Shown: piece by piece, positions 1 to 64,000 of the stretch
Layout of the letters: each line of letters begins with the position of its first letter
Numbering within the stretch: the stretch's first letter is position 1
Origin: Panax quinquefolius
Lineage: Eukaryota > Streptophyta > Magnoliopsida > Apiales > Araliaceae
DNA length: 64,000 nucleotides
Direction of reading: 5' to 3'
Assembly: GCA_020205615.1 (NCBI GenBank)
Contig: JAINUW010000625.1
Span: 248,001-312,000, forward strand
Position numbers and translations under genes: made by a program
Notes under the pieces: generated by a model
Told to the model about the DNA's origin: nothing
What the model saw: only the letters and a program-made list of their open reading frames with translations
Databases searched by the model: none

Positions 1-184
1 GTCTTTTTCCCATAAAATCCATAACTCTTAATCTATACATCCAAAATTGTCATTTTTGGACACAATTTAAAAACTCATTAAATTATCATTTCAAATTTTT
101 TCAGAATTTTTGAGGTCAAAAAATTACGAATCGCCTTCGCGAAACCCCTTTTAATGAAAATACTATTCACATGAATACGAAGGA
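1..184. other. Unassigned AT-rich stretch
   Basis: There is no ORF, RNA gene or recognisable element end here. It does not clearly match the other family-2 LTR copies, so it is either a diverged part of the LTR that follows or flanking element D sequence. Confidence 0.4.
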
Positions 185-1264
185 TCATTCACCACGCATG
201 TGGTAATCCACATGTATGAGTTATTCCAGAGAATAATAAAGAATGGAATAATGAAGGATTCACCATGCATGCGATAGATCGCACCGGCAAAAAGTTATTC
301 CCAACATAATAATAAATAATGGAACCGGTCCGTGTGATAGCGCATGACGGGATATTAAACGTAATAATAATTAATAGAACCAGTTAAAGGCGTAAATGCA
401 CAAACATGATATTCGACGGGATAATAAATAATGGAACCAGTCCGTAAACGCATGCAGATGGGATATTAAGCAGGATAATAAAGAATGAATATTAGAAGAA
501 TTTCACCATGTATGCGGATTTCGATAAACAAAAGTTATTCCAACATAATAATAAAGAATGGAATAATGAAGAATTTCACCAAGTATAGGTAGTCTCAGAT
601 ACAAAAGTTATTCCAATGAATAATAAATAATAATAATAATATCATTTACGAGTACGACAATTATATCCCCTACCTTAAAAGAAAAGTATTCCGGTGGTAG
701 AATAGGAAATATGCTTAAAGAAAATTGCAGCACTACGCTCAAAGCTTTCTTAAACTCTAAAGAAATACGCCAAGATTATAGAAGAAGAACTCTCTATAGT
801 TTTCTCTCTAGAGTTTACGTGAATTGTAAGAAATAATGAAGGAATGAGCTTCTATTTATAGAAAAATGGATTGCGATAGTAACTAACTCATTGAACGGTC
901 CAGATTGATTTACTTTAATCTCACTGTTCATATTTAAAGAAAAATCTTTTAAATAAAATATAATATATTCTATTTATAATCTAATAAAACGAATAACTTT
1001 ATAAAAGATTTTCTTTGTGCAAATACTATGCAGTACTATGCAAACACTATGCACAATAGAATATAATATATTCTATTTATAGAATAACTTTATAAAAGTA
1101 TTCTGTTTTATATAAAAAGTTTTTCTGTTTTATTACATTAATAATACCAATAAAACAAAACTGGGTGACTTATCACATAAGCATCAATAATCAATACTGT
1201 TCTATTTACCAAAATAGAAAAAAAAAATTGAATACTTTTATTTCATAAAATTCGGGATCTCACA
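185..1264 (-). repeat. Family-2 LTR, minus strand, truncated
   Basis: This is the terminal part of a long terminal repeat of the family that recurs throughout the window. From about 185 it carries the same AT-rich pattern as 15240-16656 and 21880-23249: 'aataataaagaatggaat' blocks, CACGCATG motifs, 'ctatgcaa' runs, and a stretch read on the minus strand as a promoter-like 'tctataaatagaagctcattc'-type segment near 840-870. It ends at 1264 in CTCACA, the complement of the family's TGTGAG start. The other end and any internal region lie outside the window, so solo LTR and full element cannot be told apart. It lies just upstream of the split ORF of element D and probably inserted there. Confidence 0.7.
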
Positions 1265-1556
1265 ATATTCTTATGTTCTCCCATAATCATAAGACTCCTA
1301 AGCTCTCCTCAAAGTTCATACCCACGAATCTCTCCCCTGGCATAAATCTAGGGTTTCTGTTTAGGTTGTGCAGCAATAATTTGGTGGTACGCTCATCAAG
1401 TAATTCACCTGTATTCTCTCTATCATCCGCACAAGGGTCCAAAAAGAGCACGCTCAATCTCCATCTCTTCTTCATCAGCATCTTCCTCCGATAACCAAGA
1501 AGATGACGTCGTGGACCATAGGAAATTAATCAGTTTGGAGGCCCAGCATGACTATT
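1265..1556 (+). pseudogene. Element D ORF, 5' part (putative plant transposon protein), interrupted
   Basis: The last part of this stretch reads a serine- and acid-rich segment (SSSASSSDNQEDD) followed by RKLISLEAQHDY, and then stops at the CACTA-1 insertion. If CACTA-1 and one copy of the ATT duplication are removed, the frame continues directly at 25192 as YRIVAKSFVKERGLLPE. That restored reading is typical of the plant retroelement ORF called 'putative plant transposon protein' (PF20167-like). The start codon is not clear, because the ATG at 1273 is in another frame. The gene belongs to an old LTR element and is not a host gene. Confidence 0.65.
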
Positions 1557-2390
1557 CACTACAAAAAAATGGGGTTTCAGCAACAACTGATTTTCGTTGC
1601 TAAAGGTGCCAAATTTCGTTGCTAAAGGGTTTTGGCAACAACTTTTCTTGTCGTTCGTCTTTTCGTTCAAGAATGAAAGCGTTGCTAATTGTTCCAAGAA
1701 CGAACGATTTTTTTCGTTGCTAAAAGTAATACATTTTGCAATGAAATTTGGCTTTCGACAGAGACATCGATCCTTTAACAACAAAATGTATTGTTGCAGA
1801 ATAATTAAAATGTCGTTGCTAAAACCCCATTTCGTTGCAAAAAGCCCTCGCTAATTGGCAACGAAATGAACTTTTTATTTTGCAACGACCATGTATTTTT
1901 GTTACAATTGACACCATTTTGCAACGACATTTTTCGTTGCGAAGAAATTATGAAAAAATTGTTGCCTAAGCTTACTTTCGTTGCGGAATGTAAACTTTTT
2001 AGCAACGATTTTCGTTGTTGATTATACTATTTGGCAACGACATTATGCTGAATCAGCAATGAAAATGTTTGTTGCTAATTATTTTTCAATAGCAACGAAA
2101 GTCGTCAATTAGCAACGACATTATATGTTGTCGTTTCTTTATATGTGCAACGAAAATTGATATGATTTACAACGATAAAAAATATTATCTTTTATTTAAG
2201 TATTAGCAACAATATCATCTCCGTTGTTATTAGATTAATTTTTCGTTACCAAATATTATATTTTTAATGTCATTAGCAACGAAAATTTATTACTAAATGT
2301 ATAAAAAATCGTTGCTATATTAAAACTTGTTCAATGCTTTGGTAACATTATATTGTTGCCAAATCAAAATTTGACATTCTTTTTGTGTAC
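1557..2390. repeat. CACTA-1 left TIR and subterminal repeats
   Basis: The terminal inverted repeat is followed by about 830 bp of short motifs, TTCGTTGCTAAA, TTTGCAACGAA and GCAACGAC, in both orientations. Dense subterminal repeats of this kind are the binding sites for transposase accessory proteins in the CACTA (En/Spm) superfamily. ORFs predicted here are artefacts of the repeats. Confidence 0.8.
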
Positions 2391-2525
2391 CTGACTGACT
2401 GAATGTCCCCATAGCAAATAATGACAAAAATACAAAAAACTAGAATATTATTAAATTAATAAAATCATCCACTACATAATCATTCATTATCTTTACAATT
2501 AACCATCTAAAGCTACCACAGTTCT

Positions 2526-2651
2526 TCAATCAAAGTATATATCTACATATATAGAGAGAGGACACTTCATAATTTCGTCTCTTGTCTTCCGTAAACGTAG
2601 CACGAAAATTTGATACCCAATATTGTAAGGCATGTCGTAGAAGTAGTCTTC
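2526..2651 (-). pseudogene. Candidate terminal exon, unidentified
   Basis: On the minus strand an acceptor-like TTTTTAAATGTGTAG is followed by an open frame beginning EDYFYDMPYNIGYQIF and ending at a TGA at 2526-2528. I do not recognise the protein. It lies downstream of, and in the same direction as, the ADA2, TGA and PP4R3 exons, so it could be another captured exon or the 3' end of a chimeric gene. There is no proof that it is spliced. Confidence 0.3.
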
Positions 2652-3164
2652 CTACACATTTAAAAATAATAGCAAATCAGGAAAATGAAGCAAATAGGTC
2701 ACCAGAGGCACTTAGTGCCAAAATCAATACACAAAGACAATAGAGTTGCTACGTGGTACTAATGTACACCGTATTGCTCATAAGCAGAAAAAGACATAGG
2801 CAATCACAATATCATTTGCTACAAATCCAAATAGAAAAAGAACCTTTAGTGCGATTATATGATTGCTCTGTTACAAGAAAAAAATTGGAATCTTAATCGA
2901 CCATTTCATGAATTAATAACAGCAATAAATGGCCATGATGGAAAAGCGATAATCTCAATGCACAATGGTTTCATATTGATCCTCAAGTTTGGTCCTGGTT
3001 TATTCCTTGAAGGACCAATCCTTAACCTTAAGGCTAACAAATTAACTGTAATAAGTGGGCTCTTATGGTCAGAAACTTTCCTTATTTTTTGCAAACAATA
3101 TGCATTCATTTAAGTATGAAAATAATTGAGAAACATTGAAGGAGACAAACAAGTGATGGTTTAC

Positions 3165-3387
3165 CTTTTTAAGTAAATACGCAATATTCGCAATTTGAGT
3201 TCACGATTCAAAGATCGTAGTTTGCACTTGAATTCCATGTCTGCGAGCAATTGCTCAACATCATTATCATACTCAATCTCAAATTCGTGCCTTAGTATTG
3301 TAGCGCCACTAAATTCCGTCAAATAAGGCCTGTCATCCCTTAGAATCATTAGCTTTTTCTCTCCAACACTCCTGTCTGCTTGAGAAT
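3165..3387 (-). pseudogene. Captured ADA2-like exon (SAGA coactivator)
   Basis: The minus-strand exon reads ...DDRPYLTEFSGATI, then HEFEIEYDNDVEQLLADMEF, then RELKLRILRIYLKR. This matches the conserved central region of plant ADA2, the adaptor that links GCN5 histone acetyltransferase to transcription factors; in ADA2 the signature is FEIEYDNDAEQLLADMEF followed by a helix ending RIYNKR. The exon has an acceptor (GATGTCAG, before 3387) and a donor (AAAAG/GTAAAC at 3165). No flanking ADA2 exons (ZZ, SANT or SWIRM domains) are present, so this is a fragment. It lies inside CACTA-1 and is most simply a captured copy of a host exon. The segment between the two conserved blocks has diverged. Confidence 0.75.
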
Positions 3388-5161
3388 CTGACATCATACA
3401 GAAAATACACAAGCATTTGTCTTTAGAACTGATAAATACGATTTTACAAATATAAGAAAGAGAATTTATGGCATGTAAACAGCGAAGGAAAATGGCAATG
3501 CAAATTTAGTATGTGAAAACCAAAACAAAGTCGAACTATAATATAAAACCTGAAATTGACACTATATCATGGTAATGTATATACCCTCATGCCAGGTGTG
3601 CAAAATTTTAAAGTCGTCAAGTCCACACTAGGGTAGGCAACAAATTTGCAACCTTGCAGAGGATCCTCTGTCCAATGCACAAGTACAATGATTTGTTCTT
3701 TTTGGGACAAACAACTCAATTATCCAATCTAATGAAATATTGCCTTCTCTCTAAATTATAAAATTAATATTAATCAGTCCAATAGGGATCTAAAATGGGC
3801 TATATGAGTATGGCCACGTGGTCAAGAAACTATACATGGTGAGATGCTCAATGAGATCTCCTGTTGTTATCCTAGGCTCATTCGACATCTATGATCCCCA
3901 TTCCCACTACCAAACATGTAAATGATTAAATTTGGACAATCAGGCACATTTAACAACCGGATTCCAACATAGTTATGCATATGAATATAGAACACAGTAT
4001 TAATATAACTCCAACAAGTTTTATCCTAAAAAATATACAAAGTCAATTAGCATTACTCTTCCCCGTCACCATCATTAGATGAATCTTGTTAATTTATCTT
4101 ATGTATCTTGTTGGACCACACCATAAAAGCTGGAGTCTACATAATAAGGCACATTTAACTATTTGAATTACCTATATGCTCACCATATTACTATATCTCC
4201 AGTAAACATGATCTATCCCCCAATTCAACGTCAGATATTTTAATCTTGTTAATTTGATAATTTATTTATCCTGGCAAAATTTCTAGTGAACTCAGGACTA
4301 TGTATAGCCTGTAACTAATTTGTGACCTAAATATCTCTTTCATCAGTCAAAACTCTTCTTTTATAAATAACTGTCATATCTTTTTATTTTCCAGAAGAAT
4401 AACTTCAAACTAACTTGGTTGACACAATCTAAAATTGCCTTTAACTAAAATCACCTAATTTCTCATATGGTTCTTTTATGACTATAACTTGGCTAGTTGG
4501 CTCTCACACTAAATTTTCCAAATTGTGCGGGATGAAATAGCTTGTGAGCCCATGTATCTAAAATTAAAGTTTAACTACACTCGACCTGTACACATAATAA
4601 TTTTTCTATGAAAGAACATATCAGACCACAAAAACATGGCTAGTCTTAAATATGCTTAGAATTTCTTAATTTAGCAACATAAGACTACAAAACATGGATA
4701 ACTTTATATCAGTCTTGTAGCACTGTTGGAAAATAGCTCGTTTAATTATTCAATCATATCACATTCTGAAGCACCAATGAGTCTCACTTCTACATTATGT
4801 TTTTTTCCATCATTTACATGTGTCCCCTTCTCATACAGAAAAGGAATTATACAAACAGGTCAGAAATTAATCAACTGTTTAGCAATATATGTCATTTCAG
4901 GTTTGTTAATTATCTTAAATTCTACATTCTATTCAATAACAGAGACACTAGGCAACCGACCTTTTCTGAAAGGCAGACTTCTAATAATCTTGCCTGCCAA
5001 ACTATACAAACTAATCATAAAAGGAGCAGCAAACTCTATTTAATTACTTAACCTGAAATAAACCAGAGTATTCACAACCAATTCAAAATTAACTGTTCAT
5101 ATTACTTTGAGTGTTATAATTGGAAGTAATGATCATTGTACCAACTCATCCACCTACAAAC
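3388..5161. other. CACTA-1 interior, no recognised gene
   Basis: This is AT-rich sequence between the captured ADA2 and TGA pieces. ORFs such as 4726-5043 have composition typical of random AT-rich DNA. It may contain intron or flanking DNA co-captured with either gene. Confidence 0.5.
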
Positions 5162-5225
5162 CTGAGTTTACTGCTCCAGAGCACCCAAGAGGACTAGCAT
5201 CTAGTCCACCACCAATATATGCCCC
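5162..5225 (-). pseudogene. Captured TGA-type bZIP factor, downstream exon
   Basis: This 64-nt minus-strand exon has an acceptor CTTCAG at its start and a donor (CTCAG/GTTTG) at its end. It reads GAYIGGGLDASPLGCSGAVNS, minus its last residues in the next exon. It follows in phase from the exon at 5389-5466. In TGA (HBP-1b-like) factors the segment after the leucine zipper is Q/KG-x-Y/F-IGGGLDA..., so this is the next exon of the same gene with the native intron (5226-5388) retained. The DOG1-like domain exons that should follow are absent. Confidence 0.75.
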
Positions 5226-5388
5226 CTGAAGCAGAGAATTTCTGGATTCATTAGATTTTCTCCCTCAAGGAAAAGGTAAAAAAAAATACAGAAAGGAAGG
5301 GAAGTACTTCCCTTAATCACAACAGAATTATTTTAAAATAAACTATAGAAAAAAAAAGGGAGGAGAAATGACTCGATTTTCCTCTTAC

Positions 5389-5466
5389 CTTTTGCCTAGT
5401 TCGTTCAAGCTCATGCTCCAGTTGAAGCAGCTTCAAATGGCTAGTTTCTAACTGCTGAACATAGAC
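5389..5466 (-). pseudogene. Captured TGA-type bZIP factor, leucine-zipper exon
   Basis: This 78-nt (26-codon) minus-strand exon reads VYVQQLETSHLKLLQLEHEL followed by ERTRQK, between an acceptor (TTGTAG) and a donor (GTAAG). The pattern AYVQQLE-x-S-R-x-K-L-x-Q-L-E-x-E-L-x-R-A/T-R-Q is diagnostic of the zipper of plant TGA bZIP factors, which bind as-1 elements and partner NPR1 in defence signalling. The basic DNA-binding region, encoded by the exon before, is absent. A dimerisation-only fragment could in principle act as a dominant-negative partner if translated. That is inference. Confidence 0.8.
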
Positions 5467-5645
5467 CTACAATCATAATCAGATATCTTAGTAATTGAAA
5501 ATAAAATAATATTGACAACTGCAGTAATGATGATTAAAAATTAATGAATTTATGTCAAAGATAAAAAAAAATCGCATGTCTTAACTAGAGTTATTGAGAA
5601 TATATAAATAATTTTAAAATAAGTTGAATATTTATAATTTATAGG

Positions 5646-5686
<41 letters not shown>

Positions 5687-7035
5687 GAATTAATTATAGT
5701 GCAAATTAAATAATTTGCAATCAAATATCTAAAGAGCTGAATTGCAAATTAACTTGTAATAATTAGGTGATAGACAAGTGAAAGGCGAAGAATGAAAGAA
5801 AAACATAATATACTTATTTAAATATAACAACTCGAAAACAAAATGTGGTAGTTATATTCATATAAATTTAGATTTGGTTCCATGTTTGAATTTTTAGCAC
5901 TAAACTAGATACTAGAGAATTAAAGACTAATAATCAATCCATCCACCCTCCAATGGTAGTGGATTAGTAAATAATAGTACGTAATCAAATATTGAGAGAC
6001 CATAAGCTTTCCACATGATCACATACACCTGTGACGGTACAATTATATGGATTCAAATCTTTTGGCAACTCGGAAATCTCAATCTTCCTAACACAATTTA
6101 AGCTTTCCACATGATCACATACACCTGTGTTGTTGATAATATTTTGTTCATAAACATGACCTGACCTTAACTGATCTCATCTCATCTCTTGAGAATAAAC
6201 AAGGGTACCAATTAGCTTATTTTTGGGTTTGGGTAAACGGACCGGGGGTGCCAAGGGAGAAGTGAAACCGGGCTGGACTGAACCCGGCTGTATAAGGTGA
6301 AGAAATAAGTATTGTGGCATAAACCAAAAAAACATCTCAACCAATTACACTATTTAACACAACACAATGTCAGTAAAATCATTTCACTTGCATATATTAC
6401 CCCCAAAAAAATACATGAAATTAATATTATCTACGGATTTGGAGGACGGAATACCAATACCTCAGCTCTTGCCCCATGTGTACACCTACACATTTACACC
6501 TCAACAAAGCTAACAAATTTAAAGGGGTATATAAAATTGATAATAATCCAGTCAAAGCACAGAGTAAACTATCACATATGTCGAGTCATAAATCATGCGA
6601 CGAGTAATGAGTTGATATATTCAACACTCAACAGTGAACAAACAATGACTAATAGTCATTTCCCAACCATGATGCAAGTTGAAACTCCTTGCAATAAGTT
6701 TTGCATTGAAACCCAACTAAATATAGTAATGCATGCTTCCCTGCCTGTTTTATGCACATATAGAATCCTTCGTTTCTGCTTATGCATACAAAATTACATT
6801 ACTTGAGCCCATATATAACCAACATATCAAAAAATATAGTTTAAAGAGGGCTTTACTACAATTTTTTACAAGTAATTTTAATACACATTAGCAAGTAATC
6901 CTTTCAATTTACTTACTTCTTTGAGAAGAAGTGATTATACATTATACTACTTCAGCCACTACCCAAACAAACAGGGTATTAGTTAACTAAACTATATGAT
7001 AGCGAGGAGTTGTATAATGTGAAAGCACTACTTAC
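5467..7035. other. CACTA-1 interior, no recognised gene; (AT)n tract and short duplication
   Basis: A perfect AT dinucleotide run lies at about 5651-5683, outside this gene-free block's repeats. A segment of about 30 bp, beginning AAGCTTTCCACATGATCACA, occurs twice (about 6004-6033 and 6101-6130). The 164-codon ORF at 6312-6806 resembles no family I know and has AT-driven composition, so I do not call it a gene. Confidence 0.5.
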
Positions 7036-7097
7036 AGCACTAGAGGACACCAAGGCCCAACATCTTGCTCTACCCATATGAGGAAGTCCCTCAACAG
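7036..7097 (-). pseudogene. Candidate captured exon, unidentified
   Basis: This 62-nt minus-strand segment is bounded by an acceptor (TTCCTAG) and a donor (GTGCT/GTAAG) and is open in two frames (AVEGLPHMGRARCWALVSSS or LLRDFLIWVEQDVGPWCPLV). Its base composition is clearly richer than its surroundings, as for the other captured exons. I do not recognise the source gene. Confidence 0.35.
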
Positions 7098-7884
7098 CTA
7101 GGAAAGACAAATAACTTTTTACAAATTGGCATTAAAAACTAAATGTTTTATAAGTGGCAAATCAAGTTTAGAAAAGCACATAGTAAACCCAATGATATAT
7201 CGTTTGTTTTTTTGGAAAATAAACACAATGATATATTATGCCATAAAAAAGCCTCATTAAATGAAACAGAGAAAGAATGCCACCACAGATCAGTGTCTAT
7301 ATACGAATAACTGGCGAAAGAAGGACAATAACATTGAGATCAAGTAACGGAAGTGATATTGGCTATTAGAATTAAGACCTTGTTAATATAAAATTCATTT
7401 TGTTGGACTTAACTTCACTCTCTTGTCCGTGTTCAATATGCTTGGAGATAGCAGCAACGACATTTAGCTGAATTTGGATTTTTGAACCGAAAAAAACATC
7501 AACCCCTTAGAGATAAAGTTTGCATTTCAATATGCTTAGAGATAAAGTTTGTTTTTCTAACAAGCACAATTGTTTGATCTTGAAAACTATATATATTATA
7601 CTACAAAAAGACAACCCATAAAGTAGCATCAGACCTTGTTACAGAACTTGGACACGACTCACAAGTAATCCACTAATAACGGATAAAAACAAATGCTAAG
7701 AATTTCAAATAGAGTACTAAGTCAAACAGGTTACCACTTAATACCAAAATATTTCAAATGTAATTATGTCATTAACCATGTTTGCCTATATTTGTCCAAC
7801 AAGTACTCGCCTGTTCTTCAGATATATAGTCACTCAGATCAGCAAATGAATTTCTCTCACCAAAAAACAAATGAATTAACTTAC

Positions 7885-7999
7885 CTTGCGTGAGATGACA
7901 GTTCGGACAAACCGAACAGAGGCTACGACAAGGTACTTTTCCCTACTTCGAGTCATAAATAAAAATTTATCAATTACATTATTAAGAAGAAAGTTGCAC
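7885..7999 (-). pseudogene. Captured PP4R3/SMEK-like exon (second of two)
   Basis: The minus-strand exon starts after TTTGTTTGCAG and ends at CGCAAG/GTAAG. It reads CNFLLNNVIDKFLF, then MTRSREKYLVVASVRFVRTV, then ISRK. This is the armadillo-like SMK-1 region of protein phosphatase 4 regulatory subunit 3 (suppressor of MEK1), which targets PP4 to its substrates. It continues in phase from the exon at 8093-8298 across a short intron (8000-8092). The exons encoding the PH-like EVH1 domain and the rest of the repeats are missing, so it cannot give a full PP4R3. Confidence 0.8.
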
Positions 8000-8092
8000 C
8001 TGCAAACAAAAATTGAAATGCGCATTTAATCAATTATAATTTTAATACAACTGATCAAAAATAGATGAACGTTCAAGCAACAAGATGATTAC

Positions 8093-8298
8093 TTTATTCT
8101 ATATGGATGGTGCAAAATGCAAAAGCAAAGGAGATCACATATGTTTATAAGTATTTCAGGCTTCACTCTAGTTTGATTCTCCAGACTTCTAGAGCCAACA
8201 GATTTATGAGCTGGACCACTCTAAGAGCATGATGATGTTATCACGTCAATTAGTTGACACAAGTGCTTCTCATAGAAAATCTCAATGATTGTATCTCT
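8093..8298 (-). pseudogene. Captured PP4R3/SMEK-like exon (first of two) with premature stop
   Basis: The minus-strand exon begins RDTIIEIFYEKHLCQLIDVI and TSSC, continues SGPAHKSVGSRS and ENQTRVKPEILINI, and ends CDLLCFCILHHPYRIK. Acceptor (TTTCGCAG) and donor (AATAAA/GTAATC) are intact, and the split lysine codon joins the next exon in phase. The order matches the SMK-1 domain of PP4R3. One in-frame TAG follows TSSCS, so the copy is not under selection as PP4R3. Because two exons and their intron are collinear, capture was at the DNA level and not through a processed mRNA. Confidence 0.8.
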
Positions 8299-8305
8299 CT
8301 GCGAA

Positions 8306-9386
8306 AGAATGAAATAAGATCAAACAATCAACATGTATAAATGATTAAATGAGAACTACCAACTAAGCACCACGTGAAAGGAGCACAGGGATGAAAAGAG
8401 ATTCACTCTTGCATACTAATGTAACTGGGACAAGTATTCACATACCCAAGTGAAGTTCAAGAAACAACCCAGCTGGTTGAAAAACTACATTCACAGTCCC
8501 CCAACACTCATATTTTATTACTATGTTATAAAACTCGATCAAAATCAACATGGCAATAGAAAAAATGGTCTGTAATCCTTATATACTTGCTTGGGAGACT
8601 TATTGTGGAACAAAACCTCCAGCAGTATTGACCATCGTTAGCGGTAGCGGCCTAGGTTTTAGAAGTTTTCTTTTTACTCGATATCGGTTTTGGTATAGGG
8701 CGATACGCAGTGTTACTAGTTAGCGCTTCAAAAAGTTCTAAAAAATTTATGGAAAAATTCTAAATAATTTCAGCAACAATATGGATCAAATATATAAAAA
8801 CATAAAACACTATCTAGTATACATAGCATAGTCCAAATGATAATAAAGGCATCTCGCAAACTTGTCCAATACTAAATTGTTGAATAGTTGAATAATAAGT
8901 TTTTACAACACTAACAATGAAAACTTATTAACTCTTTCTGGAGCATTAAAAATATATTGGCTTGCTCAGACAAGTCTACCTCAACGCGTACATGTAAAAC
9001 AATGATAGTTTTAGATAGATTATTTGCCTTCACAACTTCATTTGCCTAATAAAACATTCTCAGATAATTAATGTCAAACCCTAATAGCAATTCCCACGTT
9101 GAAATTTCCACCAGATAAACAATTGGATTTGTAATTTTTTACTCTCAATAATCTATTCCTTAACAGAAAGCTAAAATTACACTATGCCCATCAGTGAGCT
9201 TGAAACTTTCATGCAAAGCAAATTAGTCTGAAAAACGGAGCATACTCGCACCATTGACTTTAACTAGTAAAAAAGAAGGGTTCCAAATTGAGAAAAAGAA
9301 TAGAAATTAACCGGAAGTTACAATTTGTGAGAAATCTAATAAGTTTTCTATAACAAGCTATTACAGAAATTTATGGTATAACATAC
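8306..9386. other. CACTA-1 interior, no recognised gene
   Basis: AT-rich sequence with no protein similarity that I can recognise. It lies between the PP4R3 exons and the candidate first exon. Confidence 0.4.
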
Positions 9387-9617
9387 CAGCGGCAATTTGA
9401 GAGCTGAGAGTTTCAATTTGAGAGAGGACAACTTCTATTTCAGAGAAGAGAGTTTCAATTTCGAGAGCAGTGGCAAGGCAGCGACGACAGCAAGGTAGCG
9501 GCGGTGGCAAGGTAGGGAGACAAGGCGGCGACAAGATATAGATCTACAAGGCACCTTGGAGAGAGCGGAGGGTTTTGGGTTAGGCCAGAGACAAAGCGAG
9601 AGAGATCTTTGTTTCAT
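9387..9617 (-). CDS. Candidate 5' exon of the CACTA-1 chimeric gene
   Basis: On the minus strand an ATG at 9617-9615 opens a frame (MKQRSLSLCLWPNPKPSALS...) that stays open to 9435. Another frame stays open to a donor-like GCTG/GTATG at 9387. The region is GC-rich (CGGCGGTGG-type repeats), unlike the surrounding AT-rich DNA, and looks like a 5' leader or first exon. It is the most upstream of the co-oriented exon-like pieces, so it could supply the start of a chimeric transcript. I recognise no domain and the call is weak. Confidence 0.3.
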
Positions 9618-10035
9618 GCGACTGTTCCAAAGAAAGGAGTGATAATATTTAAGAAAAAAACTCTTTTAAAAGTAATATTATATGTAAAATTATTATTTCA
9701 AAAAGTTAAACATAAATCCAAATTTAAATTTTAGGATATTATAAATTAATTATAACAAACTAAAATATAACTTTTTTATTTTTATCATTTGTAATATTTT
9801 CTACAAAAAGAGTCATAATTATTATAATTTTGTTTATTGTTAATTTACAATATTTTAAAATTTAAATTATTGCAACTTAATATTTTAATAAGGCTCAAAT
9901 CATATCCCCTCCGGAATTAGCAAAAATAAAAAGTTAACTCTTTTTGTATAATATATGAGTATTTTTTTTGGTATTTGTACGTACTCTATTCCACAAAAGC
10001 GCGTCGCTATCTTCATTCTTTTTTATTTTTATTTT
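9618..10035. other. AT-rich spacer in CACTA-1
   Basis: Very AT-rich sequence between the putative first exon and the family-2 LTR fragment. If the minus-strand exons are transcribed, their promoter would lie here. I see no convincing promoter motif. Confidence 0.4.
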
Positions 10036-11112
10036 TTAGTATGATTATGGCTATGGATTCTCTTCGGCCAAGGGTGTAAAGAGGAATTGTTTTATAGCAT
10101 GATCAGGACCGTTGATAAAAACACGATTATCTTTGACTCGTAGTGCGAAAATGGACAGGTGTATGACATGATCATGACCACTAGTGATACTAACGAATAT
10201 CCTCGTCAGAAGGTACGTGGATAATTCAATGATGTGATCAGCGGTGATCATGACCATTAGTTAACAAATTGAATGTCTTTGGCCATAGTGTAATCGACAT
10301 GCAATTGATTGGTATGATCATGATTATTGGTTTTATAGTTGAATATCTTTGCCAGTATAAAAAGATAGACAACCGATTAGTATGATCATTGTTATTACAT
10401 TTGAATATCTTCACCTTTAGGGTAAGGATATCGAGTAAACGCTCTATTAAGCCTTTGTGGCAAGAAGGAACCTGTTAATTCACATTATTATAAATATGAA
10501 TTGTGAATTTAACTAACATCTTTGGTGGTTCGGTGAAGACAAGTGATGAAAGTTCTATTTGGTTTCGAGTATAACAAAGAACCGTTGATGAGTAAAGTAC
10601 ATGAATAAAATATCAACGATGGATTTTTAATCTAGAAGAGATAGTAGATATTATGTTCTACTTGACTCTTCTAATGGATTGCTTGTTCATCAGTAGTTAA
10701 ACTTGATGTCTCGTTATATTTTATCGGTTTAACACCGTTGAAGGCTAACGATAAATTATTCTCGCATTATCTTAGTCATGATAATTTTATCGGGCTAGTT
10801 GAGCTCGCCCTTTGTTTCACCGTTTCTTCTTGAAATGAGAACGAATTTGAGACTAATCGGGAATGGAGTGATGGTCCGGATGATAAGATTAGTAGTCCTC
10901 ACTATTCGTGAAATAGTGTGATAATAAATGTAATGAGGACCCATTGAGTTTGTATATTGTCTAGATGACAATATTTGTATTAAAACTCACAAAGATATGT
11001 TTTGTCGTATTTTTTACGCATCGTTGTATAATTAGTTTATATTTCAGTATTATGTACCACGATATCATGTACCCAAGATGGGTGATGTATATCTAATTTT
11101 GGGGGCGTCACA
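10036..11112 (+). repeat. Family-2 LTR fragment, plus strand, 3' part only
   Basis: This aligns by eye with the 3' half of the family-2 LTRs (for example 36945-37601 and 44290-44969). It shares the 'tatgattatggctatggatt' start, repeated 'gtagtgca' motifs, the 'cgttaaaggctaa' block and the terminal GGGGGCGTCACA at 11112. The first half of the LTR is missing, so it is truncated. Confidence 0.75.
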
Positions 11113-11272
11113 TATGTATTTTTACAACTTTAAATGGTTGTGATTTGTTAGTAATTGGTCAATATTTTTTATTTTTACTTTTTATAAATAAATTGAATAA
11201 ATTGTTTATTAGGTGATTGACATTCGAATTCAGATATTTGAATAATTTGTTTATTCGAATAAAAAATGGAAA

Positions 11273-11335
11273 CGAATATGTTCCGCATTTGGACATAATT
11301 TTTAAATACTAAATACAAATATTTTTTGACAATTC
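11273..11335 (+). repeat. 63-bp direct repeat, copy 1
   Basis: This segment starts CGAATATGTTCCGCATTTGG and ends TTTTGACAATTC. It recurs in the same orientation at 24463-24525 with a single base difference. The pair brackets about 13 kb that includes the inverted arms and the nested LTR elements. Confidence 0.85.
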
Positions 11336-11517
11336 AAACTGAGCCCCTTTCTATTCAAAAATTTGGACTTTGAACCCCCAGGCCCAACATGTACGTTGAC
11401 CCGCTGACGTGGCACACGTGGCAGGTCTGATGTGGTATTTAATATTATAAATTGACACGTGTCCGCTGCTGACGTGGCAGATCTTTTGAATTTTTTCCAA
11501 AAATTGCTTCTACATAG

Positions 11518-11686
11518 ATTCGAACTTGTGACCTATCATTTAAAACTTTGGTCATTTGACCGCTGGAGCAACACAAGTTATTTGTTAATATCTTGCAAGG
11601 ATTAATATTTATATCAAAACATGAGATGTCCCCCATATATTCCTTTCTTCTCCTTTACTACATACCATTAATATAATCTCAGGAAG

Positions 11687-11691
<5 letters not shown>
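11518..11691 (+). repeat. Left inverted arm (about 170 bp) next to (TAA)n
   Basis: This segment runs from ATTCGAACTTGTGACC to TAATCTCAGGAAGATATA. It is the reverse complement, with scattered differences, of 24294-24466. Each copy abuts a long trinucleotide array on its inner side. The segment just outside (11336-11517) has the GACGTGGCA / ACACGTGGCAG motifs often seen at ends of plant DNA transposons but has no inverted partner on the right. Confidence 0.7.
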
Positions 11692-11775
<84 letters not shown>

Positions 11776-11830
11776 TAACAATAATAATAATAAAAATAAA
11801 TAAAAAAATAAAAATAATAAAATAAAATAG
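11692..11830. repeat. (TAA)n microsatellite
   Basis: About 40 TAA units are followed by an imperfect A-rich tail. Low-complexity poly-isoleucine and poly-leucine ORFs on the minus strand here are artefacts of the repeat. Confidence 0.95.
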
Positions 11831-11923
11831 GACCAATGGCTATTTACAATGTTACTATAAAAATAAAAGTTCATTGGTTTTCAATGTATACATAAAAGTT
11901 ACTTCATGCATACATAACATATG

Positions 11924-11926
<3 letters not shown>

Positions 11927-11970
<44 letters not shown>
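11927..11970. repeat. (AT)n microsatellite
   Basis: A near-perfect AT dinucleotide run lies just outside the family-2 LTR that starts at 12026. Confidence 0.9.
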
Positions 11971-11973
<3 letters not shown>

Positions 11974-12714
11974 TTATATCGTTTTATAATTTGTACAACA
12001 ATTTATGCATGAAATACAAATATGTTGTAAGACCTCACTTTTATAAATAAAGATGAATTTTTTATAAATATTATTTTGAATATTATGGAATAAATTTGAT
12101 ATAATGTTATAGTTGTGGGTAATATTTATAAATTTTGCAAAGTAAGCAAGTTGTTATAAAATATTCGTTTGCTCTGGGAATATTCTTTTTGTCGGGGAAT
12201 ATTCGCATGCGACTACTCAATCATTAGTGGACCCATTAACGGAAGTATTGTCAGTAGTTAGAAAACGACAAAATTATTTTTCTATAAAAATAACTAGCAG
12301 AGGTGTTATTGCAAAACCTCATTGAACTAACCTAGTAGTAAAAGTACGAAGAATAGCGTAGTCAGATAGTAGCACACGATATTGATTATTGATGCTTACG
12401 TGAGAAGTCACTCATTTATGCTCAATTATTGCTACAAGAATTGCCGATCATATCTCTTATATTATTGATTCAATTATTGTCACAAAGTTATCATCTCGTA
12501 TAATATGTTATAGTATTAAATTATTAATTGAGACGACAAGTTATAAATGATTAATAATTGTTGAAAGATTAAATATGTGTTGATTAAAAATAAAATGATT
12601 TGTGGTAATATTTATTCAATCCTCGATGTATATAAAGAGTCTGCATTATGAGACGTTTGTGGTAAGTTTGATTATTTTATGGGGGGCCATATGTCATCAT
12701 CTAAGAGTCCCTTC

Positions 12715-12950
12715 ATCAATAGTAATTACCTTTGTGAATAGTAATTACCTTTGTGAATAGTAATTATCTTCGCCAATAGTATTTACCTTCATCAATAGTA
12801 ATTACCTTTGTGAATAGTAATTACCTTTGTGAATAGTAATTACCTTCGTCAATAGTATTTACCTTCGTCAATAGTAATTACCTTCTTCAATAGTAATTAC
12901 CTTCACAATAGTAATTACCTTCAATCCAAGTAATTACCCTTCGCAAATAG
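12715..12950 (+). repeat. Minisatellite, about 20-bp unit
   Basis: About a dozen copies of a unit close to AATAGTAATTACCTTTGTG occur, with T/C variation and one-base length changes. It is not present in the other family-2 LTR copies in this window, so it expanded locally in this LTR. Confidence 0.85.
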
Positions 12951-14225
12951 TAGTTGTCCTTCAATATTACCAAGAGTTAATCGCCTCTTGATTGTTCCAA
13001 GGGTTAATTACCCCTTCATGAAATAGTAGTTGTCTCTTCAATATTACCAAGAGTCATTTTGACCCTTCGTTAACACCAAGAGCCACCCTCGCTTTTTTCT
13101 ATAAATAGAAAGCTCATTCCTTCATTATTTTTACTTAATTCATCGAAACTCTAGAGAGAAACTATATAGAGAAAGAAGAAAAGTATTTTGCTACTTCACT
13201 TTTCCAATATTCAAATCTTCTAAGGTAGAAAATATTATTTGTTGTACTCGTAAGGGGTGTTATTTTTTTTTATTCATGAAGAGAACTTCATTATTCCATT
13301 CTTTATTATTCATTGGAATAACTCCGTAAAAGTGGCATACCCTATACACGACCAGTATATGCGGAATACCTATACTTGGTGAAATCCTTATATTATTCCA
13401 TTCTTATTTATTACATTGGAATAACTCAGATATGCTGAATCCCCTATACTTGGTGACATTCTTCTATTATTTTATTATTCCGTTGGAACCTTTTTTTAGG
13501 ACTGGTTAAAAAATCTTTTTATTAATTACATCTTTATTATTCTATTGGAATATCATGCTCGTGTGTTTTACACCGACTGGTTCCGATTTTATTATTTTGT
13601 ATTTATTATTACATTGGAATAACACATACATCATGAGATCTGCATGCATGGTGATTTCTTTGTTATTTCATTCGCTATTATACTCGGTTGGTTAAAATTT
13701 GACTTATACTCCATGAATTTAGTGGAATATCCTTGATATTTGCGCTTCATCCAAGATTTTTAATGAAAATATTTTTTCGAGCATTCTTGAATTTTACTCT
13801 ACAAAGCAAAGATGTCGTGTTGACAATTTGGACGTTATTAGTTCTGAATAAATTAATTCGTGAACTTGTTTTATTGAATTATTATGTCATTGTCATCATC
13901 CTCATGTTATATTATGTTATCTTTGGCATACGTGCGTAGATGAACTTAGTATGATTATGACCGTTGATCATTCGGTATAATCATGGCTTGATATAAATGA
14001 TGTGACAAAAGTCCTCGATTGGCTTGTGTAATGCGTTGATGGATAGTTTTGGTATGATTATGACTTGGGGGGTGATTCGGTATAGTCATGACCATTGATA
14101 ATTTGATGAAAATCCTTGACCGTGGTGCTGTGGATGATTAGATATTGTGGTTTATTCATTAAACCGAGTCTTAGTGATAAAATTGATGAAAACCTTTAAA
14201 ACCTAAAAGATAGTAGACTTTATTT

Positions 14226-16656
14226 TGTGACGCCCCCAAAATTAGGTATACGCCACCCATCTTGGGTCGCCACTTACATGGTACATAAATTCAAATACAA
14301 CTTACTAACATAATCTGTCGTGGTATAATACTTATATAAATCGTGAGTTTGAATACAAATATTGTCTACTAGATATTATACAAACTCAAAAGGAGTCCTC
14401 ATTACAACTATTATCACACTATTTCACGTAATAGTGAGGACTACTAATGCTATCCTCTCGACCATTACTCCGCTCCCCGACTCGTCCCAAATTATGTTCT
14501 CATTTTTCAAGAGAACAAAGGAAAGAAAGGGTGAGCTCAACTAGCCCAAGAAGAAATATTATGACTAAGATAATGCGTAATAAATTATCATTAGCCTTCA
14601 ACAATGTTAAACCGATAAAATACAATAGACAAAACCGCTTTAATCAGCAATGAATATGCAATCCATTAAAAGAGTCAAGTAGAAAATAAAGTCTACTATC
14701 TTTTAGGTTTTAAAAGGTTTTCATCAATTTTTATCACTAAGACTCGCTTTAATGAATAAACCACAATATCTAATCATCCCCGCATACTACGGCCAAGGAT
14801 TTTCATCAAATTATCAATGGTCATGACTATACCGAATCACCCCGGTCATAATCATACCAAAACTATCCATCATCGCATTACAAAGTGCCATCGAGGACTT
14901 TTGTCACATCATTTATATCAAGCCATGATTATACCGAATGATCCTCGGTCATAATCATACTAAGTTCATCTATTCACGTAAGCCAAAGATAACTTTTAAC
15001 ATAATATAAACATGAGGATGATGACAATGATATAAGAATTCAATAAAACAAGTTCAAGAATTAATTTATCCAGGATTTATTAACGCCCAAATTGTCAACA
15101 AGATATCGCTTTTGTAGAGTAAAATTCAAGAATGATCAAGAATATTTCCATGAAAAGATATCGATGAAACGCAAATATCAAGGATATTCTACTAATTTCA
15201 TGGAGTATAGAAGTCAAAGTTTTAACCAACCGGGTATAATAAAGAATGGAATAACAAAAGAAATCACCACGCATGCAGATTCAGATAGTAAAAGTTATTC
15301 CAATGTAATAATAATAACGGAACCAGTCGTGAAATTCACACCGATGTGATGATCCAAATGTAATAATAAATGTCAATAATAATAAACAATGGAACTGTGT
15401 CCTGTAAAACACATGCATGTGATATTCCAAATGTAATAATAAATGCGAATAATAAACAATGGAACTGTGTCCTGTAAAACACACGCATGTGATATTCCAA
15501 ATGTAATAATAAAGAATGGAATAATGTAAGAAGATCACCAAGTATAGGGGATTCACAGATAAAAGTTATTCCAATGTAATAAATAAGAATGGAATAATAT
15601 AAGGATTTCACCAAGTATAGGTATGCACAGATACAAAAGTTATGTATATAGGTATGCCACTTTTTACAAAAGTTATTCCAATGTAATAATAATGAATGGA
15701 ATAATGTAAGTTCTCTTCATGAATAAGAAAGAATAACACTCTTACTTGGTACAACAAATAATATCCCTTACCGTAAAAGACATCGGATATCAAAGTAAAG
15801 TGAAGTACCGTAATACTCTTCTTTTTCTCTCTATAGATTTTCTCTATAGCTTCTCTCTATAATTTCTCTCAGTAGTTTCAAGTGAATTCGTAAGAAAATA
15901 ATGAAGGAATGAGCTTCTATTTATAGGAAAATAGAATGCATAGTAATTAATCCATGAACGGTCCAGATTGATTTACTTTTAAACTGACTATCCATATTTA
16001 AAGCAAAATCTTTTAAATAAAATATCATATATTCTATTTATATAAAAACATTTTACTATGCAAAACACTATGCAACACTATGCAACACACTATGCAAAAC
16101 ACTATGCAACACTATGCATAATAAAATATAATATATTCTATTTATGTAATAACTTTAATAAAGTATTACATTTTATATAAAAGATGTTTCGCTTTTATTA
16201 CGCTAATAATACTTAATAAAACAAAACGTCATTATTATATAATAATTCATATTATTAATCGACAATAATGGAATCAAACCGAAAGTGACTTCTCACATAA
16301 GCATCAATAATCAATACCGTGTGCTACTATGCAACCACACGACATCGCATTTTTTACTACCGAAAGTAGTTCAACAAGATCACCAGAAAACTTCCGCCGT
16401 TATTTCAATAAAATATTTTGTCGTTTTTTCAATCCGACAATAATTTCGTTGTAGGGTCCACCAATGATTGAGTCATTGTATTTAATATTCCCCGCTAAAC
16501 CTAATATTCCCCCACCAATCGAATATAATATAACCACTGTGATACTTTGCAAAATTTATAAATACTACCCACAACTATAATATTATCTCAAATTCACACC
16601 ATAATATTAAAAATTATTTCGACAAAATTTAAATCTTTATCGATAAAACTGGGTCT
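14226..16656 (-). repeat. Element E 3' LTR
   Basis: It begins (plus-strand left edge) TGTGACGCCCCCAAAATTAG and ends GGGTCTCACA. On the minus strand it contains TATA-like 'ctataaatagaagctcatt' near 15910-15930, the probable promoter region shared by all family-2 LTRs. It lies head-to-head with the plus-strand LTR ending at 14225. Confidence 0.85.
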
Positions 16657-16740
16657 CACAATCTCCCTCCTTATGGAATTTCGCCTCAAAATTAGGGTAC
16701 GACTGTATGATAAGAAGTGAGGATACCTCAATACCTTTAT
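16657..16740 (-). pseudogene. Element E PPT and chromodomain tail
   Basis: The purine-rich primer for plus-strand synthesis (AAGGAGGGAG on the minus strand) adjoins the 3' LTR. Upstream of it the minus strand reads ...RYPHLL, the usual C-terminus of chromovirus integrase. The rest of the integrase is gone. Confidence 0.6.
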
Positions 16741-17690
16741 CGTTAAAAATATTAAATTCATCTTCGCAATCCGCCAAAGATATTCATTAACAATTCATCT
16801 TTGCACTACAAAGCAAAGATATACAAATCAGAAACCAATAATGCCGAGACGCAGCCTTAATAAGATCACGACCAATTAATTATCCATGCACCAATCGCCA
16901 AGGATATTCGTGTTTTCAATTACGGCCATGATTATACCAATAATCCTGGTCATAATCATACCAAGTCTATCAATGCACTACTACCAAAAGATGACTTTTT
17001 ACCACATCCATGAATTAATATTTCATCACGAGACTCAAATTTCAATAATTAATCCATATCATCGAATCATCCTCGCACTACGTGCCAAGGATATTCATTA
17101 AGATCACGAACACGAATTATCCATGCACTACTACCAAAGATAATCGTATTCATTAAGATATCATGACCACAAATTATCCATGCACTACTACCAAAGATAA
17201 TCGTATTTATTAGTATCACGACACAAATTATCCATGCACTACTACCAAAGATAATCGTGGTATTCATTAAGATTACGACCACAAATTATCCATGCACTAC
17301 TACCAAAGATAATCGTATTCATTAGTATCACGACCACAAATTATCCATGCACTACTACCAAAGATAATCGTATTCATTAGTATCACGACCACAAATTATC
17401 CATGCGACTACTACCAAAGATAATCGTCGTATTCATTAAGATCACGACCACAAATTATCCATGCACTACGTACAAAGATAATCTTGTTTTCAATTACTAC
17501 TGTTATGATTATACCTAACAATCCCTCGGTCATAATCATACCAAGTCCATCTATGCACTACAAAGCCACGTATGACTTTCAACATAATATAAATACGAGG
17601 ATAATGATATAAAGAATCAATCAAATGAGATAAAGGATAAATATTAAACATTTATAATATAATTTATCCAGATTCAAGAATATCCCCATG
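16741..17690 (-). repeat. LTR-derived segment with 57-bp minisatellite inside element E
   Basis: The sequence is the reverse complement of the 'gtagtgcatggataattgtg' region of the family-2 LTR (compare 44100-44500) but sits in the internal region. At about 17090-17470 a unit containing ATTATCCATGCACTACTACC is repeated seven times at 52-60 bp spacing. It looks like LTR sequence that moved into the body of the element and then expanded. Confidence 0.75.
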
Positions 17691-18829
17691 TTATCAATCA
17701 CTTAATAATCTTATAATCTAATATCATTAATATTATAACAATATTTTAATCACTTTAAATTTATAAACAATTTATCTCAATTGTTTACGCTTTTACCATA
17801 TAATGCATTTAATCATTCAAAATGCCATACTCATAAGATATCATCACCAATTATCAAATCCTCAAAAAAAAATATGCATATACTCTATATAGGATTCTCT
17901 AGCCATAAAATCCTATTTTCAACTTTTTTATTTCACATAACATATTTAACTCATATGTTCAGAATTAAACTATTTTCATGAAAAATACCAAATCAGTCCC
18001 AAAAATATTTCTTTTTCTGGGATTTAGCATAATATAGTCCCATAATGAAAATATATTTTTCTCGGAATTTTTAAAATTCATTTACTATTTTTCAAAAATC
18101 AATTTCTAATTAATTCCTTAAGAAATTAGCTACCTCAAGTTTAACTCCAAAATTTCCAAATCTTGGAAGGACCTTACACATGTTAATGTGAGCTTCCAGT
18201 TTAAATTTCATGGTCATCTGAGTTATAGAACTCCAGGTTATAGCGTTTTTCATTTAAAAACCTAAATATTGAAATAGTCATAACTTGCTCATTTTAAGTC
18301 GAATGAGCTCATTTTTGGACAGGAGGTACTTTATACCATATACCTTCATGTCCCAAAAGGCCAGAATTTTTCTCATAATTTAAGTGGCTGAAACAGCCCC
18401 TCTAAAATCATGGCAAAGCAGCTTTTTTTTTTTTTTGCAGCTTTGCACTCCTTTGCTAAAATCAGTCCACACCAAAAATCTACAACACCTTTTCCAGTAA
18501 TTCCACTTGGATTAGTTAGGTAACTCATAGATCTAACTCTAGGACTTGACCACACTCAAAATTCAAAATATAATAAGAGATTTGGTCAATTGAATTTCAT
18601 GTTACGCTTTTTCACCAAAAATGATTTTCAACTCTTTGTGATTTCTAAGAAACTTTCATGTTTTCACATACTAACCAACATAACTCATCATAAAACTTAC
18701 TAATACCATAATACCCATGATTTTCATTAGTCCAATGCTTTTATTATGACTTTCATCATAAACCACGTAAACTGCTCATTTTAGTCAAGAAATATTTGAG
18801 GGTTTAAGAAATGGGTTTTCAGATCGGGG
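17691..18829. other. Element E internal non-coding sequence
   Basis: There is no protein similarity. It includes a T-homopolymer of about 17 bases near 18421. It occupies the place where RT, RNase H and integrase would lie in a complete element and is not obviously derived from them. Confidence 0.5.
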
Positions 18830-19520
18830 TCAATACAAAATTCGATTTCACGCTCTAAGTAGGCTAAGAAGTCTTCAAGAATACGCCAGAAATTTATTAA
18901 TAATAGAAATATCATTCAAAACTGTGACTCTTATCCAAGACTTGATAAGACGTCACATCGATACCAATCGTGACTTCTATCCCTTAACCTAGATAAGACC
19001 TCACAATGATACCTATAAACTTGTCATCTTCATTCACGATGTCGCCATGTAAAGTCCGGCTTTTGCATTCCACACAAGGAAGTCAACAACGAAAGGTTCG
19101 GGCTCTTTACTTATGGCTTGATATGACAATAATCGACTTTAGTAGTTTGGTTACTTGAATTCGCACAACAAGTTGGTTATGAATATAAAAGCTAACAACC
19201 TTATTTAAAAGCATGATGAGTAGTTAACCAATTGATTCCTAAAATCACATCAAAGGCAAATATTTTCAAAAAGATAAGATCGATGTGTAACGTGAAAATG
19301 TTTATTTGAATCAAACAAGATTTAAAAATAAGTAGCTGTAACGAAGGCTCCTACTAACTAAGTTTCAACCAATAAGTCAAAGTTTAACTTCTTCTGAGTC
19401 AAATTTAAACGTTGAACACAACTAGGTGAAATAAAAGAGTGGGTAGAATCGGTATCTAACACTCAAGATAGACTTCGCAAGAGCTTATGATTAACTTACC
19501 CGTGATAATTTTATTCGTGT
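18830..19520 (-). pseudogene. Element E protease pseudogene
   Basis: The minus strand reads GKLIINSCEVYL...LDTDSTHSFIS, then FISPSCVQRLNLTQKKLNFD and ...FDVILGINWLTTHHA. This is a retropepsin-type aspartic protease in which the usual DSGA is DTDST, with stops and frameshifts. It matches the protease of element B (45880-46310) closely. The downstream linker (NDISI.NKFL...) is followed by non-RT sequence. Confidence 0.75.
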
Positions 19521-20692
19521 TCCTCGTCACGAGAAAAAAACGCTCTCTTAAACCCACGGCTTTGGTTTGTCGGGACACCTTTTGTGCCTCCATCCTAGTT
19601 GAATTTGTCTTTCAGAAACGACAAAATCGAGCTAAGTGACCTTCTTCCACAATTATAACATGCTTTGACGGCATGGCGCAGCTTCGGATCGATGTGTCCC
19701 TCTCCTCCGCATTTGAAGCATATGATAGGTGGTCTTTCTCCTTCCTTAACAACGGCTTCGGTGCCGACGTCTTTCCATCATTGTTGAATCTCCTTTTCTT
19801 GAAATGTCCATTCTTATTATTTTAACCCCGATTACCCACCATATATCCGCCCGTTGATTCCTCCACGCTTGTTGTCACCGCTCGATGACTACTCTCACCG
19901 GTATTATAATTTTGTTCTACCGCTTCTTTTTAGTCAGGTTGACTCGTTATCGCGCTTCCACTAATCGAGCCCTATTTACAACATCCGAATACAAACACGC
20001 TTTTATGAGAAATAAGATGTCGACGATTCCGCTTCAAACCTCTTAAAAACATTCGCGCCCATTCTCTCTTCATTATCCACCAAGTGGGACGAATCGTGAT
20101 AACTCCGCAAATTTTGCCTCAGATCATCATGATTACTGGCCATATTGTTTTGTTCCAACTTGATAAACTCCACCTCCTTCATGTGGCTAATACTTTCGTG
20201 AAAGTATTTGTCGTTGAATACCTCCTCGAACTTCTCCCAAGATATCTTCAAGACAAAGAAGTCGAGTACGCTTTTACCGATTCCCACCAAGAATCGCTTC
20301 TCCGCAAGAATATAAAGGCAAAAGGAACCTTTTGCTCTCTGAGCATCCCAAGACATCAAATATCTTGGTAATCTGCTTTATCCATGCTTCCGCTTAGAAG
20401 TGGTTTTGGCTCTCCTTAAACTCCGGTGGTCCCAGCTCCTTGAATTGTTTAGCGGTGATCACCGAGAGTTTTTCCGTGTTTCCACCCACGCTTTTGGACA
20501 GAGTCGTCTTTACCGATGTTGCATGAATTCTAAAACCTCTTAAACGCATCGTCGTTCGTCAATTGATCGGTGTTGTTGTTGTTTACAGGAGGATTATCGC
20601 CATCCTCGCTGCACATTGTCCCGATTATCGATCCGTGGAGAATCAACAGTCTCTCGTGCTCCATTGCTATTCTCAACATTCTCTGATGCCAT
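19521..20692 (-). pseudogene. Element E gag pseudogene
   Basis: The ATG at 20692 begins MASENVENSNGARETV, matching the start of the accessory ORF of element B. This passes directly into gag: MSWDAQRAKGSFCLYILAEK, then ISWEKFEEVFNDKYFHESIS, then EVEFIKLEQNNM, the retrotransposon gag (PF03732) core. It ends in two damaged CCHC knuckles (CFKCGGEGHIDPK and CYNCGRR). Several frameshifts and stops break it. The coiled-coil part of the accessory ORF is missing, so E seems to have fused the ORF's first residues to gag by deletion. Confidence 0.75.
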
Positions 20693-20856
20693 TTTCAAAC
20701 ACCGCCACAAAATAAGGGTTAATCGACATGCAACATATTATCACTATACTCAACCGACCAATCAAATACCAAATAAACTTAGGTAGGTCATATACTAGCG
20801 AAGGTATTTCCCCGCCTCCCTCCTAGTACTATTCTCACATCTTAGCCAGGATCATA

Positions 20857-20876
20857 TCCCTAAGCTCGATACCAAC
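20857..20876 (-). promoter_or_regulatory. Element E primer-binding site
   Basis: The minus strand reads GTTGGTATCGAGC directly after the 5' LTR. It is close to the TGGTATCAGAGC complement of plant initiator tRNA-Met used by chromoviruses. Confidence 0.75.
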
Positions 20877-23249
20877 CGCGACGCCCCAAAATTAGGTATA
20901 CGCCACCCATCTTGGGTCGCCACTTACATGGTACATAAATTCAAATACAACTTACTAATATAATCGTGTGGTGACAATACTTATATAAATCGTGAGTTTG
21001 AATACAAATATTGTCTACTAGATATTATACAAACTCAAAAGGAGTCCTCATTACAACTATTATCACACTATTTCACGTAATAGTGAGGACTACTAATGCT
21101 ATCCTCTCGACCATTACTCCGCTCCCCGACTCGTCCCAGCCTATGTTCTCATTTCAAGAGAACAAAGGAAAGAAAGGGTGAGCTCAACTAGCCCAAGAAG
21201 AAATATTATGACTAAGATAATGCGTAATAAATTATCATTAGCCTTCAACAAATGTTAAACCGATAAAACACAATAGACAAACAGGTTTAATCATAAATGG
21301 AATATGCAATCCATTAAAAGAGTCAAGTAGAAAATAAAGTCTACTATCTTTTAGGTTTTAAAAGGTTTTCATCAATTTTTATCACTAAGACTCGCTTTAA
21401 TGAATAAACCACAATATCTAATCATCCCCGCACTACGGCCAAGGATTTTCATCAAATTATCAATGGTCATGACTATACCGAATCACCCCGGTCATAATCA
21501 TACCAAAAACTATCCATCACCGCATAATGTGCCACCGAGGACTTTTTGTCACATCATTTATATCAAGCCATGATTATACCGAATGATCCTCGGTCATAAT
21601 CATACTAAGTTCATCTATGCACGTAAGCCAAAGATAACTTTCAAATATATATATAAACATGAGGATGATGACAATGATATAAGAATTCAATAAAACAAGT
21701 TCAAGAATTATTTTATCTAGGATTTATTAACGCCCAAATTGTCAACAAGATAATCGTTTTGTAGAGTAAAATTCAAGAATAATCAAGAATATTTCCATAA
21801 AAAGATATCGGATGAAACTCAAATATCAAGGATATTCTACTAATTTCATGGAGTATAGAAGTCAAAGTTTTAACCAACTGGGTATAATAAAGAATGGAAT
21901 AACAAAAGAAATCACCATGCACGCAGATTGCAGATGAGATGTAAAGTTATTCCAATGTAATAATAATAATCGGAACCGTGTCGTGTGAAATTCACAACCG
22001 GCTGTGATGATCCAAATGTAATAATAAATGTCAATAATAATAAACAATGGAACTGTGTCCGTGTAAAACACATGCATGTGATATTCCAAATGTAATAATA
22101 AATGCTAATAATAAACAATGGAACCTGTGTCCTGTAAAAAACACATGCATGTGATATTCCAATGTAATAATAAAGAATGGAATAATGTAAGAAGATCACC
22201 AAGTATAGGGGATTCACAGATACAAAAGTTATTCCAATGTAATAAATAAGAATGGAATAATATAAGGATTTCACCAAGTATAGGTATGCCGCCAGATACA
22301 AAAGTTATGTATAGGTAGGTATGCCACTTTTTACAAAGTTATTCCAATGTAATAATAATGAATGGAATAATGTAAGTTCTCTTCATGAATAAGAAAGAAT
22401 AACACTTTACGGTACAACAAATAATATCCCTTACCGTAAAAGACATCGGATATCAAAGTAGTGAAGTACCGTAATACTCTTTCTTCTTTTCTCTCTATGA
22501 TTTTTCTCTATAGCTTCTCTCTATAATTTCTCTCTAGAGTTTCAAATGAATTCGTAAGAAAATAATGAAGGAATGAGCTTCTATTTATAGGAAAATAGAA
22601 TGCATAGTAATTAATCCATGAACTATCCAGTATTGATTTACTTTAATCTGACGGTCCATATTTAAAGCAAAAATCTTTTAAATAAAATATCATATATTCT
22701 ATTTATATAAAACATTTTACTATGCAAACACTATGCAACACTATGCAAAATCACTATGCAAAACACTATGCATAATAAAATATAATATATTCTATTTATG
22801 TAATAACTTTAATAAAAGTATTCGCTTTATATAAAAGATGTTTCGCTTTTATTACGTTAATAATAATTAATAAAACAAAACGTCATTATCGCTATAATAA
22901 TTCATATTATTAATCTACAATAATGGAATCAAACCGAGTGACTTCTCACATAAGCATCAATAATCAATACCCGTGCTACTACGCACCACACGACTTTTAC
23001 TACCGAAATAGTTCAACAAAGATTCACTCAGAAAACTTCCGTCGTTATTTCAATAAAAATTTTTGTCGCTTTTTTCAATTTACTGCTAGGGGTCCCAATG
23101 AGTAGTTCAATATTCCTCGCTAAAGAATATTCTCAACCAATCGAAAAATATCCGCCGATTATTAAAATTTAAAATACTATTATTATCGCACACCATAATA
23201 TTCAATCCGACAAAATTTAAATCTTTATTGATAAAATCTGGGGTCTCCA
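20877..23249 (-). repeat. Element E 5' LTR
   Basis: This is collinear with the 3' LTR at 14226-16656 but differs by many substitutions and small indels. The expected terminal TGTGACG reads CGCGACG at 20877, and the other end reads GTCTCCA instead of GTCTCACA. The divergence argues against a recent insertion. Confidence 0.8.
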
Positions 23250-23597
23250 CCTTTTAATGGATTGATATTCATTCAGCTGCAGCTTAAATGGTTGTCTAAT
23301 ATTTATCGCTAAAAGACTATTGATAATTTATTACGATTATCTTAGTTATAATAATCATCGGAATATAATATAACCACTTTGCATACTTTGAAATGAAAAT
23401 TTATAAATACTGATGGTCACAGACTATAATATTATCTCAAATTCATTAAACCATAATATTAAAAATTATTTTGTTTAAAAATTTAAATTTATTATTGTCG
23501 ATAAAATGATGTATAATTAAGTTTGTATTTGAATTTATGTACCATGTAAGTGGCGACCCAAGATGGGTGACGTATACCTAATTTTGGGGGCGTCACA

Positions 23598-24093
23598 TAT
23601 ATTATCTTATAATAATAACACACTAATTTGTCGTTTTATTCTGTGATATATAAGATCGTTAGTATGAAAATACATGTTTGACTTCTTCTTTTTTTTTTTC
23701 CTTTTTTCCACAAGAGCTAATTATTATATCAATTTTTTTATTTACAAAATAAAAAGGAGTAGATTTTCGTGAAACAATAACATTAATTATTCCTTATTTT
23801 AAAATGTCCAATATTAAAAAACTAATTAATTAACTTGGCTATTAATTTACGTTATAATCTTTCTATATATTGATCATGTATGATCATCGATATGTCATTT
23901 AATTATTTCATTACCAATTTCCATCAAAAAGTGTTCGATCGCCCATTAATTATTTTCTAAAAAAGAAGAAGATAATTGAAAAGAATAATTTATACTATAT
24001 TCCAAGGCAAAATAAATAAATTAAAGAAAGGTAAGATAAATATCATAATTTTGTAAGTATTTGACATATATAAACAAAAAATTATAGTGTTAT
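23598..24093. other. AT-rich interior of the repeat-bracketed segment
   Basis: No gene or element end is recognised. It is what remains between the family-2 LTR and the trinucleotide array. Confidence 0.4.
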
Positions 24094-24462
<369 letters not shown>

Positions 24463-24466
<4 letters not shown>

Positions 24467-24525
24467 TATGTTCCGCATTTGGACATAATTTTTAAATACT
24501 AAATACGAATATTTTTTGACAATTC
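24463..24525 (+). repeat. 63-bp direct repeat, copy 2
   Basis: Same orientation as 11273-11335, with one difference (AAATACG for AAATACA). Confidence 0.85.
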
Positions 24526-24589
24526 TCCGAATACCGAATATGGTCTTACAAAAATATGCTTATTGGGATTATCTTAATTTAAGGCACCA

Positions 24590-25188
24590 TTTTAATATTG
24601 GTTGCAAATAGTTGTATAAAATATGCAACGAAATAAAAATTGTTGCCAATGAATGTGGTCCATATTAGGCAACAAAATATAGCAACAAAAAAACTTTCTT
24701 TTCCCACGATGAGGAGAAATTAAGTGGTTAAAAATTTTGCAACGAATTTCTACCGAATTTTGTTTCCAAATTTTGCAATGACTTATGAATTTCGTTGCAA
24801 AAAAGTGAAAGTATGATGACACAACGCAACGAAGGACAAGTTTAGTTTTGCTAAACATACTTTTAAAGCGACTTATAACTTATAAAGTCGTCTGTCGCAA
24901 AAATCGTTGCTAAAGCCCCATTTTAGCAACAAAAAACTTTCGTTGCTACTTACGATGACGGGAAATCAAGTGGCCGAAAATTTTAAAACTAATTTCTAAC
25001 GAAATTTTTTCCCGCCAATGAATTAGTATGAAATGTTGCAACGACTTATGAATTTCGTTGCAAAAAGTGAAAAGCTTCGACATATCTGCAACGAAGGACA
25101 AATTTCGTTGCTAAACATATACTTTTAGCAACGACTTATAAAGTCGTTGCCCAAAAAATCGTTGCTAAAGGCCCATTTTTTTGTAGTG
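24590..25188. repeat. CACTA-1 right subterminal repeats and TIR
   Basis: Repeated GCAACGA and TCGTTGC motifs in both orientations match the left end. The terminus is TTTTTTTGTAGTG, followed by the ATT target duplication at 25189-25191. Confidence 0.8.
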
Positions 25189-26232
25189 ATTATCGGATTG
25201 TGGCCAAATCTTTTGTGAAGGAACGGGGACTTCTACCTGAGAAGCAAGATGGCCAACTCTGGTATATGATACGAGAAAGAGGCTGGGTTGGCTTGACTGC
25301 ATCTCCTATGCCTATCCCCATGGGAATTGTTTGAGAATTCTATGTGAATGCTAAGGAAATGATAATAGCAGGAATAACGCTGGTTCAAGGAGAACAGGTG
25401 GATTTTCGACCTCCAGCGATCAGAGCAGTTTTTAACATACATGACGCACCACCCACCGGGTCTACTAATTGGGTAGAAGGTGCACATTTAGAAACGGATC
25501 TGGCAGTAGTGATTGCGGAATTGTGTATTTCGGGCACCAAATAGAAGTATAAGGCAGGGACAACCAAGCCAAAATCTTTTTCATCGTCCGCCTTGAATTG
25601 ATATGCCAAAGCGTGGAATCTGTTTATCTGTGCCAAGCTAGTTCCGTTAGCTCACAACCATGCAATAACCACTGAGCGTGCTATTATTTTGTGGGGCATC
25701 ATCAAAGGCAATTACATTGATGTAGGCCATTTAATTCATCAAAACATGCTGTGTTATATGCGGAGGGGGCACTACTGGGAGTATTTTGCATGCATTTGTG
25801 GTAGCCATGCTCTGTACCCAACAAGGAGTCCTATGGAATAATGAGCAGCTGTAGAAATCGAGCCACGACATCACTCATGATACTATTACTAGATTCAAGG
25901 ATTGGACGGGTGGTGAACCGCATCTGCGAGGATTAGGTTTTATCATTCAGCCTACTTTCCCAGAGCCATCACAGCAGCCCCCGCAGACAGATGAGGTAGG
26001 CCCATCCACTTAAGCATCTGTTGCCCATGGTGATCGCCAGCTCCGAAGGTTAGAGCAAAAAGTCGATGCCATGTACGATAATTTCAGAACGTTTGCGACG
26101 GGACTCACGAGGGCCTTGACCAAAGCTTTTGCGCAGCCAGGAACGACGCCAGAATGGCCTCAGTTCAAGATAGCAGTGCCATATCCACCACCAGATTCAC
26201 TACCCGAGGAGGGTGGTACCACTGATCATTAG
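25189..26232 (+). pseudogene. Element D ORF, 3' part (putative plant transposon protein)
   Basis: The frame reads YRIVAKSFVKERGLLPE, then WYMIRERGWVGLTASPM, then EFYVNAKEMIIAGITLVQGE, QVDFRPPAIRAVFN, WVEGAHLETDLAVVIAEL, and after a stop PKSFSSSALN, NHAITTERAIILWGIIKGNY and IDVGHLIHQNML. This order is that of the plant retroelement ORF known as 'putative plant transposon protein' (PF20167-like), whose function is unknown. At least three in-frame stops and later frame changes break it; the last stop is the TAG at 26230. The 5' part lies across CACTA-1 at 1265-1556. Confidence 0.7.
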
Positions 26233-27405
26233 GGGAGTTTTTTGTTACCCTTTACCTTCATTCAATGGAGCATTGGATATTATAAGTTTGGGGGTATTGG
26301 GGTAGTAGTATAGTTCCATGTAGTTGTTTTTGCATGATTAGTTTAATGTTTGCATCATATAGTTTATTTTTGCAAAGAGTTGCATGTTTATTTGCATGTT
26401 CATTTTTAGTATTGCATGTCTCACAGTTCTTTCCGTATGGAAATTTTTGTCTAGCCGATGATGATAGTGAATTTTTGAAAGATGTTTGAGTATGTTAGAT
26501 AACATTAACCTAGCTATAACGTTTTACACGATGAAATTCATGCTGCTGTTTAAATGCTTTTGGTTTGCACGAACGTGTTCACAATCACTTGTAGGTATAA
26601 GAATTACGTGTTGCATTGCTCGATAGAAAATGTAGTTTTAAAAAGGGAATTATGTGGACAATGAACTTAGACGGTTTAAAACATTGATTTTTAAACTTTG
26701 GGAAAACATGGGTATATGTATAAAAAAAAGAAAAAAAATAGTAATAACATGGCTAGTCTTATTTTGGGGTCTTGGCTACTTGAGTAAGTACGCCCGAGGG
26801 GATTGTCTCTACACCTAGCTCCCTAAGGTCTTTCATGGTTTGGGAGTCGTTGGTTGAAAGCTCGCTAAGGGGTAGCAGTGTTGCCTAATGGAGTAAGACA
26901 TTGCACAGTCATGTGAAAAAAAAAGAGAAAAAAAAGGAAAATAGCAATAAACACCGCGAAAAAGTACAAAAATCGCTCTCGTGAGTAAAAATAAAGCAAT
27001 TAAGCCCATTGTTGAACCTCCGTTTGTTTTGATATGTTGGAATAGTCTTCATTGCATATGTATACATGAGTCTTGATTTACACTATAATTTTCTGTTTTG
27101 AGAAATTTAGTATATGTATTCTTTGCTTAAATCAAGTTTTGGTGAACATAACACACATACACATCATATCTACAGCATTTATGAATTATTTGAGTGTACA
27201 ATATTATGCCTACAGTTTGGTTTGAATCTATATTCTTAAATCTGGAAAAATTCGCTGAGGCATTTTGGACTGAATTTCTGTGATAGCTGGAACAATGTGA
27301 GATTAGTTGCATCATAATTTAGTTGCATAGTACTATAAATGCATTTTTATTGTTCATTAGTATGCATTGCTTGAGGGAAAACAATAGTTCAAGTTTGGGG
27401 GTATT
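26233..27405 (+). other. Element D 3' untranslated region and PPT
   Basis: Non-coding sequence with two 'aagtttggggg' tracts (about 26285 and 27391). The second sits directly before the LTR start and serves as the polypurine tract. Confidence 0.6.
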
Positions 27406-28932
27406 TGATAAGTGGGTTTTATACCTACTTATTGAATACCAATTCACGCGCACTATGCCCATCTCAAGTACATTTTAGTGTATTTTTAGTTACATTTCAT
27501 GTTATTTTGCATTACATTTACTTAAAACTCCTTTTGGTGAAAAAGTGCAGGAAACGGCCTAATTTGGTGGAATTAGAAGGCACGAGGCGAATGGACGCAT
27601 GAAGCGAGGCACAAGCTGGGATATGCATGACATGAGGATCAAGTGGAGCAGAAGACTAACCGTGGATGGACAAGGAAGGAGCGGTGGAATCGATCAATGC
27701 AGCAAAGAAAAAAACCAGAACTCAACATTGCAGAAGCCGCGGCGCATGCGGCGCAGGACAAGCTTAGGGGAACAGCTCTGCGAAAGCACCGAATGGACAA
27801 CATGACACATCGTAAGTCAGCGCCGCCGCGAGGATTACACTAGGGAAGCGCGCGGCCGCGTGCGATGCTGATTAATGTTGATTTGTTTTATTTTAATTTT
27901 TAATTAAAAAGGTTGTAATTAGTTTAAAAACGATTTACTGACTGGTGTCAGAGGGATCATTATTCAGTTTTACATATTTTCATTTTCGAAACTAGGGTTT
28001 ACACTCTGAGAGAGATTCCAACATAGAGCGAAGCCTAAACTCTACTCTTCTAATTCATCTTGGGATTTTCTATCATTGTGGATTATTATTATTATTTTGC
28101 TGGATTTATATAAGGATTTGAATGTTAACTTTGGTCTATAATCAGCAATTGGGTTTGATCGTTTCTTTCCTTCATCTTTAAATTATTTGTTTATTAGCCA
28201 TGTTTAGCTTTGATCCCATAATGGCTTTTGGTTCAGTCATGAACTAAACTCCATTATGGGATTCTAATGGATTTTAATATGTAGTTTGGTTGCATGCTTG
28301 AATCTTTGGATCAGTATTACATATCATATGGGATTTCTATCATGATTGTTTTGCATGTATGAATGCTTGATCACCATTCGCTTTTAGTACTTGTATGGAA
28401 TTGACAATAAACATGCAAGTATGGATTGTAATCATGATAGCATATGTATATGTGGCTATTTTGTATGACTTGTGTATTTCGTGAATCAGATAGACATATA
28501 CTGTTTCACCGTATGAGTTAGAATAAGGACTTGTGCTTAAATTCAATATGATTGCAATTTCACATAGACATATAGTGATGTTGGTTATATTGATGATTAC
28601 ATAGAGTTTATCGCTTGTGGATGTTGTGTAAGTAGGTCATAGTGCATTGAAAAATGGCTATGACTCTATTAGTACTCTTGGCTACTTTCCTGTGATATGT
28701 GAACAAGTCTTGCATGATAGTGGTGATTAGATGAAATATTAAACGAAGTTAGGATCCCATTACTTTCAGATTTTATTTATTACATCTTTATTATTGTTTT
28801 AGTTGTTATTTGCGATTAGAGTAACAAACCAGTTATAGTCATTAGTTTGAGCATATAAATATAGTGATTTAATTGATGCATAGAAATTTAAATTAAACAA
28901 CTTTTCCTGTGGGATCGATACTTTACTTGCTC
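27406..28932 (+). repeat. Element D 3' LTR, first part
   Basis: It begins TGATAAGTGGG immediately after the PPT. It is interrupted at 28932 by element A. The interrupted motif (GATCGATACTTTACTTGCTC then TGTATTACTTG at 50787) is restored when A and one TGCTC are removed. ORFs within (for example 27599-27843) are not conserved and I do not call them genes. Confidence 0.7.
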
Positions 28933-31900
28933 TGTAACATTCCAAAATTTTAAATTATAATATTAGATATTCATTGATTTATATAAGTATTTAATGGATA
29001 TGTTTATTATTGAATAAATAATTGTTCAATTTGAGTTGATGTGGTTTAGTTAATTATTTGTTGAATAAATAATTAAGGAGCTAAGAAAATTAATTGTTAT
29101 GAGATTATATACTAATTTAATTTAATAATTGAGTTAGAGAGCTAATAATGATTAAATGAATCATAATATTTTAATTAGAATTTGTAATTAAAATAAGGTG
29201 TTAGTTGGTTAAATAAATTTATAATTATAAAAAAATTATAATTATGTGGGAATGATTTATGTGTTAAAGTAATTTAATAGATTAGTATTTGAATTGATTA
29301 AATTGATTATTTAATTTAGTAGAAGTGTGTCAAATAACCTTGCTATAAAGGAGTTATTAAAGTAAATTAAAGGAGTTTAATTTAGTTTTTGGCCAAACAA
29401 GTCTTAATGCATATTAAGTCTTTAATCTAATAGTGTTTTATCAAACACGGTATAAGGATTAATTGATTTATTTTTAATTAGCTTTACCAAACAAGGTATA
29501 TAAGTTAATGAGTTATTTTTATTATGTTAGCCAAATAAGCCTTATGACTTTTGATTTTCAAAACTTATATAACTGACATAAGTTATATCTATATTTATAT
29601 TATATAATTAATATATATTATTGCTATATACGTTATAGTTTTCTACGTTAGTTAGACTAGAGTTAGGAAGAAGGCTCAGTTGAAGAAAAGAGAAGAAGAA
29701 GAAGAATACAGAGAAAAATTTGAGAGAAGTCTAGAGAAATTGAGAAAAGAATTGGGAAAAAGAAGATTGTAATCATAGCTAGCCACCATTTTCTTCTAAC
29801 TCTAGAGTATCATCTTCTTAATCAAAGGTAGGATATTAATCCTTGTATTTTATTTGTAAAGTTTAGTTTTCTTCTCCAAAAAGTTCTCTGTAAATAATTA
29901 TGGATGATGGATTTCTTGTGTATATAGCTTTAGATGATGATTGTTGTTGTAAAACTGTTTTTCATAGGTTATGTATGATTATAATCAATTACTTTATGTA
30001 TGTATGCAAATTATGAAGAAAAATATATCACAAGTGAGTTCATATGAAAATAAATATGAATATAACTTAGTTTAAAGTAAAAATTAATGTTTAATTAGTT
30101 GTTAAATTGATAAATTAACTATTGAATTTGATAGAGTATGTATAATCACAACTATGGTATTTTGAATTTACTGTTTTGATTGAAAAACAAAATCACAGTG
30201 TTGATTTTCATAAAAATGTCAAAAATAGAGTTTTATCAAAAATAATGAAATTGGTTGTTAAGAATTTGATGTTTATGTTATTTTATGGGTAGAATCATCT
30301 TATGAGTCTTTACAATATGTTTACAAGAAGTCTCTGTATATATTACATGTAATTAGTTTGTTAGATTAGAGCTTGTAGGCCAATTTGGCTTTTTGTTCAT
30401 GCTGTTGCCGAGCTTGGTCGCCGAATTCTGGAGTTTGCGCCAGAAGATGCGCCCAATGAATTAGTTAGTTTCAGGTCGCAGAGCCAATCGTTGGCTTTGA
30501 CTGACTCATGCCATGTGCCATTTCAATAATAAAAGACCAACCACAATAGTAAATCGTAGGCGCAAAATATGAAAGTTAGCGAGAATGTTCTGAGCTTTTA
30601 GTTTATTACACAAAGTTTGAAAATAAATGTTATGTGTTAATAATAGGAATGTTAAATGATGATTTCAGTAGTATTAAACTATGAATGAGCATGTTATCAA
30701 GGGTTAACTAGTATTAACATAGTTTGATTATGTGAATTGGTAATTTAACCTACATGTTGTATATATTTGTTTATATAGATATAAAGGTTGGTAATGACTA
30801 ATTATGTCACGATGACATATATATAGGGTATTGAGATTCAAGTGGTAAGGGTTAGCTTGTGCTAAAGGCAAGTTCTCTAACTCTACTTTTATAATTATGC
30901 GAATATTTAAACTCTTTTGAGCAAGTTTTCTAACTCTAAAACTTCATTGTTCAAGTTCAATTTCGTTGAGTACATTATTGTTTTTAATTCAAATTCAATT
31001 ATACAAGTGGCTAACTCTACACTTTCGTAGAGCTAGATGGTTTATCATTGAGAAAGCTCTTGTATCTAATTGTTCATAGGGATGCAAGTATTCTAAATCG
31101 TATATTTAGTATTGAGCAAGTTTCTTTTATATGTAACTTATTATTTAGCATGCAAATCGCTATATTTTAATATTCTAGTGTTGAACAACTTTATCGTTCA
31201 AATTACTATTCATTATGCATGTTTGGTATCCAATTATCAATAACTTTGACTTAATATTGTTCAAAGAAAATTATGTTATGATTATTCAATATTTATGATA
31301 TTAGATTATTCCTAAAAGATGATATTAATTTACAAATATCGATTCAGTTATGATTATTCCATAGCATACGCTTATTTCTTTTGTATTCAACTAATCCTTA
31401 GTTGATGACCGTTGAATTCTAAATTACCCTGTAATGTATCCAAACCAAACCTACTTTAGTGCGGACTTGTATTCTAAATACTGAGATGAACAACTCTTTT
31501 ATTAGAGGTTTACGCTTAGCGTTAAAATGGTTGTGCACAATACATTGTACGAAGGGTTGATCCCCCTAAGTACGTGGAGTCCTTATAGTCTTATGACTGT
31601 TAAAGTTAAAGTTGAAAGATTACTTATAACTATGGACATGATTCATGGTCATTAGACCCTCAGTGAACATTATAATTTTCAGAAAGTTAATAGAACACAT
31701 TGTTCAGTTCTATTGACCCTAGTATTGGCAATTGATGTAAAAGTTTAAAGAATTACTTGTTGTTATTCCAAGTGGGCCTTGTTTGATCACTCTTGCCTTT
31801 AAAATTTCTTACAGCTAAAGCTGAAAAGGGTGACGTACCTAGCACCAGTAAGAGAAAAGGAAAGATGACCAAATACTGAAGACTTGTAATAGTTTTGATA

Positions 31901-32139
31901 GCTTTATTTTCAGACTTTGGTTTAAAGATTGTAATGAAGTTTATTTAATTTCCGTATTTGAATGTTTGTAACTAAAGGTTAGATAACCTGGGAGATCTTT
32001 TTGTATTTAAGTTTAACTCAGTATGGTAGGTGTTTTCATTATTCAATTTTATTATGATTGGGTAGTTAGAAATGAATGTTTTGATTAAGTGAACACCAAA
32101 TCTTGAGGAAATGAAGTACCAGGATTTGGGGGTGTCACA
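28933..32139 (+). repeat. Element A 5' LTR
   Basis: It runs from TGTAACATTCC to GGGGGTGTCACA, about 3.2 kb. Related in its 3' part to the LTR of element C (shared 'gatccccctaagtacg' and 'gtcttatgactgtta' blocks), which suggests A and C are sister families. Confidence 0.9.
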
Positions 32140-32141
32140 AG

Positions 32142-32154
32142 TTGGTATCAAAGC
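32142..32154 (+). promoter_or_regulatory. Element A primer-binding site
   Basis: TTGGTATCAAAGC starts two bases after the LTR. It matches the initiator tRNA-Met complement TGGTATCAGAGC apart from one base. Confidence 0.85.
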
Positions 32155-32332
32155 TTTAGGTTATGAACCTTAGGTGGGGAAAAGCCTTTGAAAAGATAGT
32201 GAAGATAACTCTTATCGAGTTTTAAGGAAGAAGTAGTAAAACACTTACGTGCTTATGTGTTTATATTTTATGTACTCGTGAGTATCGAGTAGTAATGATT
32301 AATAATTAAAACTTTAAAACTTTGTTGTCAGG

Positions 32333-33078
32333 ATGACTAATGTCGGAGAATCCAGTCAGGCTAGGGAGGAGGGACCTCAAATGCCTATAGAGGAGGAGCC
32401 TCGTGACATTGAGTAGTTTGGGAACAACCATCGCCACGGAGTGAGTCCCGTTGGTGGTCATGAGTTGAAGATGAGGATGATGACGTGGAAACAGATGAGG
32501 AGGATCCCATTGAGTTGTCACAGGAGGATGAGGATGACGAGGACGAGGAGGAGGAGACTCCATTAACCTCGATGGCTGCTCGTATGTACGATGAAGTCTA
32601 CGACCGTAACGTGGAACTTCAGGATACAGTTGAGGAGTTACAGGAGATAGTAGCTGAACAACAAACTGCAATGACACAAAAAGATGACGAGATCCAGGAT
32701 CGTGAAGAACGACTGACAAATGTCGAGGAGAAAATAGTACAAACTGAAGGAGAGAAAGAACAACTGATCGAAGTGGACGCTGAACTGAAGAACAAGCTGA
32801 GAGAAGAAGCTTCTAAGAGGGCAAGAGCTGAAGATGCTTACGTGGAAGCTTTTCAACGAACCAGATTAGCAGCAAGAGACGCACAAGCAAAGAGGATGAA
32901 GATGGAAGAGATGGATAAAGTATTTAACACCGCAATTAATCGAGCTCAAGATCGGGTCATGGGATATCCAATTCAGTTCGAGACGCTGTCATCATACGTA
33001 TTAGATCGCAGAACAATGTTTCGGGTCATGGAAGAAGAACGTTATAGGGCTAAGAAGTATCTTAATAGAACATCGTAG
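32333..33078 (+). pseudogene. Element A accessory pre-gag ORF (acidic coiled coil)
   Basis: An ATG preceded by TTTGTTGTCAGG begins MTNVGESSQAREEG...EEEPRDIE and then meets a stop and a frameshift. From 32485 the frame is open for 197 codons. Order: an acidic stretch (EEDPIELSQEDEDDEDEEEE), a long predicted coiled coil (VELQDTVEELQEIVAEQQTA and onward, heptads of E/K/Q/L), then a C-terminal block GYPIQFETLSSYVLDRRTM followed by FRVMEEERYRAKKYL. The same layout occurs between PBS and gag in element C (62400-63135) and in B (45157-45879). I know of no named family. Position and coiled coil suggest a structural or packaging role; that is inference. Confidence 0.7.
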
Positions 33079-33362
33079 TTGTTGTACGATGAATGAAATG
33101 TTAAATAAATTGTAAATTCCAAGTGTTATGCAACCTATGGGATATGACTATGATGTTGTCCTGAAACTTTTGTAGTTCAGGAAAGTAATGTAAATAGCAG
33201 TGATGCTATTGTTTTATGTTTTCAAAAAGGTTATGAATAAATAAAAGTTGTTACTTTATTCAAAGTGTTATGTGTTATGTGGTTATTTCTTTTGGATGTA
33301 AGTTAAGTAGAAATTTCTTAAAAGAGTTGAATAATAATCTAATGAATGTATTTTAACAGAAA

Positions 33363-34358
33363 ATGCCTCCCAGACGTCAACCACCAAGACAGAGAACCAC
33401 TGAATGAACCAATAACAACAATGTTGATGGTAACCCCGTTCAACAATTAATGACACTACCGGCAGGAGCGTTACAGAATCAACCACAAAACCATGGTACA
33501 ACATTTAAGGATTTCAAGGCGGTTGGACCACCTGAATTCCGTGGGTCCATGAATCCAGTCGAAGCACAAACCTGGATTATGGAGACAAAAAAGGTATTCG
33601 ATATCGCTAGGGTAGGGGATGACGAGAAATCGCTCGCTGCAACATTCATGTTGAAAGCGAAGGTTAGTTATTGGTGGCGTGCCAATAAAACTCATGAAGG
33701 GCCGGGGAGTGATGACACGGGATAGGTTCAAGGAGTTGTTCTTGAGACCTATTTTTCGGAGAGTTCAAGAGTCGGTTAGAAGTGCGTTTCTAGAATTAAA
33801 GCGAGGAACGATGATTTCAGATCTCGAGTATGCCGCAAAATTCAACGAATTGGCGAGGTTTGCGCCATATCAGGTAAGAACAGATGAGCGTAAGGCGAAG
33901 AGATTTGAACAGGGACTGAAGCCCTAGCTGTACAGTAGGGTTTCCCTGTTCCAATTGAAGACGTTTGCAGTAGTGATGGAGAAGGCAGTACTCGCTAAAG
34001 GTGGAGGCGAGGCAGTGACAAAGTTCAATCAGGAACAAAAGAAGAAGAAGAATGAGAACGAGATTAAGAATGGAGGTGGTGGTGGTGGAAACAACAACAA
34101 CAACAGTTTGAAGAGGAAGTGGAATAGAAACATGGGTGTTGGAAACTAGCAGGGTAACCAGCAAAACAAAAAGTTTGAAGCATGTGCGACATGCTGGAAA
34201 TTTCACAAGGGTGCGTGCTTGATGGGGAAACGAGTTTGCTTCAATTGTGGCCGGGAGGGTCACATCGCCTCAAATTGCACTCAACCAAAGAAGAATGCGT
34301 GCTTCACGTGCAGATCCAAGGATCACTTTGCTCGTGAATTCCCTAAGAAGAAGGATTG
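33363..34358 (+). pseudogene. Element A gag
   Basis: It starts MPPRRQPPRQRTTE, meets an early TGA, and continues NNNNVDGNPVQQLM. The core GTTFKDFKAVGPPEFRGSMN, EAQTWIMETKKVFDIARV and the tract ending ELARFAPYQVRTDERKAKR is a typical Ty3 capsid (PF03732). A frameshift near 33715, TAG codons at about 33925 and 34147, and a final TGA near 34356 break it. Two CCHC zinc knuckles follow: CFNCGREGHIASNC is intact, while CFTCRSKDHFAREF has lost its last cysteine. The gag ORF is separate from the accessory ORF upstream by about 280 bp. Confidence 0.85.
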
Positions 34359-35135
34359 AGTGACTACCAGAAGCAATGGAGGTAATAATGGAGGTACATG
34401 GGCCATTGTAGGACCTACAGTATCAAACAAACCCACAGCCAGAACCTTCAACATGACTGTGCAAGATGCTGTGCAATCAAAAGATGTAGTGTCAGGTATT
34501 ATCCCAATCAATGATATAAATGCTTATGTATTATTCGATTTGGGTGCTACTTGTTCGTTTATATCTGATGAATTTGCTAAGAGGTTAGAATTGCCTAGAG
34601 AAGAACTGAATTTTCCTTTGAACATAGAAATTGCGAATAAGGAAGTAATCCCTATTAGATTCGTATACAAGAACTGTAGGGTATTTATTAAAGAGAATAA
34701 CTTGTTGGTAGATTTGATTCCGATTAGACTTGGGGAGTTTGATGTTATTTTAGGAATGGATTGGCTGTTCAAATATGGAGCGGTAATTGATTGTCACAAG
34801 AAGTGTGTAAACCTTATGACTCCGTCAAAGGTAGTATTTTATGGTAGCAAGTTGCCTAGACAAATGAAATGTCTGACGACAATGCAGGCCAAGAAATTGT
34901 TGAGTCAAGGCTGTGTGGGCTATTTAGCTTACATAGTCGATACTCAGAAGAAGGGTATGAAACTAGAAGAGATACCAGTGGTGAGAGAATTTAAAGACGT
35001 GTTTCCAAAGGATTTGCCAGGACTTCCGCCTGATAAAGAAATAGAGTTCGTGATCGACTTGGCCCCGGGAATAGCACCAATATCGAAGGCCCCGTACAGA
35101 ATGGCTCCTGTAGAAATGAAGGAACTGATGGTACA
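34359..35135 (+). pseudogene. Element A protease and start of RT
   Basis: The frame reads ARTFNMTVQDAVQSKDVVSG, then YVLFDLGATCSFISDEFAKR (aspartic protease; canonical DSGA is DLGA here, catalytic Asp kept), then GEFDVILGMDWLFKYGAVID. The RT leader follows: EEIPVVREFKDVFPKDLPGL, PPDKEIEFVIDLAPG and [15 protein letters not shown]. It is cut at 35135 by the family-2 solo LTR and resumes at 37602 with [16 protein letters not shown] sequence. Confidence 0.85.
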
Positions 35136-37601
35136 TGTGAGACCCAAGATTTTATGAATAAAGATTTAATTTTCTCGAAATATTTTTTTTAGTATTATGG
35201 TGTGGATATGAGATAATGTTATAGTTATGGGTAGTATTTATAAATTTTGCAAAGTATGCAAGTTATCATATTATATTCGATTGGTCGGGGAATATTTATT
35301 TTATCAGGGAATATTCGTGCAATGGCACAATCATTGGTGGACCCCGTAACGGAATTATTGTCGGATTGAGAAAACGACAAAAATATTTTATTAAAATAAC
35401 GGCGGAAGTTTTACCGTTAATACTGTTGAACTACTCGGTAGTAAAAGTACAGTATTATGCGTGGTTGCATAGTAGCATACGGGATTAATTATTGATGCTT
35501 ACATGATAAGTCACTCAGTTTTGTTGGTATTATTAATGTACTAATACAGAAAATCTTTTTATATAAAACAGAATACTTTTATAAAGTTATTCTATAAATA
35601 GAATATATTATATTCTATTATGCATAGTATTAATATAGTGTCTGCATAGTATTTTACATAGTAAAAGCTTTTTATATAAAATAGAATACTTTTATAAAGT
35701 TTTTCGTTTTATTAGACAATAATTAGAATATATTATATTTTATTATGCATAGTATTTGCATAGTACTGCATATAGTATTTTGCATAGTAAAATCTTTTTT
35801 ATATAAAATGTAATACTTTTATAAAGTTATCTGTTTTTTATTAGATAATAATTAGAATATATTATATTTTATTATGCATAGTGTTTGCATAGTGCTCGCA
35901 TAGAGTTTGATAGTAAAATCTTTTATAAAGTTATTCGTTTTATTAGATTATAAATAGAATATATTATATTTTTATTTAAAAGTTTTTGCTTTAAATATGG
36001 ATGGTGTCGATTAAAGTAAATCAATCTGGACCGTTCATGAGTTAGTTACTATGCGTCCATTTTTCTATAAATAGAAGCTCATTCATTCATTATTTCTTTA
36101 ATTCAATCGAAACTCTAGATAGAGAAACTATAGAGAGAAAGAAGAAAAGTGTCTCGCTACTTCACTACTTCTATATCCAAAGACTTTTCTTTCTAAGGTA
36201 GGGAATATTATTTGTTGTACTCGTAAGGGATGTTATTCTTTTGTATTCATGAAGAGAACTTATGTTATTCTATTCTTTATTATTCTCGTTGAATAAAGCA
36301 GATCTGTGAGCTACCCTATACTTGGTGACGTTCTTTCTATTATTCCGCCTTTACTATTACATTGGAATATCATGTCTGCGGTATTTTACGCCGACTTGGT
36401 TAAAATCTTTTTATTATTATTCATTGGAATATATCACGTCATGCGTTTTTTACTGGGACCGATTCCGTCCTTATTAGTATTCTGTTGGAATAACCTGTCT
36501 ATGCGAAGTACCGCATGCATGGTGATTTCTTTTGTTATTCCATTCTTTATTATACTCAGTTAGTTAAAGTTTTGACTTCTATACTCCGTGAAATTAGTGG
36601 AATATCCTTGATATTTGCGCTTCATCCAGTATCTTTTCATAGAAATATTCTTCTGAGCATTCTTGAATTTTACTCTACAAAGAAGTATCATGTTGACAAT
36701 TTGAACGTTATTGGTTCCTGGATAAATTAATTCTTGAACTTGTTTTATTGAATTATTATGTTATTGTCATCATCCTAATGTTTATATTATGTTGAAAGTC
36801 ATCTGTGGCCTGTAGTGCATAGATGGACTTGGTATGATTATGACTAGGGATTATTCGGTATAATCATAATCGTAATGTTACAAATGATGTGGAAAAAGTC
36901 CTCATTGGCCCGTAGTGCATTGATGGGACGCTTTTGGTATGATTATGGCTATGGATTCTCTTTGGTCGTAGTGCAAAGATGAATTATTTTATGGCATGAT
37001 CAGATGATTGATGAAAAACATGATTATCTTTTTGCCGTAGTGCTTGGATAATTTCGTGGTAATGATACTAAAGAATATCCTTGGCACAGTAGTGCGGTGG
37101 ATGATTTGATGATGTGGATTATTTATTGTCGAGTCTCGGCCGATAAAAGTCATGAAAAACCTTTTAAATCATAGAAGATAGTAGATTTTATTCTCTACTT
37201 GACTCTTCTAATGGATTGCTTGTTCCGCTGCAGTTAAATTATTCTGCATTATCTGAGTCATAATATTTCTTACTGGGCTAGTTGAGCTCACCCTTTCTTT
37301 CACCGTTTCTCTCGTGAAATGAGAATATATATTTGGAACGAAGTCTGGGGAACGAGTGATGATACTAGATGTTTGCATTAGTAGTCCTCACTATTCTGTG
37401 TAATAGTGTGATAATAATTGTAATGAGGACTCCTTTTGAGTTTGTATACTCTCTAGTAGACAATATTTGTATTCAAACTCACAGTTTATGCTTTGTCAGT
37501 ATTATACATACGCTGTTATATTATTAAGTTGTATTTGAATTACGTACCATGTATCCGGCGACTCAAGATGGGTGATGTATACCTAATTTTGGGGCGCCAC
37601 A
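35136..37601 (+). repeat. Family-2 solo LTR inside element A RT
   Basis: It begins TGTGAGACCCAAGATTTTATG and ends GGGGCGCCACA. Flanking pentamers are GTACA and AGACA, a decayed or imprecise target duplication. It splits the RT leader between MVQ and LQELLDKKY. The ORFs at 36306-36730 and 37493-37681 lie in LTR sequence and are not genes. Confidence 0.85.
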
Positions 37602-40344
37602 AGACAGATTGCAAGAGCTCTTGGACAAGAAATATATTCAACCAAGCGTATCGACGTGGGGAGCGCCAGCTTTTTTCGTGAAGAAGAAGGGACGGATCAA
37701 TGCATTTTGCATTGATTATAGGAGTTAAACAAGGTCACTATTAAGAACGTGTATCCGCAGTTGCCTAGAATAGATGTCTTGTTTGATCGGGTTGAAGGTG
37801 CTAAATATTTCTCAAAAATTGATTTGAGAAGTGGGTATCACCAATTGAAGGTAAGAAAGGAGGATATACCTAGAACGACATTCAGAACTTGGTACGGACA
37901 TTACGAGTTTATGGTGATGTCTTTTAGTTTAACTAATGCCCCTACTGCATTCATGGATTTGATGAATAGGGTGTGTTTAAACCATTCTTAGACAAGTTTG
38001 TAGTGGTATTCATCGACGACATTCTAGTGTATTCCAAAACTTAAGAAGAACACATGGAACACTTACGTTTGATATTGGAAACACTAAGAAAGGAAAAGTT
38101 GTATGCAAAATTCTCTAAGTGCGAATTTTGGCTCGACCATGTACAATTTTTGGGTCATGTGATTGACAAAGATGGGATTTCAGTGGATCCATCAAAAGTG
38201 GAAGCTGTGATCAATTGGGAACAACCAAGAACGCCGTTAGAAGTGAGGAGTTTCTTGGGACTGGCCAGTTATTATAGAAGATTTATTCAAGATTTTTCTG
38301 AGATAGCCACTCCGCTAACAAATTTGACAAGAAAAGCTTTAAAATTCGTTTGGACGGAGAAATGTGAAGAGAGTTTCCAAGATTTGAAGAAGAAGCTAAG
38401 TGTGGCACCTATGTTGACATTACTAGATAATACATGAAATTTGTGGTGTATAGTGATGCCTCACATAAAGGGTTGGGTTGTGTTCTTATGCAGAACGACA
38501 AAGTTATTGTGTATGCATCAAGACAACTGAAGGATTATGAGAAAGGGTATCCGACTCATGATTTGGAATTGGCTGCAGTTGTATTTGCTCTGAAGATATG
38601 GAGACACTATCTTTATGGAGAGAAATGTGAGATCTACACAAATCACAAAAGTCTGAAGTATATTTTCACTCAGAAGGATTTGAACATGCGTCAAAGAAGG
38701 TGGATGGAATTGATAAAAGATTACGATTGTGAGATCTTTTATCATCCCGCAAAGCGAATGTGGTTGCAAATGCTTTAAGCAGAAAGGTTGGGAAAGCGTT
38801 GATGCCGATAACAACTCGGAGGAGCTCATTTCAAAGAATGACAAAAGCGGAGTTGGAAATCAAATTTCAAAAGAATCGATTTAATAACTATTCTAGATAG
38901 AAGCTGGTCCAACTTTAGTGGATAAAGTGAAGGATGCTCAACTACAAGATGAAGAGTGTGGGAAAATCAAAGAGAATCTGATTGAGGGTAGTGATGTAAA
39001 ATACAAGATCGATACCGAAGGACTACTACGGTTTGAGGGAAGAATCTGGGTTCCAGCAACACCAGAGCTGAAAGAAGAAATTTTGACCGAAGCTCATAGC
39101 TCAAGATATTCAATTCATCCAGAAAGCACGAAAATGTATCAAGATTTGCGTCAACATTTTTGGTGGCCGAATATGAAAAGGGACGTTGCAGAATGCGTAG
39201 CAAAATGCTTGACATGTCAAAGACTAAAAGCCGAACATCAAAGACCCAGCAGATTACTTCAACCGTTTGAAATACCGGAATGGAAGTGGGAAAACGACAC
39301 GATGGATTTTGTGGTGGGTCTTCCAACTACTCAGAGAGGATGCGATACGATTTGGGTGATAGTGGACAGGCTGATGAAATCAGCGCACTTTCTACCAATA
39401 AAGATTAGATTCAATCTTGATCAGTTCGCAAGATTGTACATTAAAGAGATCGTTTCGAGGCACGGAGTGCCAAGATCAATCAGGTAATCGATAGAGATCC
39501 GCGATTCACGTTTAATTTCTGGAAGAGACTACAAGAATGTATGGGAACACAGTTGCGAATGAGTATGACTTATCATCCGCAAATAGATGGCCAAAGCGAA
39601 CGAACAATCCAGACATTGGAAGATATGTTGAGAACATGCATCATGGACTTTAAAGGAAGCTGGGAAGAACATTTACCGTTGGTGGAATTTGCTTACAACA
39701 ACAGTTACCACGCGAGCATCGGCATGCCACCTTACGAGGCATTGTACGACAGAAAGTGCAGAACTCCACTGTGTTGCGATGAAGTCGGTGAACGTCAACT
39801 GCTAGGACCGGAACTAGTGCAATAAACTGCTGACGTTGTCAAACTCATCAGGACAAGATTGGTAGCAGCTCAAGATCGACAGAAGAAGTATGCTGATCAA
39901 CACAGGCAAGATCGTGCATTTGACGTAGGCAGTTATGTATTCCTAAAAGTTTCTCCTTAGAAGGGGAAAATTCATTTTGGTAAAAAGGGAAAGCTAAGCC
40001 CGAGGTTTATTGGACCCTTTGAAGTGTTGCGAAAAGTGGGAGAAGTGGCTTACGAGGTAGCTCTACCTCCAGAATTGGAAAACATTCACAATGTTTTTCA
40101 TATTTCGGTGTTACGACCGTATAAACCCGATTACAAGCGCGTGATCGAGTATGAACCATTACAGTTTGATAAAGACTTGTCCTATGAAGAGATTCCTATC
40201 CAGATAGTTGACAAGAAAGAATAGGTGCTCAGGAATAAGGTTATACCTTCGGTGAAGGTGATTTGGAGGAACCACAACGCTGAAGAAGCTACGTGTGAAC
40301 TCGAGGATAAAATGATGAAAGATTACCCTGAGTTATTTGTTTAA
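37602..40344 (+). pseudogene. Element A RT, RNase H, integrase and chromodomain-like tail
   Basis: In order: RT fingers and palm ([40 protein letters not shown], active site FIDDILVYSK intact at about 38010); RNase H ([32 protein letters not shown]; the usual TDHKSL is TNHKSL, a lost acidic residue); integrase with HHCC ([12 protein letters not shown]...CVAKCLTCQ), catalytic core ([32 protein letters not shown]); then GKLSPRFIGPFEVLRK, NVFHISVLRPYKPDY and VIWRNHNAEEATCELEDKMM ending YPELF. Stops or frameshifts near 37725, 37985, 38043, 38437, 38778, 39485, 39825, 39958 and 40222 make it non-functional. Confidence 0.85.
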
Positions 40345-40355
40345 TCCGTGTCTTC

Positions 40356-40453
40356 GATTCTGGGGACAGAATCTTTGTAAGTAGGGAAGAATGTAACGAA
40401 TGTATTGTTTGAGTTGTGATTCTGATGACAGAATCTTTGAAACGATGGAATGA
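40356..40453 (+). promoter_or_regulatory. Element A twin hairpin and PPT region
   Basis: Two perfect 7-bp stems occur in tandem: GATTCTG-GGGA-CAGAATC (40356-40373) and GATTCTG-ATGA-CAGAATC (40418-40435). The first is followed by a purine tract and TGTAAC (GTAGGGAAGAATGTAAC), which imitates the PPT/LTR boundary. The true LTR starts at 40454 after GATGGAATGA. Element C has the same arrangement with different stem sequence. Confidence 0.7.
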
Positions 40454-42352
40454 TGTAACATTCCAGAATTTGAAATTATAATATTAGATATTCATTTATT
40501 TATATAAGTATTTAATGAATATATTTATTATTGAATAAATAATTGTTCAATTTGAGTTGATGTGGTTTAGTTAATTATTTGTTGAATAAATAATTAAGGA
40601 GCTAAGAAAATTAATTGTTATGAGATTATATACTAATTTAATTTAATAATTGAGTTAGAGAGCTAATAATGATTAAATGAATCATAATATTTTAATTAGA
40701 ATTTGTAATTAAAATAAGGTGTTAGTTAGTTAAATAAATTTATAATTATAAAGAAAATTATAATTATGTGGAAATGATTTATGTGTTAAAGTAATTTAAT
40801 AGATTAGTATTTGAATTGATTAAATTGATTATTTAATTTAGTAGAAGTGTGTCAAATAACCTTGCTATAAAGGAGTTATTAAAGTAAATTAAAGGATTTT
40901 AATTTAGTTTTGGCCAAACAAGTCTTAATGCATATTAAGTCTTTAATCTAATAGTGTTTTATCAAACAAGGTATAAGGATTAATTGATTTATTTTTAATT
41001 AGCTTTATCAAACAAGGTATATAAGTTAATGGGTTATTTTTATTATGTTAGCCAAACAAGCCTTATGGCTTTTGATTTTCAAAACTTATATAACTGACAT
41101 AAGTTATATCTATATTTATATTATATAATTAATATATATTATTGCTATATGCGTTATAGTTTTCTACGTTAGTTAGACTAGAGTTAGGAAGAAGGCTCAG
41201 TTGAAGAAAAGAGAAGAAGAAGAATATAGAGAAAAAATTGAGAGAAGTCTAGAGAAATTGAGAAAAGAATTAGGGAAAAGAAGGTTGTAATCATAGCTAG
41301 CCACCATTTTCTTCTAACTCTAGAGTATCATCTTCTTAATCAAAGGTAGGATATTAATCCTTGTATTTTATTTTTAAAGTTTAGTTTTCTTCTCCAAAAA
41401 GTTCTCTGTAAATAATTATGGATGATGAATTTCTTGTGTATATAGCTTTAGATGATGATTGTTGTTGTAATACTGTTTTTCATAGGTTATGTATGATTAT
41501 AATCAATTACTTTATGTATGTATGCAAATTATGAAGAAAAATATATCAAAGTTGAGTTCATATGAAAATATATATGAATATGACTTAGTTTAAAGTAAAA
41601 ATTAAGGTTTAATTAGTTGTTAAATTGATAAATTGACTATTGAATTTGATAGAGTTTGTATAATCACAACTATGGTATTTTGAATTTACTGTTTTGATTG
41701 AAAAACAAAATCACAGTGTTGATTTTCATAAAAAATGTCAAAAATGGAGTTTTATCAAAAACAATGAAATTGGTTGTTGAGAATTTGATGTTTATGTTAT
41801 TTTATGGGTAGAATCATGCTAGGAGTCTTTACAATATGTTTACAGGAAGTCTCTGTATATATTACATGTAATTAGTTTGTTAGATTAGAGCTTGTAGGCA
41901 AATTTGGCTTTTTGTTCATGTTGTTGCCGAGCTTGGTCGCCGAATTCTAGAGTTTGGAATAGAATATTACCAATGAAGTTGTTAGTTTCATACATTTGGC
42001 CTTAATACGCATGTGTATAGTGGCGCCAATCGTTGGTTGACTGACTCATGGCCTTGGCCTTATTCAGTATGCAAATTTCAACCACGCCTAAAGCGGAGTT
42101 AGCGAATGTTACGACAGCTTTTAGTTTATTACACAAAGTTTAAAAATAAATGTTATGTGTTAATAATAGGAATGTTAAATGATGATTTCAAATAATATTA
42201 AACTATGAATGAGCATGTTATCAATGGAGTATTAACATAGTTTGATTATGTGAATTGGTAATTTAACCTACATGATGTATATATTTGTTTATATAGATAT
42301 AAAGGTTCGTAATGACTAATTATGTCATGATGACATATATATAGGGTATTGA
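40454..42352 (+). repeat. Element A 3' LTR, first part
   Basis: Starts TGTAACATTCC, collinear with 28933 onward. It is interrupted by element B at the ATTGA duplication (42348-42352). Confidence 0.9.
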
Positions 42353-44969
42353 TGTGAGACCCCAGATTTTATGAATAAATATTTAATTTTCTCGAAATAA
42401 TTTTTTAAATATTATGGTGTGGATTTGATATAATGTTATAGTTGTGGGTAGTATTTATAAATTTTGCAAAGTATGCAAGTTGTCATATTATATTCGATTG
42501 GTCGGAGAATATTTGTTTTATCAGGGAATATTCGTGCAATGGCACAATCATTGGTGGACCCCACAACGGAATTATTGTCGGATTGAGAAAACGATAAAAA
42601 TATTTATGAAAATAACGGCGGAAGTTTTACTGAATTAATAATGTTGAACTACTCTCGGTAGTAAAAAAGTACGATGAATACGTGTGGTTGCATAGTAGTA
42701 CTTTACGGTATTGATTATTGATGCTTATGTGATAAGTCACGGTTTTGTTTTTTGTTTTATTGGTATTATTAATGTAATAAAGCGAGAATACTTTTATAAA
42801 GTTATTCTATAAATAGAATATATTATATTCTATTATGCATAATGTTGCATAGTGTCTGCGCATAGTATTTTGCATAGTAAAATCTTTTTATATAAAATAG
42901 AATACTTTTATAAAGTTATTATTATAAATAGAATATATTATATTTTATTATGCATAGTGTTGCATAGTGCTGCATAGTGTTTTGCATAGTAAAATCTTTT
43001 TTTATATAAAGCAGAATACTTTTATAAAGTTATCATTTTATTAGACAATAATTAGAATATATTATATTTTATAGTGTTTGTAGTGTTTGCATAGTGCGCA
43101 TAGTGTTTGCATAATAAAATCTTTTATAAAGTTATTCGTTTTATTAGATTATAAATAGAATATATTATATTTTATTTAAAAGATTTTGCTTTAAATATGG
43201 ACCGTCGATTAAAGTAAATCAATACTGGACCGTTAAATGAGTTAGTTACTTATGCGATCTATTTTTCTATAAATAGAAGCTCATTCATTCATTATTTCTT
43301 AATAATTCTTTGAAACTCTACAGAGAGAGAAACTATAGAGAAAAGAAGAAAAGTGTTCTACTACTTCACTACTTCTATATCAAGACTCTTCTTTCTAAGG
43401 TAGGGAATATTATTTGTTGTACTCATAAGGGTATTCTTTTTTTTTTTATTAATGAAGAGAACTTATGTTATTCCATTCTTTATTATTACTCGTTGGAATA
43501 ACTTTGTATATGCGGGATACCCTATACTTGGTGAAATTCTTTTGTTATTCCATTCTTTATTATTACATTGGAATATCATCATGCATGCGTTTTTATCATA
43601 GGACCTAGTTCCCATTCTTCTTTATTATGATTACATTGGAATATCACGTATGGCGCTTTTACGTCGGACTGGTTAAAATCTTTATTAGTATTACATTGGA
43701 ATAACACATACATCTGAAATACCGCATGTATGGTGATTTTTTGTTGTTATTCCATTCTTTATTATTACATTGGAACATCATGCCGGTGGTGTGATTTTTT
43801 ACTTTGACACGGTTCCGTTAATTATTATTCCGTTGGAATAACTCGTCTATGCAATACCGCATGCATGGTGATTTCTTTTGTTATTCCATTCTTTATTATA
43901 CTCGGTTGGTTAAAGTTTTGACTTCTATACTCCATGAAATTAGTGGAATATCCTTGATATTTGCGCTTCATCAAAGATATCTTTTCATGGAAATATTCTT
44001 ACGAGCATTCTTAAATTTTACTCTACAAAGAAGTATCATGATGACAATTTGGACGTTATTAGTTCCTGGATAAATTAATTCTTGAACTTGTTTTATTGAA
44101 TTATTATGTCATTGTCATCATCCTCATGTTTATATTATGTTGAAAGTCATCTGTGGCTTGTAGTGCATAGATGGACTTGGCATGATTATGACCAGGGATT
44201 ATTCAGTATAATCATGACCGTAATGTTTCAAATGATGTGGAAAAAGTCAGCATTGGCCCGTGGTGCATTGATGGACAGTTTTTGGTATGATTATGGCTAT
44301 GGATTCTCTTTGGTCGTAGTGCAAAGATGAATTGTTTTATGGCATGATTAGGACCATTGATGAAAACTTGATTATTCTTGGCCCGTAGTGCATGGATAAT
44401 TGTGGTCGTGATACTAAAGAATATCCTTGGCCATAGTGCAGGGGTGATTCGATGATGTGGATTATTTATTTAGCTGAGTCCCAGCGTTAAAAGTGATGAA
44501 AAATCTTTTAAATCATAAAAGATAGTAGATTTTATTCTCCACTTGACTTTTTTAATGGATTGTTTGTTTTGCTGCAGTTAAACTTGATGTTTTTTATATT
44601 GTATCAGTTTAACACTGTTTAAGGTTAATGTTAATTTATTCTGCATTATCTTAGTCATAATATTTCTTACTGGGCTATTTGAGCTCACCCTTGCTTTCAT
44701 TGTTCTCTTCAGAAAATGAGAACATAGCTGGGACTAGTCGGGGAACAGAATGATGGTCCTAGATGGTGCATTAGTAGTCCTCACTATTCTATAAAATAGT
44801 GTAGTAATAAATGTAATGAGGACTCCATTGAGTGTGTATATTGTCTAGATGACAATATTTGTATTAAAACTCACAGCTCATGTTATATATTTAAGTTTGT
44901 ATTTGAATTATGTACCATGTATTTGGCGACTCAAGATGGGTGATGTATACCTATTTTGGGGGCGTCACA
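42353..44969 (+). repeat. Element B 5' LTR
   Basis: TGTGAGACCCC to GGGGGCGTCACA. It contains repeated 'ttataaag' and 'tgcatagtg' blocks (about 42780-43110), then a TATA-like CTATAAATAGAAGCTCATTC near 43269, the likely start of transcription, followed by the polypyrimidine and 'ttggaataac' repeats. Confidence 0.9.
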
Positions 44970-44970
44970 G

Positions 44971-44983
44971 TTGGTATCAAAGC
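44971..44983 (+). promoter_or_regulatory. Element B primer-binding site
   Basis: TTGGTATCAAAGC, identical to the PBS core of element A and close to the initiator tRNA-Met complement. Confidence 0.85.
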
Positions 44984-45156
44984 TTAGGGATATGATCCCT
45001 GGCTAGGATGTGAGAATTGAACTAGGAGGGGAGAGACAGGGAATTCCTTCGCTAGTATGACCTACCTATGTTTATTTGATATTTAATTGGTCGGTCATAG
45101 TATATGGATAATATGTTACATGTCAATTAACCCTTGTTTTGTGATAGTATTTGAAA

Positions 45157-45879
45157 ATGGCATCCGAAAATGTTAGGATCAACAATGAAGCACATGAGAC
45201 CGTTGAGACACCTTTAATCACTAACCAGGTTAATGTGATGTTAGATGAAGAAGAAATTAGAGATATCTACGTGGTGCGTGAAGAACTAATAGTTGCTTTT
45301 TTTAGAGCTAGTTCTGAGAGGTAGCGGTGAGAGTGAGTGAGAAGAAGAAGAGGAACGAGGAGAATTTATTAGAAGAATTTTATGATCAAAATTTAGCATT
45401 ACAAAATCGTATTCATGAGTTAGAAGAGCAGGCTGAAGAACGGCAGGAGGTCGTGGAGCAAAGAGATGCAACCATTCAAAATTGTGTTACCCGATGTGCG
45501 ATGCTTGAACAGAAGCACTCTTTGGCAGAGTATAAGATATTAGAGTTGGAATCTGAGAATGCTATGATCAAAGTTACGATGAAAGAAAGAAACAATCGAA
45601 CGAAGGAGAATAGATGACGCATGGGTAAAAGCCGCACGACATGTAGATATTGTAGAAAAAGACGTCCGATCCAATAAAGCCAAAATAGATGAAATGGATT
45701 TTTCTTTTTGGAGAACAATTGGGAGAATCCAACATCGAATTTGGAATTACCCTGTGCATAGCGGTCAACCCCAATTCGATATGGATCGGAGAATAATGAT
45801 TCAAATCATGGATCAGGAATGGGACGAAGCACTTAAGGGTGGAATGTACCCTATAGCAAAGTCAAATCCAGTAGTTTAA
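45157..45879 (+). pseudogene. Element B accessory ORF (coiled coil)
   Basis: ATG at 45157 starts MASENVRINNEAHETVETPL, then EIRDIYVVREELIV (compare EPRDIHVVKEQLVRR in element C). After a stop at about 45320 the frame shifts into EEFYDQNLALQNRIHELEEQ and AEERQEVVEQRDATIQ, a clear coiled coil. After a further stop the end reads RIWNYPVHSGQPQF, DRRIMIQIMDQEWDEALKGG. Start, heptad region and the YP...DRRxM...M motif all match the accessory ORFs of A and C, although LTR family 2 is different from theirs. Directly after it comes the protease, so gag has been lost. Confidence 0.7.
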
Positions 45880-46310
45880 GTGAGAGCGTTTGTCGAGGAA
45901 CTCGAACGATGTTATTACGGGTAAGTTAATGATAAACTCTTGCGAAGTTTATACCTTATTAGATACCAGTTCTACCCATTCTTTTATTTCACCTAGTTGT
46001 GTTCAATGTTTGAATTTAACTCCGGAGAAGCTAGATTTTGATTTATCTGTTGAAACTCAGTTGGGAGAAACCTTCGTTACATCCACTATTTATAAATCTT
46101 GTTTAATTCAAATTGTCACTTTCATGTTACCTGTCAATCTTATCTCTTTGAAAATACTTGCCTTTGATGCGATTTTAGGAATCGATTGGTTAACTACTCA
46201 TCATGTTTTTCGTAAGGTTGTTAGCTTTCATATTCCTAACCAACCTGTTATGCGAATTCAAGCAACCAAACCACTAAAGTCAATCATTGTCATATCAAGC
46301 CATAAGTAAA
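45880..46310 (+). pseudogene. Element B protease
   Basis: The frame reads GKLMINSCEVYTLLDTSSTH and SFISPSCVQCLNLTPEKLDF, then LAFDAILGIDWLTTHHVFRK. This is a retropepsin-like aspartic protease with DTSS in place of DSGA. The catalytic Asp is present. It ends in a stop at 46307-46309 where an active element would run on into RT. Confidence 0.75.
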
Positions 46311-47241
46311 GAGCCCCGGTCCTTTCGCTGGTGACTTCCTTGTGTTGAATGCACCAAAGCCAGACTTTCTATAGGCGACGCCGTGAATGACGGTGGCAAG
46401 TTGATAGGTATCAATGTGACGTGATATCCAAGTCTGGATGAGGGTCACAGTTTTGAATGATATTTCTATTGTTAATAAATTTCTTGACGTATTCTTGAAG
46501 ACTTCTTAGCCTACCCTAGAGCGTGAAATCGAATTTTGTATTGACCCCAGTACTAAACCCATTTCTAAAACCCCTAAATATTTCTTCAACTAAAATAAAC
46601 GTAACATGCACCAAAGACGTTGGCTCGAGCTGTTGAAGATTAGGATCGTACCATGTAATATCATCGTGGAAGTCCGAACGTGGTAGCTGATGCGTTGAGT
46701 AGAAGATCGTATGCGGTTACAAGTGCGAATATACGAACCCACGTGAAGATAACAAATATATGATTCTGAGTAAATCGACTTTAATCGATAAAGTTAAAGC
46801 CATTTCAAGCTACATACTCGGAAATGATGAATGTGAAGAAGAAGGTTCAATTCAAGAGGCGTTATTCTAGAAGCAAGAATCGACGAAGAGAGAAATCTCA
46901 ACCCTCGATTTAATTGGCCCATTTGAAATCCTCGATGAAGTAGGAACTATGGCCTATAGACTCGTTTTACCGCCAAGTATGTTGCATGTTCAGAACGTTT
47001 TTTTTACGTATCGATGTTACGTAAATATGTGGACGACCGAACCACATTATTAATTTAGAACTGGACGAGATAGCAGAAGATTTAACGTATGAGGAGATAC
47101 GTGTTAAAATCTTGGATAAGAAGAATCGTATTCAACACTCAAAGGTTATACCTCAAGAGTTGGAAATTGAAATGAAGTCGAGGTATCCTCACCTGTTCAG
47201 CATACCAAGTATGTACGTAAATTTCGAGGCCAAAATTCCAT
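46311..47241 (+). pseudogene. Element B RT leader, RNase H scrap and integrase tail
   Basis: The RT leader lies at about 46430-46600. At 46607 the sequence jumps to the end of RNase H (QRRWLELLK, then [14 protein letters not shown], with frameshifts). It jumps again at about 46860 to the end of integrase: FNPRFIGPFEILDE, MAYRLVLPPSMLHVQNV, ELDEIAEDLTYEEIRVKILD and a shortened chromodomain-like tail ending KSRYPHLFS. Two internal deletions therefore removed RT and the integrase core. Confidence 0.7.
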
Positions 47242-47254
47242 AAGGAGGGGAGAT

Positions 47255-49853
47255 TGTGAGACCCCAGATTTTATGAATAAATATTTAATTTTCTCGAAAT
47301 AATTTTTTGAATATTATGGTATGTATTTGATATAATGTTATAGTTGTGGGTAGTATTTATAAATTTTGCAAAGTATGTAAGTTGTCATATTATATTCGAT
47401 TGGTCGGGGAATATTTGTTTTATCAGGGAATATTCGTGCAATGGCACAATCATTGGTGGACCCCGCAACGGAATTATTGTTGGATTCAGAAAACGACAAA
47501 AATATTTTATGAAAATAACGGCGGAAGTTTTACTGTTAATAATGTTGAACTACCCGGTAGTAAAAGAAATACGATGTACGTGTGGTTGCATAGTAGCACA
47601 CCGGTATTGATTATTGATGCTTATGTGATAAGTCACTCGCTTTTTTTTTATTGGTATTATTAATGTAATAAACCGAATACTTTTATAAAGTTATACTTTT
47701 ATAAATATTAATAGAATATATATTCTATTATGCATAGTGTCATATAGTGTCTCGCATAGTGTTTTTTAGTAGTAAAATCTTTTTATATAAAAGCAGAATA
47801 CTTTTATAAAGTTATTCTATAGATAGAATATATTATATTTTATTATGCATAGTGTTGCATAAGGCTCTGCATAGTGTTTTGCATAGTAAAATCTTTTTAT
47901 ATAAAATAGAATACTTTTATAAAGTTATCTATTTTATTAGACAATAATTAGAATATATTATATTTTATTATACATAGTGTTTGCATAGTAGTTTGCATAG
48001 TGTTTTGTATAGTAAAATCTTTTATAAAGTTATTCATTTTATTAGATTATAAATAGAATATATTATATTTTATTTAAAAGATTTTGCTTTAAATATGGAC
48101 CGTCAGATTAAAATAAATCAATCTGGACCGTTTCATGAGTTAGTTACTATCTTGATCCATTTTTCTATAAATAGAAGCTCATTCATTCATTATTTCTTAC
48201 GAATTCATTGAAACTCTAGAGAGAGAAACTATAGAGAGAAAGAAGAAAATTGTTACTACTTCACTACTTCTATATCCAAAGTACTCTTCTTCTTTCTAAG
48301 GTAGGGAATATTATTTGTTGTACTCATAAAGGGTATTCTTTCTTTCTTATTCATGAAGAGAACTTCGTTATTCCATTCTTTATTATTTCATTGGAATAAC
48401 TTTTGTATCGTGGGATACCCTATACTTGGTGAAATTCTTTTGTTATTCCATTCTTTATTATTACATTGGAATATCCATCACATCAATGCTTTTACTTGGG
48501 ACACGGGTTAAAATCTTTATTATTATTCATTGGAATATCCTGTCATGCATTTTTACTTGGGACTGGTTCCACTGGTTTCTTTTTATTAGTATTCTGTTGG
48601 AGTAACTTGTCTATGTTCCATTATTTAAAGTACCGCATGCATGGTGATTTCATTGTTATTCCATTCATTCTTTATTATTACGTTGGAAACATCGCTTCGA
48701 TTGTGATTTTTTGCACCGACTGGTTCCGTTAATTATTATTTTGTTGAAATAATACTGTCATCATCTAATACGCATGCGTGGTGATTTCTTTTGTTATTCC
48801 ATTCTTTATTATACTCAGTTGGTTAAAGTTTTGAATTCTATACTCCATGAAATTAGTGGAATATCCTTGATATTTGCGCTTCATCCAGTATCTTTTCATG
48901 GAAATATTCTTTTGAGCATTCTTGAATTTTACTCTACAAAGAAGTATCATGTTGACAATTTGGACGTTATTAGTTTCTGGATAAATTAATTCTTGAACTT
49001 GTTTTATTGAATTATTATGTCATTGTCATCATCATCATGTTTATATTATGTTGAAAGTCATCTGTGGCCTGTAGTGCATAGATGGACTTGGTATGATTAT
49101 GACCAGGGATTATTCGGTATAATCATGACCGTAATATTACAAATGATGTGGAAAAATTCCTCATTGGCCCGTGGTGCATTGATGGATAATTTTTGGTATG
49201 ATTATGGCTATGGATTCTCTTTGGCCGTAGTGCAAAGATGAATTATTTTATGGTATGATCAGGACCGTTGATGAATTCATGATTATTCTTGTCTCGTAGT
49301 GCATGGATAATTGTGGTCGTGATACTAAAGAATATCCTTGGCCATAGTGCAGGGGTGATTTGATGACGTGGATTACTTATTAAGCTGAGTCCCAACGATA
49401 AAAGTGATGAAAAACCTTTTAAATCATAAAAGATAGTAGATTTTATTCTCTACTTGACTCTTTTAATGGATTGCTTGTTCCGCTGCAGTTAAACTTGATG
49501 TTTGTTATATTGTATCGGTTTAACATTGTTTAAGGCTAATGATAATTTATACGCATTATCTTAGTCATAATATTTCTTTCTTGGGCTAGTTGAGCTCACC
49601 CTTTCTTTCATTGTTCTCTTTAGGAAATGAGAACATAAATTTGGGACTAGTCGGGGAACAGAGTGATGGTCCTAGATGGTGCATTAGTAGTCCTCACTAT
49701 TCTCGTGAAATAGTGTAATAATAAATGTAATGAGGACTCCATTGAGTGTGGATATTGTCTAGATGACAATATTTGTATTAAAACTCAGATTTCATGACAT
49801 ATATTTGTATTGAATTGCAAACTCAAGATGGGTGATGTTTACCTATTGTCACA
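47255..49853 (+). repeat. Element B 3' LTR
   Basis: TGTGAGACCCC to CTATTGTCACA. It is collinear with the 5' LTR but lacks about 30 bases near its end (the GGGGGCG part and the 'tacgtaccatgtat' block). Confidence 0.9.
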
Positions 49854-49858
49854 ATTGA

Positions 49859-50781
49859 GATTCAAGTGGTAAGGGTTAGCTTGTGCTAAAGGCAAGTTCT
49901 CTAACTCTACTTTTATAATTATGCTGAATATTTAAACTCTTTTGAGAAAGTTTTTAACTCTAAAACTTCATTTGCAAGTTTAATTTTAGTACATTATTGT
50001 TTTTAATTCAAATTCAATTATGTCAAGTGGCTAACTCTACACTTTGTGAGGTGATGGTTTATTATCGAGAAAGCTCTATCTAGTTTTTAGGGGGGCAAGT
50101 ATTCTAAATCGTATATAAATATCTTGAGATGAACAACTCTTTTATTAGAGGTTTACGCTTAGCGTTAAAATGGTTGTACACAATACATTGTACGAAGGGT
50201 TGATCCCCCTAAGTACGTGGAGTCCTTATAGTCTTATGACTGTTAAAGTTATATTTGAAAAATTACTTATAACTGTGGACATGATTCATGGTCATTAGAC
50301 CCTTAGTGAACGTTATAATTTTCAGAAAGTTAATAGAACACATTGTTCAGTTCTATTGAGCCTAGTATTGGCAATTGATGTAAAAGTTTAAAGAATTACT
50401 TGTTGTTATTCCAAGTGGGCCTTGTTTGCTCACTCTTGCCTGTAAAATTTCTTACAGCTAAAGCTGAAAATGGTGACGTACCTAGCACCAGTAAGGGAAA
50501 AGGAAAGATGACCAAATATTGAAGACTTGTAATAGTTTTGATAGCTTTATTTTCAGACTTTGGTTTAAAGATTGTAATGAAGTTTATTTAATTTCCGCAT
50601 TTGAATGTTTATAACTAAAGGTTAGATAACCTGGGAAATCTTTTTGTATTTAAGTTTAATCCTGTATGGGCAGGTTTTCATTATTCAATTTTATTATGAT
50701 TGGGTAGTTAAAAATGAATGTTTTGATTAAGTGAACACCAAATCTTGAGGAAATGAAGTACTAGGATTTGGGGGTGTCACA
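49859..50781 (+). repeat. Element A 3' LTR, second part
   Basis: Continues from GATTCAAGTGGTAAGG to GGGGGTGTCACA. Compared with the 5' LTR it has lost about 380 bp near 50115 (the segment corresponding to about 31100-31480). Confidence 0.9.
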
Positions 50782-50786
50782 TGCTC

Positions 50787-50857
50787 TGTATTACTTGTTG
50801 ACACATGTATGCTTGCATGAGTTAGAGCTCTTTTGTAGAACTAAAAAAGAGGCAACA
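50787..50857 (+). repeat. Element D 3' LTR, end
   Basis: TGTATTACTTGTTGACACAT continues the motif left at 28932. I place the LTR end at CAACA (50857), where element C LTR sequence (AAGGCTCGTC) begins. The end assignment is inferred from that junction and the TG...CA rule. Confidence 0.5.
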
Positions 50858-53226
50858 AAGGCTCGTCAGACCTTTCGTTCTTAACTGCAATGTTATTATT
50901 ACGCAAGAGTGAGCAAGATTGCCCACAAGTATAAAAATGAAATAATAATATATAATAACATGCGAGTGAATCAAAGACTTCTGGAATAAAACTCAACTTT
51001 TAAATCAAGAATGAATAACAAGAATCAAAAGATTTCTGAGGGTCATAAGACGTTGAACTATGTCCTAGGTTATCAAGGGTTATACTTGAGGGGATCAGCC
51101 CTTAGTACCATACTGTGCACAATATCTTAACGCTAACGAATAAGTAATCCCTATACATGGTTGTTCATCTCAGTTTGACATTAGAGTCCACACCAAAGGA
51201 AGTTTGGTTTGGATAAATCAATAAGGGTTCGAAATTTAGAAACGTTCATCAACTATGGACTAGTCGAATCAATAAGGGTTCACTAGTCTAACAAGGTTCA
51301 ACAATAAATGATATTTAAATTGGATAACAATCTCAAGAGGTATACAATAGACCAAGTATTGTATAACAGGATCATACTTTGAAAAGATAAATAATCTTTA
51401 ATATAAAAAATTGAACTTGGTTAACAATAATGAGAATTTACTCGACGTAAATTATAAACTTGAATAATGATAACAAGTAGGGTTAGGAAACTTGTCTCGT
51501 GCGTAGATTACACATTAATTATACTTGTTCCTCGATATAATCCTACATACCATTCATGTTCACAATACCAGTCAATTATAACATAACTAGTCATCACAAG
51601 TTCATTCCTTTCATCTAACTCGGATTATGACTATACTTTGTCAAATTACCACACTTATTGTCACATAATTTTACACTTCACGAACAGTAAGTTAACTATG
51701 CGTTTAATCATTCAATCTACACGTAACTGTGTTATTGACATGATAATAACTTATTTTAACGTCTCCTTATACTTCTAACATATTTTTATATTCATTAGAT
51801 TAGGTTATTATCACATTTCTAAACATGAACAACTAGAAAATTTCATTTCTGGCCATTCTGCAGTGGTATGGCCATACAGTATGGTATTATACTATGCGTG
51901 GTGTGGCTGACATGGGCGTGAGCCTTAAGGCATGGGATTGGCTGCATGCATGATGCGGCTGAACTAGTACCAATTTTGCAATTAGCAAAAATTGCAGAAC
52001 ATGGCCAAAACCTCCAATTAATTTATTCTTAAACGAAAATAAAAATACCCAAACACTGTAATACACATATACTTACTACTCAACCCTTCTAGCATGATTT
52101 TAACATGTTATAACACATAATTTGGAGAATCAAAACATATAATTTACTGTTCTTGATATTTTTGAAAGTTTTGAATACAAAATATGAAAATCAACATTAC
52201 GGGTTCATTATAACACCGAATCTGTTCATTTGAAGTTTGTTTTCTTCGTTTTAACATGCATAATTATATACAAGTGTAAATTTATGATACCACTTATGAT
52301 TATCATGTTAAATTTGGTATGTAAGGCCATAAGTCCATATTTTCATACTCTGTAACTTTGAATAAACTATCTACGACATATATTTTTATGAAACTGATGT
52401 TATGGTTCATACAACATAGTAAAAACATACTGCGTTAACATATTAACACATACATCTATATAATCACTACCCTTTTTGATTACAGAGACTTAACCAATTA
52501 ACTTAAAAGCCATTTTCATGAAACTTTAAATGACGTAAATAAGAAAAACTGGGTTGAAGAATTGACCCAAAGCGTAGAGTGTAGATTAGTAGGGACGATC
52601 CTTACTCAGTTACTTCTTCAATCAACAACTCTCAATATTTCCTTAACAATTCATAAATTCTCTCTGATTTTCCTTTTTTCCAGACTTAGCAAAAATGAAA
52701 ATAAAGAAGACGTATAATAAAGGAAACTGACGTAGTTGTGGTCAGTTAACCGATCATGGGTTAACTGCCCTTAACCTCCACTAAGGCCTTGTTTGGTCAT
52801 TCTAAAAACTCAAACCCATTTAATTTAATTAATCCTTATACTAAAGTTGAATAATGCCACACCCCTTTATAAAATAAACCAAATATTTTATTTTATTTAA
52901 TTTAAATAAAATATAATAATTTCTTATTAATTCACATAGTCACATAATTAAATTTCTTATTTATTAATTAGGTCAAATTATTAAATCTCTAATTAATTAT
53001 TAAAATAACATTTAAATATTTCATCTAATTCAATAAGCTCACATAATTACATAATTTGAATAATAAAAATTTTCCACATTAATTTAATAAATATAACATA
53101 TATAATTAAATTAATCTTCCACAACTTCATCAATTAATTATCTAATCCAATAATTAAATCATCGAGAATATTTATTTAATTCAATAAATATTAAAATTAA
53201 ATTACAAAAATCTCGCGTTCGTCACA
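50858..53226 (-). repeat. Element C 3' LTR, interrupted by element D
   Basis: Matches 63657-64000 of the 5' LTR base for base over long stretches (for example GGCTCGTC, GACCTTTCGTTCTTAACTGC, GCGAGTGAATCAAAGACTTC) with one internal deletion of about 50 bp. It ends at 53226 in GTCACA. About 300 bp that should precede 50858 (equivalent to 63351-63656) are missing here; they are expected on the other side of element D, outside the window. Confidence 0.75.
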
Positions 53227-53322
53227 TCTTCCCCCCTTAAAAGGATTCTACGTCCTCGTAATCACGACTCAATCAATTTGACCTGTTACATTCTCCCTTA
53301 CAAAGATTACGTCCCCGTAATC
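53227..53322 (-). promoter_or_regulatory. Element C PPT and twin hairpin
   Basis: Minus strand: GATTACG-GGGA-CGTAATC (53322-53305), then AAGGGAGAATGTAAC, then a second hairpin GATTACG-AGGA-CGTAGAATC (53263-53244), then the PPT TTTTAAGGGGGGAAGA and the LTR start TGTGACG. The layout equals that of element A, with base-paired differences in the stems. Confidence 0.75.
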
Positions 53323-53835
53323 GCCATACATAATTTAAGTAAATAAATGAGGGTAATTCTTCATCATCTTCTCTTCGAGTTCCCACGTTGCTTCTTCAGC
53401 GTTGTGGTTCCTCCAAATTACCTTAATAAAAGTTATTACTTTATTTCTGAGAACTTGTTATTTTCGGTCAACAATCGGAACGGGAATTTCTTCATAGGAT
53501 AAGTCTTTCTCAAAATGGATGGGTTCATATTCAATCACGTGCTTGTAATCGGGTTTGTAGGGTCGTAAAACTGAAACATGAAAGACGTTGTGGACATTCT
53601 CGAGTGCTGGAGGTAATGCTACCTCATACGCAAATTCTCTGATTCTTCGCAGTACCTCAAAGGGACCAATGAATCTTGGGCTTAATTTCCCTTTCTTTTC
53701 GAACCTGATCTTTCCCTTCCAGGGAGAGACCTTTAAAAACACAAAGCTACCTGATTCAAACTCAACATTTTTTCGGTGTGAATCGGCGTATTTCTTCTGT
53801 CTATCCGGAGTTACTACCAGTCTTGTTCGAATCAC
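53323..53835 (-). pseudogene. Element C integrase C-terminus and chromodomain-like tail
   Basis: The frame reads DRQKKYADSHRKNVEFESGS, FVFLKVSPWKGKIRF, KGKLSPRFIGPFEVLRRI, NVFHVSVLRPYKPDYK and LSYEEIPVPIVDRK. After a stop at 53458 it continues QVLRNKVITFIKVIWRNHNA, EEATWELEEKMMKNYPHLF. The GPF...LRPYKPD motif and EEATWE tail are the integrase end plus chromodomain that direct chromovirus insertion into heterochromatin. Confidence 0.85.
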
Positions 53836-55220
53836 TTTAACTATCTATGTCGTCTGTTGTACTAATTCTGGGCCTAGTAATTGTCTTTCGCCAACTTCAT
53901 CCAGTATAACGAAGTTCTGCACTTTCTGTCGTATAACGCTTCATAAGACGGCATGCCAATACTAGCGTGGTAACTATTGTTGTAGCTGAACTTTACGAGC
54001 GGTAGGTAATCATCCCAACTTCCTTTAAAGTCCATTACACAAGCTCTTAACATATCTTCTAATGTTTGAATCGTTCTTTCACTCTGCCCATCTGTTTGAG
54101 GTTGATATGACGTACTCATTCGCAATTGTGTACCCATGCATTCTTGTAGACGTTTCCAGAAGTTCGATGTAAAGTGCGGATCCCTATCGGAAACAATTGA
54201 CACCGGAACTCTGTGCCTCGAAACAATTTCTTTCACATATAACCTTGCCAACTGGTCTAAGTTGAATCTAATTTTTATCAGAAGGAAATGTGTGGATTTC
54301 GTCAATCGGTCAACGATAACCCATATTGCGTCATATCCTTTCTGAGTTATCGGAAGGCCAACCACGAAGTCCATCGTAATATGTTCCCATTTCCATTCTT
54401 GGATCTCCAACGGTTGTAGCAACCCACTCGGCCTCTGATGTTCTGTTTTTACTTTCTGACAAGTCAGACACTTGGCAACACACTCTGCAACATCTCGTTT
54501 TAGATTTGGCCACCAGAAATGTTGTTGAAGATCTTGATACATCTTGGTACTACAAGGGTGAATCAAATATCGTGAGGTATGAGCCTCGCTCAAAATGTCT
54601 TCCTTAATCTCTGTTACTGGCGAAACCGAAATTCTGCTCTCGAATCTCAGTATTCCTTCCTTATCCATCTTAAATCTCAGTTCGGTTCCTTCATATATCT
54701 TCTTTTTCACCTTTTTACATTCTTCGTCCTGAAGTCGAGTCTCCTTAACTATATCTAGTAGAGTTGTACCAAATTGCATTTGGAACAACTTCTCATCAAT
54801 TTCCATAGGATAATTCACTTTCAGTTCTAACTTCTCCATGGCTGAAATTAGTTTCTTCTGAGCGGTCAACATCATCAATTTCTCCCGACCCTTTCTACTT
54901 AAGGCGTCGGCAACCACATTTGCCTTACCCGGATGGTATAAAATTTCGCAGTTGTAGTCCTTAATTAATTCTAACCACCTTCTTTGGCGCATAATCAAGT
55001 CCTTCTGTGTAAAAATATATTTCAGACTCTTGTGGTCTGTATATATTTCACACTTCTCCCCATAGAGATAATGCCTCCAGATTTTCAACGCAAAAACCAC
55101 TGCAGCTAACTCCAAGTCGTGGGTCGGATACCCCTTCTCGTAATCCTTCAATTGTCGTAACGCATACACAATGACTCTGCCGTTTTGCATAAGCACACAA
55201 CCAAGTTCTTTATGCGACAC
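53836..55220 (-). pseudogene. Element C RNase H and integrase core
   Basis: This minus-strand frame of 448 codons is the longest in the window. RNase [63 protein letters not shown]. Integrase: [40 protein letters not shown] with CQ (HHCC zinc motif), [40 protein letters not shown] and [15 protein letters not shown] (all three DDE residues kept). It ends at a stop at about 53872 before the GPF region. Confidence 0.9.
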
Positions 55221-56472
55221 ATCACTATAAACAATAAAATTTCCTGTATCTTCTGGAAGAGATTACACAGGTATTGTACTCAACCTCTTCTTCAATTCTT
55301 GAAAGCTTTCCTCACACTTCTCCGTCCAAAAAAATTTCACAGCTTTTCGAGTCAATTTTGTTAACGGAGTTACGATCTTGGAAAAGTCTTAAATGAATCT
55401 TCTGTAATATCCCGCCAATCCAAGAAAACTTCGTACTTCCAACGGCGTTCTCGGCTGATCCCAGTTTATCATGGCTTTGACTTTGGATGGATCCACCAAA
55501 ATTCTGTCTTTATCGATCACGTGTCCTAGAAATTGTACCTGCTCAATCCAAAATTCGAATTTCGAAAACTTGGCATACAACTTCTCCCTTCTCAACGCCT
55601 CTAACGTTATTTTCAAATGTTCTTCATGTTCTTCCTTTGTTTTTGAATATACCAAAATATCATATATAAATACAACCACGAATTTGTCCAAAAACGGCTT
55701 GAACACTCCATTCATTAAGCCCATAAATGTTGCATGAGCATTTGTTAGACCAAATGACATTACCAAAAAATTCAGTGAGTGACTATATCGTGTTTCAACG
55801 CCGCCTTTCTTGACGTCCTCTGGTCTTACCTTCAGTTGATGATAACCACTCCTCCAATCTATCTTTAAAAAGTATTTCGCTCCCTTCAATTGATCAAACA
55901 GGTCGTCGATCCTCGGTAATGGATATCTATTCTTAATCGTGATGTTATTCAGTTCTCTGTTATCGATCCAGAGTCGCATCGTCCCGTCCTTCTTCTTTAC
56001 AAATAACACTGGCACTCCCCATGGTGATACGCTCGGTTGAATGTACTTCTTGTCCAGTAATTCCTGTAGTTGTACCATCAATTCTTTCATCTCCACCGGT
56101 GCCATTCGGTACGGTGCCTTCGATATTGGAGCCGTTCATAGTGCCAAATCGATCACGAATTTAACCTCTCTATCTGACGGAAGTCCTGGCAGATCGTCCG
56201 AAAATACGTTCGCGAAGTCCCTCACTACTGGTATCTCCTCTACTTTTGGATTTTCTTTATGACTGTCGACTATGTAAGCTAAATATCATACACAGCTTTG
56301 TCTTAACAACTTCCTGGCCTGCATCATCGTCAGACAACTCGCTTATCTAGGCGACTTGCTACCATAAAACACAACCTTTGACGGAGTTATAAGGTTAATA
56401 CGCTTCTTCTGACAATTAATTACAGCCCCGTAATTGAATAACCAGTCCATTCCCAAGATAACGTCAAATTTT
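55221..56472 (-). pseudogene. Element C reverse transcriptase and end of protease
   Basis: From the CACTA-2 junction (56472) downward: FDVILGMDWLFNYGAVINCQ (end of protease), EEIPVVRDFANVFSDDLPGL, then RT proper: [80 protein letters not shown]. The catalytic motif reads [10 protein letters not shown], one of the two essential aspartates having become tyrosine. Connection: [20 protein letters not shown]. Stops at 55387, 55262 and upstream in the leader make it a pseudogene. Confidence 0.85.
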
Positions 56473-56639
56473 CACTACTACAAAATAATAAATAGACAAC
56501 ACTTAAACCACAACGTTTTTATAAAAAACGTTATCTATTTAAAAAGGATATTTTTTGGTTTTAACTCCATAATGTTTTTTTTAAAACGTCATGTATCTAA
56601 AAAACACGGAGCTAAAAAAAAGCTTTCTCTTTCGCAGAC

Positions 56640-56771
56640 AAAGAGGGTTCAAGTCCTGTATTTTCTTTCTCACCGAGTGTCGTCTCTCATCTCTCTCTGT
56701 TTAGCCTCTTTTCGTTCCATCTGTAAAACAAAAGCTCAGGATCCAGATCCAAAGAGATAAGATTTCAAGGA
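56640..56771 (+). promoter_or_regulatory. Possible promoter and 5' leader of the CACTA-2 chimera
   Basis: A pyrimidine-rich stretch (CTTTCTCACCGAGTGTCGTC, CTCATCTCTCTCTG) precedes the AP2/ERF fragment and resembles the 5' UTR of a plant gene. It may have been captured with that gene. This is inference from composition only. Confidence 0.3.
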
Positions 56772-56957
56772 TTGAGAAAGAGACCGCGGGGAAGATTTGC
56801 TGCGGAGATCAGAGATCCTTGGAAAAAAACTAGGGTTTGGCTCGGTACTTTTGATTTCGAAGACGCCGCACGAGCCTATGACGTCGCCGCTCGAAATCTA
56901 TGCGGTCCAAAAGCCAGGGTTTGGCTCGGTACTTTTGCTTCGTCGTCATTGTCCTAA
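56749..56957 (+). pseudogene. Captured AP2/ERF domain fragment
   Basis: The frame reads [52 protein letters not shown], which is almost a complete AP2/ERF DNA-binding domain (usual form [22 protein letters not shown]...[26 protein letters not shown]). The WAAEIRD and WLGTF elements and the DAARAYD helix are kept. The GV of RGVRKRP is GL, and W of RPWGR is R. ERF proteins with this exact pattern (B-1-type) often act as repressors. A 20-bp stretch encoding RVWLGTF is repeated at 56917, giving the odd end [13 protein letters not shown] and a stop. Confidence 0.85.
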
Positions 56958-57084
56958 GCTTCACTTCTTTTGGTGGTTGTGGGTGGGTGATAATGATGCT
57001 TCTTTTTTGTTTGATTTTTCATCATAGAGAAGTATATAATCAATTAGTTTCTGCTTTGAGTGGCTCATCTCTAGTTTTGAATAG

Positions 57085-57213
57085 GGCTGATTGGGTGATT
57101 GTTGGTTTTTGAGTGCTGTAGCTATTCTAACAGAGGTTTCACGAATATCAGAAGTTATAATTACACCAGAATATAACGAGGAAGGAATCTACACCGTTCG
57201 CTTTTGCATTCAG
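57085..57213 (+). pseudogene. Captured DEK1 calpain exon (catalytic cysteine region)
   Basis: After an acceptor-like GAATAG the frame reads LGDCWFLSAVAILTEVSRIS then EVIITPEYNEEGIYTVRFCI and Q, and ends at CAG/GTACTGG. This is the start of the calpain protease core of DEK1 (phytocalpain), including the active-site Cys in GDCWFLSA. DEK1 is a large membrane protein needed for epidermal fate. The codon before LGDC is TGA where DEK1 has Arg, a C-to-T change in CGA. His and Asn of the catalytic triad are not in the fragment, so no protease activity is possible. Confidence 0.85.
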
Positions 57214-57373
57214 GTACTGGCTGCTTGTTCTGCACCTGTTTTAGTTTGTTTGACTAGAATTATATATCTAATTTCTGGTGTGAAAAAGTATACTGATAAT
57301 TTCCTTACCTTCTGATTTAAGGAATATGCTTATATGATTTGGCTAAGTATCTGATAAAGAATTATATTGGATA

Positions 57374-57555
57374 AATAGAAGCATAGCCACTCTTACGATC
57401 ACCACGCTGCTAAAAACAGGCAACGAATCAAGTGTTGATAGTTTGATGAAACAAATAACCAATTTCATGTATGACATTGCTGATGAGTTCAAAATCGTTG
57501 TTTTGGAAGCCATTAGATCATTGTGTCTAAAGTTCCCTCTCAAGTACAGATCTCT
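57374..57555 (+). pseudogene. Captured coatomer gamma (COPI) exon, first of two
   Basis: It reads [60 protein letters not shown] and ends at the donor TCT/GTAAG. This is the HEAT-repeat trunk of the gamma subunit of the COPI coat, which forms Golgi-to-ER vesicles. It continues in phase at 57641. Similarity to known plant coatomer gamma is near-complete by eye, suggesting fairly recent capture. Confidence 0.85.
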
Positions 57556-57640
57556 GTAAGTGTGTTTAATGTGCTTCTTTCTTGGACAAATGAGGTGTTT
57601 TAATTAAGTTCCTTACCGTTTTCCTTTTTGAAATTTCAAG

Positions 57641-57812
57641 GATGAATTTCTTAAGCAATATACTGAGGGAAAAAGGTGGTTTTGATTACAAGAAAGCCAT
57701 TGTTGATTCTATCATGATCTTCATAAGAGATATACCAGATGCAAAAGAAAGTGGGTTGCTTCACCTTTGTGAAATTATTAAGGATTGTGAATTCACATAG
57801 CTTTCTACACAG
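57641..57812 (+). pseudogene. Captured coatomer gamma exon, second of two
   Basis: After TTTCAAG it reads [52 protein letters not shown], a stop (TAG for a Tyr codon), LSTQ, then the donor CAG/GTTGGC. The intron (57556-57640) is retained between the two exons. The stop shows that the coatomer reading is not maintained. Confidence 0.85.
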
Positions 57813-58034
57813 GTTGGCATTTTTGCCTTATGTTATTCTTTTCCTGTCATTAGCACGACTCAGCAATTTAATCAGCTAGTTACGGAGGTATGATGTTTGG
57901 AATTTTCCCTGGCAAAGATTATGTTCATCAGCTGAGACTTATTACGGAGGTATAATGTTTGGAATTTTCCTTGAATTCACAAAGCATTTTCACTGCTGAT
58001 TTCCTATGTTTTTTTTTATTATTTTTTGGTGTAG

Positions 58035-58157
58035 GAGAAACAGAAGTATTTAGCTCACTCAACACAATTAGACTATGTTGAAAAGATTGATAAGTCTGTT
58101 GAGTTCCCACTTGAGTTGGACTTGCATTCGTACACTAGTAGCAGTCACAATAGTACT
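58035..58157 (+). pseudogene. Captured exon, probable ubiquitin-specific protease
   Basis: Between acceptor GGTGTAG and donor ACT/GTGAG it reads EKQKYLAHSTQLDYVEKIDK and SVEFPLELDLHSYTSSSHNS. The block KIDKSVEFPLELDL.PYTS is typical of the UCH/USP fold just after the LKRF motif of plant ubiquitin-specific proteases. Cys and His boxes are not present. The exact family member cannot be told, and the family call itself is less certain than its neighbours. Confidence 0.5.
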
Positions 58158-58703
58158 GTGAGTTTGTTTATTATGCTAATTACTTCATTTTCCTCCCATG
58201 TGTCTGGTTCCTCTTCCTCATGAGGGGTATAGGACTCCAGTAAGCTGGCCCGAAAGTAAATTAAAGGTATGTAATATGACTTTGACATGTTTTAGGTTTT
58301 GAAGATCTGTTTTAGGTATAGGTGAGCATTAATTGATCGTCTCTTATTCTCTACAATTCAAGTATAATTACATTTTAGCTTTTTATCTAGAGACGTCTTC
58401 ATTGGATCTGATTTTTCACTTCACATTAGCACTTAAAGCCTAGTTTGTTTTCTATAAAAGTGGAAGGCATGATCATGCCCTTTTGAGCCGAATGTGGTAA
58501 AATGAGCATTCCTTCTACAGACAAAGTTTTGGCCCAAACTGTTCTGCATTCAAATTTAGATCATGTCCCAGATCAGTTTACCACAACTGTTGAAAGAAAC
58601 TTGCCTTTGAGTACTTGTGCTGCTACTGTGTTGCATCATCTATAATAGCAAGTTCTTTCAAATTACTTTATTTTGCTTTTCTGACAAATTTTTTTTGTTC
58701 CAG
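58158..58703 (+). other. CACTA-2 spacer or retained intron
   Basis: There is no recognisable coding sequence. It separates the USP-like and CHID1-like pieces and may be intronic DNA from either source gene. Confidence 0.45.
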
Positions 58704-58997
58704 AGATGTCCAAGCTGACTGCAAGTATCTGTTGGAATATCTTGGCTCATAAAAGTGATGAAGTTAGCGACATTGGTGTTAAAATATATCAGAAGCCAAG
58801 TCTACAGTTAGTGTATGTTATAGGCCCACCACGTTCAGAGGAGCTCCAGGAGTATGATTTTGGGCCTGAAGATCTTAAGGTTTTGAGTGATGCTGTAGAT
58901 GGTTACTCGCTTATGACTTACAACTTCTCAGGCCCCCAGAATCCTGGTCCAAATGCACCTTTGAAGTGGATCCACTCCATCTTGCAGCTGCTCCTTG
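58704..58997 (+). pseudogene. Captured CHID1-like (GH18 chitinase-domain) exon
   Basis: After TTGTTCCAG it reads ...KPSLQLVYVIGPPRSEELQE, YDFGPEDLKVLSDAVDGYSL, MTYNFSGPQNPGPNAPLKWI, HSILQLLLG, ending at TTG/GTACC. The DAVDG.SLMTYDFSG.QNPGPNAPL block is characteristic of plant chitinase-domain-containing protein 1, a GH18-fold protein. The first part (SKLTASICWNILAHKSDEVS) is less clearly related. It stays open for about 100 codons, the longest uninterrupted captured frame. Confidence 0.8.
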
Positions 58998-59048
58998 GTA
59001 CCAGCCATAACAGTTGAATCTTACTTGCAAACTCGAATCTGGTTGCAG

Positions 59049-59123
59049 ATTTTAATCGATAGTGTTCCTCTTAAAGAGTTGGATATCAGATGGCTGAGGG
59101 AAAGTATTGGTTATGTTGGACAG
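59049..59123 (+). pseudogene. Captured ABC transporter exon (TAP/ABCB half-transporter), first of two
   Basis: From GGTTGCAG to CAG/GTTAGG it reads ILIDSVPLKELDIRWLRESI and GYVGQ. This is the stretch leading to the Q-loop of an ABC nucleotide-binding domain of the B subfamily. The Walker A motif is missing. Confidence 0.8.
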
Positions 59124-59197
59124 GTTAGGCTTATAATCTGCAAGATATGCTTGAGGCTAGTTATAAAGTTGTTATCTAAATATTCTATTGTGAGCAG

Positions 59198-59239
59198 GAA
59201 CCTCATCTTTTTAATATGGATATCAAGTCAAACATAAGG
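59198..59239 (+). pseudogene. Captured ABC transporter exon, second of two
   Basis: From GAGCAG to AGG/GTATGC it reads EPHLFNMDIKSNIR, which directly continues the Q-loop (GYVGQ-EPHLFNMDI). The original intron (59124-59197) is retained. The wording resembles plastid/vacuolar half-size ABCB transporters of the TAP2/ALS1 type. Confidence 0.8.
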
Positions 59240-59734
59240 GTATGCATTCATAATTCTCAGTTAAGTGACTTCTTTTGCTATAGTAGTCTTGAGGAATACC
59301 ATTATTTATTTTCATAAAATTTAAAAACTTTGTTAAATATCACAAAAACGTATATACAATCAGATTTTCAGATATGTTTCCGACTAGTACTAGTTGCGGT
59401 AGTTCTTCTGTTCTAAGCAGATTCAATCTTTTCAGATATGTTGTGATTCGCAAATTGGTGACTAACAGAAAAAAGTGTGTCGACTGTTGTTTAATGTGCC
59501 CCTTTCTGAACCTTTTTCAACCAAAGTTTAGCACCTTATAGAAATAAGACTTGTAAGGAAATCTGGTAACAGTTCTTATGTTTTTCTTTAATGAATGTTT
59601 GAATTGAACAATTTCTGTTCATATTTTTTGAATCTTTTGATAATCTACAATATTTCCCCTTTTGTAGCTAAAGAAGATAGATTCTTACTTTTCATATTTC
59701 ATATTGGATTAAAACTCAGTCTTATGGTTGGCAG
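59240..59734 (+). other. CACTA-2 spacer, no recognised gene
   Basis: AT-rich sequence with no protein similarity, probably intronic. Confidence 0.45.
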
Positions 59735-59874
59735 CTGGATGTGACATCAACACAACTTCTTGTGACTGATAATGATTTTAGGGACGCAGATTTCAGGAAG
59801 CAACTAACTGAAACAGTGACATCCTTGTTGGCTCTAAAAGTTGTGCAGTCAGCAATAGGAAAGCTCCATATGAG
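59735..59874 (+). pseudogene. Captured P5CS exon (glutamate kinase domain)
   Basis: After GTTGGCAG it reads [37 protein letters not shown], then a short deletion, and in a shifted frame RKAPYE before [28 protein letters not shown] is the signature of delta-1-pyrroline-5-carboxylate synthase, the rate-limiting enzyme of proline synthesis under salt and drought stress. The IFNENDA segment that should join the two parts is deleted, so the exon itself is damaged. Confidence 0.85.
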
Positions 59875-60039
59875 GTATGCTTAGCTTTTTTATTTCTACT
59901 TGTTTATTGTTATTGTGAATTACATTTGCTGCTGCTTCAATTGAAAAACTGTAATTTTTGAGTGCCAAAGTGGCACAAACAGTTATACATTCTTGATTAT
60001 TATTTCTGTGTATTTATGCTTGGCGTTAATTATGTCCAG

Positions 60040-60172
60040 GCCAATTTAATGTTATGGATTATGTAGCCTTTCTGAGGATTGAGTTGAATGATCATGGAAT
60101 GATGCTAGGAAGATTTGGCAGGTGGTCTGGTGTTTTTCTTCCTTCACTGATTGACAAAAAGGCTATTGGATG
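60040..60172 (+). pseudogene. Candidate captured exon, unidentified
   Basis: After an acceptor-like TATGTCCAG the frame GQFNVMDYVAFLRIELNDHG, MMLGRFGRWSGVFLP stays open for about 43 codons to a TGA at about 60170. I do not recognise it. It may be the 3' exon of the chimera or chance. Confidence 0.25.
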
Positions 60173-60475
60173 ATGTGGCATGTAGGTCTCCATGAGGCCA
60201 AATTTGTGACAATAAATTTGCTCTAAATTTGATTAATCAATTGTTAAGTCTTGAGTTGTAATGTGAATGATTTTAAATGATGTATATAATATTTTTTATG
60301 TTTTATTTTATAGTGTCGATATTCTAGTAGTGTTACAATATGCTAATCTTTCATGTGCATATTGCAGGTGTATTGGTAATGTAGGTGAATCACAATTTTT
60401 TTTTCAATTTTTTTTAATCTACAACATTTTAAATGCATTGTGTAAATGTGTCTAAACGATGTCTGATATATTAAA

Positions 60476-60724
60476 CTACAACATTTTTATCCAAGAAACG
60501 TTGTGGAATCATACTTTCTACAACGTTTTTAAGCATCTGTTAATTTATGGAAAACGAATCTACAACGTTTTTTTCTTAAAAAACGTTATGTAATGTGCTT
60601 AACTACAACATTTTAAAAGCGTTGTGTAAGGGTGTCAAATAGATGACACCCTTAATCACGATGTTTTTCTGACTGAAACCACAACGTTTTTTCTGCGTTG
60701 TCTATTTATTATTTTGTAGTAGTG
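60476..60724. repeat. CACTA-2 right subterminal repeats and TIR
   Basis: ACAACGTTTTT and its variants occur repeatedly in both orientations, ending in GTTGTCTATTTATTATTTTG and TAGTAGTG, the complement of the left end. Confidence 0.85.
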
Positions 60725-61244
60725 TCCCCAAGTCGAATAGAGATAAGATTTACGTTCATGATATTACCCTTAATATCCACTCTATAGTTCTTATGTACGT
60801 ACTTAACAGGGATTATTTCTCTTTTCATAATTTCTATGTTCATGGGGTATTCTAACTCATCCTTAGGAAACTCTAAGTTCTTAGCAAAGTCATCAGATAT
60901 AAATAAACAAGTAGCACCCGAATCAAATAATACATAAGCATTAACTTTATTGATCAGAATGATACCTGACACCACATCACGAGACTGCACTACATCTTGC
61001 ACCGTCATGTTGAATGTCCTGGCGGTCGGTCGGTTGGTTGTGGTTGGTCCTGTGATAGTTAAAGCACTTCCACCGCTGTTTCCTCTATATCCTCCTGACC
61101 CTGCCCCTCCAGATCCCTTCTTAGGATAGTCTCTTGCCAGATGATCCTTTGAGCCACAAGTGAAGCAGGCACCCTTCTTTGGGTTAGGAAAGTTAGGTTC
61201 TATGTGGCCTTCTTGACCACAATTGCAGCACACTCGTTTACCTT
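60725..61244 (-). pseudogene. Element C zinc knuckles and protease, 5' part
   Basis: Minus strand: CCNCGQEGHIEPNFP (first knuckle, last Cys lost), CFTCGSKDHLARDYPKK (second, last Cys replaced by Tyr), a glycine-rich linker, ARTFNMTVQDVVQSRDVVSG, YVLFDSGATCLFISDDFAKN with an intact DSGA active site, and NVNLISIRLGD, cut by CACTA-2. The frame continues at 56472. Confidence 0.85.
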
Positions 61245-62108
61245 TCATACACACTCCCAAATGAGCTTTCCCATAGGTTGGGCACGCTTCGATCTTCTTT
61301 TTCTGACCTCCTTGTTGATTTCCAGTTGACGAGTTATCAGACCACCTTCTCTTTTATTATTATTACCACCTCCTGTGTTAATTCCACTAGCCTTGTTATT
61401 TCCTTCACTTTCACTCTTCTTCCTCTTCTGATCCTGATTATATTTGGTCACCGCATCGCTTCCACCTTCAGCGAGTATGGCTTTCTCTAGTACTCCAGCG
61501 AATGTCTTCAATTGAAACAACGACACTTTACTATACAACCAGGGCTTTAATCCTTGTTCAAACCTTCTTGCTTTTCTCTCATTTGTGTGTACTTGATATG
61601 TGGAAAACCTAGCCAACTCATTGAATCTTGCCGCATAGTCTGGTTCAGACATATTCCCCTGTTTCAACTCCAGAAACTGAACCTCCATTTGGTTCTGCGA
61701 GCTGGTCGGGAAATACATCTCGAAAAACATCTCTTTGAACCTCTCCCAGGTAATCACACCTTCTCCTCCACGAACCTTGTTCGCTTGCCACCAATAACTG
61801 GCTTCGGATTTAAGCATGAACATTGCAAAAGCGGTTTTCTGATCCTCTCTAACTCTTGTGACATCAAAAACCTTTTCCATCTCCATAACCCACGTTTGAG
61901 CCTCGATCGGGTTCATGGAGCCTTTAAACTCTGGCGGTCCCACTGCCTTGAAATCTTTGAACGTCGTATTCGGTGGAGCTTGAGGTTGATTATTCATCGC
62001 TCCGGCTAGTAAGTTCACCAATTGTTGAACGGGGTTAGTATTGGCGTTGTTGTTATTCGTCGATTCTTTTTGAGTTGCTTGACGGGTTTGTCTTCTTCTC
62101 GACGCCAT
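61245..62108 (-). CDS. Element C gag
   Basis: An open frame of 287 codons. N-terminus MASRRRQTRQATQKESTNNN (basic, then Asn-rich), capsid core PPNTTFKDFKAVGPPEFKGS, EAQTWVMEMEKVFDVTRV, ASYWWQANKVRGGEGVITWE, RFKEMFFEMYFPTSSQNQME, YAARFNELARFSTYQVHTNE, then a charged Gly/Asn tail. This is the Ty3-type gag (PF03732) that forms the virus-like particle. A frameshift near the end separates it from the zinc knuckles at 61244. Of all the retroelement genes here it is the best preserved. Confidence 0.85.
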   Translation of the reverse strand: MASRRRQTRQATQKESTNNNNANTNPVQQLVNLLAGAMNNQPQAPPNTTFKDFKAVGPPEFKGSMNPIEAQTWVMEMEKVFDVTRVREDQKTAFAMFMLKSEASYWWQANKVRGGEGVITWERFKEMFFEMYFPTSSQNQMEVQFLELKQGNMSEPDYAARFNELARFSTYQVHTNERKARRFEQGLKPWLYSKVSLFQLKTFAGVLEKAILAEGGSDAVTKYNQDQKRKKSESEGNNKASGINTGGGNNNKREGGLITRQLEINKEVRKRRSKRAQPMGKLIWECV

Positions 62109-62399
62109 ATTTCTGTTAAAATATATGCTTATTAGATCTTTATTTAATTCTTGAATTAGTTAAGGCTTAACTCAACAATTTAACATAATCACTTAACACA
62201 TTATCTCAAATAATTTGATATAATTATTCAAATCAAAAGTTTTAACATCAAACGATAGCATCACTACTATTTACATCAACTATCCCGAGATAAATAATCT
62301 ACAGGATTTAAAACATTAAAATATTTCTTTGTTTATAAACACATCGGAATTTACATCTAACACCAGATAATTTTTTCACATAATTAAACAAATCATATC
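62109..62399 (-). other. Element C spacer between accessory ORF and gag
   Basis: AT-rich non-coding sequence. Element A has a spacer of similar length and position (33079-33362), so the accessory ORF and gag are separate cistrons in both. Confidence 0.6.
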
Positions 62400-63135
62400 A
62401 CTACCTGTTAAGGCGCTGAATAGCCTTGCTACGTTCCTCTTCCATGATGCGGTACATCGTCCGGCGATCTAACATATACGATGGTAGTCCTTCGAACTAG
62501 ATTGGGTACCTCATAACTCGATCTTGGGCCTCATCCATTGCATTTTAAAGTGTAGAGTACGTCTCCCCAAGCTTAGCCTTCTTCGCACGACAATCCTCTT
62601 CTGCAAGATCAGCACGACGTGATTCTCTTACCCAGCCCTCCTCTGCTATGGTCAGCCTTTCTGAGCTCTCTTTCAGTTCCTTCTTCAACTTCTCTATTTC
62701 TTCGGACTTCTCTTCGGTTTGACCCTTCTCGTGAACCAAATCCCATTCCACGTTTCCTAGACGTGTGTGAAGAGTCACAACCTCCCTATCCTTCTGCTCG
62801 ATGGTAATCTCTTTGAATAATCGCTGCTTTCGATCGGATCTCGAGCGATTGTCACGTAACTCTACGTTACAGTTATATAACTTGTCGTACAACTCAGCAT
62901 CAATGGAGTTCGGTGGGAACTCATCTTCTTCCTCAGAATCCTCCTCTGGATCAGTCTCAGGCTCATGCTCCTGACCAACAATGGTGATCAATGGAGATGG
63001 CTCTCTCCGTACCAACTGCTCCTTGACGACATGAATGTCTCGGGGCTCCTCCTCTGTAGGTACTCGGGGTTCCTCCTCTATAGGTACTCGGGGTTCCTCC
63101 TCCCCAGCTCGACTAGTTCCTCCAATATTAGACAT
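62400..63135 (-). pseudogene. Element C accessory pre-gag ORF (acidic coiled coil)
   Basis: ATG at 63135, preceded by TGTTGTCAGG as in element A, opens 196 codons: MSNIGGTSRAGEEEPRVPIE, three EEEPR repeats, RDIHVVKEQLVRREPSPL, an acidic run (EPETDPEEDSEEEDEF), then DAELYDKLYNCNVELRD and a long coiled coil (EKSEEIEKLKKELKESSERL). A stop at 62545 is followed by a shifted frame MDEAQDRVMRYPI, stop, FEGLPSYMLDRRTMYRIMEE, ERSKAIQRLNR, the same C-terminal block as in element A. No homologue is known to me. The repeated conservation across three elements argues that it was a real protein. Confidence 0.7.
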
Positions 63136-63334
63136 CCTGACAACACAGTTTTAAGTGTCAGTTACTAAGTCGTACTAGTGAGCACATAATTTAACAAAAA
63201 CACATAAAGTCTTTTATTATCTTCAATGAATTAAGAAATTCATTTCTTAGAACTCGATAAGAGTTTTGCATCACTATGTTCTTCCTATAAGGCTACTACC
63301 TAAGGTTGTTCCCCACCTAATGTTCATAACCTAC

Positions 63335-63350
63335 AGCTTTGATACCAACC
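63335..63350 (-). promoter_or_regulatory. Element C primer-binding site
   Basis: Minus strand GGTTGGTATCAAAGCTG directly after the 5' LTR, matching the initiator tRNA-Met complement and the sites in A and B. Confidence 0.85.
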
Positions 63351-64000
63351 TGTGACACCCCCAAATTCGGGTACTTAATTTCCCACATGATTTAGTGTTC
63401 ACTATACAAACATCATATGTCTATCTACCCATAATAAATGAAAGCATTAATAGATAGAATTTAATCCTCTCCTTAAGGAGTTACATCATAAAAATACATA
63501 AATCCCAGGTCATCCTAACCTTAAATCTTAATTGCGGAAACATAAACAATTAATCATCTTACACATCATTAACATAAGTCTAAAACAGAAATACATCATC
63601 ACATAAAATAACAAGTCTTCATCACTTGTTAATCTTGCCCTTGCCTTTGCTAGTAGAAGGCTCGTCGGACCTTTCGTTCTTAACTGCAATGTTATTATTA
63701 CCCAAGAGAGAGCATGATTGCCTACACGTATAAAAATGAAATAACAATATATAATAACATGCGAGTGAATCAAAGACTTCTGGAATAAAACTCAACTTTT
63801 GAATCAAGAATGAATAACAAGAATAAATAGATTTCTGAGGGTCATAAGACCTTGAACTATGTCCTAGGTTATCAAGGGTTATACTTGAAACCTTTAACAG
63901 TCATAAGACAATGGACTCTTCTACTCGTACTTAGGGGGATCAGCTCTTAGTACCATACTGTGCACAATATCTTAACGCTAACGAATAAGTAATCCCTATA
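63351..64000 (-). repeat. Element C 5' LTR (cut by window end)
   Basis: The 3' end of the LTR in element orientation, beginning at 63351 with TGTGACACCCCC. It runs off the window. Small ORFs at 63528-63807 are LTR sequence. Confidence 0.85.

Follow-up and report, generated by a model that had tools for sequence, protein, structure and literature searches.

The 64,000-nucleotide stretch of Panax quinquefolius DNA analysed here (the window) contains, at 56473-60724 and inside a Ty3/gypsy element, a CACTA element of 4,252 bp whose boundaries are exact. Its first 28 bases, CACTACTACAAAATAATAAATAGACAAC, recur as a perfect reverse complement in the last 28, so that the terminal inverted repeats (TIRs) described by the first-pass annotation were confirmed at those positions by comparison of the two ends. 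Pieces of nine host genes, all on the plus strand, make up 3,071 of the 3,580 bp of DNA between the end modules (86% of the interior); host modules tile 56739-59825 except for 16 bp, and 59826-60316 is assigned in part only (table 1).

Table 1. Components of the CACTA element, in window positions, with matches and source loci.
Feature	Positions	Strand	Remarks
Left terminal inverted repeat	56473..56500	+	28 bp, starts CACTA
Left sub-terminal region	56501..56736	+	56625-56736 common to many family elements
AP2/ERF piece	56739..56941	+	Pfam AP2, E 7e-15; source loci C11:5.86M, C676
DEK1 calpain piece, GDCW exon and introns	56946..57372	+	Peptidase_C2, E 2e-7; source loci L024/L030
Coatomer gamma (COPG) piece, two exons and intron	57373..57881	+	Adaptin_N; source gene L019, 97%
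MAP kinase piece	57880..58075	+	source loci L048/L050; source exon matches MPK4
Ubiquitin-specific protease (USP) piece	58074..58190	+	source gene L074, UCH E 3e-12
PMT-type methyltransferase piece	58191..58797	+	Methyltransf_29; source genes L021/L022
CHID1-like GH18 piece	58794..59015	+	PDB 3bxw, E 1.5e-8; source gene L040
ABCB transporter piece, two exons and intron	59013..59362	+	source genes L037/L038
12-bp filler between ABCB and P5CS	59363..59374	+	also present in L013
P5CS piece	59375..59825	+	E 7e-9; source locus L036
Module Y, genome repeat without named source gene	59895..60316	+	also L028, L032, L034, L043
Right sub-terminal region	60317..60696	+	ACAACG-type repeats, direct and inverted
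Right terminal inverted repeat	60697..60724	-	28 bp

The seven sources named by the first-pass annotation all proved real, on the basis of domain or structure matches and of source loci found elsewhere in the genome, but the total is at least nine, the MAP kinase and the PMT-type methyltransferase having been missed. The AP2/ERF fragment is present but more limited than had been thought, 56625-56736 being a left-end module of the family, which is also the sole matching stretch in 26 of the 40 rows of the genome search. Source loci were located for all nine pieces, with about 92-99% identity; those of the calpain piece we take to be DEK1. Pfam searches on the source loci back UCH, AP2, the upstream exon of COPG, GH18, ABC_tran and Methyltransf_29, while they gave nothing telling on the downstream COPG exon at its source or on the flanking open reading frames (ORFs) of L024 (DEK1) and L036 (P5CS). 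In the element itself Adaptin_N matches both COPG exons, the second, which contains a premature stop, below the Pfam cut-off; the Pfam matches to UCH and GH18 are weak, and the 27-residue USP piece alone found no match in the PDB. The MAP kinase assignment comes from PGKDYVHQLRLITE, present in the window and contained in a source exon that matches MPK4 in the PDB (E 1.6e-9), whereas the ABCB piece gave E 6e-11 when both exons were joined as the query. Module Y had no match in Pfam, NCBIfam or the PDB. Introns are kept in the COPG and ABCB pieces, GT or AG is preserved at all ten splice sites inspected, and no transposase match was found among the ten scanned ORFs of the element, so that capture at the DNA level, intact splice sites, uniform orientation and the lack of a transposase, all claimed at first pass, hold.

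The joins between the pieces are mostly overlaps of 0-9 bp, the 12-bp filler before P5CS being the exception. Two back-jump duplications are found, one of about 33 bp on the 3' side of AP2 (56909-56941) and one of 32 bp on the 5' side of the MAP kinase piece (57880-57911). Three pieces carry internal deletions with respect to their sources: 1.4 kb of the source gene is absent from the PMT piece at 58344-58347 (4 bp of microhomology), 770 bp from the ABCB piece at 59235-59247 (13 bp), beginning within an exon and away from a splice site, and 136 bp from the P5CS piece at 59634-59637 (4 bp). Overlaps of this size and the back-jump duplications are as expected under microhomology-driven template switching.

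When the 28-bp end was counted genome-wide with at most three mismatches, 3,291 matches were obtained (1,667 forward and 1,624 reverse), against none for the reversed pattern used as control in the same scan; viral contigs gave none either, and the 13-base TIR core, sought as text, was not found in the literature searched. The two ends of the family are distinct, conserved modules, and the sub-terminal regions of the window element contain the short direct and inverted repeats typical of CACTA elements. The 3-bp flanks of the window copy differ (TTT/TCC), so that a target duplication is not seen at this copy; two C-to-T changes from a matching duplication would explain the mismatch. A target duplication belongs to a single insertion and can decay, while the siblings still have one. 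Across the window copy, its siblings and other family members, the flanks match in seven of ten elements (L010, C19, L007, L055, L056 and L058, 3 bp; L060, 4 bp) and are unmatched in the window copy, L015 and L054. With fragments from nine host genes, source genes elsewhere in the genome and more than one copy, the element is a non-autonomous CACTA of the Pack-CACTA type. Pack-CACTA or Pack-TYPE elements were reportedly described by Catoni in 2019.

The genome search for parental loci and sibling copies, proposed at first pass, also yielded two siblings with the whole series of pieces in the same order and matching target duplications at both; separate later insertions, which had been named as the refuting case, were not seen. 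Sibling C21 is a full-length copy (97%), C19 is split by a nested insertion, and C3 and C12 are partial copies, a count that is a lower bound as 40 of 902 candidates were scored. Single blocks recur at other chimeric loci with identical internal deletions: those of ABCB and P5CS in L013, that of P5CS in L015 and the 1.4-kb PMT deletion in L016-L018. The latter loci may not be elements, since no TIR was seen within 1.5 kb around them; L016 also has a weak TPR match (E 0.01). The order DEK1 then COPG is present in other loci too, and the DEK1 module has one shared source start position in eight loci, the window version being 115 bp shorter. In C19, 112 unique substitutions fall in 56723-58322 compared with 27 in 58323-60724, which implies block exchange; methylation decay of the 5' block was rejected because all substitution types are elevated. 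Two candidate histories were not retained, namely L014 as an intermediate lacking PMT, its ends being truncated by other repeats, and descent of DEK1-COPG from an L042-like element, for which the order and the DEK1 module were the only points in favour, as the joins differ and the COPG distances are indecisive. The shared deletions indicate that the composite was built stepwise, partly by exchange: captures probably occurred at several places and were then combined, rather than being gathered one by one into the window element.

From these features we infer entry of host DNA by template switching followed by recombination of modules, and we consider it very probable that the element is a Pack-CACTA formed by template-switch repair whose modules were then recombined within the family. 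The interior of a CACTA element would have been replaced by host-gene pieces, leaving it dependent on an autonomous relative to be moved in trans. Breaks at or in an element would be repaired by synthesis, which may jump into host genes at short homologies and so insert their pieces; the ready-made modules would later recombine among family members.

A possible, though rather unlikely, alternative is the fusion of neighbouring insertions (Catoni model), in which two nearby elements move as a unit with the gene DNA between them, repeatedly, and the inner ends are lost. Modules do travel between loci, L054 has two successive right ends, and fused elements as well as local insertions in the same orientation are reported in the accessible part of the account of Gisby and Catoni (PMC8903248). 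However, the window element contains no inner TIR core, its nine modules are not separated by any block of sub-terminal repeats (a single CGTTGT is found at 57496), its pieces adjoin with microhomology and back-jumps, and the model alone does not predict the one-way orientation.

That orientation, defined relative to the left-to-right polarity of the element, extends to relatives. A codon-usage scan for strand gave mixed strands, by our reading owing to antisense shadows of GC-rich exons, and Pfam searches on both strands were therefore chosen. Among 13 further family elements these identified 14 host genes in 267 sense ORFs and none in 255 antisense ORFs, or 23 versus 0 when the nine of the window are added; 12 of the 14 were placed, four of these (API5, DEAD, WD40 and bZIP_1) below the curated Pfam cut-off, and L054-L056 had been inspected by eye before the orientation test. 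Several of the 13 carry pieces of at least three genes, so that the multi-source cargo called striking at first pass, larger than then thought, is not unique. Every captured gene identified by Pfam in this sample of elements is thus in sense. Directional, transcription-linked use of templates and loss of antisense pieces are about equally likely causes. That capture in the family is one-way as a rule, pieces entering or surviving only in sense because repair synthesis, by transcription-linked template switching, would run through transcribed genes in a set direction from one end of the element, is put forward tentatively and seems to us somewhat doubtful. An antisense PPR piece carried by a grapevine CACTA family counts against such a rule (PMC2528002), and no report of it for CACTA captures was met in the literature searched, mostly outside subscription papers.

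Sense-only pieces would also be produced if host RNA had been copied while still nascent and unspliced and the copies linked to element sequence, and the 23 versus 0 count and the match of source-gene loci to 86% of the interior agree with such RNA-mediated capture. We nevertheless hold it to be improbable: introns are present and the aligned pieces show no exon-exon fusion, the deletion in ABCB begins inside an exon and not at a splice site, and CACTA elements are not known to carry a reverse transcriptase.

Still less credible is that selection has kept the composite, be it as a novel gene or as a regulator acting in trans on its nine source genes. The intact splice sites, the in-frame fusion of the PMT exon with the CHID1 piece (110-aa ORF), an identity to the sources that could let small RNAs cross-match, and a pN/pS of 0.50 against the 5' half of C19 speak for it, as does the splicing of captured fragments as exons in soybean Tgm-Express1, in the accessible part of its report (PMC1947982). 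Against it are the stop codon in the COPG exon, the location inside a gypsy element, the fact that no pieces other than PMT and CHID1 are read in a common frame in a single ORF, and pN/pS values of 0.79 versus the sources, 1.51 and 1.38 versus the siblings L010 and L011, and 0.74 versus L014. Thus, not all comparisons look neutral, but signs of purifying selection are scant and the substitution patterns do not clearly point to a conserved protein.

Gene capture is well established in Helitrons and Pack-MULEs, but either of these, or a pile of nested insertions, can be set aside as scarcely conceivable: Helitron ends are 5' TC and 3' CTRR, without inverted repeats or target duplication, and are ruled out by the 28-bp inverted CACTA ends and by the 3-bp target duplications at siblings, which also hold the entire series in the same order.

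The overall first-pass reading of a transposase-less CACTA with pieces of many unrelated genes is therefore supported, and the larger kind is already known. In the accessible part of its report, Tgm-Express1, from the soybean wp allele, similarly combines fragments of several unrelated host genes with introns kept, five in 5.7 kb, all processed as exons of a single transcript (PMC1947982), from which we infer a single direction. The window element exceeds it in number of sources (nine named, in 4.25 kb), and has source loci, siblings and relatives mapped, while it is known from DNA alone. Pack-TYPE elements, in the portion of the account available, are likewise non-autonomous, with CACTA ends, captured coding DNA and multiple loci per element, Pack-CACTA having the most in maize; that portion makes no mention of sense-only captures, and the window joins bear the marks of template switching rather than end remnants (PMC8903248). 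The Tpn1 family of morning glory, as far as the available text goes, has CACTA interiors substituted by host captures, 28-bp TIRs (a likeness of length) and chimeric transcripts, the orientation of the captured pieces not being stated there (PMC5105172). Maize Helitrons, in the accessible part of their description, also gained several gene fragments stepwise, with shared intermediates, but with other transposition machinery and other ends (PMC3288121).

The way in which DNA transposons come to carry fragments of genes is still debated, and the window element and its relatives offer a readable record of capture, with sources about 92-99% identical, shared deletions, microhomology joins and back-jumps. 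The 3,291 ends imply roughly 1,600 elements; a strict sense-only rule, if true across them, would separate directional capture from selection against antisense pieces, and would help explain the ready splicing of captured exons, as in Tgm-Express1. One-way capture, if true, would mean that the family generates strings of exons ready to be spliced.

The element is 4,252 bp long (window 56473-60724) and carries at its two ends perfect 28-bp inverted repeats that begin with CACTACTACAAAA, confirming the first-pass annotation on this point. A genome-wide pattern search, allowing up to three mismatches, returned this 28-bp end 1,667 times in forward and 1,624 times in reverse orientation in the 3.57-Gb genome (control pattern, 0), where the window corresponds to G000:C476:248001-312000. 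From our own reading of the ORFs, the CACTA element appears to interrupt a minus-strand Ty3/gypsy element near the gypsy protease. The left and right ends are unlike each other, and both end modules were found again in other copies; thus, the elements possess a left-to-right polarity, relative to which sense and antisense are stated here. In one such copy (L054:6087-6599), two successive right ends are present in a single element, possibly by fusion of two elements. Elsewhere, a stretch with strong GC skew contains six CACTACTACCAAA units (window 16976-17362), the final five at intervals of 54-58 bp, that look like a minisatellite.

The interior was searched against the genome, with 40 of 902 candidates scored so that copy counts are lower bounds, and was found to be tiled almost edge to edge by genome matches (table). 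Nine identified genes account for 3,071 of the 3,580 bp between the end modules, and all nine pieces lie on the plus strand, in agreement with the uniform orientation initially described; the previous count of at least seven source genes holds, the MAP kinase and PMT pieces having been absent from the original list. Identities were obtained from Pfam, PDB and NCBIfam matches of the pieces, their source exons or their source loci, while the DEK1 and P5CS source loci, whose flanking ORFs gave no telling Pfam match, were recognized through alignment and reading. The names DEK1 (tool match, Peptidase_C2), PMT (Methyltransf_29) and HCF107 (a weak TPR match) are those we presume to apply. The ORF of L043, a relative of module Y, matched no family or structure.

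Tiling of the CACTA element by end modules and gene pieces
Feature	Window position	Strand	Remark
Left-end module	to 56736		
AP2/ERF	56739-56941	+	
DEK1 calpain	56946-57372	+	
Coatomer gamma (COPG)	57373-57881	+	
MAP kinase (MPK)	57880-58075	+	
Ubiquitin-specific protease (USP)	58074-58190	+	
PMT methyltransferase	58191-58797	+	
CHID1-like	58794-59015	+	
ABCB transporter	59013-59362	+	
Filler	between ABCB and P5CS pieces		12 bp
P5CS	59375-59825	+	
69-bp stretch	between P5CS piece and module Y		matched by the element's relatives only
Module Y	59895-60316		repeated in genome
Right-end module	after 60316		

Compared with their sources, adjoining pieces overlap by two (COPG/MPK and MPK/USP), four (PMT/CHID1), three (CHID1/ABCB) or no bases (DEK1/COPG); the USP/PMT join lies within ±2 bases, according to which relative is compared; the filler occupies the ABCB/P5CS join. 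The first 32 bp of the MPK piece correspond to source positions 1538-1569, and the sequence then starts again at 1501, overlapping by 7 bp. In the AP2 piece, once source position 1501 is reached, 33 bp of 1595-1563 are repeated and approximately 20 bp of 1188-1169 follow, with overlaps of 8 and 7 bp. Three pieces have internal deletions with microhomology: PMT lacks 1.4 kb (4 bp of microhomology), ABCB 770 bp (13 bp) and P5CS 136 bp (4 bp). We infer from these joins, restarts and deletions that the pieces were assembled through repair synthesis switching template.

A full sibling, 97% identical, is present on C21, and a second on C19 (L011/L012, 90.61-90.63 Mb) is split within its PMT piece, at window-equivalent 58273-58277, by an insertion of approximately 10 kb flanked on both sides by a 5-bp repeat (AATAT). 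Partial relatives carry parts of the series. L013 has a longer ABCB piece with both the ABCB and P5CS deletions, module Y and the right end, preceded by a different MAP kinase exon; L015, with TIRs at both sides, has the P5CS deletion and upstream part in common with L013; L042 has a left TIR followed by long pieces of DEK1 and COPG, ordered as in the window. L016/L017 (TPR-USP-PMT) and L018 (Sep15-PMT), with no TIR within 1.5 kb, all contain the same PMT deletion. Eight loci, seven of them with a TIR nearby, have a DEK1 module that begins at one common source position; the window piece is 115 bp shorter at that side. The presence of parts of the series with the same deletions at other loci indicates that captures took place in several places and were then combined, in an order that these relatives appear to resolve only in part. 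Substitutions unique to the C19 copy number 112 in bins 56723-58322 (AP2 to PMT start) versus 27 in 58323-60724, a contrast that implies block exchange after assembly of the composite. Separately, at least four other chimeras (L049, L051, L052 and L053) combine, in one direction, a MAP kinase piece and a plasma-membrane H+-ATPase piece, the latter matching TIGR01647 (E 6e-6) in L049 and assigned by reading in the others. Three AP2-bearing copies (L067, L068 and L070; G000:C169:120055, 138967 and 157961) are spaced by approximately 18.9 kb, suggesting tandem segmental duplication.

Splice sites, initially described as intact, do retain GT or AG at all those inspected (six donors and four acceptors). 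The COPG piece contains a stop codon, and the sole cross-gene reading frame seen is a 110-aa ORF (58685-59017), in which PMT and CHID1 exons are fused in frame. Pooled pN/pS values, calculated with a misassigned MPK frame but with no differences within MPK, were 0.79 against the source loci (with no usable source match for PMT1), 1.51 against C21, 1.38 and 0.50 against the 3' and 5' halves of C19, and 0.74 against locus L014. Judged from sequence comparison, there is no clear sign that the composite encodes a conserved protein.

The sense-only orientation was tested in 13 other elements, drawn from genome places of the 28-bp end. The idea came, before the test, from reading L054-L056, picked since their two ends are 4-7 kb apart; of the eight loci returned with exact ends, six were used as L057-L062 (L002 being L054, and L007 excluded as short), and L075-L078 are four of the 16 other exact-end places. 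Both ends are in hand for L054-L056, L058 and L060, and for L078 by TIR and right module; for the remaining elements a single end gave the polarity, and some of the stretch may extend past the other end. All stop-to-stop ORFs of at least 40 aa were sorted by polarity and matched to Pfam (E ≤ 0.001), dropping those across the element end in L075-L077 and beyond the right end in L078, and keeping one antisense L078 ORF across the element end.

Fourteen host genes were matched by the 267 sense ORFs (104 + 107 + 56): Det1, RRM_1, Pex2_Pex12, Methyltransf_11/25, WD40, Anoctamin, DEAD, API5 (its ORF also matching SAP at E 0.0014), Epimerase-type, START with bZIP_1 (one gene), DYW, DUF6857, GH35 and Metallophos. 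The 255 antisense ORFs of these elements (107 + 103 + 45) matched no host family in Pfam; their matches were confined to a Tf2-type retrotransposon domain. Of the 14 genes, 12 were placed individually, in eight elements, and eight of these 12 genes score above Pfam's cut-off; START was assigned to L058 by reading, Det1 and Anoctamin are without an assigned element, and L059, L060, L062, L075 and L078 have no Pfam host gene placed in them. In the elements fetched after L054-L056 had been read, the nine genes placed are all in sense orientation, with none antisense (0.2% for an even coin). Adding the nine of the window gives 23 to 0 (1.2e-7 for an even coin), although genes in one element are perhaps not independent; counted per element, agreement of nine would have a chance of approx. 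0.2-0.4%.

Published reports describe soybean Tgm-Express1, in which a single transcript carries five fragments as processed exons (PMC1947982), and, as a counter-example elsewhere, a grapevine CACTA carrying an antisense PPR piece (PMC2528002). In the P. quinquefolius elements sampled, the sense-only rule may reflect either directional capture or selection against antisense pieces. The element is a Pack-CACTA, a kind already known, with unusually many sources and unusually well documented through its relatives; it is the sense-only rule that most deserves specialist attention.
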